Source: a virus | Virus record (IMG/VR): IMGVR_UViG_3300024262_000097 | Location: 1 to 39,227 of that record | Strand: one strand, 5' to 3' | Length of the DNA stretch: 39,227 nt | In this document: piece by piece, positions 1-39,227 of the stretch | How the letters are laid out: each line of letters opens with the position of its first letter | Position numbering within the stretch: position 1 is the first letter of the stretch | The notes under the pieces: generated by a model | What the model was told of the DNA's origin: nothing | The model's input: only the letters and a program-made list of their open reading frames with translations | Databases searched by the model: none | Position numbers and translations under genes: made by a program

Positions 1-64
1 CTGGCTTCTGGCGTTGTGCCCTTTTTCTCCATTTCGCTTTGTAACGCTCTTCGGAAGTAGTCAT
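1..64 (-). CDS. N-terminus of nested HNH endonuclease D (left copy, cut by window edge)
   Basis: The first 113 bases are identical to 38197-38309. They therefore contain the start (ATG at 64, or TTG at 79) and first 21 codons of the same HNH gene annotated at 37940-38260. The gene lies in another frame of the C5-methyltransferase. Both methyltransferase alleles therefore share this insertion. Only the basic N-terminal segment is present here. Confidence 0.6.
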   Translation of the reverse strand, partial: MTTSEERYKAKWRKRAQRQKP

Positions 65-113
65 ACGTTGGTGTTTCAATTTCTAATACGTCAGGCCAGC
101 TCATTAAGCGTTC
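1..113. repeat. Terminal repeat, identical to 38197-38309
   Basis: These 113 bases recur exactly at 38197-38309 and then diverge (A at 114, T at 38310). Together with the 62-bp match at the right end, this indicates a circular genome assembled through two alleles of the methyltransferase. A tandem duplication is the alternative. Confidence 0.95.
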
Positions 114-1073
114 ACATTCTAGTGGTGTAAGGCGACGGATTCGTGATCCGTTGTAGATACCGTGCTTGTCTTGTGTGTTTAATGTAAATGATGGCTCACC
201 GTCTTCTTTCATTCTGCGCCCATTCTGGCGTTTTGTTAACCGATCTGGTGTGAGGACTGGTATTGCATACAACCCAGTCTTTGCACCAAGACCTCCCCCC
301 AGTGCTTTCTGGCTTTTTGCTAGTCCATCACTGGCGTATATTCTTTGGGCATCTGAAACTCCTTGAGTGATTTCTTTAAGATTGTTTCCGTGGCCAGTTG
401 GCTCAAAAAATACTTCTCTGGGACTTCCTGTTCTAAAACCGACGACAAAGATGCGTTCTCTGTTTTGAGGCACACCGAAGTCTTTTGCGTTGAGTACCTG
501 CCACCACAGCTCATACCCTGCTTCGACCATTTCAGCTTGCACTTGGGCAAAGTCCCATCCTTGATTGCTTGAGAGAGCTCCTTTAACATTTTCCCAGATA
601 AAATATCTAGGTTTCTTTTCTTGCAAAGCTCTGACAAACTCGGCAAATAATCCACTCCGCTCGCCAGTGAGTCCTGCTTGCTTTCCAGCCACTGACAAAT
701 CTTGGCACGGGCTTCCACCGACAAGGAGGTCAAAATCGGGTACGTCTGCCCAGTTGATTTCTTTGATGTTGCCATAGTTTTTTGTGTTAGGGAATCTGTA
801 TTTAAGGACTGCTGATGCGTACTTGTCGATCTCGGAGAAACCAATACATATAGGTTGTCCAGAGCCACGCTCGTTAGGCTGTTCGCATAGTCTTGATTCA
901 TCACAATGCTCCAGTCCCTTATTTCCTTCATGCGAAGATTCGTTTCTCCAGCCTCGTATTTTTTTCTCATCTTCTTCCCCAGTGCATTTCGTTTCCTTTT
1001 TATTGGTTTCCATTGCATATTCTATTCCTAACTCGAAGCCACCGACTCCGCTGAATGTTGAAAAGTATTTCAT
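1..1073 (-). CDS. C5-cytosine DNA methyltransferase, allele 1 (3' end cut by window edge)
   Basis: This enzyme would methylate cytosine C5 in phage or host DNA, probably against host restriction. The start at 1073 follows a ribosome site (AGGGGAG) and gives the motif I sequence FSTFSGVGGFELGI. Further along are GGSPCQDLS (motif IV, catalytic Cys), ENVKG (motif VI), QNRERIFVVG (motif VIII) and RRLTPLECERLMSW (motif IX). Motif X lies beyond base 1. The reading frame is open for 357 codons to the window edge. The start overlaps the stop of the 43-residue upstream gene, so the two are probably co-translated. The target-recognition stretch between motifs VIII and IX differs completely from the copy at 37806-39227. 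If the genome circle closes at the 113-bp repeat, the protein is 487 residues. The family is certain; the sequence specificity is unknown. Confidence 0.93.
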   Translation of the reverse strand, partial: MKYFSTFSGVGGFELGIEYAMETNKKETKCTGEEDEKKIRGWRNESSHEGNKGLEHCDESRLCEQPNERGSGQPICIGFSEIDKYASAVLKYRFPNTKNYGNIKEINWADVPDFDLLVGGSPCQDLSVAGKQAGLTGERSGLFAEFVRALQEKKPRYFIWENVKGALSSNQGWDFAQVQAEMVEAGYELWWQVLNAKDFGVPQNRERIFVVGFRTGSPREVFFEPTGHGNNLKEITQGVSDAQRIYASDGLAKSQKALGGGLGAKTGLYAIPVLTPDRLTKRQNGRRMKEDGEPSFTLNTQDKHGIYNGSRIRRLTPLECERLMSWPDVLEIETPTYDYFRRALQSEMEKKGTTPEA

Positions 1074-1074
1074 A

Positions 1075-1206
1075 TCATTCTCCCCTAAGTACATTATACA
1101 TTGCCCCAGCGCAGATGTTCTCCATGTTGGCATACAGGATCGTTGGCATACCTAGTATCGTGAGCATTGCGCAGATGGCAATAGCTAGTTTAACGTATTG
1201 GTTCAT
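1075..1206 (-). CDS. 43-residue membrane-anchored or secreted peptide
   Basis: A small gene not previously delimited. The ATG at 1206 is preceded by a strong ribosome site (GGGGAGGT). The protein starts MNQYVKLAIAICAMLTILG, a short charged N-terminus followed by a hydrophobic stretch, so it is either a signal peptide or a single membrane segment. The tail contains one further Cys. Its TGA lies directly before the methyltransferase ATG at 1073, implying translational coupling. No family is recognised. The good ribosome site and tight spacing support a real gene. Confidence 0.6.
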   Translation of the reverse strand: MNQYVKLAIAICAMLTILGMPTILYANMENICAGAMYNVLRGE

Positions 1207-1321
1207 ATCATTACCTCCCCAGTCCCATTTCGCAGTGGTTGTAGCAGCCACACTTGTCGAGGCGCAGTGCCTGGGCCGTTTACAGCTCCACTAACGGAAC
1301 AGGACAGGAGAGGTTAAGTTA

Positions 1322-1561
1322 TTAGTCACTTGCCTTACAATAATGAACACGACAGATGGCTTGCTGAATATACTTCTGCCGATCTATTCCTGTGGGGATC
1401 ATCTCTTTGAAGATGTCCTTAGCAGTCCACCACCGGTGATAGAACATGAAGTGAATGATCTCTTTGTTCATCCAATCTTCGAACAAGTCACTGTTTTGTT
1501 GCTTGAGGCACCAGTGGCCATCATGGTTATCAAACTGGTTGAGGATCTTTTCTGTGAACAT
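1322..1561 (-). CDS. Hypothetical 79-residue protein
   Basis: The start chosen is ATG 1561, one base after the stop of the upstream ATPase gene. AGGGGT, within the end of that gene, serves as ribosome site. An upstream TTG at 1573 would only lengthen the overlap. The protein is rich in Trp, His and aromatic residues (HFMFYHRWWTAKD) and looks globular, possibly a small DNA-binding or adaptor domain. No family is recognised. It is part of the minus-strand early operon between the ATPase and the membrane peptide/methyltransferase pair. Confidence 0.65.
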   Translation of the reverse strand: MFTEKILNQFDNHDGHWCLKQQNSDLFEDWMNKEIIHFMFYHRWWTAKDIFKEMIPTGIDRQKYIQQAICRVHYCKASD

Positions 1562-1562
1562 A

Positions 1563-2240
1563 TTACCCCTCAAAAGGAGGCTCTTCGTACTTAGCGTGAA
1601 TAGCAGTAATCATCTCAGTGATGTTCGGGTTCTCAAGGATAACATCGAAGGCATCGTAACGATCCTTGGCCTTGTACTTAGTATCTGGTTGGACAAGCAT
1701 CTCTCTTTGACCACCTTCTCCTACTCTGAGGTGTCCAACCACATCACACATATCCACAAGCTCGCTTGATAGTTTGGTTGCCATCTTAGGGGCACGGATA
1801 AGTGCATCCTCGTCAGGTGTTTCTTCCTCGTGGGCTACGAACACGGCATGCTTACCAGAGGACTTGATAGCCCAGATAAACTCACGCATGTTCTTCTTAG
1901 CAGTTCCCCACTTACCAATGTTCATTGATCCACCACCTGACACATCATCAATAATGAGGTTCATGAACACTCCTACTGGGTCAACAACGATTGTCTCGTA
2001 CTCATCAGACTCTTGGATAAGCTTCCATGCTTCTCGCACATCTTTCCAAGAGCTGACTGCGATGTAAGGCACGTCGATACCACGGGCACGGAAGGCTTTG
2101 ACTCCTTCCTCTGAGTCGATGATGATTGGCTTGGGTGCTGTGGCTGCAAGAGTTGTCTTACCAACCCCGCCCTGTCCGTACACACAGAGCACAAGGCTAG
2201 GTGCGGTCATAGTGCTGGTTCTCTTAATCTCTACTGGCAT
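1563..2240 (-). CDS. Phage RecA-like nucleotide-binding ATPase (AAA_24/Sak4-like)
   Basis: A 225-residue P-loop ATPase. Walker A is GQGGVGKTT at residues 22-30 and Walker B is ETIVVDP near residue 82. The 'PKPIIIDSEEG' stretch after Walker A is typical of phage nucleotide-binding proteins of the AAA_24/Sak4 type. Known members act in single-strand annealing or recombination alongside an SSB, and an SSB-like gene lies divergently at 3555. The C-terminus (EEPPFEG) is acidic. The start ATG at 2240 has no clear ribosome site; the preceding gene ends 3 bases upstream. The ATPase assignment is secure and the recombination role is inferred. Confidence 0.85.
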   Translation of the reverse strand: MPVEIKRTSTMTAPSLVLCVYGQGGVGKTTLAATAPKPIIIDSEEGVKAFRARGIDVPYIAVSSWKDVREAWKLIQESDEYETIVVDPVGVFMNLIIDDVSGGGSMNIGKWGTAKKNMREFIWAIKSSGKHAVFVAHEEETPDEDALIRAPKMATKLSSELVDMCDVVGHLRVGEGGQREMLVQPDTKYKAKDRYDAFDVILENPNITEMITAIHAKYEEPPFEG

Positions 2241-2243
2241 AAT

Positions 2244-2648
2244 TTATTTGATTAGATCTTTATTTTCGTAAATGTTTCCGATGACTTCGCACTCTTTATT
2301 AAAACACCCAAGATTTCCAAACACCATCCAGTCATCGGCGCAAGCTCTGAACTCACCTTCCTTAAACTCAACTGGTAAATTATATATGTTGTATTCAAGT
2401 GTTCCTTTTAAGTCTTTTACTGTAGACAGCTCTATTTGCACTACATCCCCCTCATAGATCTCCTTACCGTTCTTATCCTTGAGTCCTGTATATTGCATTA
2501 GTTCGACACCATCTAAAAAGTAGCGTGGAGGAAGACCATCAGGAGTAACTGCATCGAGCATAACAAGACTGTAGTACAGGTCGATAGACTTTACATCAGC
2601 CATCATCTCAAAAGTTTTTTGCCAAGCTCTGAACTTTATTTCTCTCAT
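2244..2648 (-). CDS. YopX-family protein
   Basis: A 134-residue protein starting MREIKFRAW, with LMQYTGLKDKNGKEIYEGD in the middle and EVIGNIYEN at the end. This is the hallmark order of the YopX family, common in phages and prophages and of unknown function. The start at 2648 overlaps the stop of the upstream gene as ATGA, so translation is coupled. A start four codons earlier (2660) is possible but would lose the canonical N-terminus. It belongs to the early minus-strand operon. Confidence 0.9.
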   Translation of the reverse strand: MREIKFRAWQKTFEMMADVKSIDLYYSLVMLDAVTPDGLPPRYFLDGVELMQYTGLKDKNGKEIYEGDVVQIELSTVKDLKGTLEYNIYNLPVEFKEGEFRACADDWMVFGNLGCFNKECEVIGNIYENKDLIK

Positions 2649-2833
2649 AAGCTTTTCCATTTAGGTTTGACCAACTCAATGGCCTCAAGTAGCTGGCCCT
2701 CTGTTTTGATTGTCGATAGATCAATCGCATCTAGGTACTTCTGGTTCTCTATGAACTTATCGTGCAGACCACCAGTGGCTACAGCTTGTGCCGCTAGATC
2801 CCACAGGAGTACAAGAGCATCACCTTTGGTCAT
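2645..2833 (-). CDS. Hypothetical 62-residue protein
   Basis: The start at ATG 2833 (MTKGDALVLLWDLAAQ) follows the stop of the upstream gene by four bases. A longer frame from 2929 would run inside that gene and is less likely. The protein is predicted to be mostly helical, with a C-terminus KPKWKSL. It overlaps the YopX gene by four bases. No family is recognised. Position and coupling suggest an early accessory protein. Confidence 0.65.
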   Translation of the reverse strand: MTKGDALVLLWDLAAQAVATGGLHDKFIENQKYLDAIDLSTIKTEGQLLEAIELVKPKWKSL

Positions 2834-2837
2834 ATGT

Positions 2838-3209
2838 TTACATGTTAGGGCAGGCCCACCCCTCGTGATCTTTATAACAATCTCCGCAGGGGGTTGGATT
2901 ATCTGGCATGGAGTCGTCGCCAAGGTCAACTGCTTGCTGCCTCTCTACCATCTGGTCCACGTAGTCTTTGAGATGCGCGTGGCAGAGGATGTGGCCGATG
3001 GCCATCACCTCTCTATCACAGGACTTCACAGAGCATGGGATGTACTGGTAGTGAATCTTCTTCCACATGGGGGCAGCTGGGCCTAGCTTCTGTCCACGCT
3101 CCAGCTCCTCTTGTATCTCATCCTTCACATTGATGTGAGTGTGATACTTGTCTATCCGATTAAGGATCGGGGTGCAAGCAAAGTCACTCGCTGTACATTC
3201 TTTACGCAT
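2838..3209 (-). CDS. Hypothetical Cys/His-rich 123-residue protein
   Basis: The protein begins MRKECTASDFACTP and contains scattered Cys/His pairs (PCSVKSCDREV, GHILCHAH, PCGDCYKDH, WACPNM). These could bind one or more zinc ions. The middle is charged and helical. It lies between a 70-residue gene upstream and the 62-residue gene downstream, within the same early operon. No named family is recognised. Zinc binding is an inference from Cys/His spacing only. Confidence 0.65.
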   Translation of the reverse strand: MRKECTASDFACTPILNRIDKYHTHINVKDEIQEELERGQKLGPAAPMWKKIHYQYIPCSVKSCDREVMAIGHILCHAHLKDYVDQMVERQQAVDLGDDSMPDNPTPCGDCYKDHEGWACPNM

Positions 3210-3221
3210 AGAAATGATTGG

Positions 3222-3434
3222 TTATTTGTCTGTGCTCTCATCGTAGAACAGGTGGCGCACCCTGTCAACAGACTCCTGTTGAGAACCTGTGGATAAATCT
3301 AGCCAATCGTTTATTGCTGCGGTTAAACAAAGTACATTTGGAAAACCTAGTCTATTTGACTGGTTTTCAACTCCTTTGCGAAAGTGCCGCAGAATACGCA
3401 CTTTCCAGTAAAGTTTCTCGTCTTTATAAGGCAT
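3222..3434 (-). CDS. Hypothetical 70-residue basic protein, first gene of the leftward early operon
   Basis: The protein starts MPYKDEKLYWKVRILRHF at 3434 and is basic and aromatic at its N-terminus. It is the first minus-strand gene after the divergent control region at 3435-3554. The later part (SVDRVRHLFYDESTDK) is more acidic. No family is recognised. No strong ribosome site precedes the ATG. Confidence 0.6.
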   Translation of the reverse strand: MPYKDEKLYWKVRILRHFRKGVENQSNRLGFPNVLCLTAAINDWLDLSTGSQQESVDRVRHLFYDESTDK

Positions 3435-3446
3435 AGTTTTTTGTTA

Positions 3447-3484
3447 TGTTGACATGGTGCCACACCCAAGGTACTATGTCAACA
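3447..3484. promoter_or_regulatory. Divergent control region: sigma70-like promoter within a 9-bp inverted repeat
   Basis: On the plus strand TTGACA (3449-3454) and TACTAT (3472-3477) are separated by 17 bases, a good sigma70-type promoter for the replication genes. TGTTGACAT (3447-3455) and ATGTCAACA (3476-3484) form a perfect inverted repeat, so a TTGACA hexamer also points leftward toward the early minus-strand operon. Its -10 partner there is poor. A dimeric regulator could bind the repeat and switch both directions. Confidence 0.7.
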
Positions 3485-3554
3485 CGATTCACTAAGCCAA
3501 ACGCCAATGCGACTACGCCCTAAGCCCTACACTAAGAAGGAGAGAGAAAGCTAT

Positions 3555-4019
3555 ATGAACTTTATTAAGCCACTAAGCACTACACCTATGTCCATTTGGG
3601 ATAACGAGCAGTTCCAGCAAGGAGAAGCTCAGTACGACGACTCAACTTCAATCTTCATGAGCCAACGCCTCAAGAAAGATGGAGCCTCTACCACTGTTAA
3701 GTTCACAGATCTCCAGTACCAGACTCAGCCAGAGGAGAAGCACGAAGCATTCAAAGATGACGATGGCAAAGCATACGTCTTCTACTTCGAAGACGGAGAC
3801 AAGGAGATCACCTACGAAACAGCCAAGAAGAACAACATGTTCTACAAGGCCATGCTGGAAGCTAAGGTAGAGATTGGTGAGACTATCACTATCACACGAA
3901 ACGGATTAGAGTTTGATACTAATTATGTCATCACGCGGCCAGAAGCAGGCTTTGTTCCTCCTACACCGAATGTCGAAGAGAAGAAGCCAGAAGAGCCAGC
4001 GACAGACGTGCCGTTCTAG
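3555..4019 (+). CDS. Putative single-stranded-DNA-binding protein
   Basis: The 154-residue product begins MNFIKPLSTTPM at ATG 3555, with AAGGAGAG about a dozen bases upstream. An in-frame ATG at 3507 would put that ribosome site inside the gene. The body alternates short beta-rich segments (STTVKFTDLQYQ, ETITITRNGLEFDTNYVIT), compatible with an OB fold. The C-terminus is Pro/Glu-rich and ends ATDVPF, like the acidic D-x-P-F tip by which SSBs recruit partners. It is the first gene of the plus-strand replication operon. The SSB role is inferred from tail and context. Confidence 0.55.
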   Translation: MNFIKPLSTTPMSIWDNEQFQQGEAQYDDSTSIFMSQRLKKDGASTTVKFTDLQYQTQPEEKHEAFKDDDGKAYVFYFEDGDKEITYETAKKNNMFYKAMLEAKVEIGETITITRNGLEFDTNYVITRPEAGFVPPTPNVEEKKPEEPATDVPF

Positions 4020-4020
4020 T

Positions 4021-4212
4021 ATGGAATCTACAGAAACGGTAATTCAAAGAGCACTCGGACAATGCGAGGAAGAGTATAGACGCTACACAACTGGCTACGT
4101 AAGCGAACTTCTTGATGATGTTAGCGCACTCAAAGCTCAGGTCGAGAAACTTACCGAAGTGGTTGAGCTTACACAGGGTGCTGAACTTGATGAAATCCTG
4201 TTCAACCAATGA
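4021..4212 (+). CDS. Small coiled-coil protein, 63 residues
   Basis: The ATG at 4021 directly follows the stop codon of the SSB-like gene. The protein (MESTETVIQRALGQ...) is helical, with a heptad-like stretch SELLDDVSALKAQVEKLTEV suggesting a short coiled coil. It ends just before the terminator at 4223. The function is unknown; it may dimerise or bind the upstream gene product. Confidence 0.65.
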   Translation: MESTETVIQRALGQCEEEYRRYTTGYVSELLDDVSALKAQVEKLTEVVELTQGAELDEILFNQ

Positions 4213-4222
4213 TCTATCCACA

Positions 4223-4244
4223 GGTCCCCTTCGGGGGACCTTTT
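4223..4244 (+). terminator. Rho-independent terminator after the SSB-like operon
   Basis: A perfect 7-bp stem, GGTCCCC (4223-4229) with GGGGACC (4234-4240), is capped by a TTCG loop and followed by TTTT. It separates the SSB-like unit from the structured RNA downstream. Confidence 0.85.
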
Positions 4245-4265
4245 GGTTTGTGCTACACTGTATAG

Positions 4266-4371
4266 GCGGAATACATACAACTGTTAAAGACTCTCACGGT
4301 TAGGGATTCGGGACTAAACCCCCGACGGCAAGTATGTAGCCGACGCAATCCCTAACCTTGAGAGTTTTTTT
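4266..4371 (+). ncRNA. Structured RNA: three-way junction with possible pseudoknot and terminator
   Basis: This non-coding stretch folds convincingly. An outer stem pairs ACTCTCA (4290-4296) with TGAGAGT (4359-4365). A perfect 11-bp stem pairs GGTTAGGGATT (4298-4308) with AATCCCTAACC (4347-4357). Inside are two hairpins: CGGG/CCCG (4309-4312/4321-4324) and CGGC/GCCG (4326-4329/4339-4342). The loop GTATGTA (4332-4338) is fully complementary to TACATAC (4272-4278) upstream, allowing a pseudoknot. A run of seven T (4365-4371) makes it a terminator as well. It could be a small RNA or a cis-acting attenuator or riboswitch for the primase gene 15 bases downstream. No known class is recognised. Confidence 0.7.
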
Positions 4372-4385
4372 AACACACACTTTTT

Positions 4386-5183
4386 ATGAGCGAGAACTTA
4401 ACCTACCCTTGGGCCGTGGCATACCATCAAGCCGGTTGGTGTGTTCTCCCTGCAAAGAATAAGTACCCACTCAAAGCACTGGGAGGTTGGAAGCAGTACC
4501 AAGAGAAAAGACCTACACTAGATCAGGTCCAGGAATGGTTCTGTGAGGCTCCAAATGACGCTCAGATCGCTTTGGTAACAGGAAAGGTGTCAGGTGTCAC
4601 GGTGATTGATATCGACACGCACAAGGAGGGGTGCAAAGGAAAGAAGGGAGGGGACTGCAAATGTAATCCAGAAGACCCAGCCAGTCTTGCTTTGGCCATA
4701 GGACTGTCTATGCAAAGCAACACAGGGTCTGGTGGATACCATGTATTTTGTACGTATGAGAATGTCGGGAACTCTGTAGGTCTGGCCCACCCACAACTAG
4801 ACATCAGATCAGATGGCGGAATCATTATTTTGCCACCAAGTTTGCATGAGAATGGAAAAAACTATGTCTGGGATGAGCTTTTAACGTGGCATCCAGACAA
4901 TATCAAGGCTTTACTTCCCTTCCCTACCGAATTAAAGACACTTTTATACAAAAAGAAGAAGACAAATTGGAATTTAGTTAGTGGGGGAGTGGGAGAAGGG
5001 AAGCGCAATGATGTTGCAACGAGCGTAGCTGGGAAACTTATCGGAGCCTTTGAGCGTGATGAGATACAGGCCGCATGGAACCTACTGTTCGCATGGAACA
5101 AACAGAACGAGCCACCACTACCAGAGGCAGAGCTACGCCGAACATTTAAGTCAGTGTTAGACAGTGAGTATGGCAAACAATAA
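4386..5183 (+). CDS. Bifunctional primase-polymerase (Prim-Pol) with PriCT-like C-terminus
   Basis: The 265-residue protein has the N-terminal Prim-Pol layout: 'AGWCVLPAKNKYPL', then VTVIDIDTH with the catalytic Asp pair near residue 75, TGSGGYHVF with the catalytic His near residue 119, and DIRSDGGIIILPPS. The C-terminal part (GEGKRNDVATSVAGKL ... PLPEAELRRTF) resembles a primase C-terminal (PriCT) domain. It would make primers for phage DNA replication. It overlaps the helicase gene by 20 bases or fewer, so both are one translational unit. The start ATG at 4386 has no clear ribosome site and follows the structured RNA directly. Confidence 0.9.
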   Translation: MSENLTYPWAVAYHQAGWCVLPAKNKYPLKALGGWKQYQEKRPTLDQVQEWFCEAPNDAQIALVTGKVSGVTVIDIDTHKEGCKGKKGGDCKCNPEDPASLALAIGLSMQSNTGSGGYHVFCTYENVGNSVGLAHPQLDIRSDGGIIILPPSLHENGKNYVWDELLTWHPDNIKALLPFPTELKTLLYKKKKTNWNLVSGGVGEGKRNDVATSVAGKLIGAFERDEIQAAWNLLFAWNKQNEPPLPEAELRRTFKSVLDSEYGKQ

Positions 5184-6267
5184 GCCACCAGAAATCGACT
5201 GGAGCCAGTGGAAAAATGACAACCCACTGGTTGAGGTTGTAGATCGGCCACCACTTACATCTTTCATGGTGGATGAAAAGACTTTGGGAGAGAAGGATAT
5301 CAAGCCAACACAATGGCTGTTCCCACTCCTACTGCCATCACCTGCTCTTGTTGGTCTTGTTGGTCGACCAGGGTGCTACAAAACATTCTTTGGCCACTGG
5401 ATAGCTAAGAGGTTGTCAGAGGGCAAGGATTTGTTCGATCAGTATGACGAACTACCACAATGGGACATAGACCATGATAAAGAGCCAGTCAATACGCTAA
5501 TCATTGAGGAGGAGATGGGAGAAGAGATTGTGCAAGAGCGCATTCACACCCTAAGCCCCCACGACGAGTCTCGCGTCCATTGGATGATTAACTCTGGCTT
5601 CAAACTACTCAAGGGGAGGCGTGAGATTGATGAGGAAAGGGTAGATGAGCTAGTCAAGATCATCGAGGAGAAGGAGATCAAGGTACTCATACTCGACCCG
5701 TTTATCTCTATTGCTGGTATGGAGGATGAGAATGACAACGCCGAGGCAAACTATGTAATGAAGATTCTCTTAGATAAGTTTGTTAATAATGGGCCAAAGA
5801 TCACAGTTATCTTCATCCACCATCCTTCAAAGAGCTCAGATGGCGACGTAATGCGAGGAGCAGGGGATATCCTTGGGAAGAGCTATGTTGGCCTAGCCCT
5901 GGATAAAGTGAGCAATGACGGAACATTGGTAAAGGTGAAGTGCATCAAGACCCGTTGGTACTGGCCCAAGACATTCACAATGGATTTCAGAAAGAACCAA
6001 GACAAAGGAGAGAAGGATGGTCAGCTAGAGTTCGTGTACATAGGTAGAGAGGACAAACCCAAGACAAAGAAGGATGAGCTAGGCCAAGAGATTGTCTATT
6101 TCCTAAAACGTGAACCCGAAGGATTAACTAAGGTTCAACTGTCTCGCCTGTTGGATAGGAAAGGAGACCCAAAGAAGGATCACACACTAGGAAAAGCAAT
6201 GAAAGATTTGCAGTCAGAGGGTGAGGTAGTCATGGACCCCAAAACGTACGTTTATTCGCTAAAATAA
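5170..6267 (+). CDS. RepA-like hexameric helicase (AAA_25)
   Basis: The protein is about 365 residues. Walker A is GLVGRPGCYKTFF near residue 60 and Walker B is IKVLILDPF near residue 175. IFIHHPSKSS and MRGAGDILGKS match the order in RepA/AAA_25 replicative helicases. A KaiC/DnaB-type fold would unwind DNA ahead of the partner primase. The C-terminal 70 residues look like a winged-helix domain. The start is ATG 5170; a GTG two codons earlier (5164) is also possible. The start lies inside the 3' end of the primase gene, indicating translational coupling. Confidence 0.9.
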   Translation: MANNKPPEIDWSQWKNDNPLVEVVDRPPLTSFMVDEKTLGEKDIKPTQWLFPLLLPSPALVGLVGRPGCYKTFFGHWIAKRLSEGKDLFDQYDELPQWDIDHDKEPVNTLIIEEEMGEEIVQERIHTLSPHDESRVHWMINSGFKLLKGRREIDEERVDELVKIIEEKEIKVLILDPFISIAGMEDENDNAEANYVMKILLDKFVNNGPKITVIFIHHPSKSSDGDVMRGAGDILGKSYVGLALDKVSNDGTLVKVKCIKTRWYWPKTFTMDFRKNQDKGEKDGQLEFVYIGREDKPKTKKDELGQEIVYFLKREPEGLTKVQLSRLLDRKGDPKKDHTLGKAMKDLQSEGEVVMDPKTYVYSLK

Positions 6268-6282
6268 GCGAAGAAAAGCAAA

Positions 6283-6479
6283 GTGCGGTACCCCTAAAAA
6301 CAATATTTGGCTAAAATTAGCAAAGAAATACATGTAGGGGGTACCGCAAACCCCTATAGATATATCTATAGTGCGGTACCCCCCCCTGCTAACCCATCCT
6401 TGAGGGGGGTAAACCTTAAGGGTTTACACCCCCTCGTCAGGGTCTTGGGCCGAGAAGTGTATAATGGATGGGGTACCGC
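6283..6479. repeat. Four alternating GCGGTACCCC repeats: possible replication origin or operator array
   Basis: The motif GTGCGGTACCCC occurs at 6283-6294 and 6371-6382. Its inverse GGGGTACCGC occurs at 6338-6347 and 6470-6479. The orientation alternates direct, inverse, direct, inverse. AT-rich stretches lie between copies (6349-6370 and 6481-6510). A perfect TATAAT at 6460-6465 lies just before the last copy, so that copy overlaps the expected transcription start of the nuclease gene. Placement right after the primase and helicase genes suggests an origin. Repressor operators are the alternative. Confidence 0.65.
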
Positions 6480-6510
6480 AGTTGATAGTTTAAGTAATGA
6501 AATATTTTTT

Positions 6511-6900
6511 ATGGAGGCAGATAAATTAAAGAAGGTTCGAGCTAAGCGAGGTAAGAGTGTGCGTGCACGTGGTCTGCAGTTTGAGAGGGATGTGGCCAAT
6601 GCTTTGAAGCGTGTTGGTTTTTCTGATGCGAAAAGGCATTTGGAGTTCCAGGCTTCTGAATGTAGGGGGGTGGATTTGTCTAATACTGGGCAATTTGCTA
6701 TTCAGTGCAAAGCTAAGAATGGTACGCCTAATATCCCCGCTGTGTTTGGGGAGATCAAGTGTTCAGATGAGGAGATCCCCGTGGTAGCTTTCAAAGTTGT
6801 GGGGAAAGGGGAGTATGCTTGTTTTAAGTTATCTGATGCAGTGATTTTGATGGGATGGATTGAAAGATTTAGCAAGGAAGGGGGAGTTTGTGGAGAATGA
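6511..6900 (+). CDS. PD-(D/E)XK nuclease, Holliday-junction-resolvase-like
   Basis: The 129-residue protein from ATG 6511 (MEADKLKKVRAKRGKS) carries GLQFERDVANAL, then RGVDLSNTGQFAIQCKAKNG. This is the E...D...QxK signature of PD-(D/E)XK nucleases such as Hjc-type resolvases. It is rich in basic residues at its start. The frame could be extended to a TTG at 6307, but that stretch reads through the repeat array and gives Pro/Gly-rich nonsense, so the shorter form is preferred. It likely resolves replication or recombination intermediates. Confidence 0.7.
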   Translation: MEADKLKKVRAKRGKSVRARGLQFERDVANALKRVGFSDAKRHLEFQASECRGVDLSNTGQFAIQCKAKNGTPNIPAVFGEIKCSDEEIPVVAFKVVGKGEYACFKLSDAVILMGWIERFSKEGGVCGE

Positions 6901-7075
6901 TTTGACTGGCGTGGAGCATGGTTTGGGTGAGGAGATTGATTCTTGTGTGTGTTGTAGGTGTGGGGATTTTGGATTGTGTTTTGATAATGATGATGGATTC
7001 TGGTTTTGTGGAGGTTGCTTCTGGTATGTTGAAGTGTTCGAGGGGTACAAACACCGCCCCAAGCCGTGGATGTAG
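6890..7075 (+). CDS. Zinc-ribbon protein, 61 residues
   Basis: The start is GTG 6890, with a strong ribosome site (AAGGAAGGGGGA) inside the end of the nuclease gene. The protein has CCRCGDFGLCF, then FWFCGGCFWY, two Cys knuckles spaced like a zinc ribbon. It is short and aromatic, ending KPWM. It overlaps the nuclease stop, so it is co-translated. It could be a DNA- or protein-binding accessory of the replication module. No specific family is recognised. Confidence 0.65.
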   Translation: MENDLTGVEHGLGEEIDSCVCCRCGDFGLCFDNDDGFWFCGGCFWYVEVFEGYKHRPKPWM

Positions 7076-7084
7076 TGTTAGAAC

Positions 7085-7114
7085 GTAAAAACAGAGCTGT
7101 GAGGCTCTGTTTTG
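7085..7114. terminator. Bidirectional terminator between convergent operons
   Basis: A 7-bp stem, ACAGAGC (7091-7097) with GCTCTGT (7104-7110), is followed by TTT on the plus strand. AAAA at 7087-7090 gives a T-run on the minus strand. It sits exactly between the converging replication operon and the minus-strand small-gene cassette. Confidence 0.8.
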
Positions 7115-7144
7115 TGTTATGGGTTGGGTTGCGTGGAGTATGAT

Positions 7145-7405
7145 TTAGTCCATGCCGCAGAAAGTGTGCGGTTTTAGTTTGTGCTTTGTCATTAGGGCAG
7201 TTATGTTGCCGAAAAGAATATCATCTTTGAGCGTTTCAGTGGTTGCAAGGTGTTTTATGAAGTCAACTATTTTGTGTATGCCCCGGGTGTTACGTGTAAA
7301 GCCTTGAAAGTCATTATATTTGTCTTTGAGATCATACCATTGGATATAGGGTTTTTGTGTATCATGGAAGACAACGCGCACGGAGTCATTTTGGAAGATG
7401 GTCAT
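7145..7405 (-). CDS. Hypothetical 86-residue protein, last gene of the small-gene cassette
   Basis: The protein MTIFQNDSVRVVFHDTQKPY... is mixed alpha/beta. It has Lys-rich helices (VDFIKHLATTETLKDDILF) and ends TFCGMD. The ATG at 7405 has no Shine-Dalgarno site. It is preceded by the recurring leader AACCGCTAAAACCG also found before the 75-residue gene. No family is recognised. Its placement in a switch region suggests a host-interaction or early role. Confidence 0.65.
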   Translation of the reverse strand: MTIFQNDSVRVVFHDTQKPYIQWYDLKDKYNDFQGFTRNTRGIHKIVDFIKHLATTETLKDDILFGNITALMTKHKLKPHTFCGMD

Positions 7406-7489
7406 ATTTGATTCGGTTTTAGCGGTTAAGCCCGCAAGCGGTGAAAAACTAACGGCGCAGGGGTCGCTAGTTTTCGCACGTTTGAGGGG

Positions 7490-7717
7490 TTAGAATGAGC
7501 CCTTAACGGTGTTATCTTCGACGTTGAGCCATTGACCGTCAACGTAGTATTCAATGGTTACGGCGTTGTCCTCGGTCGCTCCGTCTTCGGTTGTCATACG
7601 TGAGAGCCAGAGGCGAAACTGAGGGGTTTCAAGTTTGAGATCGTCTGCTTGACCTTGTGCAAGCGTTGGGAGTTGAGAGAGTAGAGCTTTTAGTGCTTCG
7701 TGGGTTGCGTTTGTCAT
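7490..7717 (-). CDS. Hypothetical 75-residue protein
   Basis: The N-terminal half is helical (MTNATHEALKALLSQLPTL). The C-terminal half is beta-rich (AVTIEYYVDGQWLNVEDN). The ATG at 7717 has no ribosome site. Its leader contains CTTAACCGCTAAAACCG, shared almost exactly with the leader of the 86-residue gene. A hairpin with AAAACTA/TAGTTTT arms lies between the two genes. No family is recognised. Confidence 0.65.
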   Translation of the reverse strand: MTNATHEALKALLSQLPTLAQGQADDLKLETPQFRLWLSRMTTEDGATEDNAVTIEYYVDGQWLNVEDNTVKGSF

Positions 7718-7755
7718 AAAATTGATACGGTTTTAGCGGTTAAGTCCGCTATATT

Positions 7756-7784
7756 CCAGGCGCAAATGGTTGACTTGCGCCTGG
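7756..7784. promoter_or_regulatory. Perfect 10-bp hairpin between small genes
   Basis: CCAGGCGCAA (7756-7765) and TTGCGCCTGG (7775-7784) pair perfectly around a 9-base loop. No T-run follows in either direction, so it is more likely an RNA-processing, stabilising or protein-binding element than a terminator. Comparable hairpins lie at 8271-8300 and around 7444-7476, one per intergenic gap of this cassette. Confidence 0.7.
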
Positions 7785-7795
7785 TGTATAGTTGA

Positions 7796-7966
7796 CTATG
7801 CTTTAGCAAAATTGCACTTTACTTGTGAATCGTCTAACCCGTGACGCTTAAGCATTGATGCTTTAGCTTGCCTACACGTTGGATAAGCATTGGTTGAACA
7901 CTCATAAGCATAAAACCCTTTTAAGTTTTTAAGATAGATATCTATCTTTTTATAGTTGCGGTTCAT
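7796..7966 (-). CDS. Small basic protein, 56 residues
   Basis: A short gene from ATG 7966 to TAG 7796. The protein MNRNYKKIDIYLKNLKGFYA... is basic, with two Cys (ECSTNAYPTCRQAK) and a C-terminal SQVKCNFAKA. It follows the 79-residue gene by a spacer made entirely of the repeated TTGACTA leader. No family is recognised. Position, spacing and sensible composition favour a real gene. Confidence 0.55.
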   Translation of the reverse strand: MNRNYKKIDIYLKNLKGFYAYECSTNAYPTCRQAKASMLKRHGLDDSQVKCNFAKA

Positions 7967-7989
7967 ATAGTTGACTAGTCTTTGACTAT

Positions 7990-8229
7990 TTAGTTAGTTG
8001 TAATCCAGTTCCAGCACTTAACAAAGCCTTTTTGAGTCAAGCGATCCAGCATGCCTTGTGCAAGGTATGATGAACCGTAGTGTTCAAGCGCATTAAATGC
8101 TTTGAAATCACCAGTTGATACAACGTGCTTGTTATGGTTCCAGTAGTTCATCACAAGCGATCGGAAGTGCTCCGTGTCATTTTTCATTGTTTGAAAAGAT
8201 ACGGAGTTTATGATTTCTGAGTATTTCAT
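7990..8229 (-). CDS. Hypothetical 79-residue protein
   Basis: The protein is MKYSEIINSVSFQTMKND... with 'HFRSLVMNYWNHNKHVV', 'HYGSSYLAQGMLDRLTQKGF' and 'CWNWITTN'. The arrangement of a helix, a Gly-containing turn and a basic helix could be a small winged-helix, but this is not established. The ATG at 8229 is preceded by the cassette's CTATAACCGTATCAA leader rather than a ribosome site. It is one of five to seven small genes transcribed leftward from the promoter near 8900. Confidence 0.65.
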   Translation of the reverse strand: MKYSEIINSVSFQTMKNDTEHFRSLVMNYWNHNKHVVSTGDFKAFNALEHYGSSYLAQGMLDRLTQKGFVKCWNWITTN

Positions 8230-8398
8230 AAGTTTGATACGGTTATAGCTTTGTTATAGTTCGCTATATTGCGCGCGCTATGGTTTAGAATAACGCGCGT
8301 GGTATAGTTGACTAGTCTTTGACTATTTAGAGTTACTTTTTATCGCTTGTTTATGGGGTAAAAATGATTCCATTGACTATTCTTTGACTATTCTTTAG

Positions 8399-8758
8399 CT
8401 ATTTAGCTAGTAGCATTTTGCTAGGATTTGTCGGATGTTGTTTTAGCTTAACTCCACGGCGTGCAAGTTCGTAGCACTCATCGTCCCAATTCTTCTTATT
8501 GTTTCCACGTTGTAGAACTTGTGAGTTTGACAAGTGAGAAAAACGGGCCTTTGATTCTCTGTCTAGTTCTGTTTCAACAATTGAGTTGTGGTCTAGTGTT
8601 AAGTCTAGCCTTAATTGGCGCAAGTTGTCCGTGGTCCATTCTTTGAGTTCTTCTTCCCATTCTTCTTTTTTCCATGATGTACTTGTATATTCCACTTCTT
8701 TTTTCCCGTTGTTGAGTTGTGGGTGGTAAAGTGTGAAAAATAGTTTTTTTGTATACAT
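8399..8758 (-). CDS. Hypothetical charged 119-residue protein
   Basis: The protein MYTKKLFFTLYHPQLNNG... is highly charged (KKEEWEEELKEW, LDRESKARF) and helical, with a basic C-terminus (RRGVKLKQHPTNPSKMLLAK). It is the largest gene of the leftward cassette and the first robust one after the promoter at 8888-8915. No membrane segments or catalytic motifs are seen. No family is recognised. Confidence 0.7.
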   Translation of the reverse strand: MYTKKLFFTLYHPQLNNGKKEVEYTSTSWKKEEWEEELKEWTTDNLRQLRLDLTLDHNSIVETELDRESKARFSHLSNSQVLQRGNNKKNWDDECYELARRGVKLKQHPTNPSKMLLAK

Positions 8759-8763
8759 AGTGT

Positions 8764-8829
8764 TTACGCTATAGGCTGGAAGCCGGTTAATAGTAGAGCA
8801 ATGATTATGATTGTTAAGTAGTAGTGCAT
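8764..8829 (-). CDS. Putative 21-residue membrane micropeptide
   Basis: A short frame from ATG 8829 to TAA 8764, product MHYYLTIIIIALLLTGFQPI plus Ala, which is almost wholly hydrophobic. It lies in the leader between the leftward promoter and the 119-residue gene. It could be a membrane microprotein or a leader peptide. The short length makes chance possible, but similar tiny membrane peptides occur elsewhere in the genome. Confidence 0.4.
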   Translation of the reverse strand: MHYYLTIIIIALLLTGFQPIA

Positions 8830-8887
8830 ATTGGTTGTTTATGGTATATTTATGTAGTAAAGAGCGGTTGTTTGTTTGATGGTGGTA

Positions 8888-8915
8888 TTATTACATAATT
8901 ACATAAATATGTCAA
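8888..8915 (-). promoter_or_regulatory. Leftward promoter overlapping a palindromic operator
   Basis: On the minus strand TTGACA (8915-8910) precedes TAATAA (8893-8888) by 16 bases. The spacer is occupied by ACATAATTACATAAATATGT (8893-8912), a near-perfect palindrome with 9-bp arms. The same palindrome, perfect there, lies at 31421-31440 upstream of the ribbon-helix-helix gene. A dimeric repressor bound here would block the leftward small-gene promoter. Confidence 0.7.
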
Positions 8916-9487
8916 TAGGAGGTGTGGACAAGTTATCATATAGTGATAAAAAGAAGCGTAAACATGGGAAAAGCGAGCCTATTGTTTTAGATGGTGATAA
9001 AATGCTTGAGAACGTAGCAAAAGCAAGAGAACGGAGTGCGAACGGAAAAAAAGGAGCAGAAAAAAGAAAGAACAACCCAAAGGTGACACCAAAGCAGAAG
9101 CGCGTAGCAAAATTAATGATTGAGAACGCGGCATCCGAGAAACCCAAGAACAAAGCAGAATTGTTAAGACAAGCCGGTTATTCTGAAACTTATGCCGCAA
9201 GTCATACCGGGCGCGTAATGGCGAGCCCGGGAGTCAAAAAGGCCTTAGCGGAGTATGGTTTTAAGGTGGAGCAGGTTAATGAAGTTATAGAACGTGCGTT
9301 AAATGCAAAGGATTCTAGCTGGTTCAAAGGAGAACGTATAGAATCGGACGCGCCAGACCATAAAGTACAATTGGCGGCTATATCAACGCTCGGAGACTTT
9401 ACGGGACTTAAGAAATACCAGGTGGAGCAAAAGTCAATCAATGTAAACATTGACGGGAGTGAGCTTGCGGACTTGCTTGATTTGTAA
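8909..9487 (+). CDS. terS: Terminase small subunit
   Basis: The protein is about 192 residues. It contains a basic N-terminus (SDKKKRKHGKS), then TPKQKRVAKLMIENAA and KAELLRQAGYSETYAASHTGRV with GVKKALAEYG, the helix-turn-helix pattern of phage small terminases. The C-terminus carries a predicted oligomerisation and LTE-binding segment. It recognises the packaging site and hands DNA to the large subunit. Start choice is uncertain: ATG 8909 lies in the operator, and in-frame ATG 8879 lies further upstream. It is the first gene of the rightward late operon. Confidence 0.85.
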   Translation: MSIGGVDKLSYSDKKKRKHGKSEPIVLDGDKMLENVAKARERSANGKKGAEKRKNNPKVTPKQKRVAKLMIENAASEKPKNKAELLRQAGYSETYAASHTGRVMASPGVKKALAEYGFKVEQVNEVIERALNAKDSSWFKGERIESDAPDHKVQLAAISTLGDFTGLKKYQVEQKSINVNIDGSELADLLDL

Positions 9488-9490
9488 TAA

Positions 9491-9515
9491 AAGCCCATAA
9501 ATAAAGGGCTTTTTT
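9491..9515 (+). terminator. Terminator after the small terminase gene
   Basis: AAGCCC (9491-9496) and GGGCTT (9506-9511) form a short stem followed by six T. It would partly stop transcription between the two terminase genes, so the large subunit may have its own promoter or depend on read-through. Confidence 0.7.
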
Positions 9516-9528
9516 ACTGTATCAAGTT

Positions 9529-9714
9529 ATGCGTCGCCTAACATATATTGTACGACACTTAAAACATGGGGATTATCACACGCGCGCAAGGAAAAAAGAA
9601 AAGAAAAAGGAAACAAAAAGGAAAAGGAAACAAGCGAACAAGCAGAAGAAAAAAGGAACGCGCAAGGCAAGGAGTGAAGGAGGGGCACGCCCCCCCAGGC
9701 CCCCAGTAAAATAA
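9529..9714 (+). CDS. Doubtful 61-residue Lys/Arg-rich ORF over a polypurine tract
   Basis: An open frame from ATG 9529 to TAA 9714 would encode an extremely basic peptide (KKEKKKETKRKRKQANKQKK in the centre). The composition follows from a purine-only stretch of about 100 bases (9588-9682), so the frame may be incidental. If real, it could be a DNA-binding or nucleoid-like protein. If not, the tract between the terminase genes may be the packaging signal or an origin element. No ribosome site is seen. Confidence 0.3.
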   Translation: MRRLTYIVRHLKHGDYHTRARKKEKKKETKRKRKQANKQKKKGTRKARSEGGARPPRPPVK

Positions 9715-9809
9715 AATATACCCTCACTTAATTTTCTAAACTTTTTTTCAAAAACCACTTTGGGACTAACATCCCCTCAGACCTCTTAAATGCCCCTCTA
9801 ACGCGTTTT

Positions 9810-11369
9810 ATGCTCCCACAGCCCTTCGTACTCACACAAGCACAAAAGGATAAACTCAAGGCCAAATTGACCTCTGGGGAGTTATCGCAGGATGACCCTG
9901 CCGTACGTGTATTAGCTGCTAAATTGGTAGCCCATGATCCCCTAGAGTTTGCACGTAAGTTCCTCTCCCACCACATGAAGGATCAAGGGACACAAGAATT
10001 GGTACCAAGCCCAGCATTCCACAGTGAACTTATCCACATGGCGTTTACCCACCCCAAGGTGGCGATTGCGGCCCCACGAAACCATGCCAAATCAACTGTG
10101 ATGAACTTCTTCGTACCAATGTTCAACGCGCTTTACGGACTTAAGAAGAATATCGTGATTATCTCTGCTAACGAGGATTTGGCGAAGAAGTTTCTTAAAA
10201 GGATTAGGAACGAGCTGGAGTTTAATAGCAAAATTAAACTTGCCTTTGGTGAGCAGAAAACACAGAAGTGGAGTGAAACAGAGATTCAATTGCCTAATGG
10301 TACGAGTATGTCGGCTAAGGGTAGGGGGGCGCATATTCGTGGTGTTATTGATGGAAGTACACGGCCGGACCTGATTATCCTGGATGATATTGAGGATGAT
10401 GAATTGGTGAGAAGTCAGTTAAGACGTTTAGATCTTGAGGATTGGTTTAACTCTAGCGTGATGCAGACACTGGACTCATCCACTGGTCAGGTGATTTTCA
10501 TTGGTACGGTTTTGCATGAAGACAGCCTTCTTAATCGACTGCTAGACAAGAAGCTCTACCCTGATTTTCACCAGAAGAGATTTAGTGCGGTGATTGACGA
10601 TGATGAGAAGACTACGCTTTGGCCTGAGAAGTGGCCGTATGAGAAGCTGATGGCGATTAAGACTGCGATGATTGCCAGAGATAAGCTGGCGAGTTTCTAC
10701 ATGGAGTATCTCAATGATCCTATTCCACAGGAGAGTGCCACGTTCAAGCCAGAGTTCTTTCAATACTTTGATGACTTGCCTCCGAGGAATGAACTTTTAA
10801 CGGAAGTGTTCATTGACCTTGGTGGTGGAAGTACGAAGAAGACAGCCGACCCTACCGCAATGGTGGTTCTCTGCTTAGATAAGCACAATACGCTCTTTAT
10901 AAATGACTATATTAATGGTAAAATGGGGGTAGACACTAAGAAGATTGCGGATGCAATGTTTGAACTCTATGGCAAGTACAAGCCTAGTAAGTTCACCATC
11001 GAGAAAACGGTGGCGACGAACATGATTATGCAATCTCTTAACGCGGAGATGATTAGGCGTGGGGTGCACCTCAACCTTGAGTACGTGAGTCCAACACGAG
11101 GATCATCAGATAGGCGTGGCCTCATGTCAGATGGTAAGTTCCAGCGTATTGCGGCGATGCAGTCTGCGTTCAAACTTGGCGTGATTAAGATGCGGCCATG
11201 GATGACGGAGCTTAAAGAACAACTACAAGCTTTCCCAAGGGCGACACATGATGATCTGACTGATGCCCTTGCCTATGGCTACCTATACATGAAACGGAGG
11301 ATTGATGACATGGAGGATGAAGATGATGAACTAACCTACGAACCCTTATACCCAGAACTGGGATTATAA
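9810..11369 (+). CDS. terL: Terminase large subunit (ATPase and nuclease)
   Basis: A 519-residue packaging motor. Walker A-like APRNHAKST is near residues 88-96 and Walker B DLIILDDIEDD near 188-198. The RNase H-like nuclease residues are FIDLGGG near 333, the Asp of DPTAM, and THDDLTDALAYGY near 475. The length and domain order are complete. It cuts concatemers and drives DNA into the prohead through the portal encoded next. The start ATG 9810 lacks a ribosome site, as is usual for this operon. Confidence 0.96.
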   Translation: MLPQPFVLTQAQKDKLKAKLTSGELSQDDPAVRVLAAKLVAHDPLEFARKFLSHHMKDQGTQELVPSPAFHSELIHMAFTHPKVAIAAPRNHAKSTVMNFFVPMFNALYGLKKNIVIISANEDLAKKFLKRIRNELEFNSKIKLAFGEQKTQKWSETEIQLPNGTSMSAKGRGAHIRGVIDGSTRPDLIILDDIEDDELVRSQLRRLDLEDWFNSSVMQTLDSSTGQVIFIGTVLHEDSLLNRLLDKKLYPDFHQKRFSAVIDDDEKTTLWPEKWPYEKLMAIKTAMIARDKLASFYMEYLNDPIPQESATFKPEFFQYFDDLPPRNELLTEVFIDLGGGSTKKTADPTAMVVLCLDKHNTLFINDYINGKMGVDTKKIADAMFELYGKYKPSKFTIEKTVATNMIMQSLNAEMIRRGVHLNLEYVSPTRGSSDRRGLMSDGKFQRIAAMQSAFKLGVIKMRPWMTELKEQLQAFPRATHDDLTDALAYGYLYMKRRIDDMEDEDDELTYEPLYPELGL

Positions 11370-11378
11370 ATACAACCT

Positions 11379-13337
11379 ATGGCCCTAAGCAGCAAAAAGC
11401 GTGAGGAGCTCGTATTGCAGTGTATTACTGAATACGATCACGCGCTGAAGTATAGGCAGAAGCGTGAGACCATGTGGTCGCAGGTGGATGATCTTTACTT
11501 TGGTAAAAAGAAAACTAGCCTCGTCACGAGAGCTAATATCCATATTCCGAAAGTGTACGGAACAGTGGAAACATTTGTATCTAAAATTGATGACCCGCCG
11601 TACATTTATTTTGAGGCGATGGAGGAAGGTGATCGGCCTAAAGCTCCTAAGCTTAACGCGCTCCTAGAACATTTCAGGACCAACAACGACTGGGATTTGA
11701 AGGATGTGCTTGCCAAGAAGCAGGCGGCTCTTTATGGGCGCACACAATATAAGAAGTACTCAACTAGTGAGAATGGCTTTACAGATTATCTGGATGTTAT
11801 TGACGTGCTGGACTTCCTTATCGACCCAATGGCTGGTGGTGTTACGCCGATTGAGAGTGCGATGTATTTGGGGCAGGACAATATCATCCGTTCTAAGTAC
11901 GAACTCAAGGACGATGTATACGACTCAGCAGCAGTTAAGCGATTGTCAAGGAAGCTCTCAAGCGATTCAGATGCTGACTCATCTCGATCTCCACATCAAG
12001 CACGACGAAGTTCACTGAACCTCTCACAAGCAGTACTCACGAGTCAGGATTCAGTACGGCTCACAGAGTGGTACACACACTACGAAGGACAAAAGTATTA
12101 CGTGCTCTTCTCAAGAGATTACTCAGAGGCTGTGCGTGTAGAGATTCTTGAAGATATCATTGGTGCTGATGAGTTCCCGTTTGCGACTTGGGCACTCTTC
12201 CCAACACTATCTGAATACTGGACTCCTGGTGTTGGTGAGCTCGTGATGGAAACAAACAAAGTTCAGAACATCATCGTCTCACAGATCTTGGACAACAATG
12301 CGTACCGCAACTACGGAATGAAAGCGTACGATGCAACGAAGGTACCAAAGAAATCACAGCTTGTTCCGCGACCTGGTGGAACGATTGCGGTGAATGGAAA
12401 TCCAAACGAGATCATTAAAGACCTCACCTTCCCTGATCTATCAAACGCACTAGCTACGTATCGAATGCTTGATGGTATCTCTGGTACCGAGGTGGGTGTT
12501 ACGGATCAGGCCAAGGGTACGCCGAACACGAAGCGCATGAGTGCTACGGAGTTTGCTGGACTACTGGATCAGACTGCGGATCGACTCTTTACTGCGAACA
12601 AAACTTACGCTCATTGTCTAAGACGAATTGCATACTTGTTCCTACTGGGAGTTGAACAGAACTTGAAGAAGACGCAGCGTGTACGAATCCTTGGTGCGAG
12701 TGGGTACGACTGGAAGGAAATCTCTGCGAAGGATGCCAAGGGTAACTTCGACATCTTGATCTCATCTGGTACTACGCAGGAGCAGAACAAGAACATGGAG
12801 CGAGATCGTTTCCTTGAGTACATGAAGGGGGCACGAGCTAACGAGCGACTGAACCAGAAGTTCTTGGATGAGAAGGAAGCACAGGTAATGGGATTTGAAC
12901 CAGGTGATGTGCAGAGGCTACTTAACCCAGAGATGGAAGGTGATTGGGAAATCTTGGCAGAGGCTGCGGCAGAGAATGAAGAGCTACTTAGCAAGGATGT
13001 TAAACCAAATAAAGGAGCGAGCTCTGGTCACGTGCAAAAGCATCTTGACTACATCATGGCGACTGATCTCCCAGATAAGATTCGAACAAGAATCCTTACA
13101 CACGCTCAGGAAGAAGTGGAGTACGTGCTAAAGAACATGGAGTTCAACGCAAATAAAATTATTACGCAAAGAACAAAAGTGCAGGCAGAGCAGGTACCAC
13201 AAGAGCCAGTACAGCAGCCACAGGCACAGATCATGGGACGACCACGGCAGACAGCACAATTCCCACCACCAACATCAATGCCTGAACAAGTACGTCAAGA
13301 AGCTATTATCAACGCTCCGGTTCCACCTACTGGTTAG
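11379..13337 (+). CDS. Portal protein
   Basis: The 652-residue protein directly follows the large terminase by 9 bases. Signs of a portal are a charged helical N-terminus (REELVLQCITEYDHALKYRQKRE), VLDFLIDPMAG, YTHYEGQKYYVLFSRDY, WTPGVGELVMETNKVQN and a long helical C-terminal barrel-like region ending in a Gln/Pro-rich tail. It forms the dodecameric DNA channel at one capsid vertex and the dock for the tail adaptor at 22067. The size fits podovirus portals. Confidence 0.88.
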   Translation: MALSSKKREELVLQCITEYDHALKYRQKRETMWSQVDDLYFGKKKTSLVTRANIHIPKVYGTVETFVSKIDDPPYIYFEAMEEGDRPKAPKLNALLEHFRTNNDWDLKDVLAKKQAALYGRTQYKKYSTSENGFTDYLDVIDVLDFLIDPMAGGVTPIESAMYLGQDNIIRSKYELKDDVYDSAAVKRLSRKLSSDSDADSSRSPHQARRSSLNLSQAVLTSQDSVRLTEWYTHYEGQKYYVLFSRDYSEAVRVEILEDIIGADEFPFATWALFPTLSEYWTPGVGELVMETNKVQNIIVSQILDNNAYRNYGMKAYDATKVPKKSQLVPRPGGTIAVNGNPNEIIKDLTFPDLSNALATYRMLDGISGTEVGVTDQAKGTPNTKRMSATEFAGLLDQTADRLFTANKTYAHCLRRIAYLFLLGVEQNLKKTQRVRILGASGYDWKEISAKDAKGNFDILISSGTTQEQNKNMERDRFLEYMKGARANERLNQKFLDEKEAQVMGFEPGDVQRLLNPEMEGDWEILAEAAAENEELLSKDVKPNKGASSGHVQKHLDYIMATDLPDKIRTRILTHAQEEVEYVLKNMEFNANKIITQRTKVQAEQVPQEPVQQPQAQIMGRPRQTAQFPPPTSMPEQVRQEAIINAPVPPTG

Positions 13338-13351
13338 TAAAAACATAAACT

Positions 13352-13663
13352 ATGTCATTACGAGATAAGATCAAGTCAGCAATGCAAACACTTAATCCAT
13401 ACGATGGGTCCGTGCAGATGGCTGAGGAGTGGGAGCGAGTGATTGCAGATGAAGAGCAGATGCGAGTGCTGTTAAACAACGAAGCATTCAAAGGATTGAT
13501 TGACCAAATGGCGGCAGAGTTTAAGGCGAGACTGGAAGACGTAATTGCAGAAGATCATGAACTGGTAGCAATGAAGAAGATGTTCGATAGAACACTTGGT
13601 CTCACCGGTGCTAAAAAAGAAATCAACAAGATTGTTGATACGCTCATCGAGCGACAAGATTAG
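13352..13663 (+). CDS. Hypothetical head-module protein, 103 residues
   Basis: A helical acidic protein (MSLRDKIKSAMQTLNPY ... FKARLEDVIAEDHELVAMKKM) between portal and scaffold. The spacing is 14 bases from the portal stop. Such small helical proteins in this position are common in podoviruses and often assist head assembly, but no family is recognised. A 110-base gap with a 7-bp GAAGGAA/TTCCTTC hairpin follows. Confidence 0.7.
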   Translation: MSLRDKIKSAMQTLNPYDGSVQMAEEWERVIADEEQMRVLLNNEAFKGLIDQMAAEFKARLEDVIAEDHELVAMKKMFDRTLGLTGAKKEINKIVDTLIERQD

Positions 13664-13773
13664 AGGGTGCACTTGGCTGAGAAGGAACTGACATACTTCC
13701 TTCCCAGCACGGACTCACTGTCCAATCTAAATAGACATAACACGCAGTCGAGCCTGCGATATCAAACGAATCT

Positions 13774-14505
13774 ATGTCTGAACAAACACTCGGCGACACT
13801 ATGGAGAATGAGACTCCTACCGCTTCGCCAACGGAAGATCAAACACTCGTTAACTCATCAGCCGACTCAAGTGTAGGAGATACTACACCTGGTGAACTAG
13901 ACGAAGGGTCCGATCATATGATCCCGAAGCATCGCTTCGACGAGGTAAACAATCAGCTCAAAGATCTGAAACGTGAACTCGGAGAATCGAAGCAATCGAG
14001 TCAGAAGACGGAACAAACCATCGACGCATTGCGAAACGCCCTTGATGGGGGTTCAAATGCACAAGTCGATGACGCTGTTAAGGAACTCATGACCAAGCAT
14101 AACCTCAAAGGTAATGACTTGACTCTTGTTGAGGACATCCTGGCAGCTGCTGAGAGAAAAGTTTCAACTAAGCTAGAAGCTCAGATGAAACCTCTCAAGG
14201 CTCAACAGGTCGTTGCACAATATGAAAAAGACCTGCGTACTCTTGAGTCAAAGTTCCCTGACGTATCTGATCTTACATCGGAGGAGAAGGAGGAGTTTAA
14301 GAAGATGGCATTTAGTAAAGAGTGGGGCAATGCACCGCTAGAAGGCGTGTGGAAGTCCTTCGCTTATGACCGTCCTCGTGGCAATGCCAAAACTTTAGAA
14401 TCTTCATCTGGTGGTCGTGCAAGAAGCATGAGCGGAGAGAAGGATGTTAAGGACATGACCCTCGACGAGTTTGAGGCTTACTCAAACTCACAAGCAGCCA
14501 ATTAG
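13774..14505 (+). CDS. Capsid scaffolding protein
   Basis: The 243-residue protein is hydrophilic and highly charged, with a Ser/Thr/Asp-rich N-terminus (TPTASPTEDQTLVNSS) and a long coiled-coil stretch (NNQLKDLKRELGESKQSSQK). It is predicted to be almost entirely helical. Its position immediately before the major capsid gene is the classic scaffold position. It would guide prohead assembly and then leave or be degraded. Confidence 0.82.
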   Translation: MSEQTLGDTMENETPTASPTEDQTLVNSSADSSVGDTTPGELDEGSDHMIPKHRFDEVNNQLKDLKRELGESKQSSQKTEQTIDALRNALDGGSNAQVDDAVKELMTKHNLKGNDLTLVEDILAAAERKVSTKLEAQMKPLKAQQVVAQYEKDLRTLESKFPDVSDLTSEEKEEFKKMAFSKEWGNAPLEGVWKSFAYDRPRGNAKTLESSSGGRARSMSGEKDVKDMTLDEFEAYSNSQAAN

Positions 14506-14547
14506 TATTGAGCTCGGCCAGTTGCTTATTAAAAATAATCAAGCATT

Positions 14548-15735
14548 ATGGCTAACTCATTCGATGCTACAAACCCAGAATACTGGAGCAAGCGAATGCA
14601 GATCGTCCGACGTGACGTTCCTGTATACCCTAAGCTCGCAAGTTTTGAGGAGAAGAATGGTCTCAAAAACGGAGACACCGTGAACCGACCATACCACTCA
14701 CTCATCCGCGTACGTGACTACGCTAAAAGCACATCAACAACTCTTACAGACGTAACTGCTACTAACGAGCAGCTACTCGTGAACCAGTACAAAATTGCTG
14801 GTTTCTACATCGACGATGTTGAAGAGCTACAATCAAACTACGCTCTCCTCAACAAGTTTGTTGACGAGACTGGTAAAGAGCTCGAGCTCTTCTTGGACGG
14901 AGACTTCCTTGGAGAAGTTGCGCAGGCAACAAGTGACGTGGACGACGGTGATATCAACAGTGGTACTGACGGAATCCCTCACGCTGCAACAGTAGCAACA
15001 GTTAAGAAGCTCTTCTCTGTAGCTGCTAAGAAACTCAACATCCAGCACGTAGACATGGCTGGACGTTACGCTGTTATCTCACCTACCATCCACCAACTTC
15101 TTATCGAAGCTATGGACGGAAAGGACACAGCACTAGGAGACAGCACTGGAAAGAACGGACACATTGGTAAGTACATGGGATTCGATCTTTACATGTCAAA
15201 CAACTTGCCACTATCAGGACGATGGACACCAGCTAACAACCCAACAGACGGAGACACCGTTGTTGTTTCTGGAGTTACATGGATATTTAAGGCCGCAGCT
15301 GTTTCAGCAGGACACGTCAAGATTGGTGGTTCTACTGCTCTTACACTCGACAACCTTGTTCTCGCAGTTAATGGAACAGGTGTAGGTGATGGAACAGACT
15401 ACTTCGAGATTTCAGATGCTAACCGAAAGATCCTCGAAGGTTGTCTCGCTACTGACGGAGCAACTTACATGGACATCTTCCACGAAGGTGCTGGTGAGGC
15501 TACTCTCTCAGCTTCTGAGGTTGCAGACCCATGGTCACTCACTACTATTCACCAAATGATTGGTAAGCAGGGTGCTGTTGACATGGTTGTACAGAAAGCT
15601 CCTGGAGTTAAGTTCACAGAACCAGAGCTTAAGCTCGGTACTACAGTTCTTCCTTGGACTGTTTATGGACTTAAGACTTTCGACGAAGGTGCTAAAGCAC
15701 TCGTTGACGTGAAGGTAGACTCAAGCTCACTCTAA
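14548..15735 (+). CDS. Major capsid protein
   Basis: The 395-residue protein follows the scaffold gene. The N-terminal part (ANSFDATNPEYWSKRMQIVRR ...) and the segment NQYKIAGFYIDDVEELQSNY resemble HK97-fold coat proteins of P22/N4-like phages. An insertion of about 70 residues (residues 225-300) is rich in beta structure. A TTCG-capped hairpin right after the stop may tune the level of downstream transcription relative to this highly needed gene. Confidence 0.88.
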   Translation: MANSFDATNPEYWSKRMQIVRRDVPVYPKLASFEEKNGLKNGDTVNRPYHSLIRVRDYAKSTSTTLTDVTATNEQLLVNQYKIAGFYIDDVEELQSNYALLNKFVDETGKELELFLDGDFLGEVAQATSDVDDGDINSGTDGIPHAATVATVKKLFSVAAKKLNIQHVDMAGRYAVISPTIHQLLIEAMDGKDTALGDSTGKNGHIGKYMGFDLYMSNNLPLSGRWTPANNPTDGDTVVVSGVTWIFKAAAVSAGHVKIGGSTALTLDNLVLAVNGTGVGDGTDYFEISDANRKILEGCLATDGATYMDIFHEGAGEATLSASEVADPWSLTTIHQMIGKQGAVDMVVQKAPGVKFTEPELKLGTTVLPWTVYGLKTFDEGAKALVDVKVDSSSL

Positions 15736-15749
15736 TACATAGTTTTTGT

Positions 15750-15765
15750 GGGGGCTTCGGCCCCC
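15750..15765 (+). promoter_or_regulatory. TTCG-capped hairpin after the capsid gene
   Basis: GGGGGC (15750-15755) pairs with GCCCCC (15760-15765) around TTCG. There is no T-run downstream (CTATAG follows). It is therefore probably an mRNA stabiliser or processing barrier that protects the capsid message. Confidence 0.7.
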
Positions 15766-15788
15766 TATAGAACGTAACCAAAAAAACT

Positions 15789-16868
15789 ATGGCTAAAATT
15801 ATCGTGCAAGATGAGTACTTGACTGGTGGAGCTGAGATCAAAGCAGCTGACGGGACAACTCTTCTTAGTGAAGATGGAGTAGAGACTATTGCTACTGGTG
15901 CAGTTGATACAGATGCTCTCGCAACAGATGCAGTTGAGTCAGCTGATATCAAAGATGGTGAAGTGGGAGCTGCAGACCTTGCAGCAACACTTAATCTATC
16001 AGCAAAGACAGTTACACTCGGAGCTGTTTCAACAGGAGCTATCTCAGCTTCTGACGACGCAACCCTCACAAAGACAGATGATGGTGCAGTTGGACTAAAC
16101 CTCACACTTGCTCAGGAAAGTACATCTCCAGCAGCCAATGACGCTGTTGGACAGCTAGTCTTCCAAGGAAATGACGATGCTGCAAACGCAACTAACTACG
16201 CTGTAATTCAGGGAACTATCACTGATCCTACAGACGGAGCAGAGTTTGGTGGCCTTGTATTCAACGTTCAAGATGGAACAGGATCATTCAACCCAGCAGT
16301 TAACGTGACTCACGATGGAACAGCTGGAACACTTACAACCGGTACTGTTTACAACCAAGCAGGAGTTGGAACAGCAAACGGAACAGTCCTTGCAACAGAG
16401 TATGGTGATGGACGAAATCACATCACAGTTCTTACTCTTAGTAACGAGACACTTGATGCGCCTACAGCAGCAGCAGCAGAAGGTCACGGACAGCTTCTCT
16501 ACACTTTCCCAGCAGGAGTACATGTACATGAGGTAACAACCATGAACGTTGCTTTGCAGGGTGGTGGAACAGTAGACGCTGACACACCAGATATCGGAAT
16601 CGGATCTGTAATCGCAACTGGAGCAGTCTCCGTACTTGGTGGAACTGCAACATTCGAAGATTACGTTGATGGTTCAGCAGCAGCAGACTGTAGCGGAACA
16701 CCTACAGCAGTTGGTCCAGTCGGAGCAACAGCAGGAGTTCTCACAGGTATCTCTCTCAACGGAGCAGCAGATGTAAAAGCTGTTCACCTCAACTACGCAG
16801 ATACTTGGGCAGGAGCAGATACACTCACAGGTTCAGGTACTGTTATTCTCAAGTGGTCAGTAATGTAA
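15789..16868 (+). CDS. Capsid-associated fibre or decoration-like protein
   Basis: A 359-residue protein rich in Ala, Thr, Gly and Asp. The N-terminal third has fibre-like repeats (TDALATDAVESADIKDGEVG) seen in phage fibre and decoration proteins. The rest is beta-rich, with 'FPAGVHVHEVTTMNVALQ' and a C-terminal domain ending SGTVILKWSVM. The gene lies directly downstream of the capsid gene. It is most likely a head fibre, decoration or tail-surface protein. The exact role cannot be assigned. Confidence 0.6.
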   Translation: MAKIIVQDEYLTGGAEIKAADGTTLLSEDGVETIATGAVDTDALATDAVESADIKDGEVGAADLAATLNLSAKTVTLGAVSTGAISASDDATLTKTDDGAVGLNLTLAQESTSPAANDAVGQLVFQGNDDAANATNYAVIQGTITDPTDGAEFGGLVFNVQDGTGSFNPAVNVTHDGTAGTLTTGTVYNQAGVGTANGTVLATEYGDGRNHITVLTLSNETLDAPTAAAAEGHGQLLYTFPAGVHVHEVTTMNVALQGGGTVDADTPDIGIGSVIATGAVSVLGGTATFEDYVDGSAAADCSGTPTAVGPVGATAGVLTGISLNGAADVKAVHLNYADTWAGADTLTGSGTVILKWSVM

Positions 16869-16927
16869 TAGTTCACTGATTATGTTAGAGGAGCAATCCT
16901 CTAACTAGATGAGTCAATTATCAAACT

Positions 16928-16987
16928 ATGGCAGGACTTGCAACTAACATATCTAACCAAGCCCAGACAGATGGGTTACTAGTCTAA
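16928..16987 (+). CDS. Possible 19-residue micropeptide
   Basis: A tiny frame with the same ATG context as its neighbours, product MAGLATNISNQAQTDGLLV. It lies between the fibre-like gene and the 54-residue gene. The size is too small to judge. It is listed only because the gap is otherwise unexplained. Confidence 0.25.
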   Translation: MAGLATNISNQAQTDGLLV

Positions 16988-16990
16988 AAT

Positions 16991-17155
16991 ATGACACTAA
17001 GTGAACGAAAAAAAGCCTTTGAAGAAGGCATCGTAAAGCTCGAAGAGGAACTAGAGCTCAAGATGGTTCCAGTATTAAGTGCAACACCTCAAGGTATCTG
17101 GCCAGCGATCTCGCTCCTAGAACCAGAGGCCACTGAACAAATAACTAAAGAATAA
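16991..17155 (+). CDS. Small acidic helical protein, 54 residues
   Basis: From ATG 16991 to TAA 17155. The product MTLSERKKAFEEGIVKLEEE... is helical and acidic at the start, then has a Pro-containing tail (LSATPQGIWPAISLLEPEA). It ends 6 bases before the next gene. Sensible composition and tight packing support it. No function is known. Confidence 0.6.
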   Translation: MTLSERKKAFEEGIVKLEEELELKMVPVLSATPQGIWPAISLLEPEATEQITKE

Positions 17156-17161
17156 AATAAT

Positions 17162-17512
17162 ATGACCCTAATCACTAACATTCCGAAACCATTTCACGAT
17201 GCTTCTGTTACTGGAGTGGCAGAGCTAATGAAAGCAGGACAGATTGTTTTGACAAAAGTAGTTATCGAAAACACAGATGTAACAAAAGCTTATCTTCAGA
17301 TTTTCGATGCCGCTGCTTTAACTGACATTACTCTTGGAACAACTACTCCAACCTTTGTTCTTCCACTACCAGCATCAAGCTTGGTAATTGATGACCATGA
17401 GAATGGACTTATGTTCAAGAAGGGAGTTTGCTATGCAGTTACAACAACACCTGGAGGGAACACTTCTCCTGGTGCAATCTCAGTTCTATCGACAACATAC
17501 TCAGTAGAATAG
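17162..17512 (+). CDS. Virion protein, beta-sandwich-like, 116 residues
   Basis: The protein MTLITNIPKPFHDASVTGVA... is beta-rich, with a Pro/Leu strand 'TFVLPLPASSLVIDD' and a C-terminal 'GKGVCYAVTTTPGG'-like strand pair. It resembles small virion surface or neck proteins. The ATG is one base after the preceding spacer and the stop is one base before the next start (TAGTATG), so translation is coupled. The exact role is unknown. Confidence 0.6.
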   Translation: MTLITNIPKPFHDASVTGVAELMKAGQIVLTKVVIENTDVTKAYLQIFDAAALTDITLGTTTPTFVLPLPASSLVIDDHENGLMFKKGVCYAVTTTPGGNTSPGAISVLSTTYSVE

Positions 17513-17513
17513 T

Positions 17514-18281
17514 ATGAGCATGGTTTGGACAATTCCTTCATTTGACATGATAACAACCCTGGATCCTTCCACGGCTGATGTTGTTCATTTTGAAGATGAG
17601 GTTTATTGCGATGGCAATAACCTGTACTTAAAGAACTTGGGTTTTGGACGAGCTCGTTTTATCATGGCAACGACAGGAATGGCAGGAGCAAACGGGTACA
17701 TCTACATGGATGGAGGTAATGCTCAATGGCTATTTGCGATGGACACAGGAATTAACAACGCAATCGTATTCACTACAGCAGCTAACCGCGAGAAAGCTCA
17801 CGACCACGCTGCAACTACAGACCCTTACGTCTACTTCCACAGTGCAACAAACCCAGACACAGACAACACAGAGTGGTGGGGAGCAACTTACGACAGCACA
17901 TATAAGTATGGTTTGATTGAGTGTGGTAAGGGGCCTGTGGCAATCAACACATCACTTCTTCGTAAAGTAGCAGCGATTGATAACACTGATTCTCCTTACA
18001 CTATTGATGAAGCAGGACAGCCTTATCAGATCAACGTCGATACTTCTGCTGGAGCAGTCACTTGTGTTTTAGCAACCGACCTTATTCCATCAGACACAAC
18101 CAAAGCAGCAGAGATTATCATCATGGATGAGGGTGGAAATGCTGGGGCTAACAACATCACTATCAACACAGAAGGCGCAGAAACCATTAACGGTCAGGCT
18201 AGTGTTGCCATCCAGGCAAACAATGGTACAGCCTGCTTAAAAATTCGTGGCGGTCAGACCGACTGGCGACTAACAGACTAA
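17514..18281 (+). CDS. Virion or fibre protein, 255 residues
   Basis: The N-terminal half is Gly/Thr/Asn-rich beta structure with repeated aromatic strands (YIYMDGGNAQWLF). The C-terminal 100 residues (YQINVDTSAGAVTCVLAT ... NNITINTEGAETINGQ ... GGQTDWRLTD) match a small beta domain often found at the end of phage fibre proteins. It lies in a run of virion surface genes. Function as fibre or collar component is inferred. Confidence 0.6.
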   Translation: MSMVWTIPSFDMITTLDPSTADVVHFEDEVYCDGNNLYLKNLGFGRARFIMATTGMAGANGYIYMDGGNAQWLFAMDTGINNAIVFTTAANREKAHDHAATTDPYVYFHSATNPDTDNTEWWGATYDSTYKYGLIECGKGPVAINTSLLRKVAAIDNTDSPYTIDEAGQPYQINVDTSAGAVTCVLATDLIPSDTTKAAEIIIMDEGGNAGANNITINTEGAETINGQASVAIQANNGTACLKIRGGQTDWRLTD

Positions 18282-18283
18282 CT

Positions 18284-18718
18284 ATGCCTTTATTTTATGA
18301 CCCAACAGTTGGTGTTACTAGGACGCAGGTTAAGCCTTCACCAGTAACATACTCAACTGGACTTAAAGAACAAAACAAGTCTGTTCAGACCTCAGACGCA
18401 ACTCCGACAGCTATCTGGTCCTTAACTGGTGTTCTTGAAGAGACCACTGTTTATGTTGAAGTCATGGTAGCAGCACAGGAAACCAGCGACGCAGAACGTG
18501 CAGTATACAAACTAGGCGCATGCTTCTACAGAGCTTCTGGTGGAGCCTTGCTTCAGCAGGGATCAACAGTTTCAATGATGACCATTGAGTCAGATGCAAC
18601 TTATGCTTGCGACTTTGATATCAGTAGTCCAGACCTAGCACTCAAGGTTACAGGAGCAGCAGGAGACACAGTGAACTGGGTTGCAACAGTTACTTACTTC
18701 ATCGTAACCGACAGCTAA
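18284..18718 (+). CDS. Virion protein, 144 residues
   Basis: A beta-rich protein (YSTGLKEQNKSVQTSDATP, VYVEVMVAAQETSDAERAVYKLG, GDTVNWVATVTYFIVTDS). The pattern of alternating strands is typical of small capsid or tail surface proteins. It is tightly packed between its neighbours. No catalytic motif or family is recognised. Confidence 0.6.
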   Translation: MPLFYDPTVGVTRTQVKPSPVTYSTGLKEQNKSVQTSDATPTAIWSLTGVLEETTVYVEVMVAAQETSDAERAVYKLGACFYRASGGALLQQGSTVSMMTIESDATYACDFDISSPDLALKVTGAAGDTVNWVATVTYFIVTDS

Positions 18719-18719
18719 T

Positions 18720-19718
18720 ATGGCAATAGGAATAATTAACGGAAAAATCAACGAGGTTACATTAGTAAATAATGTGACAGACCTAGCATCCGCTGTAACA
18801 ACAGCAAAAGCTGGAGATACAATTAGAATTGCCCCAGGAACTTATACACTTACAAGTTCTTTGGTCATTCCTTCTGGAGTTACTCTGCAAGGTTCGGGGG
18901 TAGGTCAAACAACTCTCTACGGTGCTTTTGCTGATGCACTCATCAAGATGGAAAACGCCTCTGTTGGCCCCTATGGTGTTGCAGCTTTGACTGCATGGGC
19001 AAACTCTGGAACAACAGATACTGCAGGTGATGCAACAAATATAAACGATGGAGATATCCTCTTCCTTCAAGATGGCGGTGGCTCTGAAAAGTTTACTAGC
19101 ACTGCTTTTGGAAATGGCAATCCTGGAACTGGAGCTTATAAATTACGTCATGAAGTTCCTATTGCTTTCAACGTATCCTCAACACTGACTGTTTATAATG
19201 TTTATTCTTCGGACATTGTTATTGAAAAATTGACACTTCTTGGAGATAGTTCAAACACAACAAATGGGATCAGTATTACTGGAGGTAAGAACATTTGTGT
19301 TAGAGATGTAAAAATCAAGAATTGTGTTCATGCCCCTCTACTTCTTCAAAGTGTTGTTGAAAGCAATTTTGAATATAAAGGTTTTGATAGTACAAACAAC
19401 TGTCTACGTGTTGTAGCTGGTGGTATTACAGATTGCAAAGTTAGTTTGTCGTCTTATAATTGCGCCACAGCTGCAAACAGTGTGGTGGTTATGTATAGTT
19501 ACTATTCAGACTTGTCTGTTGTCACATTTGGTTCAACACCAAGCGACACTACATTCAACTTCAATCTATGCCAGAGGAATATTATTAGAGTAATTTCTTC
19601 AACAACAGCAGGAGTTAGAACTCTGCAATTAAACTCATCAGACGACAATATAGTACATTGTTCAAGCCAGATGGCTGTTCTTGATAGTGGTACTGGTAAC
19701 CAAATAACTTCAACATAA
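18720..19718 (+). CDS. Right-handed beta-helix protein (pectate-lyase-like, tailspike candidate)
   Basis: The 332-residue protein begins with AGDTIRIAPGTYTLTSSLVIPSGVTLQGSG, the classic opening turn of phage and bacterial parallel beta-helix proteins. Later coils follow the pattern 'IVIEKLTLLGDSSNTTNGISITGGKNICVRDV'. Such proteins are tailspikes or depolymerases that bind or cut surface polysaccharide. No catalytic residues are evident. The fold is confident and the tailspike role is inferred. Confidence 0.75.
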   Translation: MAIGIINGKINEVTLVNNVTDLASAVTTAKAGDTIRIAPGTYTLTSSLVIPSGVTLQGSGVGQTTLYGAFADALIKMENASVGPYGVAALTAWANSGTTDTAGDATNINDGDILFLQDGGGSEKFTSTAFGNGNPGTGAYKLRHEVPIAFNVSSTLTVYNVYSSDIVIEKLTLLGDSSNTTNGISITGGKNICVRDVKIKNCVHAPLLLQSVVESNFEYKGFDSTNNCLRVVAGGITDCKVSLSSYNCATAANSVVVMYSYYSDLSVVTFGSTPSDTTFNFNLCQRNIIRVISSTTAGVRTLQLNSSDDNIVHCSSQMAVLDSGTGNQITST

Positions 19719-19719
19719 T

Positions 19720-19917
19720 ATGAAGATTCTAAGAAACATCAAGACTGATACAACATTGACTATCCAAGATGAGTCTGACAAAGAAATCACCCTAGAGTTT
19801 GCAGATAATGTTGTAATTGTTGAGAGAGATAACGACCCTGGATTTGGAGATATCATCACGAATGAAGTCAAGATCTATAATCTTAAAGTAGACGAATACG
19901 AACTAATCGACGCTTAA
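19720..19917 (+). CDS. Hypothetical 65-residue protein
   Basis: The protein MKILRNIKTDTTLTIQDESD... is short, acidic and beta-rich, ending KVDEYELIDA. It begins at the TAATATG junction with the beta-helix gene and ends at another TAATATG, so it is translationally coupled on both sides. No family is recognised. Confidence 0.65.
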   Translation: MKILRNIKTDTTLTIQDESDKEITLEFADNVVIVERDNDPGFGDIITNEVKIYNLKVDEYELIDA

Positions 19918-19918
19918 T

Positions 19919-20122
19919 ATGGAACTACAAGAACTAAAAACAATGCTTGAGGAGGGGGTTCCAAAGGAGATTGAGGTTACTGAGGAAGAGCTTGTACAGA
20001 TGTACAGGCACTTTGACAATCTCTTTGAAGAGGAGCTTGACAAGCAGATCGCAAGTGTCAACAAGCACGAGGTGGAATACAAAGGCAAGACCATTGAACT
20101 CAAGATCACAGATAAGAAGTAA
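19919..20122 (+). CDS. Hypothetical 67-residue helical protein
   Basis: The protein is helical and acidic (MELQELKTMLEEGVPKEIEV... EELVQMYRHFDNLFEEELDK), ending in a basic 'TIELKITDKK'. It sits between the beta-helix and lysis-like genes. No family is recognised. Confidence 0.65.
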   Translation: MELQELKTMLEEGVPKEIEVTEEELVQMYRHFDNLFEEELDKQIASVNKHEVEYKGKTIELKITDKK

Positions 20123-20126
20123 CGTT

Positions 20127-20375
20127 ATGTCGGAGGAGATGTTAAAAAGCAGGATTGATGGTCTCGAAAAAGGTCAGAAGGAAGTACAAGACGACGTGAA
20201 GCTCATCAAAGAAAACCACTTGGTTCACATCCAAGATGATATCACTGAACTCAAAATCTGTAGCAAGGAACACGGTACAGATCTCAAGTGGCTTAAAAGG
20301 TTCTTTTTCTATATCGCGGGTGCAACAGTAGCAGGACTTATTGCAGCAGTTTTGAACCTCATGATATCTATCTAA
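20127..20375 (+). CDS. XhlA-like membrane protein (holin-associated candidate), 82 residues
   Basis: From ATG 20127 the protein is a hydrophilic coiled coil (LKSRIDGLEKGQKEVQDDVK) followed by one C-terminal membrane helix (FFFYIAGATVAGLIAAVLNL). This architecture matches haemolysin XhlA-type proteins in phage lysis modules. The neighbours are a papain-like peptidase and a two-helix holin candidate. The start at 20127 follows the previous stop. The longer frame from 19947 only overlaps the neighbour. Confidence 0.65.
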   Translation: MSEEMLKSRIDGLEKGQKEVQDDVKLIKENHLVHIQDDITELKICSKEHGTDLKWLKRFFFYIAGATVAGLIAAVLNLMISI

Positions 20376-20392
20376 GTCTTAACCAAGACTAT

Positions 20393-21475
20393 ATGGCTCT
20401 ATTTAGAAAAGAGAACTTCGGATATGTAGAGGACAACTTTGATCCTCGTGATGTATGGCTGGATGAGGTTTTCGCAGGAGATGAGGAGAGGGAGCTTCCA
20501 ACGAAGTTCCACATAGATGGACTCAAGTTTGATTGGCAGGGTCTGTATCCTTACTGTGTGTCGTTCGCTGCTACATCAGTAGTCGAATATCACCATGAGA
20601 AAGAGACAGGCAAGACAATCAGACTATCACCAGCACATCTATTCTACGCAGCAGAGGGTGGACTACATGGTAGCAACGTAAGAAAGAACTTGAACGTAGC
20701 AGTAGATAAGGCAAAAGGCTTGATCCCAGATCAGGCGTTCCCAATGCCACCGGACCCAAGAATCAAACCAAAAGATTGGTATGACAGATACAGTAAGAAG
20801 GCCAAAGCGATCCCCTTCAAAGATGCAACTAACATCAAAGCATACGCAAAAGTCACACCGACTAAAAGTGCTATTAAGAAAGCTCTCATCGACCACGGAC
20901 CACTTCTTATCGGGGTATACGCATCTTCCAAAGACGGGTACTACACAGGGCATGGAGAGCGAGAAAGAGATAATGATAATCACGTCATTGCACTCACTGG
21001 ATGGGATGACGATCTGGATGTCTGGTACATCCATGACTCGCAAAGCTGGGTCAGACCAAACAACGGGGTCGGAACATTAAGCCAGAACTACACATTCAAC
21101 TTCGCTTATGCCGTCACGGAGCTACCTACGGACTGGAAGCAGTTGCGAGATGAAGCTCGAAAGAAAGACTTTATCCCAGAACCAACCAGCCCATACCCAT
21201 CAGTGCTTGACCACTATGGCAAGCAGAGGAATCTGGAGCTTGAGATTGCGACCGCAAACGAAATGCTCCAGCGATTCAAAGTGTTCAATAACAAATCAGT
21301 AACAGATGCAGCAGGACGATTCTGGACCGTCTATATCAACGCTATTGCTTACGGAGGCTACAGTTATACAGACATTATCAATGACTGTTATCACTGGAGG
21401 CGCACTGGAACTCACATCTTTGACCTTAATCACAAGACAAGAGAGATGTGGCTTAAAGAAAAACTAGGTAAATAA
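20393..21475 (+). CDS. Papain-like (C1) cysteine peptidase
   Basis: A 360-residue protein. The catalytic set fits the papain family: Gln49 and Cys55 in 'DWQGLYPYCVSFAA', then His197 in 'DNDNHVIALTGWDDD'. The usual Asn-Ser-Trp motif is replaced by HDSQSWV (residues 214-220). 'IKKALIDHGPLLIGVYA' is the conserved strand before the active-site His. The C-terminal ~120 residues contain Trp/Tyr-rich helices and may bind a target. It lies in a lysis-like block, so it may act on peptidoglycan cross-bridges or host or virion proteins. No signal peptide is seen. Confidence 0.8.
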   Translation: MALFRKENFGYVEDNFDPRDVWLDEVFAGDEERELPTKFHIDGLKFDWQGLYPYCVSFAATSVVEYHHEKETGKTIRLSPAHLFYAAEGGLHGSNVRKNLNVAVDKAKGLIPDQAFPMPPDPRIKPKDWYDRYSKKAKAIPFKDATNIKAYAKVTPTKSAIKKALIDHGPLLIGVYASSKDGYYTGHGERERDNDNHVIALTGWDDDLDVWYIHDSQSWVRPNNGVGTLSQNYTFNFAYAVTELPTDWKQLRDEARKKDFIPEPTSPYPSVLDHYGKQRNLELEIATANEMLQRFKVFNNKSVTDAAGRFWTVYINAIAYGGYSYTDIINDCYHWRRTGTHIFDLNHKTREMWLKEKLGK

Positions 21476-21527
21476 CTGTAAAGTTAGCCTAAAAAATGGT
21501 AAAATAGAGGAGAGAAGTTATAACTCT

Positions 21528-21737
21528 ATGACTGTACAATCTATGGCAGCTCGAAAAAAAGAATGGTACTACTCCACAACTATCTGGGGTAATGGACTAC
21601 TCAGCCTAGCAGGTGGTTCAACACTACTAGGTAATTTCCTTATTACAGGGAACTTTAGTGTTGAAGCTACAGTAGCCCTTGTATTTGGGGCACTTAACGT
21701 AATTAACCGTTTCAGAACTACTACTGAAATTAAATAA
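21528..21737 (+). CDS. Holin candidate, 69 residues with two membrane helices
   Basis: After a basic N-terminus (MAARKKEWYY) there is one hydrophobic stretch around 'GNGLLSLAGGSTLLGNFLI' and another around 'SVEATVALVFGALNVI', ending basic (NRFRTTTEIK). This size and topology fit small holins. GAGGAGAG lies ahead of the ATG. Position after the XhlA-like protein and the peptidase supports a lysis role, which is inferred only from topology and context. Confidence 0.6.
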   Translation: MTVQSMAARKKEWYYSTTIWGNGLLSLAGGSTLLGNFLITGNFSVEATVALVFGALNVINRFRTTTEIK

Positions 21738-21742
21738 GAACT

Positions 21743-22021
21743 ATGTTACTTGACGATAAGAAATCAGAGCTATTTGTCCGACGCTCTTCAAAAGACGGAC
21801 GAACTGGAGAGATTGTAGCAGTGGTGCAAGCCATTGGTGCAGACCCAGTTGTTGGAATGAACATCAAGAAAATGGGGTATTTCCCAATGGATGAGGTTGA
21901 ATTTCACAAGATGATGACTGGCGAGATTCTCAAAGAAAAGATGGTGGAGGAGAAGCCAGAACCTAAAAAGGAAGAAAAGAAGGAGGTAAAGAAAGTCAAG
22001 AAAGCAAAGAAAGCTGAATAA
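21743..22021 (+). CDS. Hypothetical protein with Lys/Glu-rich tail, 92 residues
   Basis: The N-terminal 60 residues form a compact domain (ELFVRRSSKDGRTGEIVAVV...MGYFPMDEVEF). The C-terminal third is a repeated Lys/Glu/Pro tail (EKPEPKKEEKKEVKKVKK) likely to be disordered. The tail could contact DNA or the virion interior. No family is recognised. Confidence 0.65.
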   Translation: MLLDDKKSELFVRRSSKDGRTGEIVAVVQAIGADPVVGMNIKKMGYFPMDEVEFHKMMTGEILKEKMVEEKPEPKKEEKKEVKKVKKAKKAE

Positions 22022-22066
22022 CTTTCATTCAATTCTCCGCATAACTAGCTTGTGCGGAGTGATGAT

Positions 22067-22723
22067 ATGACAGGACAACAACTTATTGACAAGCTTAACT
22101 ACCTTGTCGACGATACCACGCTCGATTCAACTCGAGCCTTGGAGCTTATCAACGCAGCTTATCAGGGCATCTGCTCTCGTAGGGTGTGGAACTTTTTAGT
22201 TACGTCCGACACCTCTAATACAATCTCATCATCCACGACTGCTTACGCCCTCCCGTCAGATTTCTTACTACCTGTAGCTGCTCGTACTTACGATGCCACA
22301 CAGGACAGTTATGACGAGATGGCATTTGTGCCATTTAGCGCAAGACGTAAGTACCATAATTCTAGTGGGTATGTAACGATTGATAAGGTGAACGACAACC
22401 TCGAGCTTACTTCAAGTCCATCAGATGATCTGATTGGCGATACGATTGAGCTTGATTATACGTACTTACCGACTGACGTTGCATTGGGTACTTCACCTAT
22501 TCTTCCGACAGCCTATCACTCCATCTTGGCGTATGAGGCTGCAAAGAACTTCTACTATGCTGAGCAATCAGATCTAGTAACAGAAGGTGGCTTTGATGCT
22601 CGAATGGCTGGTGAATACAATAGACTTTACTCAGGACTCATTGACTACGACATGCAGCTTGGAGATGCGCTTGATGATAACTACGTGCCGCAGACAGATT
22701 GGTCAGGACTAAGCGATAGTTAA
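22067..22723 (+). CDS. Tail adaptor or tubular protein A-like
   Basis: The 218-residue protein starts at ATG 22067 with a GGAG ribosome site. A GTG at 22052 lies inside that region. The N-terminus MTGQQLIDKLNYLVDD... and 'DSTRALELINAAYQGICSRRVW' match head-tail adaptor proteins of short-tailed phages (P22 gp4 or T7 gp11-like). The middle 'YALPSDFLLPVAARTYD' is the characteristic second block. It would dock onto the portal and begin the tail tube. Confidence 0.75.
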   Translation: MTGQQLIDKLNYLVDDTTLDSTRALELINAAYQGICSRRVWNFLVTSDTSNTISSSTTAYALPSDFLLPVAARTYDATQDSYDEMAFVPFSARRKYHNSSGYVTIDKVNDNLELTSSPSDDLIGDTIELDYTYLPTDVALGTSPILPTAYHSILAYEAAKNFYYAEQSDLVTEGGFDARMAGEYNRLYSGLIDYDMQLGDALDDNYVPQTDWSGLSDS

Positions 22724-22724
22724 T

Positions 22725-24590
22725 ATGGCTTATAAAGAGAAAGAGGTTTCACTCTTCAAGTACGGAACAATCAACAAGCTCAACGCAGAGACCCTTCCAG
22801 ATGGGTCTGCTTCTGAGTCAAACAACTTCCTTTCTCTGGGGGATAGGCTTGAGTTAGTACGTGGACAGATTCGTTTAGGAGATGCAGAAGCAGGTACAGG
22901 ACATGTAGATGGCCTTGGTCTAGGTACTGATGTTGAAGGAAACGAATACGTCTACAAGTACTTTGGAGGAGATATCAAACGATACAATTCTAGTACAGGA
23001 TCATGGGATACCATTGTTACCTATGGTAAGCCAGTGGCGGAAGATATGCTCTTTAGTATGACACGTACCCCTGCTGGTGCGTTTCTTTGGGCATCCTCAC
23101 CAAACACAGGACTGGCACGGTTTAACCTGGCGGCAAACGACGTGGTAGCAGATGCCTACTCAGACTTCTATGGTGTTGATCCAGATGTACAGAGGGGGTA
23201 TGTCAAAGCAGCAGACAATGGCTTATGGCTATGGCAAGTAAACGAATACGGTTCGGTTTTTTGGAGGTCTCACAAAGGTGATGATTTTCCATATACAGCA
23301 GTAGTGGGTGCAGCTTTTGGAACAGGAGCTCCACCACAGGTAATCTTCACTAAGACAGTAGCTCATACACTACTTGTTGGTCGCAGCATCGCTATTACAG
23401 ATGGTGTAGAGATATTTACAGACGATGGAAACGGTGTTCTTACAGGAGATAAAGGTGGTACAGGTACCGTGATTTACACCACAGGGACTTTCAGCGTCAC
23501 GTTTGCAGTGGCTCCTGGAGCTGGAACGCCTATCACAATCAATTATAAATACGAAGTTCCTTATACAGATGGACTTGCAGACTTTGGTTATTCAACTCCA
23601 CGTGTAGCACTTGAGGGGTTCTTCATCACACAATACGACGACAACTCTGATATTCAAAACATGCACATCTATGATGGTACTACCTATGTAGGTCATCAAA
23701 ACTCATGGTGGAATGTGCAGCTTTCAGCAGATGATTCAGATCTTAGTGAGAACAAAATCTTCCGAGAGGGTACGGGAATGCCTAGCATCCGTGCATCAGT
23801 GGCAACTGGTGAGGGTATCTACTATATCGATGATACAGACCAGAGTGAGAAGGTTATTAGGCGCATTCAGGTTGACCGATCAGGACAGAAAGTAAGGCCA
23901 GTGATTGTTTCAGAGCAGCTTGATCTATCAGACTTTGACTTTTCAGACGCAGCAGCAGTTCAGTATGGGGAGTATGTCATCTTCGCTTGTAAGTCTTCAT
24001 CTGACATCTCGCATAACGATACGATGCTTCTTTACAACTCACAGTTTGAACTGTGGGATAAGATGGAAGGATTCTTCCGAGACTTCGTGGTTTACCAGGA
24101 TGGCCTCTACGGTGGTTCATCAATCAACGGTGATGTCTACCAGATCTTCAGTGGCTTTGATGACGACGGTACTGCGATCCTTGGATCATGGACTACCAAC
24201 GACTCAGACTTAGGGCTTGAAGAGATCAAGAAAACAAAGAAGCTCGTAGTTGAGGGAGACATGGGAACAGCACAGGAACTCATTGTAGAAGTATCGTATG
24301 ACTTTGGAGCCTTTGAAGAAGTAGGAAGGATTGCAGGTGATAGTGAGTTTGTAGACAAGTCTGCTGGCACTTCATACGGAAGTCTTCTCTATGGCGGAGG
24401 CCCTTACGGATCAGGAACCTCAGTAACAGCATACCGATACATGCGGCAGTTCGCACTCAACTCAGATAAGTTTCAAACGATTCGTCTTCGCTTTAGAACT
24501 GAAGACTATGGCTACCTCAATATCCGTCAGTACGTACTGAAGGACATCAGAGAATGTGGCCGTCGTATTCCACATAAATTTAGAGGATAA
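22725..24590 (+). CDS. Tail stabilisation protein (P22 gp10 / tubular protein B-like)
   Basis: The 621-residue protein is beta-rich and begins MAYKEKEVSLFKYGTINKLN..., with 'EGNEYVYKYFGGDIKRYN' and 'VEDMLFSMTRTPAGAFLWAS'-like strands in the style of beta-propeller stabilisation proteins. It starts at a TAATATG junction with the adaptor, the usual gene order in podoviruses. The C-terminus (YLNIRQYVLKDIRECGRRIP) is charged. Confidence 0.75.
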   Translation: MAYKEKEVSLFKYGTINKLNAETLPDGSASESNNFLSLGDRLELVRGQIRLGDAEAGTGHVDGLGLGTDVEGNEYVYKYFGGDIKRYNSSTGSWDTIVTYGKPVAEDMLFSMTRTPAGAFLWASSPNTGLARFNLAANDVVADAYSDFYGVDPDVQRGYVKAADNGLWLWQVNEYGSVFWRSHKGDDFPYTAVVGAAFGTGAPPQVIFTKTVAHTLLVGRSIAITDGVEIFTDDGNGVLTGDKGGTGTVIYTTGTFSVTFAVAPGAGTPITINYKYEVPYTDGLADFGYSTPRVALEGFFITQYDDNSDIQNMHIYDGTTYVGHQNSWWNVQLSADDSDLSENKIFREGTGMPSIRASVATGEGIYYIDDTDQSEKVIRRIQVDRSGQKVRPVIVSEQLDLSDFDFSDAAAVQYGEYVIFACKSSSDISHNDTMLLYNSQFELWDKMEGFFRDFVVYQDGLYGGSSINGDVYQIFSGFDDDGTAILGSWTTNDSDLGLEEIKKTKKLVVEGDMGTAQELIVEVSYDFGAFEEVGRIAGDSEFVDKSAGTSYGSLLYGGGPYGSGTSVTAYRYMRQFALNSDKFQTIRLRFRTEDYGYLNIRQYVLKDIRECGRRIPHKFRG

Positions 24591-24596
24591 AACATT

Positions 24597-26381
24597 ATGT
24601 CTTTCAAAGTACCACGACCAGCGTACGAGACTACCATCTCCGACACGTTCGATGCAGGGGCCACAAGCTTCAGTGTCGATACAACTCTTGACGGGTATGG
24701 TGATGATCTCGATACATTGGTTCTCCAGTTTACGCTGGACAAAGGACTGTCTACCGAAGAGCACATCATCGGAACAGTCGATACCGCAACAAGTAAGATC
24801 ACGAGTGTATCTTATCTCAATGTTGCAACAGGTGAGATCGCAGGAGCCGGGACTCAGTACGGTCACCGTAAGGGTTCAGGAACCATCGAGATCACAAGTT
24901 TCCCGTATCTTACACACGCAATACGAGCACTCACTGGTGCAAAGCAGCTAGATAGTACACTTACACCAATGGCTTACGACGGAGACCCTGGATTAACTCC
25001 TGGATCTGATGAGCTGTGTACAGTTGATTACGCTGATAACTTAGCTATCGCTGGTTCACCAAACGCAACAGAGTCTCAGAAAGGTATTGTTGAGCAGGCT
25101 ACAGCAGCAGAAGGTCAAGCAGGAACAGACACAGGGGCTACAGGAGCTTCCTTGTTTGCAGTACCTAGTGAGATTGCAGCAAATACTCAGAACCAGCAGC
25201 ACATGTTTGCAGCAGACTCAGGAGCAGCTGATGCGTATGCAATCACTCTAGCCCCTGCACCAGGAGCCTACGCCTCTGGGCAGAAGTTCTGCTTCCTTGC
25301 AACAAACCTAAACACTGGAGCATCAACACTTGATGTGAATGGACTGGGTGCAAAGAACATTCTAAAAGCAAATGACCAAGCACTAGAAGCTGGGGACATT
25401 GAGGCAGGACAAATTGTAGAAGTGGTTTACAACGGAACAGAGTTTGAAATGCAGACACCAGTTGGATCTCATCTCACAACAGCAATTGCAACAGAGACTA
25501 CAAACTTCTTCTCAGCAACAGACATCAGTGGATCAGAAGCAGAAACCCTAACGGATGGCAGTGTTGCAGATACACTTCACAGTCACTCCACTCCAGCGTT
25601 CATGATGACCGCTAATGATGGAGCGGGTGGTGCAGCAAATGGGGCTAGGCAGGTTTCAATGGCAAAGGATGGACGTGATTTCTACGTTTCAACACCAGAC
25701 GGTGCATCTCATATCAACATTGAGCAGTTTAAGAAAGATACTGAAACTGGTCTCTTCTACTTCTTCAACTCAGCTCAGATGACCTTCTCAAATAACGTTA
25801 ACAGTGCAGGTCTTGCTGTAGGGGATACTTACATTTATGGGGCTGACCTGAAAGCAGGTGGAGCTGATATCGAGATTCAACGAATGGATAGAGACCTTAC
25901 AGGTGAAATCACGATGACTATTGCAGGAACTGCAAATACAAACATTGGAGCAAGAGTTGCAGGTGATGATACCAACATTTACTACTGGACTGATACCTCC
26001 ACTAACATGGACACCTATACTGTGTCCGGAACAACTGCAACACGTGGGGCTTCATTCGCTATGCCTATGGCAGAGAATACAATCTGGGCATTTGATTTTG
26101 ATGGAACTGATCTTCTTACTGTAAAAGATGATGACTTCGGTGCTGGAACACCTCCAGGGCAAGAGATTGAGAGGATTGATACTGCAGGAGTTTCGCAGGG
26201 AACAGTTGAGAGGGGCTTCTACAACCCAGATGGAAGCACTACAGCAGATGAAGAAGGTATTTCAGTTGGGTTTGCTTATAGGAATGACACTACGATTTAC
26301 CTTGTTGGTGAGTTTGATGTAGTTGATCCAGCTGCAATAACTGGATCTGAGTTCCGACTTTTCGCAGTAACTAAACCTTAA
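24597..26381 (+). CDS. Tail fibre or tail-associated protein, 594 residues
   Basis: The N-terminus (MSFKVPRPAYETTISDTFD) is likely to anchor to the tail. Then 'NATESQKGIVEQATAAEGQAG' is a pattern shared by many phage fibres just before the shaft. The rest is beta-rich with Gly/Thr/Asp repeats, ending in a globular domain with 'GFAYRNDTTIYLVGEFDV'. It would be the receptor-binding fibre. The specificity is unknown. Confidence 0.72.
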   Translation: MSFKVPRPAYETTISDTFDAGATSFSVDTTLDGYGDDLDTLVLQFTLDKGLSTEEHIIGTVDTATSKITSVSYLNVATGEIAGAGTQYGHRKGSGTIEITSFPYLTHAIRALTGAKQLDSTLTPMAYDGDPGLTPGSDELCTVDYADNLAIAGSPNATESQKGIVEQATAAEGQAGTDTGATGASLFAVPSEIAANTQNQQHMFAADSGAADAYAITLAPAPGAYASGQKFCFLATNLNTGASTLDVNGLGAKNILKANDQALEAGDIEAGQIVEVVYNGTEFEMQTPVGSHLTTAIATETTNFFSATDISGSEAETLTDGSVADTLHSHSTPAFMMTANDGAGGAANGARQVSMAKDGRDFYVSTPDGASHINIEQFKKDTETGLFYFFNSAQMTFSNNVNSAGLAVGDTYIYGADLKAGGADIEIQRMDRDLTGEITMTIAGTANTNIGARVAGDDTNIYYWTDTSTNMDTYTVSGTTATRGASFAMPMAENTIWAFDFDGTDLLTVKDDDFGAGTPPGQEIERIDTAGVSQGTVERGFYNPDGSTTADEEGISVGFAYRNDTTIYLVGEFDVVDPAAITGSEFRLFAVTKP

Positions 26382-26388
26382 TAAATAT

Positions 26389-27777
26389 ATGGCCACACGA
26401 AACTTAGCGGCTGAACAGGACGCACTCAAACAAATCCTGGAGTCCCCAGATAGACAGGGCTCATATATCGGGACACCGGGTGCGAGTATCCCTGACGCAA
26501 GTGCCGCAACACAACAGCTTCTTAGAGAAGCAGTAAACACCAACGTCTATGGCTCAGGTCTAGGACCACGGGACGTAGCAACTGGAGTTGCTCAGAACCA
26601 AGCAGCAGCTACTACAGAAGATCTACTCAGTAGACCTCAAGCAGGTACAACTGGTACTACTCCTGCTGCTACAGCCACTGATACTAGTTATGGACTCACT
26701 GATGCAACAGAAGACATCTATTCACGATATGGCCTCGATGAGTTCAAGACAAAAGAGCAGCTTGAAGAGGAAGCTATTGCCGCTATTCAAGAACAGCTCG
26801 CAGGAATAGAAGGAACATACGCTTCACGCTTTGCAGCAGCTGATACAGAAGGTGCTCAACGTCAGGCACGTGGAGAAGGTCTCTCATTCGCTTCTGGTGC
26901 ACAGTACACACCATTTGCTGAAGCACGTACCATCGAAGTGGAGGAATATAACAGAGCTATTACTGACGCATTGGAGGCTGATAAGGCTGCTGAGATCGCT
27001 ACTCTAAATGCACAGGCACGAGGAGAAGCGCGAGAGGACTACCAAGCACAAGCTGACCGAGCTATAACAATGGCTGATCGTTACATCGACAGCTTGACGG
27101 AAGAGTATAAACTTGGTCAGACAGATAGGCAGTACCTACTCAATGAAGCTCAGACTATTGCAGACATGACTGGAGAGTTTGGTGGAAGCCCTACACTTGA
27201 AATGCTCAAGTGGATTGAGACAGTAAATACAACTGCAGCAGACAGCGCACGATCAGATGCTTACCTAACTATTGCACAGGAAGAAGCGGCTAAGAAGGGA
27301 TATGCAACAATGACTGATGACCAGGGTAACGTTTACGAGTACGACCCATCACGGCCATTCAATGAAACAGCAACAATCATTATCCCTGCAACGCCTAGAA
27401 GCACAGGACCAGCTCCTTATATCGCTGGAGCTGGACAAAGTGTTTGGGATAGTGTGATCGATGCGAATGGCGGAGATATCACAGCTATCTCAAATAAACG
27501 AGATGCAGAAGGAAATCTTCTCTACTCAGATGCACAGATTAAAGAGGTTGCTGATAGAATTGATGAGCGATTTAGATATCAAATTGCTAGTGCAGATGCA
27601 GGAGTAGACTCAAGGTACGAAGAAGTACCAACACCAACGGGTGATTCAACTTCTGGAAGGACAACTACAGAGGACGTACCTGCATTCGGAGACATTAGTG
27701 GAACATTCGATTACTTGAGCCCACAACTCAATAGTGCAAACAACTGGCTATCAAGGCTACTTAATCCGTACAACTAA
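26389..27777 (+). CDS. Internal virion protein, 462 residues
   Basis: A largely helical protein (MATRNLAAEQDALKQILESP...), with a long coiled-coil-like section (AARTIEVEEYNRAITDALEAD, AEIATLNAQARGEAREDY) and a C-terminal part rich in Ser/Thr/Asp. It has no catalytic motif. It lies immediately before the 1052-residue ejection-type protein, as internal core or ejection proteins do in podoviruses. The role is inferred from order and composition. Confidence 0.6.
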   Translation: MATRNLAAEQDALKQILESPDRQGSYIGTPGASIPDASAATQQLLREAVNTNVYGSGLGPRDVATGVAQNQAAATTEDLLSRPQAGTTGTTPAATATDTSYGLTDATEDIYSRYGLDEFKTKEQLEEEAIAAIQEQLAGIEGTYASRFAAADTEGAQRQARGEGLSFASGAQYTPFAEARTIEVEEYNRAITDALEADKAAEIATLNAQARGEAREDYQAQADRAITMADRYIDSLTEEYKLGQTDRQYLLNEAQTIADMTGEFGGSPTLEMLKWIETVNTTAADSARSDAYLTIAQEEAAKKGYATMTDDQGNVYEYDPSRPFNETATIIIPATPRSTGPAPYIAGAGQSVWDSVIDANGGDITAISNKRDAEGNLLYSDAQIKEVADRIDERFRYQIASADAGVDSRYEEVPTPTGDSTSGRTTTEDVPAFGDISGTFDYLSPQLNSANNWLSRLLNPYN

Positions 27778-27783
27778 ACTTTT

Positions 27784-30700
27784 ATGCCGTACTATAAGGA
27801 TAAGGTTACTGGAGAGGTTTTCTTCAGTGATACCGATCCAAACGAACAGGCGGCCACTAGCACTTCATCTCTATTTGGTTCAACAGCAGCACAGGCTACA
27901 CAGGCAGAGGCACCAACACCAGCTGAACAACCAAGTAGATTAGGTTCAATCCTAAGAGGAGCCGGCTCACTCGCAAAAGAGGTAATAACTGCACCAGCGC
28001 GAGCTGTTGCGGCTCCTTTTGCTATCGTATCTGAGGAGTTTCCAGCACTTCTTAAAGGCAAAAAGACAGAGAGCAATGCTCTATCTCAGTTTGCTTTCAG
28101 AGGTACTGAGCCAGGGACACGTGAACGTGGAGGTGCTGCACTTGAAGGAGCACTTGATATTGGTACAGCCGCACTAGGTGGAACCATTGCTAAAGCTGGT
28201 CTTAAAGAAGCCACTAAGAGTGGTGTTAAAGCTGGAACAAAAAGCCTGCTACGATCAGCAGCAAGAACAGCTCCTATTGATGCAGCACTTGGTGCTGGAT
28301 TCGGTGCTGCTAGTTCAATCAGAAGTGGTGGTGAAGGGGAAGATATTCTCAAGAGTTCACTCATTGGTGCTGGTATTGGAGCAGCCGCTCCATTTGTTCT
28401 TGGTGGTGCTATCAAAGGTACACAAGGAGTACTGGGTGGTGCTATTAAAGCTGCTGATACTGGACTCTCAAAGAAGCTCACCAACTATGCTGAGGAGCTT
28501 GCACAATTACAGAAGGAAGTACCTGTTATAAGGATCGATCAGAAGGCAGCTAATCTAGCAAAGCAAGAGAAGATCAAGGCTGCAATGCAGAAAACACAAT
28601 GGCTTAAAGATACCCCTGAACGCTTTATAACTGACTGGGTTGATAGCTTCCATCCAGTTGAGAAGGTGGTTGGAGCCATTGAGAAAGCAACTGGACGAGA
28701 GTTTAAGACTGGTCGCAGTGTTATTGAGAACTTACGTAAAGCTCCTATCGTTGCTGGTGCTGAGGCAGAGGCAAGACTAGGGAAGTTTGTAGGACTCATT
28801 GAAGACTTTGGCGATGACTGGGTGTACGTCAGTGAGTTTAGAGACTTGATGGATGCACAAGATCTTGTGAGACTGGGTAAGGTTGTTGAAGGCGGTGCAA
28901 GTGCAGCAAGTATAAGAAAAGGTTTCGCAAAACTTAGAAAAGAAGTTGCAGACAAGGGGCTTGATTTTAATAAAGTTGTTGAAGGACAGAAGCAGCTCCG
29001 TCAGTTTCTTAATGAAGAACTACAGAACGCAGTTGATGCTGGTGTTGTTTCAAAGGAAGCAGCAGCTGCATATGCTAAGGCACGTCCAAACTACTCACCT
29101 CACGAGGTATTGGACTTCCTTGAGAATCCTGTTGGGTTCTCAGTAAGTAGACGGGGAGCACAAGGAGCTGGCTTCAAAGCTGCGACGGGTTCAAAGAAAG
29201 CACTTGCTAATCGGGACGCTACTATTATCAAGCGAATGATTGACCAGCGTGTTCGCAGTACTGTGAACAAAGCTAGGGTGAATGCAGTTGATGCACTAAT
29301 TCCTTATGCAGAGACAAGTGGGTTCAAAAAACTAACTCCTAGTACAAAGGGGAAAGCAGTTGATGTTGCTAAAGAAGGCAATGCTATCATGAAGGTGTAT
29401 CGCAATGGAGTAGAGGAAATCTACGAAGCACCGAAGGCAGTTGTGGAGGCTATCGAGAACATGGGAGATGACGCGTCAAAGCGCATGGCTCAGTGGTTTG
29501 AAGAGAGCTTTGGTGGTAAGTATCTTAAGGGTACAGCTAGTGCACTTCGAGTTCTTGCAACACAACGTAACCCACTCTTCCTTATTACCAACCCTATTCG
29601 TGACGTACAGCAGGCACTGTTTACAAGTGATATGCGACTCACTGATTGGGGTACAGTATTTGCCAGAGGTCTGATGAGTGTTATTGCACCGAACTCAAAC
29701 CAAGGTAGGATGTTTAGGGAGCTGCGAGAGCAGATGAGTAAAGCAGGTGGTTTCACACAAGGATTCTTCCTTTCACGTGAAGGAGCACAAGAAGCCGCAG
29801 AGATGGCTGCTAACAGACTCTCAGCAAACTCACGCACGTACTCTCCAAAGGATCTCGCTACTGGTAAGTGGATTGAAGACGCTGGTGGTTTCATGGAAGA
29901 AGTTACTCGTATGGGTGTGTTCTATAGAACATTGAAGAACACAAATAACCTAGAGACAGCAGCTAAGGTAGCACGTGAAGCAACGATTGACTTCTCTCGT
30001 GGTGGAAACAAAGCAAAGGTAGTGAACAAGATGATTCCGTTTTTTAATGCCAGGATTGGCGGTGCTCTAACAAACCTTCAGGCCATCAAGAAGAATCCTG
30101 TTCAGGCCATGCACAAGCTTATGTGGCAGGCGGCTTACCCAGCTACGTTCCTATACGCCAATAACACGAGGTACGAGTCATACGACAGCATCCCTGAATG
30201 GGAGAAGCGACAGTACTGGATCATCATGTTTGATGAGCAAGATGGTGTGGATATGGGAGGTCAGCCTACAAAGGTTCCTTTCTATATCAAGGTGCCAAAG
30301 GGTGAAATGCAGCAGGCAGCAGCAGCTATTACAGATAGGGTTCTGGATGTTGGACGAAAAGAAAACCCACAAGGTACAGGTGAGTTCTTACTAGATCTGG
30401 TTAAGGGAGTTTCCCCTGTTACCGAGGCAAACATTCTACCAACTGGTCTTCTCAAACCAGTGGAGCTCATGACTGACTACAACTTCTTTACGAAGGAGTC
30501 AATCACACCAGAGTGGGTGTACATCGATGGTAAGGGTTATGCTGCTGATGAACTTCCAGCCAGACTTAGAACTAAGTACAATACCTCTGAGGTAGCGAAG
30601 CTGCTCGGTAGTGTATTCAACTGGTCTCCTACCAAGATTGACCATGTACTCAAAACTGGTGTATTAAACGACATTCTACGGGGCTTAGATATTCCCCTTA

Positions 30701-30942
30701 GAGATTTAACAGGTAGTGAGGACCCTTTCAAAGCAGTAGAGGGCAGCCTATTCTACGATGTGGCACAGCAATCTGGAGCACGAAAGTTCTTGGGTACAAG
30801 TTCCTATGGTGCAATTCAGAAAGAACAGGAGGCAGAGTTGAAATCAAAGATTGATGAGAACCTACAGAAGATCAAGGGTATTAGTGGAGCTGAGTCACGA
30901 GGTGGAACAAGAACGAGAAGGACATTGAAAAGTTCAAGATAA
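27784..30942 (+). CDS. Large internal/ejection protein with an LPD38-like region, 1052 residues
   Basis: The N-terminus is Ala/Ser-rich, followed by Gly/Ala-rich hydrophobic stretches (LIGAGIGAAAPFVLGGAIKG) that could insert into membrane. The C-terminal half contains 'LATQRNPLFLITNPIRDVQQ' and 'TIDFSRGGNKAKVVNKMIPF', features of the Large Polyvalent Protein-associated domain 38 in phage proteins delivered with DNA. The last residues are strongly basic (RGGTRTRRTLKSSR). It is the last late gene before the terminator at 30948. It most likely enters the host with the genome. Confidence 0.72.
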   Translation: MPYYKDKVTGEVFFSDTDPNEQAATSTSSLFGSTAAQATQAEAPTPAEQPSRLGSILRGAGSLAKEVITAPARAVAAPFAIVSEEFPALLKGKKTESNALSQFAFRGTEPGTRERGGAALEGALDIGTAALGGTIAKAGLKEATKSGVKAGTKSLLRSAARTAPIDAALGAGFGAASSIRSGGEGEDILKSSLIGAGIGAAAPFVLGGAIKGTQGVLGGAIKAADTGLSKKLTNYAEELAQLQKEVPVIRIDQKAANLAKQEKIKAAMQKTQWLKDTPERFITDWVDSFHPVEKVVGAIEKATGREFKTGRSVIENLRKAPIVAGAEAEARLGKFVGLIEDFGDDWVYVSEFRDLMDAQDLVRLGKVVEGGASAASIRKGFAKLRKEVADKGLDFNKVVEGQKQLRQFLNEELQNAVDAGVVSKEAAAAYAKARPNYSPHEVLDFLENPVGFSVSRRGAQGAGFKAATGSKKALANRDATIIKRMIDQRVRSTVNKARVNAVDALIPYAETSGFKKLTPSTKGKAVDVAKEGNAIMKVYRNGVEEIYEAPKAVVEAIENMGDDASKRMAQWFEESFGGKYLKGTASALRVLATQRNPLFLITNPIRDVQQALFTSDMRLTDWGTVFARGLMSVIAPNSNQGRMFRELREQMSKAGGFTQGFFLSREGAQEAAEMAANRLSANSRTYSPKDLATGKWIEDAGGFMEEVTRMGVFYRTLKNTNNLETAAKVAREATIDFSRGGNKAKVVNKMIPFFNARIGGALTNLQAIKKNPVQAMHKLMWQAAYPATFLYANNTRYESYDSIPEWEKRQYWIIMFDEQDGVDMGGQPTKVPFYIKVPKGEMQQAAAAITDRVLDVGRKENPQGTGEFLLDLVKGVSPVTEANILPTGLLKPVELMTDYNFFTKESITPEWVYIDGKGYAADELPARLRTKYNTSEVAKLLGSVFNWSPTKIDHVLKTGVLNDILRGLDIPLRDLTGSEDPFKAVEGSLFYDVAQQSGARKFLGTSSYGAIQKEQEAELKSKIDENLQKIKGISGAESRGGTRTRRTLKSSR

Positions 30943-30978
30943 AAAAACAGGGGCCGTTTGGCCCTTGTTTTATTTTTT
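30941..30978. terminator. Bidirectional terminator at the end of the late operon
   Basis: CAGGGGCC (30948-30955) pairs with GGCCCTTG (30960-30967, one G-T pair) around GTTT. It is followed by TTTTATTTTTT on the plus strand and preceded by seven A, giving a T-run on the minus strand. It separates the converging late operon and the minus-strand regulator operon. Confidence 0.88.
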
Positions 30979-31056
30979 GCTATAGAATCCGAATATGATA
31001 AAGAACCATATCAGGAAGAATAACCCCCATGCTATCGCTGCTCCGTCTACTGGCAT
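30970..31056 (-). CDS. 28-residue membrane peptide
   Basis: From ATG 31056 to TAA 30970. The product begins MPVDGAAIAWGLFFLIWF and ends GFYSKK, one hydrophobic helix with a basic end. Its ATG follows the upstream stop in a TAATATG junction, the same coupling used by its two upstream neighbours. It is probably a membrane microprotein. The function is unknown. Confidence 0.6.
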   Translation of the reverse strand: MPVDGAAIAWGLFFLIWFFIIFGFYSKK

Positions 31057-31057
31057 A

Positions 31058-31240
31058 TTATTTCTTTTGAATCTTATTATCCATGAGCACATTCACTTCA
31101 TCCCAGTCGATCTTACGAGCACGCAGCTCGTCGATTGCATCAACAAGTTCGTTGAACAATGGGCCAATCACAGGCTTGATTAGCCATAGGATTAACCTTT
31201 GGTAATACTGCATGGCCTTCCATTTAATTTGTGTAATCAT
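31058..31240 (-). CDS. Amphipathic 60-residue protein
   Basis: The start chosen is ATG 31240, one base after the regulator's stop (TAATATG). The protein MITQIKWKAMQYYQRLILWLIK... has an aromatic-hydrophobic N-terminal helix that may sit on or in a membrane. A charged C-terminal half follows (AIDELRARKIDWDEVNVLMD). It is co-translated with the ribbon-helix-helix regulator. A possible partner or toxin-like membrane-active protein, but no family is recognised. Confidence 0.6.
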   Translation of the reverse strand: MITQIKWKAMQYYQRLILWLIKPVIGPLFNELVDAIDELRARKIDWDEVNVLMDNKIQKK

Positions 31241-31241
31241 A

Positions 31242-31406
31242 TTATTGGCTATTGGCGAAATCAATGTGTTGTTCGATGTACTCTTCCATCTTGAACCTGA
31301 CCCAAGCGGCCAATGTTTTGTTTACAGGATCGAAGAGGAGGCACTTCTTGAAGTCACGCCAAAGTTCTTCTTCAAGATGTACACTAATTTGTTTTGTGTT
31401 TTCCAT
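31242..31406 (-). CDS. Ribbon-helix-helix transcriptional regulator, 54 residues
   Basis: The start is ATG 31406. The sequence MENTKQISVHLEEELWRDF..., with KQISVHL as the DNA-contacting strand followed by two helices, is the Arc/MetJ-type ribbon-helix-helix layout. Such proteins bind palindromes as dimers of dimers. A perfect palindrome (31421-31440) lies just upstream of its own gene. A near-identical one lies in the leftward promoter at 8893-8912. This is good evidence for autoregulation and control of the small-gene cassette. Confidence 0.72.
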   Translation of the reverse strand: MENTKQISVHLEEELWRDFKKCLLFDPVNKTLAAWVRFKMEEYIEQHIDFANSQ

Positions 31407-31414
31407 ATATCTTG

Positions 31415-31443
31415 AGACTAACATAATTACATAATTATGTCAA
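31415..31443 (-). promoter_or_regulatory. Regulator promoter with perfect 20-bp palindromic operator
   Basis: On the minus strand TTGACA (31443-31438) is followed by the palindrome ACATAATTACATAATTATGT (31421-31440; 9-bp arms, 2-base centre), which fills the spacer. The -10 box (TAGTCT at 31420-31415) is weak. The same palindrome with one changed base lies at 8893-8912, also just downstream of a TTGACA. Confidence 0.75.
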
Positions 31444-31481
31444 GACCCTTCTATTAGAAAAGGGATAACCTGTGGATATCC

Positions 31482-31724
31482 CTAGTATCGATCCCCGTCT
31501 TTGTAGTTGATGTGAGGTTCGTCGTCGTCATCCTCCTCCTCAGGGAAGAGTTCAAGCTGCTTGCTCTCAGGCTCGCAGGTGATGACGGTGGTGCTGGTGA
31601 ACTCGTGTTGGCACGTGATGCACTCGTAGGCGTACACGGCGGCTCCACGTTGGGAAACCACCTGGCACAGATACTTGCGCACTCTCATGCAGTTGGGGCA
31701 GAAGATAGTGACGATGGCTTTCAT
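31482..31724 (-). CDS. Zinc-ribbon protein with acidic tail, 80 residues
   Basis: The start ATG 31724 follows a consensus ribosome site (GGAGGG). The protein has CPNCMRVRKYL and ECITCQHEF, a four-Cys zinc ribbon. A run of acidic residues (FPEEEDDDDEPH) follows. Likely a small nucleic-acid- or protein-binding factor. This block (31.5-34.4 kb) uses clear ribosome sites, unlike the late operon. Confidence 0.7.
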   Translation of the reverse strand: MKAIVTIFCPNCMRVRKYLCQVVSQRGAAVYAYECITCQHEFTSTTVITCEPESKQLELFPEEEDDDDEPHINYKDGDRY

Positions 31725-31803
31725 TAGTCCCTCCTATGGATCTCTCCAGGTCGTATCAAGATAGAAAGTGGGGCTTTTAAGGCAAGCCCCTGGCCTAGAT
31801 AGA

Positions 31804-31941
31804 TCACCTCCAATCCAAGAAGGTTAACTGCGTTGTGTAGAAGGTCATTTTTTCCTCCCTGCGAAATACTCTATCCACAAGATAAGGCAGGCCAAGACCA
31901 ACAACCAACACCACCAGTACACGAATGCCCACAATAGCCAT
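31804..31941 (-). CDS. Small membrane protein, 45 residues
   Basis: The start chosen is ATG 31941, with GGAGAG upstream. The protein MAIVGIRVLVVLVVGLGLPY has one strongly hydrophobic helix, then a basic segment (DRVFRREEK) and a short tail. The earlier in-frame start at 31989 would overlap the upstream gene. Probably a membrane-anchored accessory. Confidence 0.55.
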   Translation of the reverse strand: MAIVGIRVLVVLVVGLGLPYLVDRVFRREEKMTFYTTQLTFLDWR

Positions 31942-31970
31942 TCTGTTCTCTCCACCATAGCAGATCCTTA

Positions 31971-32189
31971 TTACTTCCCCTTCTTGCACTTGATCTGCGT
32001 CCGACCACTCGGACTGTGGCGCATGTCAGGGTAGTAGCTCACCTCCAGTTCTCCCTCGAACCAATGGCCGTGGAGCTGGTAATGCTCTTGGCGAAAGAAC
32101 ATCACAGCGTCTTCCTTGTTCCCCATGCCCTCGGACAGTTGGAACTTGGAACACTTATCGCAGACGCCTTTGACTCTAACGAGGTCCAT
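31971..32189 (-). CDS. Hypothetical 72-residue protein
   Basis: The protein MDLVRVKGVCDKCSKFQLSE... has CDKC and a later single Cys (IKCKKGK), with His-containing strands (HYQLHGHWFEGELEVSYY). It may bind zinc but lacks a complete ribbon. It overlaps the upstream 35-residue membrane-peptide gene by 14 bases and starts at ATG 32189. Function unknown. Confidence 0.6.
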   Translation of the reverse strand: MDLVRVKGVCDKCSKFQLSEGMGNKEDAVMFFRQEHYQLHGHWFEGELEVSYYPDMRHSPSGRTQIKCKKGK

Positions 32190-32283
32190 CGTCGTCCCCT
32201 TTGTTGTGGTGGATGGGTGAAGCGATCCAGAAGACCGCCAGTATAATGACGATGAACAGTGCTGTCACAGCCAGGGTGGTCAT
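32176..32283 (-). CDS. 35-residue membrane peptide
   Basis: From ATG 32283 to TAG 32176. The product starts MTTLAVTALFIVIILAVFWI, a single hydrophobic helix, and ends in a charged tail (NKGDDDGPR). Its start overlaps the stop of the preceding gene as ATGA. Coupled pairs of such peptides are typical of phage membrane accessory genes. Confidence 0.55.
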   Translation of the reverse strand: MTTLAVTALFIVIILAVFWIASPIHHNKGDDDGPR

Positions 32284-32396
32284 GAGCGCACCGCCTTTGC
32301 AACGAGCACGATCAGGAAGATCAGGATGATGAAGCCGATGCCGGCGCAGGTCCCCATTTGCATGAGGAGCATGAGCACAGTGATGAAATCAATCAT
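32280..32396 (-). CDS. 38-residue membrane peptide
   Basis: From ATG 32396 to TGA 32280. The product starts MIDFITVLMLLMQMGTCAGI and continues with a second hydrophobic stretch (GFIILIFLIVLVAKAV), so it may span the membrane once or twice. The start overlaps the upstream 112-residue gene and the stop overlaps the next start (ATGA). Confidence 0.55.
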   Translation of the reverse strand: MIDFITVLMLLMQMGTCAGIGFIILIFLIVLVAKAVRS

Positions 32397-32731
32397 TCGT
32401 CCTCCCTGTTTCCAAAGCCAATCTTGCGTTTAGATGGCTTCTCTTCGTCCTCTTCACCAGGTGGCTTGATGAGCTGTTGCATGACAGGCACACCAGACTC
32501 AGCCAGCATGTTGAAGTCATGGACAGTGATCTCTTCGGTGTCCTCATCGAAGCGAGACTCACCATCCTCGTACATCTCGTGGCAATACTCACACTTTGCG
32601 ATGTGGGTAAGCAGAGTCTTGAACGGGATGAGTTGGTCAGCAACCTTGATGAGTTGCAGGATGAGCAGAGGCAGCATGGGGGAAACCATACGGCCACACT
32701 GCTTGCAGACGAACAGTTTCAGTTTACCCAT
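32393..32731 (-). CDS. Zinc-ribbon-like protein, 112 residues
   Basis: The start ATG 32731 has an AGGAGG ribosome site. FVCKQCGRM and HIAKCEYCHEMYED give two Cys pairs, a probable zinc knuckle. An acidic-basic tail (GEEDEEKPSKRKIGFGNREDE) follows. It begins a cluster of tightly coupled small genes running leftward to 31804. No family is recognised. Confidence 0.65.
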   Translation of the reverse strand: MGKLKLFVCKQCGRMVSPMLPLLILQLIKVADQLIPFKTLLTHIAKCEYCHEMYEDGESRFDEDTEEITVHDFNMLAESGVPVMQQLIKPPGEEDEEKPSKRKIGFGNREDE

Positions 32732-32760
32732 TGTGTCCTCCTTATGTCCTCAAACATCAT

Positions 32761-32868
32761 TTGTATTGGCAAGGATTTGCACCTTGCATGTGATCGGGTT
32801 CAGTCACTAGAATCCGCTATCAGTTCCCTTACGGGTATCTATACGTCTACCTATTCCGCCACAATACA
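32761..32868 (-). tRNA. tRNA-Leu-like element with an unusual anticodon region
   Basis: On the minus strand the acceptor stem TGTATTG (32868-32862) pairs with CAATACA (32768-32762). The D-arm (GGCGGAATAGGTAGACG) is typical of type II Leu tRNAs, with A14, G18 and G19 in place. A variable arm (GTGA/TCAC) and a T-arm (CAAGG TGCAAAT CCTTG) follow. The length of 108 bases is about 20 more than a normal tRNA-Leu. The anticodon stem is irregular and its loop holds an insertion with a CCCGTAAGGG hairpin. CCA is not encoded. It may be a functional variant, an intron-containing form or a degenerate copy. Confidence 0.55.
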
Positions 32869-32888
32869 AATGAAATTAAAGAACACAA

Positions 32889-33017
32889 TCACTCTTTAGA
32901 GAGACGTTTGATGAGGTCACCGTACATCTTGAGGAAGATCTTAACCTCTTTTCTTAGTCTTTTCTTTTGTTCTTTTGTCATAAACACAATTAGGGGAGTG
33001 TGTAGATCACTAATCAT
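32889..33017 (-). CDS. Small basic protein, 42 residues
   Basis: From ATG 33017 to TGA 32889. The product MISDLHTPLIVFMTKEQKKR... is basic and helical. The frame stays open upstream to a GTG at 33056 with a Cys-containing segment (RQPGCGCK), so the true start is uncertain. An inner ATG at 32981 would give 30 residues. No ribosome site is clear. No family is recognised. Confidence 0.45.
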   Translation of the reverse strand: MISDLHTPLIVFMTKEQKKRLRKEVKIFLKMYGDLIKRLSKE

Positions 33018-33323
33018 CTTAACAAGTATCTTACAACCACACCCAGGTTGTCGCACACAGCGTGCAAGCCAGAATACTCCCCCTTGTATACACCCTATGA
33101 GGGCATGTGCTCAATTCTCCAAGCCGTGTGCTGGCGTATATCTGACTTGTACCAGCGATACCCTCCTCTTGGATCAGGCCACGTGTCTCCACATGAACTG
33201 ATGGTGGGGATGGTAAGACTAAACTTTAACTATAGATTCTTACAGTTAAGGTTTAGCATTTAATCTTTATTATAGAAATGGTCTGGGGTTTTTGAACAGA
33301 ACCCCAGGGAAAACTGTACGCGT
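33018..33323. other. Non-coding interval with two hairpins
   Basis: No convincing gene is seen. CTAAACTTTAACT (33219-33231) and AGTTAAGGTTTAG (33244-33256) form a 13-bp stem with one wobble pair. CTGGGGTT (33283-33290) and AACCCCAG (33300-33307) form an 8-bp stem right after the phosphoesterase stop. The second is a likely terminator or 3' stabiliser for that leftward gene, although its T-run is poor. Confidence 0.6.
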
Positions 33324-34091
33324 CTAGATGGTGACTCGAATCTCGTGCCTGTCTCCGTAGATGGTCACGACGGCGCACCCCATGCTGACGGGGGGCAGGT
33401 TCTTCTGCTCCGCGTACGAGCCAGGGTAGCGCAGGTAGCTTCCAGTCAGGATCGCGTGACGCTTGGCGTGGCCGACCTTGCGGTTCTTCTTGTCCACGTG
33501 CTGGTAGAGCTGGGTCATGTGATCCAGTCCGTGCGTGTGGGCGTAGAGGACCGTCTCAGCGTCCGTGAAACGGAAGCAGTCGATGGCAGCCTTGATCTTC
33601 GTCCAGGGAAGGCGCGAACCGCTGGAGCCGTGGGTGGAGTACACCGTGTAGCTCTGCTTGCCAACCTTCCAGTTGTGCGTGGCTGCGTGGTTGAGGTAGC
33701 GACACCCCAGGAGCGAGCACAGCCACTGCGTGATGGTGATACCAGCCACGTTGTTGAGACGGTTTTCATGGTTGCCCGAATGAAGACCGATCAACAGACC
33801 AGCGTCGTTGATGGGCTTGAGCATCTCCAGGACACGCTCCATCTGCTCGTTGGGGCCTTCCTGCTCGAAGACACCAGAGCCAGGCGAAACACGTGTGGCC
33901 ATCTCCAGCATGTCTCCCATGCCGAGAACGTACCACCCGTTGTCCAGGGCGCGCTTGAGGTCGGTACGGATCATGTCTTCGTCACAGGTCTTGGCACCGA
34001 GATGCCAGTCACCCGTACACATGATGCGTACACGGTTCTTCTCATCCGGCTTGAGCCGGATATCGACGTACGACGTTCTGCGAGTACGCAT
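33324..34091 (-). CDS. Calcineurin-like metallophosphoesterase
   Basis: The 255-residue protein carries the five-block signature: CTGDWHLGA, GMGDMLEMA, LHSGNHENR, STHGSSG and YAHTHGLDH, which bind two metals. Such phage proteins are phosphodiesterases or nucleases. The start is ATG 34091, because GGAGGA just upstream serves as ribosome site. The ATG at 34106 would bury it. The gene is visibly more GC-rich than the rest of the genome, suggesting recent acquisition. It follows the 85-residue gene by 4 bases. Confidence 0.9.
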   Translation of the reverse strand: MRTRRTSYVDIRLKPDEKNRVRIMCTGDWHLGAKTCDEDMIRTDLKRALDNGWYVLGMGDMLEMATRVSPGSGVFEQEGPNEQMERVLEMLKPINDAGLLIGLHSGNHENRLNNVAGITITQWLCSLLGCRYLNHAATHNWKVGKQSYTVYSTHGSSGSRLPWTKIKAAIDCFRFTDAETVLYAHTHGLDHMTQLYQHVDKKNRKVGHAKRHAILTGSYLRYPGSYAEQKNLPPVSMGCAVVTIYGDRHEIRVTI

Positions 34092-34095
34092 TGGT

Positions 34096-34353
34096 CTATC
34101 CTCCATGTGGTTTGCGTAGTTGGTTTCTGAGCTTGCGAAGATCGGTGTAGGTCCACCTCTCTCCTGGGATCATCACCTGACGGATCATCTCGATTGCCTC
34201 ATCGACCGTGAGGTTCTCCATGAGATAATGCCAGCATCGATGCCACTCATCGTCTAGCTCGACGATGTTGTCATGGTCTTTGTCTTGACCGTCTGGGATT
34301 CGACTACGAGGCTGTATGTGATGCCTCGTCTGTCTTCGACGTTTTTGAGACAT
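34096..34353 (-). CDS. Hypothetical basic 85-residue protein
   Basis: The N-terminus is very basic (MSQKRRRQTRHHIQPRSRIP). The rest is helical, with 'HRCWHYLMENLTVDEAIEMI' and a C-terminal basic helix (TDLRKLRNQLRKPHGG). The strong ribosome site AGGAGGT precedes ATG 34353. It is the first gene after the promoter and attenuator at 34366-34445, and its end contains the ribosome site of the phosphoesterase. Confidence 0.65.
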   Translation of the reverse strand: MSQKRRRQTRHHIQPRSRIPDGQDKDHDNIVELDDEWHRCWHYLMENLTVDEAIEMIRQVMIPGERWTYTDLRKLRNQLRKPHGG

Positions 34354-34365
34354 CTTACCTCCTAC

Positions 34366-34397
34366 AAAAAGAAGCCCTGTTTTTTAGGTAGGACTTC
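34366..34397 (-). terminator. Leader attenuator upstream of the phosphoesterase operon
   Basis: On the minus strand GAAGTCCT (34397-34390) pairs with AGGGCTTC (34378-34371, one G-T pair), followed by five T. It lies between the promoter at 34417-34445 and the first gene at 34353, so transcription can stop before the operon unless read-through or antitermination occurs. Confidence 0.7.
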
Positions 34398-34416
34398 CCA
34401 TCGTCCTCCTACTCCC

Positions 34417-34445
34417 ATTTAAGCACGACAAAAAAACCGTGTCAA
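34417..34445 (-). promoter_or_regulatory. Leftward sigma70-like promoter
   Basis: TTGACA (34445-34440), exactly 17 bases, then TTAAAT (34422-34417) on the minus strand. It drives the 85-residue gene and the phosphoesterase. A further TTGACA lies about 50 bases upstream. Confidence 0.72.
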
Positions 34446-34526
34446 TACGGCTTTGCAAGATGCAGTGTATAACATGTGGAAAAAGGTGTCAACAGGTAAG
34501 AAAAGACCCCGTTTATAGGGTTTATC

Positions 34527-34600
34527 TACACTCAATTTTTACCTCTATTAACACACAGTCGCTTTGCCTAGTGCGCCTCTAAAGGTAAAAATTGAGTGTA
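34527..34600. repeat. Perfect 18-bp inverted repeat
   Basis: TACACTCAATTTTTACCT (34527-34544) and its exact complement (34583-34600) flank a 38-base spacer. It directly follows the last codon of the gene at 34601-34870, at the end of the leftward operon. It could act as a terminator or processing hairpin, or as a cruciform protein-binding site. No T-run follows. Confidence 0.85.
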
Positions 34601-34870
34601 CTAATACAGTCTCACTATAGTGTGCTTCACTGGATCAATAGAAGGCAATAAGGAGCTGTCAAAAATGTTATCGGTAACACCATGAAATAAGAACAACACA
34701 TCTGGTCTTTTACCGTGCAGTGATATTCCACACACTGACGATGCATGTCCAACACATCTAACATTATTAAAATTGTGTAATGGAAAATCTGGTGGGACGA
34801 CCGCGAGTATAAGGTGATAATGCTTAGACGCATGGTCTAAAAATCTCAGTATCTCATCGTTAGTCAACAT
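34601..34870 (-). CDS. Hypothetical 89-residue protein
   Basis: The start is ATG 34870, one base after the upstream stop. The protein MLTNDEILRFLDHASKHY... has a helical start, then 'VVPPDFPLHNFNNVRCVGHASS' and 'VLFLFHGVTDNIFD', an alpha/beta pattern. No family or catalytic motif is recognised. It is the last gene of the leftward methyltransferase operon. Confidence 0.65.
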   Translation of the reverse strand: MLTNDEILRFLDHASKHYHLILAVVPPDFPLHNFNNVRCVGHASSVCGISLHGKRPDVLFLFHGVTDNIFDSSLLPSIDPVKHTIVRLY

Positions 34871-34871
34871 A

Positions 34872-35162
34872 TCACTCAATCAGTTTCTTAAGGTTTTGTT
34901 TGTAGTCTGAGATGGCATTGTTGTAATCATCGTTCTTACATCCACAAGTTTCGGGACCACACCAACACTCACCCGTCCTCCACTCTGGCTCACCCTCCTC
35001 AATAGCCCATGCGAGGTACGTTTTAAGAGAGTTCTGAATAGCATTCACATCAACATCCCAGGTACCGTCAGCGTACTGTGTTACTAGCCTTGTTTTTGAT
35101 ACTTCAATAACAAAGTCTAGAGCTTTGAACGTGTCATCTTTTTCAATTCTTGGTTCGGTCAT
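34872..35162 (-). CDS. Hypothetical protein, paralogue of the next gene (96 residues)
   Basis: It shares 'YLAWAIEE' and the C-terminal QNLKKLIE with the gene at 35164-35433. The nucleotide identity around the shared stop/start junction is nearly perfect (22 bases). Between these blocks this copy has CWCGPETCGCKND, possibly metal-binding. The start is ATG 35162, immediately after the neighbour's stop. A tandem duplication with diverged middles. Confidence 0.7.
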   Translation of the reverse strand: MTEPRIEKDDTFKALDFVIEVSKTRLVTQYADGTWDVDVNAIQNSLKTYLAWAIEEGEPEWRTGECWCGPETCGCKNDDYNNAISDYKQNLKKLIE

Positions 35163-35163
35163 A

Positions 35164-35433
35164 TCACTCAATCAGTTTCTTTAGGTTTTGTGAAAACTCA
35201 CAATAGTCACACTCGTATCCTCTCGCTTCATTACACTCACACATGTAAGAAAGATTTGCCTCCTCAATAGCCCATGCGAGGTAGGATTTGAGAGCTGGAA
35301 TAAGTTTATCTTTCCCACACATCCATGCTTCTCCTTTTTTATCTGATCCATAAGACAGTTTGGTGAGAACAAAATGCTCCTCAACAATCTCCTCAAGGCT
35401 CTTTGGTTGTATAGTCATAGTTTTTTTACACAT
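35164..35433 (-). CDS. Hypothetical protein, paralogue of the previous gene (89 residues)
   Basis: It begins MCKKTMTIQPK at 35433, with GGAG six bases upstream inside a hairpin that may hide the ribosome site. It shares 'YLAWAIEE' and QNLKKLIE with the gene at 34872-35162. The middle has a Cys cluster (YMCECNEARGYECDYCEF). Its start overlaps the end of the DPPY methyltransferase. The initiation region is one copy of a 34-bp repeat that also precedes the methyltransferase. Confidence 0.72.
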   Translation of the reverse strand: MCKKTMTIQPKSLEEIVEEHFVLTKLSYGSDKKGEAWMCGKDKLIPALKSYLAWAIEEANLSYMCECNEARGYECDYCEFSQNLKKLIE

Positions 35434-37556
35434 CTTCCCCTCCAGAGAGGGGTATGTTCAATTCTCGCTTCTGCTATTTCTAAATATTCCTCGTCTAGTT
35501 CAATGCCTATAAAGTCGAAACCTTCTAGCTTTGCTGCTTTACCTGTACTCCCTGATCCCATGAAAGGGTCTAGGATTACTCCGCCTGGTTGTGTTACTAG
35601 ACGGCAGAGGTAACGCATGAGCTTTGTTGGTTTGACTGTTGGGTGGTGGTTTGCTCGTGGTTCACCTAAAGCATTTTTCCTACCCTCAGCAGGTTTACTT
35701 CTTGCACTTGCTGGAGCCTCTTTTTCTTCCATCCCCTCACACCCCTCATTTCTATCCTTCTTACTAGCCTTAGCACAGTAGAAGAAGCGAGCTGCGGAGC
35801 CTGAGTCTGCAAAATGAACACCACTCTTTATATTTGTTACATTCCTTGAAGGATTATCTTGATTTCCTTTCTCGAAATTATAACCACTTGCACTTCCTTT
35901 TTTAGTCTCAGGAAACAACCTCATCACCTCTTGGCTACCGTCGTGGATTAAATTACTAGGAAATCTTCCCTGTTTTGCGTTTGTACTTACCTCTTTTTTT
36001 GCCAGCATGAGTAAATCTCCTGTGAGCTGACACACTGACACACTGGAGATTTTCCAGTCGGTTATCATCTTTGACACCGTTGATGTGATGTATTTCAAAT
36101 CCTTTAGGGATCGCTCCATGTTCTGATTCCCAGATAAAGACATGCTCAAACTTGTGCTGATACTTTCCAGCAACATTTCTTCGGAGCATGACGTATCCAG
36201 CTTGTAGATACTTTCCAGCATCTTCCCAAGTGCTTTTTCTGAAATACTCATATCGACATTCTCGACAGCAGAAAACAACATCTTTATCACGTTGTTCGTG
36301 TCGTCTAGAAGTCTTTTCTTTTCCGCACTGTTTGCAGGTAATTGTAAATGGTTTAACTGGCATAACTGAATAATACCATTTAGGTCGCTTCCCTGCAAGT
36401 TGTACTCTGGCTTGATTCTAGTCCCATCAACATTGATTCCACCTGTTCCGTGTTTGAGTACGTTCTCTGCAACAGTTCCCTTAAAAGGCTTTCTTGCTAC
36501 TGTAATAGGCTCTAGGTTAGGGCGTAAGTCCTTTAGTCTTTCCGAGAACATAGCACTCTCTTCCGCAGAATGTTCTAGGGTGTAGTCCAACTTCATTTTT
36601 AAGGCGGTCAAAATGCTTTCCACATTGTAAACATCTGCACTCAACCCATTTATCTGGTTGTCGTCGACAGGCGTGATATTTTCCAATATGTTCTCCCACC
36701 CCAGCGATTGCAAGATTTTCAATTCGGTTGTCATGTTTAACTTCGTTGAGATGGTGGACGTGTTCTGTGCTATCCAAATCTCTACCAAGACACTTAGCCA
36801 TGACAAGACGGTGTTCAAGCTCGTATTTCCCATTGTTCCAGACCGCAACATATCCATCGCTTCTAACAAATCTTCCGCCTTTATGTTTTCGTCTGCACTT
36901 AATAGAGCAATACTTTGCTGTGTCTTTTCGTTTAGGTTTAACTCTGAACTCTTTTTGGCAATTTCTACAAGTAATGTTTGGCATATACCTACAGTATACT
37001 CCAAATCGGAACGAGTTTCAAGTGGCTTTTGAGCCACAGTGATGTCTTCATGGCTCGGCTTAAGTGCTGTTCCCCAACCTTCCCATGGTGAAGTGCCTTT
37101 GGTAATACTTCGCTCGTCTTTCAGATTATATCCACCTTGTTGACCGCCGTTACTCGCCCCTGCCGTTGGTGAGTTTCCGTCGCGTCCACCGAACTTTCTT
37201 TCCTCCAAAACACTCCTCTCATTCCCCTGCAACTTATCAACCGCCTTACCGATGTTATGAGATTTCGGGAAGCCCGACGCATAAATCCATGCAATCATAT
37301 CTCTGATCTCAAACCCTGCGTCCTCGATGTTCACTGCCATGCGGTGTTGTGTTCTTGTACCTGCAAAGCTCAGCAAGAATCCACCTGGTTTCAATACTCT
37401 TAGACACTCTTGCCATATCTCTACTGATGGAACGTCATAGTCCCACTTCTTCCCCATGAACGATAATCCGTATGGTGGATCAGTAACTACTGAGTCAACT
37501 GAGTTCTCAGGTAAGTCTTTCATTTTTTCTAAGCAATCTCCGAGTAATAGTTTCAT
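35415..37556 (-). CDS. DPPY-type DNA methyltransferase (N6-adenine or N4-cytosine) with two nested HNH insertions
   Basis: The catalytic motif DPPYG is at residues 26-30. The SAM-binding motif DPFMGSGSTG is near residue 670, so the permuted order matches beta-class enzymes. The 713-residue frame is about 300 longer than usual because of two insertions, codons ~182-345 and ~385-525, which hold HNH genes in another frame. Flanking host sequence is recognisable: ITVAQKPLE before and ITVARKPFKG after the first insertion, and QGRFPSNLIHD after the second. If fully translated, the enzyme carries two long helical inserts. The gene is bounded by 34-bp direct repeats. Confidence 0.88.
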   Translation of the reverse strand: MKLLLGDCLEKMKDLPENSVDSVVTDPPYGLSFMGKKWDYDVPSVEIWQECLRVLKPGGFLLSFAGTRTQHRMAVNIEDAGFEIRDMIAWIYASGFPKSHNIGKAVDKLQGNERSVLEERKFGGRDGNSPTAGASNGGQQGGYNLKDERSITKGTSPWEGWGTALKPSHEDITVAQKPLETRSDLEYTVGICQTLLVEIAKKSSELNLNEKTQQSIALLSADENIKAEDLLEAMDMLRSGTMGNTSLNTVLSWLSVLVEIWIAQNTSTISTKLNMTTELKILQSLGWENILENITPVDDNQINGLSADVYNVESILTALKMKLDYTLEHSAEESAMFSERLKDLRPNLEPITVARKPFKGTVAENVLKHGTGGINVDGTRIKPEYNLQGSDLNGIIQLCQLNHLQLPANSAEKKRLLDDTNNVIKMLFSAVENVDMSISEKALGKMLESIYKLDTSCSEEMLLESISTSLSMSLSGNQNMERSLKDLKYITSTVSKMITDWKISSVSVCQLTGDLLMLAKKEVSTNAKQGRFPSNLIHDGSQEVMRLFPETKKGSASGYNFEKGNQDNPSRNVTNIKSGVHFADSGSAARFFYCAKASKKDRNEGCEGMEEKEAPASARSKPAEGRKNALGEPRANHHPTVKPTKLMRYLCRLVTQPGGVILDPFMGSGSTGKAAKLEGFDFIGIELDEEYLEIAEARIEHTPLWRGRCVKKL
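35420..35453. repeat. 34-bp direct repeat, copy 1 (identical to 37560-37593)
   Basis: On the minus strand the repeat contains CCCCTCTCTGGAGGGG, a hairpin whose 3' arm is the ribosome site, followed by AAGATGTGTAAAAAAAC. Here it starts the 89-residue gene. The other copy precedes the methyltransferase. Confidence 0.95.
35956..36363 (-). CDS. HNH endonuclease B, nested in the DPPY methyltransferase
   Basis: A 135-residue protein with Cys pairs (C10/C13 and C32/C36) and a classic HNH core, IHHINGVKDDNRLENL, at residues 91-106. Its frame is shifted by two bases relative to the methyltransferase, which stays open throughout. The last codons and stop overlie the conserved host motif QGRFPSN. TTGCAG, 17 bases, TATTAT, then six bases and ATG precede it, giving an almost leaderless message. 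It is a homologue of endonuclease A in the same host gene. Likely a homing endonuclease cutting gene copies that lack the insertion. Confidence 0.88.
   Translation of the reverse strand: MPVKPFTITCKQCGKEKTSRRHEQRDKDVVFCCRECRYEYFRKSTWEDAGKYLQAGYVMLRRNVAGKYQHKFEHVFIWESEHGAIPKGFEIHHINGVKDDNRLENLQCVSVSAHRRFTHAGKKRGKYKRKTGKIS
36370..36398 (-). promoter_or_regulatory. Promoter of nested HNH gene B
   Basis: On the minus strand TTGCAG (36398-36393), 17 bases, TATTAT (36375-36370). The ATG (36363) begins six bases after the -10 box, which predicts a leaderless transcript. Confidence 0.6.
36517..36984 (-). CDS. HNH endonuclease A, nested in the DPPY methyltransferase
   Basis: A 155-residue protein. 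N-terminal Cys pairs (C6/C9 and C26/C30), then the HNH core HVHHLNEVKHDNRIENL around residues 75-91, and a C-terminal zinc-like segment (CRCLQCGKHF ... CGREC). It is offset by two bases from the methyltransferase, as is B. Its stop lies in the host codons for RPN, just before the conserved EPITVARKPF. TTGAAA, 17 bases, TATACT precede the ATG by eight bases. Strongly homologous to B, so the two probably arose by duplication or repeated invasion. Confidence 0.9.
   Translation of the reverse strand: MPNITCRNCQKEFRVKPKRKDTAKYCSIKCRRKHKGGRFVRSDGYVAVWNNGKYELEHRLVMAKCLGRDLDSTEHVHHLNEVKHDNRIENLAIAGVGEHIGKYHACRRQPDKWVECRCLQCGKHFDRLKNEVGLHPRTFCGRECYVLGKTKGLTP
36993..37021 (-). promoter_or_regulatory. 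Promoter of nested HNH gene A
   Basis: On the minus strand TTGAAA (37021-37016), 17 bases, TATACT (36998-36993). Each hexamer matches consensus at five of six positions. It lies inside methyltransferase coding sequence. Confidence 0.7.
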
Positions 37557-37559
37557 ATT

Positions 37560-37593
37560 GTTTTTTTACACATCTTCCCCTCCAGAGAGGGGT
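37560..37593. repeat. 34-bp direct repeat, copy 2, ahead of the methyltransferase
   Basis: Identical to 35420-35453. On the minus strand its ATG starts a six-residue peptide, MCKKTI, whose TGA overlaps the methyltransferase ATG at 37556. The repeat therefore provides a leader peptide and translational coupling. Confidence 0.9.
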
Positions 37594-37805
37594 GGTTGCA
37601 ACACCTCCAGTGTTACATGCCAGCAAATTGTTTCTCCTGGTCAGGAGGGGGAGAGGTGCAATTCCTACCCCCTGCTCCCCAGTAAACTGAGGGCAAGGAT
37701 TAGTTGGGTAATCAATCCAACTAAGACCGAATCAATCCTGCTGCGGTGCAATAACCTTTCTAAATTAGTTATGTTGAGATCCGCAGGCAGAGGGAAGGAG
37801 GGGAG
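37594..37805 (-). other. Structured leader between the two methyltransferase genes
   Basis: No robust gene is seen. On the minus strand several hairpins follow each other: TTAGTTGG/CCAACTAA (37700-37724), CTCCTG/CAGGAG (37634-37647) and AACAC/GTGTT with TGGAG in the loop (37600-37614). The RBS hairpin of the 34-bp repeat comes next. Repeated GGA motifs sit in or beside the loops. This could be a regulatory leader of the DPPY methyltransferase. A short hydrophobic TTG-start frame is too weak to call. Confidence 0.5.
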
Positions 37806-39227
37806 TTATTCCCCGATAACTTCTTTCATTAAATGTTTAACCACCTCACTCACAACACCATTCCCACACATCTTGTACCTTTGCGTGTCGCTTATCTCTT
37901 TCACTTCTCCATCAAAATCTCCGTACTGAGTCCAACCACTTATCCGTGCCAACGTCTGTTCGCCGAACGGAGACTCGATTCCGCTAGACATTCTGGTTTC
38001 CCACAGAGCTTTGATCTCCTTCGACGCTTCGGTTGAAAGACCAAACCACAGATTACACATTCCGCCTTCGGTGCTCCCCTGTGTATTTTTAGATGACATG
38101 AGCCACACACCACCTGTATTTTCTCTGGGTCGTTCAATATGTCTGGATGGTGTCTGACAAGACTCTCTGTTCGCCCGCAAATCTCGCAAGATTCTACTGG
38201 CTTCTGGCGTTGTGCCCTTTTTCTCCATTTCGCTTTGTAACGCTCTTCGGAAGTAGTCATACGTTGGTGTTTCAATTTCTAATACGTCAGGCCAGCTCAT
38301 TAAGCGTTCTGCCTCTAAGGGTGTCAATCGTCTAATTCTTGAACCTCGCAAAATTGATTGTGTTTTATCTTGTGAGGGCTCCCCCACTTCTTGAACCTCT
38401 GACTGTGTTTGTCGCAGTACCCGTTTCGCCTGTGTAGCTTCTCGCAGGTCTGGACTTTGCACCTTGGTCGTTTGCTGTGTTCCTTCATGTGGCAACTCCG
38501 ACAAACCTCCTCCAGATTCTCCTTTCGATTGTCGTGCCAGTCCTCGTTCTTGTGATGTATCTCTGTCTTCTTTTCTATCTTGCAAACACAACAAACATTC
38601 GTCTTCTGTCCGAAGTTTCGTCTGGCTCTCCAGTGTTCTGTCATCCAATTTGCTTTCTTTTCCATGAGTGCATGATACCATTCTCGATGAGTTTTTACAA
38701 GCCACAAACGGTTGTCTGTTACCTCCCTGCATAGTGTTAAGCGTTGGGCTTATACCCTCATCTGAGTACACTTGGTCGTTGCTGTGGCGTGGTTTGTTTA
38801 TTTGGACAATATCTTGGTTATCTGCTTCTCGCTCAAAAAATACTTCTCGTCCACCTCCGTTTCTAGTACCGACGACAAAGATGCGTTCTCTGTTTTGAGG
38901 TACACCGAAGTCTTTGGCGTTGAGAACTTGCCACCAGAGAGAATACCCTGCTTCGGAAAGCGCAATTTGGATGTTGGCAAAGTCCCATCCACCTCTGCTA
39001 GACATAACCCCCTTAACGTTTTCCCAGATGAAATACTTAGGTTTTTTCCTTTGCAAGCAGAGTAGGTAGCTACTAAATAATCCACTTCGTTCTCCATCAA
39101 GTCCTGCTCGCTTTCCAGCAATGCTAAAGTCTTGGCAAGGGCTTCCACCGACGAGCAGATCAAAGTCGGGTACGTCTGCCCAGTTGATTTCTTTGATGTT
39201 GCCATAGTTTTTTGTGTTAGGGAATCT
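37806..39227 (-). CDS. C5-cytosine DNA methyltransferase, allele 2 (5' end cut by window edge), with two nested HNH genes
   Basis: The frame is open from the right edge for 473 codons. It contains GGSPCQDFS (motif IV), ENVKGVMSS (VI), QNRERIFVVG (VIII), RRLTPLEAERLMSW (IX) and CGNGVVSEVV (X). Motif I lies beyond the edge. If the circle closes at the 62-bp repeat, the start is ATG 1073 and the protein is 565 residues. Two insertions are present: one between the target-recognition region and motif IX, and one between motifs IX and X. Each holds an HNH gene in another frame while the host frame stays open. The target-recognition region differs from that of allele 1. Confidence 0.93.
   Translation of the reverse strand, partial: RFPNTKNYGNIKEINWADVPDFDLLVGGSPCQDFSIAGKRAGLDGERSGLFSSYLLCLQRKKPKYFIWENVKGVMSSRGGWDFANIQIALSEAGYSLWWQVLNAKDFGVPQNRERIFVVGTRNGGGREVFFEREADNQDIVQINKPRHSNDQVYSDEGISPTLNTMQGGNRQPFVACKNSSRMVSCTHGKESKLDDRTLESQTKLRTEDECLLCLQDRKEDRDTSQERGLARQSKGESGGGLSELPHEGTQQTTKVQSPDLREATQAKRVLRQTQSEVQEVGEPSQDKTQSILRGSRIRRLTPLEAERLMSWPDVLEIETPTYDYFRRALQSEMEKKGTTPEASRILRDLRANRESCQTPSRHIERPRENTGGVWLMSSKNTQGSTEGGMCNLWFGLSTEASKEIKALWETRMSSGIESPFGEQTLARISGWTQYGDFDGEVKEISDTQRYKMCGNGVVSEVVKHLMKEVIGE
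37940..38260 (-). CDS. HNH endonuclease D, nested in the C5-methyltransferase
   Basis: A 106-residue protein from ATG 38260; a TTG at 38275 is possible. CEICGRTESLVRHHPD and CGSCHLKIH form the HNH core. A second Cys set (CVICGLVF, CGKPEC) follows in a basic region. It is offset by one base from the methyltransferase, the same offset as C. Its stop sits just before the conserved host segment SGWTQYGDF. No clear promoter is seen immediately upstream, unlike A-C. The start of the same gene is also present at the left end of the window, so both alleles carry it. Confidence 0.82.
   Translation of the reverse strand: MTTSEERYKAKWRKRAQRQKPVESCEICGRTESLVRHHPDILNDPEKIQVVCGSCHLKIHRGAPKAECVICGLVFQPKRRRRSKLCGKPECLAESSLRSANRRWHG
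38324..38665 (-). CDS. HNH endonuclease C, nested in the C5-methyltransferase (allele 2 only)
   Basis: A 113-residue protein from ATG 38665. A TTG at 38707 is open but lies in or before the promoter. NVCCVCKIEKKTEIHHKNED ... NRKENL ... CRSCHMKEH is a complete HNH core. A second zinc-like segment follows (PRCKVQTCEKLH, GYCDKH). The last codons overlie the host motif GSRIRRLTP. TTGTAA, 17 bases, TATCAT and six bases precede the ATG. The left methyltransferase copy lacks this insertion, which gives a direct occupied/empty comparison. Confidence 0.87.
   Translation of the reverse strand: MEKKANWMTEHWRARRNFGQKTNVCCVCKIEKKTEIHHKNEDWHDNRKENLEEVCRSCHMKEHSKRPRCKVQTCEKLHRRNGYCDKHSQRFKKWGSPHKIKHNQFCEVQELDD
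38672..38700 (-). promoter_or_regulatory. Promoter of nested HNH gene C
   Basis: On the minus strand TTGTAA (38700-38695), 17 bases, TATCAT (38677-38672), then six bases to the ATG at 38665. The layout is the same as for gene B. Confidence 0.6.
39166..39227. repeat. Right-end repeat, identical to 736-797
   Basis: These 62 bases match 736-797 exactly, both within the methyltransferase coding sequence before motif IV. The mismatch at 39165/735 marks where the two alleles diverge. Confidence 0.95.

Follow-up and report, generated by a model that had tools for sequence, protein, structure and literature searches.

What kind of element is the strongly folding stretch that lies just ahead of the primase gene of an uncultivated phage, and what may it do for the genes behind it? 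We address this for positions 4266-4371 (plus strand) of the window, which is the whole stretch of DNA analysed here, the 39,227-base IMG/VR virus record IMGVR_UViG_3300024262_000097, classed as linear. Upstream lie an SSB-like gene (3507-4019), whose product has the C-terminus DVPF, and a 63-codon ORF (4021-4212). The SSB label is weak: matches to PHROGs SSB are marginal and were obtained only for the counterpart in a second phage, L101. The unit of this gene ends in an intrinsic terminator with a UUCG loop, located by a terminator scan at 4222-4246 of the plus strand (hairpin 4222-4241), which forms the upstream boundary of the element. Downstream, on the same strand, an operon opens with a Prim-Pol/PriCT_1 primase (4386-5183) followed by an AAA_25 helicase-like ATPase (5164-6267), both assigned with Pfam and PHROGs. 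The setting between a terminator and the primase gene, as given in the preliminary description of this locus, is thus confirmed. The interval between the helicase and the next gene (6281-6483) repeats a TGCGGTACCCC-like motif, as inverted and as direct copies, and is predicted to fold very strongly on either strand; it is possibly an origin, an operator or a second structured element. A Shine-Dalgarno-like sequence is missing at 23 of the 24 gene starts checked in the window, so that translational control of the primase, considered because it lacks one, was dropped; T or AT often stands directly before gene starts in the window, possibly a hint to the host.

The element folds into a 22-pair stem (P1) around two hairpins and carries a tail of seven T, as established by a base-by-base check. 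The 5' strand of P1 spans 4286-4308 and its 3' strand, which runs into the U-tract, 4347-4369, both on the plus strand as are all parts described here and both delimited by folding and pair counting. Within P1, a perfect 11-bp part (4298-4308 with 4347-4357) and a 7-bp outer part (4290-4296 with 4359-4365) are separated by the only mismatch, a C/T at 4297/4358, and the outer part is lengthened by one G.T and three A-T pairs that reach 4286/4369. Hairpin A (4309-4324) is closed by CGGG (4309-4312) and CCCG (4321-4324), and hairpin B (4326-4342) by CGGC (4326-4329) and GCCG (4339-4342) around a loop at 4330-4338. The junction strand ACGC (4343-4346) was delimited by comparing the window with two further phage sequences, L101 and L115, and has GC before A at its end in all three. 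The T7 tract occupies 4365-4371, and a stable stem directly followed by a T-tract is what characterizes an intrinsic terminator. The minimum free energy of the element is -42.3 compared with -22.1 +/- 3.0 in dinucleotide shuffles (z -6.8, reached by 0 of 200 shuffles). The two stems, the two hairpins and the seven terminal T of the preliminary description were all borne out, and its general view of a structured RNA with a three-way junction, pairing potential and a terminator-like tail is supported.

Part of hairpin B may also pair outside its own stem. The sequence GTATGTA in its loop (4332-4338) is fully complementary (7 of 7) to TACATAC at 4272-4278, the UACAUAC of the RNA; the perfect match had already been described, with a spacing of 54 bases that we correct to 53. 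TACATAC occurs only once on the plus strand of the window. A 7-nt complement to either loop was found in 44 of 20,000 random 20-mers from the window (0.2%); when this particular upstream stretch was shuffled, 686 of 20,000 trials contained one (3.4%). Because of these frequencies the evidence for a pseudoknot from this single sequence is only suggestive.

The decisive evidence for the long-range pairing is covariation in a relative. L101 (IMGVR_UViG_3300006753_000027, an IMG/VR phage) was found through degenerate primase motifs and encodes a primase 61% identical to that of the window. Its element lies between an SSB-like gene and the primase, has the same architecture, and is preceded by a terminator-like hairpin and then a TATAAT box at positions that match those in the window. 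P1 is formed there by AAAGACACGAT-T-GGTTAGTGGAT with ATCCACTGACC-T-ATCGTGTTTT, hairpin A by CTGCC-TAAG-GGCAG and hairpin B by CGGTT-ACCCCAAAA-AACCG, while the T-tract is interrupted (TTTTAGTTT). The upstream sequence TTTTGGG pairs with the loop CCCAAAA, in the place of TACATAC and GTATGTA in the window, and the linker from the upstream strand to P1 measures 7 nt in both. Pair counting gave 98.6% standard pairs between window and L101; of the 37 pairs, 16 differ on both sides, namely ten in the nested helices (including two of the four pairs of hairpin A) and six of the seven upstream:loop pairs. None of 500 shuffles equalled this number of doubly changed pairs, a control that ignores relatedness and covers two sequences only; in a sliding control, shifting the partner by 1-3 columns lowered pairing to 35-48%. 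The counts were made on hand-registered alignments (A10, A11), with loops padded with N to hold the strands in register because MAFFT misaligned the hairpins. In the element region, blastn finds no match between window and L101, and the covariation argument rests on these many paired replacements in a region without such a match. In this comparative sense the conserved fold and the covarying long-range helix are shown to be real. The preliminary description had named homologues with compensatory changes as its check, and L101 is such a homologue; compensatory changes in relatives are what defines a structured RNA family with a conserved pseudoknot, here from two sequences and a probable third.

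The same comparison bears on which part of the phage the RNA accompanies. The terminases of L101 and the window are only 26% identical, whereas identity is 40% for the SSB-like protein, 61% for the primase and 62% for the helicase, and for this reason we take the RNA to go with the replication module and not with the whole phage.

A probable third copy, in L115, was picked by a structure descriptor run over the collected phage DNA. It heads a replication operon of two genes followed by a primase 31% identical to that of the window. Its P1 consists of 21 uninterrupted pairs, with 8 pairs in hairpin A and 4-5 in hairpin B, and GACAAAA pairs over the long range with the loop UUUUGUC. About 10 bases separate the end of a T9 tract from the next start codon, and the element is preceded by TTGACA-17-TGCTATTGG. 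A two-sequence model that ignores the pseudoknot missed L115 under default filters and gave it 29 bits within the locus with filters off (E 2.6e-6, from a shortened calibration). In 5.6 Mb of shuffled phage DNA, no case combined the 7-base pairing with a stem of at least 17. L115 thus probably carries the element, and only probably because its sequence is unrelated and its linker longer (19 nt). A third model with L115 was left out because strands were misplaced in its alignment. The family is thinly sampled, with two firm members (window and L101) and one probable member (L115).

Other searches returned few relatives. Rfam 15 has no family above its gathering cut-off in the window, L101 or L115, nor anything meaningful below it, which agrees with the earlier statement that the class is unrecognised. 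The exact core pattern had no match in IMG/VR, the window primase as sole query found no relatives in IMG/VR or genomes, and a model built from the window alone missed L101. Close relatives by terminase and portal (52-60% identical) are short contigs that end before the primase. A pattern drawn from the sequence shared by window and L101 hit 15 IMG/VR stretches, among which only L101 is genuine, and the structural descriptor, applied to about 2.6 Mb of phage DNA, gave strong cases only in the window, L101 and L115; its other matches were rejected as weaker or different in geometry, many of them lying in reading frames or simple repeats. The sequence retrieved for more distant primases, which came from phages and from Patescibacteria and Pseudomonadota genomes, showed no such element, and blastn of the three elements against phages gave chance matches only.

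Several other structured regions were noted along the way. Position 328-428 of L168 holds a different long-stem terminator-like structure that encloses a further long hairpin and lies roughly 1 kb ahead of a phage primase. Two unrelated phages carry branched long-stem structures that end in a T-run: one is at 648-757 of L275, the other on the minus strand of L090 (41-162), on the other strand and downstream of the primase of Roseobacter phage CRP-810. In the window itself, a near-perfect 21-bp stem with a 32-nt inner part lies between two leftward genes (34527-34600, minus strand; fold z -5.95 for 34490-34620). Small leftward ORFs spaced by repeats occupy 7140-8760, where TATAGTTGACTAGTCTTTGACTATTTAG occurs in two identical 28-nt copies at 7966 and 8303; a large noncoding RNA considered at 6.9-8.9 kb was dropped, the region being one of such ORFs separated by repeats.

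Regarding function, we consider it about an even bet that the element is an attenuator: a conserved 5' leader that contains its own intrinsic terminator and would control the access of polymerase to the primase-helicase operon. A promoter-like sequence lies directly before the element in the window, L101 and L115. In the window it is a putative extended -10 element, TGC-TACACT (4251-4259, plus strand), recognised by reading the sequence, with a predicted start at about 4266; a consensus promoter scan of the window did not list it. At the other end, the tail stops no more than about 14 bases short of where the next operon's first gene starts in the three phages, the distance from the T-tract to the primase start codon being 14 bases in the window. 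Because the T-tract abuts the next start codon in all three, there is no room for another promoter, and the likely promoter of the downstream operon is the one before the element. If that promoter serves the operon, the element is a leader whose terminator must be read through. The position between a predicted promoter and the first gene of an operon fits in the three phages. Among the functions offered in the preliminary description, the attenuator fits best, in view of the tail that abuts the start codon in all three; its ligand-sensing part is without evidence, and an antisense role is unsupported, since the plus strand of the window holds no second TACATAC target.

In such a leader, we infer promoter activity, termination, read-through and switching as follows. 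Transcription would start near 4266, and the first helix to form would join the 5' end of the RNA (UACAUAC) with the hairpin-B loop. Once RNA from about 4347 emerged, P1 would close and, together with the U-tract, end transcription, leaving a compact RNA of about 105 nt that perhaps keeps the 7-bp pairing as a pseudoknot. Read-through would yield the primase-helicase mRNA, and a factor that stabilised the early helix or hindered P1 would turn the operon on. Predicted folding of the growing transcript is in line with this order: in all three sequences the upstream:loop helix forms first and is lost once P1 completes. As long as the 3' strand of P1 has not emerged, the early helix mostly belongs to the minimum-energy structure, at a probability of about 0.9-1.0 with a dip to 0.37 at one length of L101; in the window and L101, the linker and the 5' arm of hairpin B also take part in this helix. 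Two predicted states, one early and one terminating, would correspond to the anatomy of an attenuator. The early helix differs from a textbook antiterminator in that it surrounds the P1 strand without base-pairing all of it. Since P1 is far more stable (about -42 compared with about -21 kcal/mol), an unassisted switch would nearly always terminate and a helper would be needed. In the finished RNA, the 7-bp pseudoknot is possibly compatible with P1: a fixed linker of 7 nt and a junction strand of 4-5 nt might allow hairpin B to fold back along the stem. A bolder proposal, which we hold as tentative, is that the element represents a phage regulatory RNA of a new class. Its three-way junction and long-range pseudoknot, set inside the terminator stem, would switch a replication operon in response to a signal of infection, such as a protein (primase or SSB, for instance), and the RNA would travel between phages with the replication module.

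The same features may be read in other ways. The terminator before the element, its promoter-like box and its terminator-like tail would also delimit a free-standing sRNA gene of about 105 nt. Its stable, compact product, with the 5' end buried in the pseudoknot and the 3' end in P1, would act in trans on RNA or protein of the host or the phage while the primase is served by leak-through. IsrK sets a precedent for an sRNA with a dual role through terminator read-through (PMC4825925). However, the element abuts the start codon of the replication operon in three of three copies, no alternative promoter is seen for that operon, and the loop most open to pairing in trans is engaged internally and changes freely in sequence. 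We regard this explanation as rather unlikely; such a molecule is possibly a by-product of attenuation.

A role in immunity, similar to that of satellite phage P4, could use the same pair of upstream sequence and downstream loop, if the hairpin-B loop paired in trans with UACAUAC of another nascent leader and forced termination before the replication genes. In P4, CI RNA pairs with seqA upstream and seqC downstream and terminates the leader of the replication genes (PMC4825925). Here, TACATAC is present once on the plus strand of the window and a second, downstream target is missing, a 7-base pairing is short, and there is no sign that the phages of the window, L101 and L115 are temperate, which makes this role improbable.

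Long hairpins are known next to primase genes, where they are called ssi sites. Single-stranded DNA could adopt the present fold as well, genes for an SSB-like protein, a primase and a helicase adjoin it, and the GC skew of the window changes sign near 4 kb, all of which would suit a single-strand initiation hairpin or an origin recognised by the adjoining phage primase. Nevertheless, the promoter-like box and the T-tract share polarity in three of three copies, and the skew switch coincides with the divergent direction of the genes, and we give such a DNA-level role little chance. That the element is merely an unusually long ordinary terminator, whose appearance its long stem and T-tract do have, or a chance fold, is very improbable and, judged by the L101 covariation, largely refuted, given compensatory changes in both internal hairpins and in six of seven upstream:loop pairs, a terminator already present in the upstream unit, and the 0 cases in shuffled phage DNA mentioned above.

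To our knowledge, few structured leader RNAs control phage replication genes, and most of these are from cultured enterobacterial phages. The element described here, which may well switch replication genes on and off, belongs to an uncultivated phage, and the covariation that supports it extends to the long-range pairing. It accompanies the replication module between phages that otherwise differ. As such it provides a compact test case for a pseudoknot that perhaps tunes intrinsic termination, and a starting point for searching larger metagenomes for further members of the family.

Among known systems, the closest in logic appear to be IsrK of the Salmonella prophage Gifsy-1 and CI RNA of P4, by analogy and with kinship shown to neither. 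In IsrK (RF01394), part of the transcription passes the terminator and enters the phage operon behind it, so that a single promoter yields both an sRNA and an mRNA, which adopt alternative folds (PMC4825925). The proposed read-through logic is alike, while structure and neighbours differ; the Rfam isrK model scores 11.3 bits, on the opposite strand, against a gathering cut-off of 50. CI RNA of P4 pairs with seqA and seqC of the leader, and transcription ends prematurely before the replication genes (PMC4825925). This RNA is a processed product with two targets in trans, one on each side of the RNA, whereas our element has one target, in cis, with an upstream match only on the plus strand of the window, and, unlike P4 CI, builds its intrinsic terminator from the same RNA. 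In shape, the element recalls another group of RNAs. Flavivirus xrRNAs contain a three-way junction and a hairpin loop that makes a long-range pseudoknot with a downstream strand. Both share the junction and the loop pseudoknot, but the loop of our element pairs upstream and the element ends in a bacterial terminator, and no relation is suggested. Lastly, the element matches no riboswitch family in Rfam. It shares a long-range loop pairing with attenuators and pseudoknotted riboswitches and, by prediction, may resemble them in an early helix and a terminator that form in order and exclude each other; it differs from them in that its three-way junction sits inside the terminator stem itself.

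Follow-up and report, generated by a model that had tools for sequence, protein, structure and literature searches.

Organization of the methyltransferase locus

The window analyzed in this study is the whole 39,227-nucleotide stretch of the IMG/VR virus record IMGVR_UViG_3300024262_000097. Two DNA methyltransferase (MTase) genes on its minus strand each enclose two HNH endonuclease genes on the same strand in another frame, which agrees with an earlier reading of this DNA made from the letters alone (the sequence-only reading). MTase1 (35415..37556, 713 aa), which hosts HNH2 and HNH1, was identified as an N6/N4 DNA methyltransferase by its match to PF01555 (N6_N4_Mtase, E 4e-35), by phrog_67 and by alignment with insert-free homologues; its catalytic motifs TDPPYG and DPFMGSGSTG are intact. 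HNH2 (36517..36984, 155 aa; HNH_3, PF13392) is a ShiLan-type HNH protein with zinc-binding cysteine pairs and is read in frame f+2 of MTase1. The approximate extent of the surrounding insert 2 (36514..37046, aa 171-348) was derived from alignment with four loci (L009, L010, L059 and L063) and from the block edges in relatives, and alignment with insert-free relatives placed the insert at the conserved motif ALKPxxE^PI. The first ten residues of the insert, DITVAQKPLE (37017..37046, aa 171-180), constitute an element-borne mimic that resembles the host segment 3' of the site and overlaps a predicted β-strand at aa 168-176. The host's own copy of the mimicked segment, NLEPITVARKPF (36483..36518, aa 347-358), lies downstream of insert 2, and the HNH2 stop codon is located at the edge of this copy. 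HNH1 (35956..36363, 135 aa; HNH_3, E 2e-17), also in frame f+2, occupies a variable stretch of MTase1 between GTRI and GRFPSN; the host frames of its embedded relatives L262 (80% identical) and L263 are likewise open. We additionally noticed by eye that a stretch of approximately 34 nt, TTTTTTTACACATCTTCCCCTCCAGAGAGGGGT, is present in two places, at the 3' end of MTase1 (35420-35455) and directly before its start codon (37560-37596); this is possibly a duplication or recombination edge.

MTase2 (37806..39227, minus strand) is a C5-cytosine DNA methyltransferase (PF00145, DNA_methylase, E 2e-53; phrog_116) whose 5' end is cut by the window edge. The motifs PCQ, ENV, QNRER, RRLTPLE and CGNGVV are intact, and the gene hosts HNH4 and HNH3, both in frame f+1. 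HNH4 (38324..38707) encodes 127 aa from a TTG codon, or 113 aa from the ATG at 38665, and lies directly upstream of motif IX; its score against HNH_3 was 23.5 bits, below the cut-off of 24.8. HNH3 (37940..38275) encodes 111 aa from a TTG codon, or 106 aa from the ATG at 38260, and showed a weak Pfam match (E 0.07) and a match to the phage endonuclease family phrog_2340 (E 1.6e-5); it also aligns with HNH4. The HNH3 ORF accounts for 97% of insert 3 (37938..38285, aa 315-430), which lies in the C5 fold between SWPD and GWT, and the same site reads SWQD-DWTKYG and SWPD-DWTKYG in the insert-free loci L089 and L091, respectively. Relatives of MTase2 in viral contigs were sought with its N-terminal part; a search with the whole of MTase2 gave 0 matches because the peptide patterns used lay mostly inside the inserts.

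A partial second copy of insert 3, with approximately 24 nt of flank, was found at 1..113 on the minus strand, within another C5 MTase that leaves the left window end (1-1074, minus strand). The two copies agree at all 113 nt across the start of insert 3, and a further stretch of approximately 60 nt, at the right contig end, also matches the left-end copy exactly, whereas the MTase stretch upstream of the identical 113 nt has clearly diverged. The left-end MTase has a different target-recognition region and is devoid of HNH4. The two C5 MTases are either tandem paralogues or two alleles of a circular genome that was assembled as linear.

Host-frame stop codons in embedded and free-standing HNH genes

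No stop codon was found in the host frame through any of the four HNH genes, as the sequence-only reading had stated. The expected number of stops was computed by keeping each HNH protein fixed and shuffling its own codons among synonyms. This number, with the probability of observing none, was 1.3 (P = 0.19) for HNH1, 2.2 (0.008) for HNH2, 4.4 (0.002) for HNH3 and 7.7 (<0.0003) for HNH4. The open frame of HNH1 by itself is unremarkable because of its probability of 0.19; for the four genes pooled, 15.7 stops were expected and 0 were observed (product P <1e-9), so the proposal that four such frames would hardly stay open by chance was borne out jointly, but not for HNH1 singly.

Relatives were then considered, which had been picked from viral contigs by HNH similarity, blind to the host frame. 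The host frame contained 0 stops in 52 distinct embedded HNH2-type genes, against approximately 90 expected by codon shuffling (the embedded-set totals minus L188 and L220), and 0 stops in 12 HNH3/4-type genes (frame f+1), against 66 expected; since the embedded loci are related, these counts do not represent independent events. In sharp contrast, 30 free-standing relatives contained 136 stops, with 134 expected. One gene, L188, is free-standing yet is tentatively placed among the embedded genes in the tree, and it contained 13 stops against 12.9 expected; apparently, it is an escaped copy. Openness of the host frame is thus a property of embedded genes and not of HNH genes generally, and this contrast supports the earlier suggestion that the open frame is selected.

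Selection on the two reading frames

With a dNN/dSN of 0.16-0.42, the HNH frame shows ordinary purifying selection. In the host frame within the insert, dNN/dNS was 0.38 in the closest pairs and up to 0.76-0.82 in distant pairs, and a mock frame in the free-standing genes gave a value of 0.83. At fourfold sites, the ratio of observed differences to those expected from composition was 0.87 in embedded HNH genes (35-60% identity) versus 0.98 in free-standing ones, a modest degree of conservation. Neither the fourfold sites nor the overlapping-gene dN/dS demonstrated that the amino acids of the host frame are strongly selected, and this claim was abandoned; the constraint that was seen could hardly be told apart from that of the mock frame. 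The host-frame peptide of the insert is mainly kept stop-free, and the constraint on its letters is at most weak. The claim of selection on both frames therefore holds with respect to stop avoidance, but it reduces to a weak effect with respect to amino acids.

We also compared the two ends of N6/N4 MTases in inserted alleles. In the N-terminal part, the median pN was 0.30, with a pS of 0.81; in the C-terminal part, which is read only past the insert, pN was 0.35 and pS was 0.79. The MTase cores of inserted alleles are under purifying selection at both ends, with the distant pairs saturated and some of this selection possibly predating insertion.

Mobility and distribution of the elements

HNH2-type inserts were 92-99.8% identical in nucleotide sequence between MTases whose flanks were only 45-85% (mostly 50-75%) identical. 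The identity of the inserts lies far above that of their flanks, which indicates that the inserts move. In three pairs compared base by base, the block of identity had sharp edges, starting at approximately the KPAxE codons and ending at approximately the xEP codons; the 5' mimic of the downstream host segment is therefore part of the mobile unit. Less divergence in the element than in its host was seen for the HNH2-type relatives and, through the partial left-end copy, for HNH3. The elements thus behave as mobile, in line with the designation of these genes as homing genes, and we infer cleavage and homing themselves.

All HNH2-type hosts were N6/N4 MTases, nearly all of them with the insertion at one site, and the hosts of HNH3/4-type genes that could be classified were C5 MTases. 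The distribution of the elements is patchy, and the HNH2-type element was also present on two contigs of cellular genomes, one from a betaproteobacterial MAG and the other from a Woesearchaeota bin. Two HNH genes were nested at separate sites in several N6/N4 MTases (L219, L225, L233, L194, L202, L004 and L216), which reach 1152 aa, and some of these double-nested MTases mixed f+1 and f+2 HNH genes in one host gene.

Comparison with known systems

The ShiLan domain was published in 2023 (PMC9957025) and was recognized as an out-of-frame HNH in a mycobacteriophage methylase by Arsenault (Genes 2025;16:178; PMC11855218). HNH2 is homologous to this protein, the HNH within ShiLan gp65 (42% identity over 99%), and the strategy, which the sequence-only reading had regarded as perhaps undescribed, is therefore already in print. 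The annotated relatives of HNH2 with near-full coverage were from ShiLan and other mycobacteriophages (41-44%) and from one cyanophage MTase (53%). HNH2 and the ShiLan HNH share the relative frame, the homologous MTase site and the mimic of the downstream segment, as well as a disjunct distribution and the lack of an intron or intein. All four window genes share with the ShiLan type that they are HNH genes in a phage methylase, on the same strand, in another frame and in phase, with the host frame open. The published study covered a few actinobacteriophages, without a selection test, and found no ribosome-binding site (PMC11855218), whereas the present elements come from another phage group, with four in one genome, and here selection was measured and Shine-Dalgarno sites were found.

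Searches with HNH3 and HNH4 gave no ShiLan match, nor was there one among the best 40 of 267 records for HNH1, and these three genes sit at sites other than that of ShiLan. HNH1, HNH3 and HNH4 represent the same strategy in other lineages. Pacc40 gp60, a helicase-methylase, also has an out-of-frame HNH insertion (PMC11855218); judged by its published description, it shares the strategy, but both the HNH and the methylase host are different. The only relative of HNH4 in an annotated phage was an unannotated HNH ORF enclosed by the C5 MTase gene of Staphylococcus phage CUB-EPI_14, with the same host class, the same frame (f+1) and the same position before motif IX. Mycobacterium phage Constella has an annotated overlap of HNH and C5 MTase genes, but this is in f+2 and involves another HNH type. 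Neither nested ORF was discussed in the papers we found. HNH3 and HNH4 constitute a second lineage, in C5 MTases and in the other relative frame (f+1), and no description of this lineage was encountered in the literature searched, which covered few subscription papers or preprints.

Homing endonucleases of introns and inteins, such as I-HmuI and the LAGLIDADG inteins, are likewise genes within conserved genes that spread by homing. Unlike these, the present elements have no ribozyme or protein-splicing domain (a Pfam search for a Hint splicing domain in MTase1 and MTase2 gave no match), and the insert would be expected to stay in the product. A homing gene within a coding sequence that involves no splicing, with persistence of host function, is known from mobE in nrdA of phage Aeh1. 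In that genes-in-pieces arrangement, the host is split into two polypeptides, whereas one continuous frame is present here.

Predicted structure and translation starts

The model of HNH2 in the HNH frame had a pLDDT of 82, and its best PDB match was I-HmuI, although this match was marginal (E 0.02, probability 0.92); by sequence, the ShiLan-type profile matched no solved structure. In the host-frame model of MTase1, much of the core had a pLDDT of 66-94, and most of both inserts had values of 30-50. A strand was predicted at aa 168-176, comprising the site and the mimic, but none in the host's own copy downstream of the insert. This partly low-confidence model suggests that the mimic takes the place of the host strand. 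Resemblance of the first insert residues to the host segment after the site is present for HNH2, and no duplication or mimic was seen in alignments at the HNH1, HNH3 and HNH4 sites.

A Shine-Dalgarno core was located 3-10 nt upstream of 26 of the 44 distinct embedded HNH2-type starts, compared with a mean of 5.2 and a maximum of 14 in shuffled controls and with 7% of internal ATG/GTG codons. Strong Shine-Dalgarno sites were also found in several HNH3/4-type relatives. In ShiLan (L082, near 2480-2500), GGAGG precedes by 4 nt a GTG with which the conserved part of the hidden HNH begins. The published 195-aa ORF starts at another GTG, 26 codons further upstream, and it is the downstream GTG at which the HNH family alignment begins. 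On this sequence evidence, the published claim that ShiLan has no detectable ribosome-binding site should be revisited. The sites before the window's own four HNH starts are weak or badly spaced, and internal initiation is therefore best supported in the relatives. Programmed frameshifting into the HNH frame was rejected for the relatives, many of which have their own Shine-Dalgarno starts; it could still serve HNH1 and HNH3 of the window. Ribosomal bypassing over approximately 500 nt, which was considered on account of the flanking repeat, was rejected because it would not need an open host frame.

Interpretation of the overprinted HNH genes

Taken together, the four HNH genes are very probably unspliced homing elements of the ShiLan kind that spare their host gene by overprinting and add a tolerated spacer to its product. 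Each element would consist of little more than a gene for the endonuclease that has entered a phage MTase gene in phase, at a position that is either conserved or tolerant. The endonuclease would be read from its own internal start in the other frame, in many relatives presumably by means of a Shine-Dalgarno sequence within the host coding sequence. As inferred from the distribution and the family, it would cut empty alleles, whereupon repair would copy the element in. The host gene would survive owing to the absence of host-frame stops from the endonuclease gene, and the MTase would be made with an insertion of 110-180 residues, in which the HNH2-type mimic probably completes the local β-strand and the rest loops out. 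The use of both frames, as put forward in the sequence-only reading, is thus supported, and none of the available tests gave a sign of splicing. For its further claim of working MTases that bear spacers, the intact motifs and the purifying selection in the N6/N4 class are in favor, and the MTases are presumably active.

Phage group I introns often harbor HNH genes, and the inserts might accordingly be self-splicing group I or group II introns in which the open host frame is incidental. The 5' mimic is also reminiscent of the exon-like stretch with which some introns start, according to the ShiLan authors (PMC11855218). We regard this explanation as highly improbable, given that no Rfam intron family was detected at gathering or relaxed thresholds, and that the HNH ORF fills insert 3 almost entirely and most of insert 2, which therefore leaves no room for a ribozyme core. 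Moreover, a spliced intron needs no open host frame, yet the embedded genes avoid host-frame stops. Chance deserves practically no credence as the source of the open frames. It would apply if the f+2 frame of HNH genes rich in Cys, His and Lys were poor in stops anyway, and f+2 indeed expects fewer stops than f+1 in most genes, with HNH1 being compatible with chance, but the joint probability for the window's genes and the contrast between embedded and free-standing genes refute it.

Phage MTases are often dispensable, and the inserts could inactivate them, with the frame kept open only for passage of ribosomes in the host frame and expression of the endonuclease. The insert peptides are long and poorly structured in the model, and the MTases of L190 and L191 seem to be partial or in decay, which would fit inactivation. 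We nevertheless consider it unlikely, because the catalytic motifs of the window MTases are intact and both MTase ends of inserted alleles, including the C-terminal end, are under purifying selection, even if some of this may predate recent insertions. Conversely, the host-frame spacers could be selected domains that add an MTase function such as target recognition, to which the location of HNH4 within the target-recognition region and the lower fourfold-site ratio of embedded genes would correspond. This is very unlikely, since the host-frame dNN/dNS of distant pairs is about that of the mock frame, the model confidence of the spacers is low and the elements are patchily distributed.

Wider occurrence of overprinting

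Out-of-frame HNH ORFs were also observed inside inteins. One Hint (intein) gene (L266, 766-3754; L265 is the same) contained an HNH ORF of 220 aa in f+2 inside the intein, and the Hint intein of a terminase large subunit gene (L271, 1528-3895) contained one of 255 aa, again in f+2. In L266 and L271, 3.4 and 3.8 stops, respectively, were expected in the intein frame and 0 were found in either (P = 0.003 and 0.002), and these would be inteins with an overprinted endonuclease. With at least two HNH lineages, two unrelated MTase superfamilies, both relative frames and these two inteins, we are inclined, with some reserve, to view overprinting as a third general route, beside introns and inteins, by which homing genes are accommodated within coding sequences.

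In this route, a selfish gene would be housed in another gene without splicing by keeping the host frame stop-free, and the ShiLan type would bring along a copy of the adjoining host segment. Through the contrast between embedded and free-standing genes, what had been a few actinobacteriophage cases becomes a rule that can be measured; what is new here, for a kind of element described in 2025, is the second MTase class and frame and the evidence of selection. The elements also offer a natural system for the evolution of overlapping genes, with many loci, two relative frames and L188 as an unconstrained reference. Such overprinted HNH genes are easily overlooked by ordinary annotation.

Two further arrangements were observed. 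In Sinirhodobacter populi (L275, 753-2547), an open frame of 598 aa, with 0 stops against 4.9 expected and no match in a Pfam search, contains a ShiLan-like HNH in f+1. In Mycobacterium phage MKC-IRE-02 (L087), a ShiLan-like HNH at approximately 2500-2860 on the plus strand is antisense within an open N6/N4 MTase gene at 1947-3500 on the minus strand.
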